Translations under genes and position numbers: made by a program
The notes under the pieces: model-generated
What the model saw: the letters and a program-made list of their open reading frames with translations, nothing else
What the model was told of the DNA's origin: nothing
Database searches by the model: none
Source of the DNA: Candidatus Hydrogenedentota bacterium
GTDB lineage: Bacteria; UBA8481; J006
DNA: 6,843 nucleotides
Direction: 5' to 3'
NCBI GenBank assembly: GCA_003697085.1
Contig: RFFU01000122.1
Location: forward strand, 1 to 6,843
In this document: piece by piece, positions 1 to 6,843 of the stretch
Layout of the letters: each line of letters starts with the position of its first letter
Position numbering within the stretch: position 1 is the first letter of the stretch

Positions 1-561
1 CTGATTCTTCCGGGACAAGGCCACTTCGGAACGGCGATGGAACGCCTCCATTCGCGCGGGTTTGTCTCGTATCTGCGACATCGTCTTGGAAGAGAAAACC
101 CGAACCGGCCTCCGTTTCTGGGAATCTGCCTCGGACTTCAAATCCTCTTCGAAGGCAGCGAAGAAAGTCCGGGTATCGAAGGTTTGGGGCTTTATCCCGG
201 AACCGTCCGGCGATTTCCCACCCGGATCGAGAACCGGCGTTTGATCGTGCCGTTGATGGGGTGGAAGAAGACCGAGACCGTTCGCGGGTCACGCCCCGGT
301 ATCTTTGCCCCCACCACCCCACTCCGTGAAGATCCCTGGTGGTATTTCGTTCATTCTTATTTCGTTCCCGCTCGGCTCTTCTTTCCCAATTCGGATATCC
401 TGCTGACGGCGCTGGAAACCTGGTACGGCGTTCCCTTCACAGCCGCGATCGCCGACCCGCCGCTTTACGCAACGCAGTTTCATCCCGAGAAATCAGGCCG
501 CGAAGGACTCGAATTGCTGCGCCGATTCGTTGAAACAACAAAACGGTTCCTCCAAACCTGA
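1..561 (+). CDS. hisH: Imidazole glycerol phosphate synthase, glutaminase subunit HisH (5' end missing)
   Basis: HisH hydrolyses glutamine and channels the ammonia to HisF, which makes imidazole glycerol phosphate and AICAR in histidine biosynthesis in the cytoplasm. The frame is open from base 1, giving 186 visible residues. The first ones read LILPGQGHFG, which normally lies about 45-50 residues into HisH, so roughly that many codons are missing; the ATG at 37 is internal. The class I glutamine amidotransferase triad is present: nucleophile Cys43 in GICLGLQ (codon 127-129), His161 (481-483) and Glu163 (487-489) in FHPEKSG. The family segment YFVHSYFVPA is also present. Two family motifs deviate: the usual PGVG oxyanion-strand motif reads PGQG, and the usual PHMGWN segment reads PLMGWKK. 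The gene ends in TGA. No hisA or hisF follows, because the next gene is convergent. The family assignment is very secure; activity is inferred from the intact triad. Confidence 0.95.
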   Translation: MILPGQGHFGTAMERLHSRGFVSYLRHRLGRENPNRPPFLGICLGLQILFEGSEESPGIEGLGLYPGTVRRFPTRIENRRLIVPLMGWKKTETVRGSRPGIFAPTTPLREDPWWYFVHSYFVPARLFFPNSDILLTALETWYGVPFTAAIADPPLYATQFHPEKSGREGLELLRRFVETTKRFLQT

Positions 562-611
562 TGCCCCGCCGAGGTGACAAAGCCGAGAAACGAGAAGCGG
601 TATCGCGATTT
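562..611. other. Convergent intergenic gap, no terminator seen
   Basis: Only 50 bases separate the stop codons of hisH (plus strand) and the pullulanase gene (minus strand). I looked for a GC-rich hairpin followed by a T-run in either direction and found none. The only symmetric element is the 8-base palindrome ATCGCGAT at 602-609, too short and without a loop to act as a terminator. Transcripts from both sides may therefore end by Rho or run into the opposite gene (inference). Confidence 0.6.
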
Positions 612-3467
612 CTATTCCACGTTCAGGATTCGGTTGTTCTTGTTCAACGCATCCCATGAACCGTCCGCGACGAACTTGTACTCATAGCGCCCCCGCGAGA
701 GAGAAAGGACGATCTCCCACATTCCATCGGGACGCTTCTTCATCGGTAACGCATTCATATCCCATCCGTTGAACTCTCCGGCCACGGTTACGCGACGCGC
801 CGTCGGCGCAGACACGGTCAGTTTCACCTCGTGCGGCAGCCGGGCCGCGACATGCGGAAGCAAGACCCGCTGGTAAAATTCCGGATCGGTATTGTAGAAG
901 ATCGCGGAGGAACGGGGAGGGAGGATGACTTCCGAGCGGGTCACAGGCGGACCCAACGGCGTGACTCCGGCTTTCTCTCCGTTGGCGACGGGAATCCAGT
1001 GCGAAGCGGGTATCTCAAAGCGCGCGGAGGTTGCGGAAGCATTCATCAGAACCAAAACGTTCTCCCATTCGTCCTGAGCCTCTCCTCGATTTACGACGAA
1101 TCCGATGGCCCGAGGCGGGACGCGAAGTTCCAGATCGTCGTCGAGGAAGAACACTCCGCGACGCACCGCGTCCGCCGTCGTCTTTCGAAAGAGGGGATGT
1201 GCTCGACGCAGGGCAATCAACCCGCGGTAGTATTCGAAAACTTCCCGATGCTTCTTCTTCCATTCCCAGTGGATCATATTGATCCTGTCCGGCTTGTTGT
1301 AACTGTTCTCCTCCCCGTCCTTCGTCCTGAGAAGATCCTGCCCCCCGTGGAGAAACGGTATTCCCTGCGCCGTCAAAATCGCCACAGCCGCGAGTTTGTC
1401 CATCTGCTCGCGATCCTTCTTCGTGACCTGAGTCCAATTTCTCGTCGTTAAAAGAATCCGATCCCAAAGCGTGTGGTTGTCATGAGCAGCAACGTAGTTG
1501 ATCGTTTCGGTCGGAGCGTCCGTAAAATCGTCGATGCTTCCGAGAATTCCCTTCTTCACCTTCTCTACGTCGCGGCCGTCCTGGATGAATCCCGGCTCCG
1601 TGTTGAAGGTTCCCCCTTTCAAGGCATCCCGAAAATGATCGTTGAAGACCGCAAATCCCTTCCCGCGTTGATCTCCCTTGCTCGTCACTTTCACCGGCGT
1701 CGATCCTCCCGCCCACGGCTCCCCGTAAATCATAATCTCCGGCTTGATCTTCCGCAATTCTCTCACGATCGTCTCGAGCGTTTCGAGATCGATCAGCCCC
1801 ATCAAGTCGAAACGAAAGCCGTCGACGTCGTATTTCCGAACCCAGTATTTCATCGAATCGACGATAAATTTCCTTGCCATCGGCGCTTCCGTCCGAAACT
1901 CGTTTCCCGTTCCGCTTCCGTTCCAATAGGAACCGTCGTCCTTGACCCGGTAATAATAGTTCGGTGCCAATCCGTTGAAACTCATCCGAACCTCCGGGTT
2001 TCCCTCCGCCGTATGGTTGTACACCACGTCCATCACGACTTTGATTCCGTTCCTGTGAAACGCATCGATCATCTTCTTGGCTTCCCGGACGCGCGAGGCA
2101 TCATCACGCTTCGTAGCGTACCACCCATCTGGAGAGTTGAAATGAAAGGGCATATACCCCCAGTTGTACGCTTCGCTCGCTTCGTCATTGTCGAAATCCT
2201 GGAACGGCATAATCTGAACCGTGTTCACTCCCAACTCCTTGATATGATCGAGGCCCGTGCTGATCTCAGGATTCCCCTCCAGCCGCGTTCCCTCCTCCGT
2301 CAAACCCAGATATTTTCCCCTGTGCTGAATGCCGCTTTTCGGGTCGATCGTAAAATCTCGAATGTGAATTTCATAGATGACCGCGTCGGCGATTCCGAAA
2401 CGCGGAGCCGGACTTACCGGTGTGTTGTCGTCGATGATCATGCCCCGCCCGTTATGGGCCGTGTTGCAGTGAGAATACGGGTCGATCACCTCGTACTCGG
2501 CATCCGGATACTTCACGCGATATTTGTAATATTTGTCGAGCAGATTTCCTTCAACAATCGCTTCCCAAATACCCTGGCCGATCCGCTTCATCGGCACCAC
2601 GTCGCGGGGCGGCCCCGTCGGCCCTTCGTAGATCACGACGCTGACTCCGGCCGATGTCGGGGAGAAGGTCCGGAAGATCGTCTTCTCCGGAGAATAGAGC
2701 GCGCCGAGTTCACCGTCGTAGCGGTAGGAATCAACGACGGCTCCCGGAATCAACGGCGCCGGTCGATAAGCCCCGAAGGAAACCACGATTCCGGCGACCG
2801 ATTCCGGATCAATCTCTTGTCCCAGTCGGACGAGGATCGTTCTGACCTTGAGCCCCTGTCCCGGAGCCGGAACCGCCTCCACGACCGGAACGGCGGAGCG
2901 GTCGGGCAATCGCACCGAGACCGTCCCCTTGCGGACATAGGAACGATCAATGCTCTTGGAAAGAACGACCCGAACCTCGTTCACCTTGTCCAACAAGGCC
3001 CGAAGAATGCGCGGACGCGTATCGGGCGGCGAGGAATAGAGGTTCTTGTCCGCCGAAAGAATAAAGACATTACGCCCCAGGGACGGCGTCCAATAACGAT
3101 CCGGATCGTCCTTCGCCTTCCAATCACCGTATTTCGGCAAAAGTCCGATCCGGTCCACGTTCGAACCGTAATCGTTTTTGTCGAGGCGGAAGACAAGGCC
3201 GTAGCCGTCTGTGCCCGCCGGCGTGATCTCGCGGCTCGTTCCACTCGCCGGGTTCCAAGTCCACAGCGTCCAGCCGGTGTAATCGCCTTCCGGCCGATGG
3301 TAGTGAACGAGAATCTCCTCGGCGGACGCGGGAACCCTGACCGTGAGAAGAACCGCCGCCAGAGAAACGAACCGCCGCGCCCGTTGCCACAATCCCACGC
3401 CCTTTTCTTTCACCTTCCTATCCTGTTTCCTTTTCCGCTCTTCCTTACGAGCCTCTTCGGCGCCCAT
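612..3467 (-). CDS. pulA: Secreted type I pullulanase (GH13) with CBM41 and C-terminal glycogen-binding module
   Basis: The predicted role is hydrolysis of alpha-1,6 branch points in pullulan, starch or glycogen outside the cytoplasm. Domains in the 951-residue product: signal peptide 1-49 with an unusually long charged n-region and probable ASA|EE cleavage; PUD/CBM41 at about 51-150 (HYHRPEGDYTGWTLWTW); an E-set region about 153-236; CBM48-like about 250-335; GH13 barrel about 360-760; beta-sandwich about 760-860; AMPK-type glycogen-binding module 876-951 (VAGEFNGWD, YEYKFVADGSW). GH13 motifs are intact: region I DVVYNH (Asp480-His485), nucleophile Asp554 in GFRFD, acid/base Glu583 in YGEPW, transition-state Asp663 in AAHDNH. 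The type I pullulanase signature YNWGYDP reads YNWGYMP (434-440). I chose the ATG at 3467 for its AGGAGG site 10 bases upstream; a TTG at 3542 lacks one, and a GTG at 3398 would give a more usual signal peptide. It lies 154 bases downstream of the other GH13 gene on the same strand, so co-transcription is likely. Pullulanase identity is secure; exact specificity (pullulanase or glycogen debranching) is inferred. Confidence 0.93.
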   Translation of the reverse strand: MGAEEARKEERKRKQDRKVKEKGVGLWQRARRFVSLAAVLLTVRVPASAEEILVHYHRPEGDYTGWTLWTWNPASGTSREITPAGTDGYGLVFRLDKNDYGSNVDRIGLLPKYGDWKAKDDPDRYWTPSLGRNVFILSADKNLYSSPPDTRPRILRALLDKVNEVRVVLSKSIDRSYVRKGTVSVRLPDRSAVPVVEAVPAPGQGLKVRTILVRLGQEIDPESVAGIVVSFGAYRPAPLIPGAVVDSYRYDGELGALYSPEKTIFRTFSPTSAGVSVVIYEGPTGPPRDVVPMKRIGQGIWEAIVEGNLLDKYYKYRVKYPDAEYEVIDPYSHCNTAHNGRGMIIDDNTPVSPAPRFGIADAVIYEIHIRDFTIDPKSGIQHRGKYLGLTEEGTRLEGNPEISTGLDHIKELGVNTVQIMPFQDFDNDEASEAYNWGYMPFHFNSPDGWYATKRDDASRVREAKKMIDAFHRNGIKVVMDVVYNHTAEGNPEVRMSFNGLAPNYYYRVKDDGSYWNGSGTGNEFRTEAPMARKFIVDSMKYWVRKYDVDGFRFDLMGLIDLETLETIVRELRKIKPEIMIYGEPWAGGSTPVKVTSKGDQRGKGFAVFNDHFRDALKGGTFNTEPGFIQDGRDVEKVKKGILGSIDDFTDAPTETINYVAAHDNHTLWDRILLTTRNWTQVTKKDREQMDKLAAVAILTAQGIPFLHGGQDLLRTKDGEENSYNKPDRINMIHWEWKKKHREVFEYYRGLIALRRAHPLFRKTTADAVRRGVFFLDDDLELRVPPRAIGFVVNRGEAQDEWENVLVLMNASATSARFEIPASHWIPVANGEKAGVTPLGPPVTRSEVILPPRSSAIFYNTDPEFYQRVLLPHVAARLPHEVKLTVSAPTARRVTVAGEFNGWDMNALPMKKRPDGMWEIVLSLSRGRYEYKFVADGSWDALNKNNRILNVE

Positions 3468-3621
3468 CGTTCTCTCTCCTCCTGTCGTTTCTCTGCTTTC
3501 TCCTATTTCCCCACTCTCGCTTTTCCTCCCGTTCCGGTCCAAGCGCGGGTTTTCTCTTCCTCCCCCCGGCCTCGATACTTCGTTTCAGCAAGAAACGTTC
3601 CGTTCGTTCTCCAAACCGGCA
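3468..3621 (-). other. Purine-rich intergenic leader between the two glucan-hydrolase genes
   Basis: This gap follows the stop of the upstream GH13 gene on the minus strand. Read on that strand, the part nearest the pullulanase (about 3530-3469) is almost all purine, and the purine bias continues into the first codons of the pullulanase. I saw no convincing -35/-10 pair. A 6-bp inverted repeat (CGTTTC/GAAACG, 3581-3597, 5-base loop) is present but is AT-balanced and has no T-run after it. The simplest reading is a short untranslated spacer inside an operon. Confidence 0.5.
3478..3483 (-). promoter_or_regulatory. Ribosome binding site of the pullulanase gene
   Basis: On the minus strand this is a perfect AGGAGG, 10 bases before the ATG at 3467-3465. 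It is the reason for preferring this start over the in-frame TTG at 3542, whose upstream bases give only a weak match. A competing weaker site (AGGAAGGTG, about 3418-3410) precedes an in-frame GTG at 3398, with a longer spacing of about 12 bases. Confidence 0.7.
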
Positions 3622-6600
3622 CTACTCCTCCGCTTTCCCGATTTTTTCGTAAACGGCCGTGAAGCGGGGCGGAAGGCCCGAGAGTACCATAACTCCTTTC
3701 CGCACGTCCACTTCGCCGCCGCCGAGAAGATCACGATAGCGACCGTCTTCGATTCGTCCTTCGACGGGAATCTTCAAACCCGGAACTGCTGCATCGGAAG
3801 CGTTGAAGACAGAAACGACGGATCGTTCTCCGTCCGAGGAAAGCGCGACGAGCACCCGATTTCGCGCAAAGATCGGGTCCCACCGCACGGGAGCGGGAAG
3901 TCTCCCGGTCCGGCGGAGGCGTCCCAAACGGCGAAAATTCTCCAACAACCCCGAATCCCAGTGCGCGGCATCGCCCCACGGCATCACGCGACGGCAATCG
4001 GGATCGTTCTCCCCCTCCACGCCGACCTCGTCTCCGTAATAGATCACCGGGATGCCCGGAAAGGTGTACTGAAAGACGGCGGCTTGCCGGACTCTTTCCA
4101 GACTTCCTCCCGCCAGGGTTCGAAAACGCTTCGTATCGTGCGATGAAATATGGTTGTACTCGATCGGCGCGACCTGCGGCGGGAATTCCATCAGGATCGA
4201 CACGGCGCGCGCGGCGAAGGACTCGGCGTCTTCCTTCTCTTCGGCGAAGAAGTCGATGATCGCCTGCCGTAACTCGTAATTCATCGTGGCGTCGAATTCG
4301 TCTCCCCGCAACCATGGCTCCGGCATCTTCCAAACCTCGCCCACAAGATAGGCGTCCGGCCGGAGCCTCTTCATTGCAATTCGAAACGCCTTCCAAAAGT
4401 CGTGACCGGCACCATGAGGCGCGTCGAGCCGCCAACCGCCGATCCCGAATTTCATCCATTTTTCGACGGCGGAAAAGAGATAGTCGCGGACCTTCGGATT
4501 CGCCGTGTTCCAAGACGGCAACTGACCGAACCCCCACCAGCAGATGTAATAATTCGCCGGCGCGTTCGGTCCGCTTCCCTCGAAACGCGCCGGAAACGGC
4601 CATTTCAGGATCCGGTAATAATCGTAATACGGCGAGGAGGGACCGTTATTGACCACATCGCGGAAGAAGGGATGTTGATCCCCCGAATGGTTGAAGACGC
4701 CGTCCAGAAGAATCCGCATACCGCGTTGTCCAGCCTCGGTTATCAGGTTGCGGAAGACTTCGTCGTCGCCAAACTGCGGATCGATCTTCGTATAATCGGA
4801 AATATCATACTTGGCCGACGACGGTGCTTGAAAGATCGGGTTGAACTTGATGACGGTCACGCCAAGCGAATCGAGATAATCGAGATGTTCGATCACACCA
4901 GCAAGATCCCCGCCGTATTTCGCATTCCAACCGTCCGGGGAGGCGGTTAACGGCTCGTACCGCCACGGACGAACTCCGTTCGGGTTCCGCGGATCACCTT
5001 TCGGATCGTTCCCGGGATCGCCGTTGGCGAACCGGTCTGGAAAGATGTGGTAAATCACGCCTCCTCGAATCCATCTCGGAGTCTCGAAGATCGAAACACC
5101 CTTCGGCACGAAGTACCAAGGTGAATCACCGTCGCTCTCAAGCCCTCCTCGATCGACCAGAAACGTATTCCCGCCGTCCTCAACCGAAAAAATGTAGCCG
5201 GTGGCGACGGAGTCGAAGGGAATCCGACCGCGCCAGTACTCGTATCGTCCGTCGTGGGTGAAAGGTTCAAGCGGTATTCGGCGGGACTCCGTTCGAGGAA
5301 CCACGGCCACATCTTCCACGTCCTCATCGGCAACACGCAATGTCAGCGTGATCGTCGCCGTATCCTCCCGCGTCACGTAAATCGCTGTTCGATCGTGGGC
5401 GATAGCCGCGCCCGCAACAACACCATCGCCACGATGAGCCGTGATCTCCTTCGTCGGTTCGTCTCCCGGAACGATGAGAACGCTGTTGACTCCCCCGTAA
5501 CCATCCGCTTCCTTCACAGCAGCCGTTGGATCCGGAATCCATTCGTTACCATCGACAACGAACTTGTATGGGTATTTCCCGGGGGCGAGTTCCAATTCCG
5601 CGGTCCAAACGCCGTCACCGTCGTCATCCTTCATTGGCGTTGCCGTCTTTGACCAGTCGTTGAAGGCACCCGCTACAACCACCGTCTTCACGGGCTTGCC
5701 GGGACGGTAACTGAAGCGGATGGGACCGCGCTCGGCCCAAAGATCACGCCGCGGCGGAGTCCCGGAGCGCGGAGGCGAAGCGCGCGCTTCCACCGGTTGC
5801 GCTCCGACTCCCGCCACTGTCCCGGGAGTACGCTCATTCCCAGCACTCGATATATTCAGAACGGAATTCTTCCCTCCAAATCCGTCGTCCGCCGTATTCG
5901 CGTTTTCCGGATCGACAACCCAATCCTTCCCGTTGATAACGAACTTGTAGTGATAAAGACCCGGCGCCAACGGAATTCGGACTTCCCAAACGCCATCACC
6001 GTCCGGATCACTCATCGGGTTGGCGTTTTTGTCCCAGTTGTTGAAACTTCCCGCCACCGAGACGCTCCGCGCTCCCGCCGGTGCCCGGAACCGAAAGAGA
6101 TATCCTGATCCCCCCGCCGATCCTCCGGAACCACCGCTGGAAACGCTCGCGGAAGCCGCTCCCCCACCACCGACCTTCGCCACGGAGTTCTGACCCCCGT
6201 AGCCGTCGTCCGCCTTCAAGGGGTTGTCCGGATCGAGCAACCAGTCTGTTCCATTAACGACATACTTGTACTGATACTCTCCCGGCGAAAGAGGTAACAT
6301 TACCTCCCAAATTCCATCGCCGTCGGGATCCTTCATCGGAGTAGCACTCACGTCCCAGTTGTTGAAACTGCCCGCCACCGAGACGCTCCGCGCTCCCGCC
6401 GGCGCTCGAAACCGAAAGAGATACCCGCCGCTCGTTCGTCCTCCTCCCGCGGCCGCTCCCGCGGTTCCCGCCGCCGAAGCCGACGCCCTCGCGCGCGCCG
6501 CTCCCCCCGCCGTCACCTTCGCCACCGAGTTCTGACCCCCGTAGCCGTCGTCCGCCTTCGCCGGATTATCCGGGTCCACCACCCAGTCCGTTCCGTTCAC

Positions 6601-6843
6601 CACGTACTTGTATTGATACTCCCCCGGCGCCAAATCCACCACCGCTTCCCAGACCCCGTCTCCGTCCGCGTCGCTCATCGGCGTCGCGTTCATATCCCAG
6701 TTGTTGAAACTTCCCGCCACCGAGATGCTTCGCGCTCCCGCAGGCGCTCGAAACCGAAAGAGATACCCGCCGCTCGTTCGTCCTCCTCCCGCGGCCGCCC
6801 CCGCGGCTCCCGCCGCCGAAGCCGACGCCGCGCTCGTGGAAGC
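3622..6843 (-). CDS. Neopullulanase/cyclomaltodextrinase-like GH13 enzyme with four N-terminal glycogen-binding modules (5' end missing)
   Basis: A GH13 hydrolase acting on alpha-1,4 glucans, probably exported. The frame is open to the right edge and ends in TAG; 1073 residues are visible and no start is in the window. In visible numbering: linker 1-26; AMPK-type glycogen-binding modules at 27-110, 141-224, 248-331 and 374-458, separated by Ala/Gly/Ser-rich linkers (the last Pro/Arg-rich); CBM34-like beta domain about 465-580; GH13 barrel about 592-985; C-terminal beta domain to the end. Catalytic motifs: region I DGVFNH (Asp714-His719), nucleophile Asp807 in GWRLD (4423-4425), acid/base Glu836 in VGEVW (4336-4338), transition-state Asp903 in SSHDTKRF (4135-4137). 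The segments NPIFQAPSSAKYD, PWLRGDEFDATMNY, YYGDEVGVEGENDPDCR and the CBM34-like domain match the GH13_20 neopullulanase/maltogenic-amylase group. The fifth conserved region reads QLPSWN rather than MPKLN, so subfamily and product pattern are uncertain. The module array is unusual, since this group normally has only one N-terminal domain. It likely shares a transcript with the pullulanase downstream. Confidence 0.93.
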   Translation of the reverse strand, partial: ASTSAASASAAGAAGAAAGGGRTSGGYLFRFRAPAGARSISVAGSFNNWDMNATPMSDADGDGVWEAVVDLAPGEYQYKYVVNGTDWVVDPDNPAKADDGYGGQNSVAKVTAGGAARARASASAAGTAGAAAGGGRTSGGYLFRFRAPAGARSVSVAGSFNNWDVSATPMKDPDGDGIWEVMLPLSPGEYQYKYVVNGTDWLLDPDNPLKADDGYGGQNSVAKVGGGGAASASVSSGGSGGSAGGSGYLFRFRAPAGARSVSVAGSFNNWDKNANPMSDPDGDGVWEVRIPLAPGLYHYKFVINGKDWVVDPENANTADDGFGGKNSVLNISSAGNERTPGTVAGVGAQPVEARASPPRSGTPPRRDLWAERGPIRFSYRPGKPVKTVVVAGAFNDWSKTATPMKDDDGDGVWTAELELAPGKYPYKFVVDGNEWIPDPTAAVKEADGYGGVNSVLIVPGDEPTKEITAHRGDGVVAGAAIAHDRTAIYVTREDTATITLTLRVADEDVEDVAVVPRTESRRIPLEPFTHDGRYEYWRGRIPFDSVATGYIFSVEDGGNTFLVDRGGLESDGDSPWYFVPKGVSIFETPRWIRGGVIYHIFPDRFANGDPGNDPKGDPRNPNGVRPWRYEPLTASPDGWNAKYGGDLAGVIEHLDYLDSLGVTVIKFNPIFQAPSSAKYDISDYTKIDPQFGDDEVFRNLITEAGQRGMRILLDGVFNHSGDQHPFFRDVVNNGPSSPYYDYYRILKWPFPARFEGSGPNAPANYYICWWGFGQLPSWNTANPKVRDYLFSAVEKWMKFGIGGWRLDAPHGAGHDFWKAFRIAMKRLRPDAYLVGEVWKMPEPWLRGDEFDATMNYELRQAIIDFFAEEKEDAESFAARAVSILMEFPPQVAPIEYNHISSHDTKRFRTLAGGSLERVRQAAVFQYTFPGIPVIYYGDEVGVEGENDPDCRRVMPWGDAAHWDSGLLENFRRLGRLRRTGRLPAPVRWDPIFARNRVLVALSSDGERSVVSVFNASDAAVPGLKIPVEGRIEDGRYRDLLGGGEVDVRKGVMVLSGLPPRFTAVYEKIGKAEE
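5470..5724 (-). other. Fourth glycogen-binding module (diverged copy)
   Basis: This codes for the module next to the CBM34-like domain, 85 residues long. It keeps the family core: VAGAFNDW, the acidic loop DDDGDGVW, PYKFVVDGNEW and the end motif DGYGGVNSV. It differs clearly from the three upstream copies, especially in its first 15 residues, and shares no long DNA identity with them. It is therefore an older member of the array or was acquired separately. The Trp, Lys, Trp and Asn that contact glucan in the AMPK beta glycogen-binding domain have counterparts here. Confidence 0.8.
5851..6843 (-). repeat. Tandem DNA repeats encoding glycogen-binding modules and linkers
   Basis: Three 252-base module units lie at 6514-6765, 6172-6423 and 5851-6102, with start-to-start spacing of 342 and 321 bases. 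Copies one and two match at 70 of 84 residues, and two and three at 60 of 84 (counted by hand). At the DNA level a 71-base block (6695-6765, 6353-6423, 6032-6102) is nearly the same in all three, with 4 mismatches between neighbours. The linker DNA at 6763-6829 matches 6421-6487 at 65 of 67 bases. A further 45-base block (6515-6559 and 6173-6217) has one mismatch. The linker at the right edge is a near copy of the next one, so another module may precede it outside the window. Confidence 0.9.

Follow-up and report, generated by a model that had tools for sequence, protein, structure and literature searches.

We consider it likely that the gene on the minus strand of this window (the whole stretch analysed, 6843 bp, which is the complete contig C18 of a 3.2-Mb source genome in 145 contigs) encodes a secreted neopullulanase-like GH13 alpha-glucan hydrolase, built from a core and a lineage-specific expansion of CBM48 (AMPK-type) modules that would hold the polymer, with a pullulanase as its partner. 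The protein follows a known design in an uncharacterised variant and is not a new kind of system, because the layout recurs in several other bacterial lineages. The frame comprises 1073 codons, stops at 3622 and is open at the contig edge; the gene continues past 6843 and its 5' end lies off the contig, and the four modules seen here are therefore a lower bound. The features are as follows.

3622-6843, minus strand: 3' part of the GH13 gene, with four AMPK-type modules, a CBM34-like domain, GH13 and a C-terminal beta domain (open frame and Pfam)
6511-6753, minus strand: AMPK1_CBM module W1 (50.8 bits; AF2 model close to 1Z0N)
6655-6672, minus strand: DADGDG loop of W1 (sequence)
6172-6411, minus strand: AMPK1_CBM module W2 (49.0 bits)
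6313-6330, minus strand: the same loop in W2 (sequence)
5845-6090, minus strand: AMPK1_CBM module W3 (50.4 bits)
5992-6009, minus strand: the same loop in W3 (sequence)
5728-5847, minus strand: linker between W3 and W4, about 40 residues, rich in Pro, Gly, Ser, Ala and Arg (translation)
5467-5691, minus strand: AMPK1_CBM module W4, adjoining the CBM34-like domain (47.3 bits)
5611-5628, minus strand: the same loop in W4 (sequence)
5146-5409, minus strand: CBM34-like N-domain (Alpha-amylase_N, PF02903; 25.1 bits, cut-off 23)
4003-5046, minus strand: GH13 catalytic (beta/alpha)8 domain (234.4 bits; relatives 1SMA, 1J0H and 1BVZ)
4423-4425, minus strand: nucleophile Asp807 in GGWRLD (alignment to 1SMA, conserved-region table)
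4336-4338, minus strand: acid/base Glu836 in GEVW (same alignment and table)
4135-4137, minus strand: stabiliser Asp903 in SSHD (same alignment and table)
612-3542, minus strand: type I pullulanase, likely exported; domains PUD (CBM41), CBM48 and GH13, with an AMPK1_CBM at the C-terminus (TIGR02104 632.8 bits, cut-off 504.5; Pfam; N-terminus)

The initial annotation had read this frame as four AMPK-type modules followed by a CBM34-like and a GH13 domain, and Pfam confirmed this with four AMPK1_CBM stretches (whole-protein E 2.6e-53), PF02903 and PF00128 (E 1.3e-68). Each of W1 to W4 scored between 47.3 and 50.8 bits against an AMPK1_CBM gathering cut-off of 26.8, and single-module scores of 47-51 bits exclude a chance match; an artefact of chance or low complexity was ruled out for the array by the Pfam and fold scores together. 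The AF2 model of W1 (pLDDT 96.1) superposed on the AMPK beta1 module 1Z0N with Z 13.8 and an rmsd of 1.3 A over 79 residues and on 4YEF, a cyclodextrin-complex entry, with Z 13.5; a Foldseek search was also run. The beta-sandwich proposed earlier for the modules, with the immunoglobulin-like fold of AMPK beta, was thus found in the one module modelled, W1. The fold matches of W1 also included the archaeal enzymes 4AEF and 4AEE (Z 12.3 and 11.6) and 6RZN, a CBM48 from a feruloyl esterase, which shows that CBM48 modules are not always alpha-glucan binders.

Counterparts of W100, K126, W133 and N150 of AMPK beta1, which we take to be the glucan-contacting residues in this numbering and in the rat AMPK beta1 sequence that we assumed for the mapping, were aligned in W1 to W4, as had been claimed, and likewise in modules A and B of a second contig described below; the alignment was the same when made against PDB chains. 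The modules of this gene resemble AMPK beta (1Z0M, 1Z0N and 4YEF; Z 13.5-13.8) in fold and in these four contacts, but differ from it by Tyr or Phe in place of Leu146, by Gly in place of Thr148, by a longer DxDGDG hairpin and by their tandem use on an enzyme. The acidic DxDGDG loop reported earlier can be read from the sequence in each of the four modules and is also present in A and B. It is not a special mark of this protein, because 36 of the 119 related modules gathered carry it, while the largest other group (48 modules) has a shorter DG or NG hairpin. DxDGDG is a common form of the loop, and here a candidate calcium site.

The 5' end of the gene was sought outside the window, and one other contig of the same genome, C20, has at its end an open frame that encodes AMPK modules. 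The translation of this frame opens with MKARSLQDVRRSTPLFFALMFSFFGTLLLSGTNSARA, which on inspection and in its hydropathy is a typical Sec signal; modules A and B follow, and then the beginning of a third module. Read in the direction of the gene, C18 opens with 81 bp that are found unchanged in the A-B linker of C20, and beyond them the two contigs differ. A copy of the final 82 bp of C20 lies further upstream, and B and W1 share 95% protein identity. The assembly evidently broke within near-identical repeats, and we infer that C20 almost certainly holds the 5' end of the GH13 gene and joins C18. The two contigs could be alleles from different strains. There would be at least five modules (A and W1-W4) if C18 is the allelic path after A, and seven if both pieces share one chromosome. 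Taken together, the signal peptide, the two modules and the 81-bp exact overlap make it probable that the enzyme is exported and has five modules or more, perhaps seven. On C20, a row of genes for DUF4956, CotH kinase/beta-helix and VTC (polyphosphate polymerase-like) proteins lies upstream of the gene start and on the other strand (L029:1285-5416).

The ortholog in G001, the only other genome of the phylum in the compared set, is also split between contigs. Its 5' contig encodes a signal peptide, two full modules and part of a third, and its 3' contig the remainder of a module, two further modules, a CBM34-type domain (PF02903, 30.9 bits) and GH13, which gives at least five modules in all. 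The signal peptides on C20 and on this 5' fragment bear out the earlier proposal that the enzyme is extracytoplasmic rather than cytoplasmic. The count of 'at least four' modules held in that four are present, and proved an undercount since C20 adds a signal peptide and two modules. W4 and the final module of the G001 ortholog group together in the module tree (support 89/86), and A, B and W1-W3 form one lineage group with one G001 module (90/75). This topology, from 83 columns that resolve few forks, fits an old proximal module and a younger distal expansion.

There is about an even chance that the assembly distorts the module count, with C18 and C20 as fragments, either collapsed or allelic, of a single array that has five, seven or more modules. 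Both contigs end inside near-identical repeats, as the 81-bp and 82-bp repeats indicate, and the G001 ortholog is broken in the same manner; on the other side, four modules are continuous in one contig and five is the minimum under either joining. Such a distortion would affect the number of modules and not their kind, and can be compatible with a secreted, multi-module neopullulanase-like enzyme.

Membership of the catalytic half in GH13 was supported by the PF00128 match and an intact Asp/Glu/Asp triad, and the CBM34-like domain lies directly before it with a weak match, barely over the cut-off. The closest solved relatives are the maltogenic amylase 1SMA, the neopullulanases 1J0H and 1BVZ (E 5e-112 to 2e-107 for these three) and the cyclomaltodextrinase 1EA9. 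Like this protein, 1SMA, 1J0H and 1BVZ of GH13_20 have a CBM34-type N-domain and the same triad, but they lack CBM48 and carry MPKLN in region V, the motif that marks GH13_20/21 (PMC9781549, PMC11239784). Region V reads QLPSWN here and WLPEFN in the G001 ortholog; for this reason the assignment to GH13_20 was withheld, the protein was filed as neopullulanase-like with no subfamily assigned, and its bond specificity is uncertain. The initial annotation of a GH13_20-type enzyme stands as far as the neopullulanase-like character, the CBM34-type N-domain and the triad are concerned, and fails in the strict sense at region V. Kinship to reference GH13_20 sequences was taken from pairwise best hits. 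Matches to the NCBIfam cyclomaltodextrinase and MalZ models were below their cut-offs, and an AF2 model of W4-CBM34-GH13, built from four aligned sequences only, was poor (pLDDT 56).

The nearest published layout is archaeal. PDB entry 5OT1, deposited as 'Pullulanase type II, GH13 family' and presumably the pullulan-hydrolysing enzyme of Thermococcus kodakarensis, has one AMPK-type module, an N-domain and GH13 in the same order, and it aligns with residues 371-983 of our protein (E 4.9e-90) and with W4 and the N-domain (E 9.6e-12). W4, the N-domain and GH13 thus align along 5OT1 with the extra modules in front, whereas in the archaeal entry a single module was matched, with 11 extra residues after the second Trp that W4 lacks. 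Archaeal GH13_20 enzymes are described as having a CBM48 followed by CBM34, and the bacterial ones as having CBM34 only (PMC9781549, PMC4706853); the CBM48 domain is absent from the bacterial enzymes compared in PMC4706853, and its loop in the archaeal enzymes reaches into the active site (PMC4706853). The archaeal cyclodextrinases and neopullulanases T. kodakarensis TK1770, P. furiosus 4AEF and S. marinus 4AEE share the CBM48-CBM34-GH13 layout (PMC4706853, PMC9781549), but unlike our protein each has one CBM48 only.

In a survey of 386 genomes, frames from many bacterial families had between one and five AMPK modules in front of an N-domain stretch and GH13, and the distance from the last module to GH13 was near-constant (112-135 residues) in most of the clade. 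One module was found in L011, L037/L079, L039/L080 and L172-L177, two in L169, L170 and L180, three in L166, L167, L076 and L182, four in L171 and five in L168; G026 probably has four as well, divided between contigs L071 and L073. The multi-module relatives L166-L171, L076, L182 and L071+L073 place two to five modules before the same N-domain and GH13 at constant spacing; they come from other lineages, and those aligned, L166-L171, are 34-40% identical to our protein. Region V of the multi-module bacterial relatives reads MPDLN, HPNLN and similar, in contrast to QLPSWN. The N-domain exceeded the CBM34 cut-off in L166, L168, L169, L174 and L175, and Pfam reported no CBM34 domain in L167, L170, L171 and L180. 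The survey ruled out the idea that this architecture, although unusual, is unique to this protein. Our literature searches, which covered few subscription papers, found no neopullulanase-like enzyme described with more than one CBM48, in tandem or otherwise. Given the starred branches of the GH13 tree, the label must have switched between single-module and multi-module three times or more, which indicates that arrays were gained or lost repeatedly.

Arrays also occurred in frames in which a catalytic domain was not detected, with six AMPK-type modules in G030 (L074:5196-8162, minus strand) and four in G001 (L067:7646-10720, minus strand), and it is possible that these encode glucan-binding surface proteins. 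A 2516-aa frame of uncultured Ruminococcus RUG14733 (L020:7812-15359, plus strand) has eight CBM48/X25-like modules and gave no GH13 match at the threshold used.

The pullulanase gene lies downstream of the GH13 gene on the same strand, and its product is probably exported, as judged from its N-terminus; it carries an AMPK module at its C-terminus on top of the N-terminal CBM48 and PUD. Convergent with it on the plus strand is a 5'-truncated hisH (imidazole glycerol phosphate synthase subunit; window 1-561), and an Rfam search of the window gave no match. In G001, malQ adjoins the GH13 gene and an ABC-transporter ATPase (by eye) adjoins its 5' fragment. Further AMPK-module proteins are encoded on C106, C70 and C97 of the source genome, and one on C9 scored below the cut-off. 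The pullulanase, the malQ and ABC neighbours in G001 and these further proteins point to an organism that uses alpha-glucan and exports many proteins that bind it. The C70 frame (G000:C70, L186:1-9480, plus strand) is a giant one (3499 aa reported by the search, 3146 aa read) with lamin-tail, GH13 pieces, CBM20 and fibronectin type III domains.

In the secreted enzyme that we propose, W4, the CBM34-like domain, GH13 and the C-domain would form a core equivalent to the published archaeal layout, and the lineage-specific expansion would add at least four more CBM48 (A, W1-W3, possibly B and more) on N-terminal linkers that the translation shows to be rich in Ala, Gly and Ser. Each distal module would bind an alpha-glucan helix, as in AMPK beta, and jointly the modules may keep the enzyme attached to starch or glycogen outside the cell or in the periplasm, where the GH13 domain would hydrolyse alpha-1,4 bonds and the neighbouring pullulanase would take off the branches. 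Multivalent attachment to large or insoluble glucan, as suggested earlier, would be plausible. When two starch-binding domains of R. bromii Sas20 were joined, binding to granular starch showed no avidity effect (PMC9112005). Avidity does not follow automatically from a tandem of such domains, which calls for caution with the present array.

Two other roles of the array were weighed against this reading. It is unlikely that the enzyme is a soluble dextrinase for small maltodextrins and cyclodextrins whose extra modules are baggage of unstable repeats with little effect on activity: its catalytic relatives are indeed cyclomaltodextrinases and maltogenic amylases, the near-identity of W1 and B is a sign of recent duplication and module number ranges from 1 to 5 in relatives, but export signals are found on C20, on the 5' fragment of the ortholog and on the pullulanase, arrays have appeared or been retained in several distinct lineages, and the contact residues are undecayed in the extra copies. 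Conservation of these residues in every module, for which a pure spacer would have no need, also makes it quite improbable that the array is mainly a spacer or a cell-surface tether to the cell's own envelope glucan or a partner rather than to a food polymer. The long low-complexity linkers and the GH13-less arrays of relatives would suit such a role, whereas the enzyme acts on alpha-glucan by homology and adjoins a pullulanase. Within the proposed reading of a polymer-holding enzyme, we put forward only tentatively, and as rather unlikely, that changes of module number by repeat recombination at the population level tune the hold of the amylase on its polymer, and that similar arrays were built several times independently on the CBM48-CBM34-GH13 core.

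The CBM48-CBM34-GH13 design, described as archaeal with one CBM48, is widespread in bacteria with one to at least five modules. This natural series of n = 1-5 on one core would allow the effect of each extra module on affinity and on the attack of granules and glycogen to be measured, and since it uses a module type with a well-known glucan-binding structure, its best use may be in testing multivalency.
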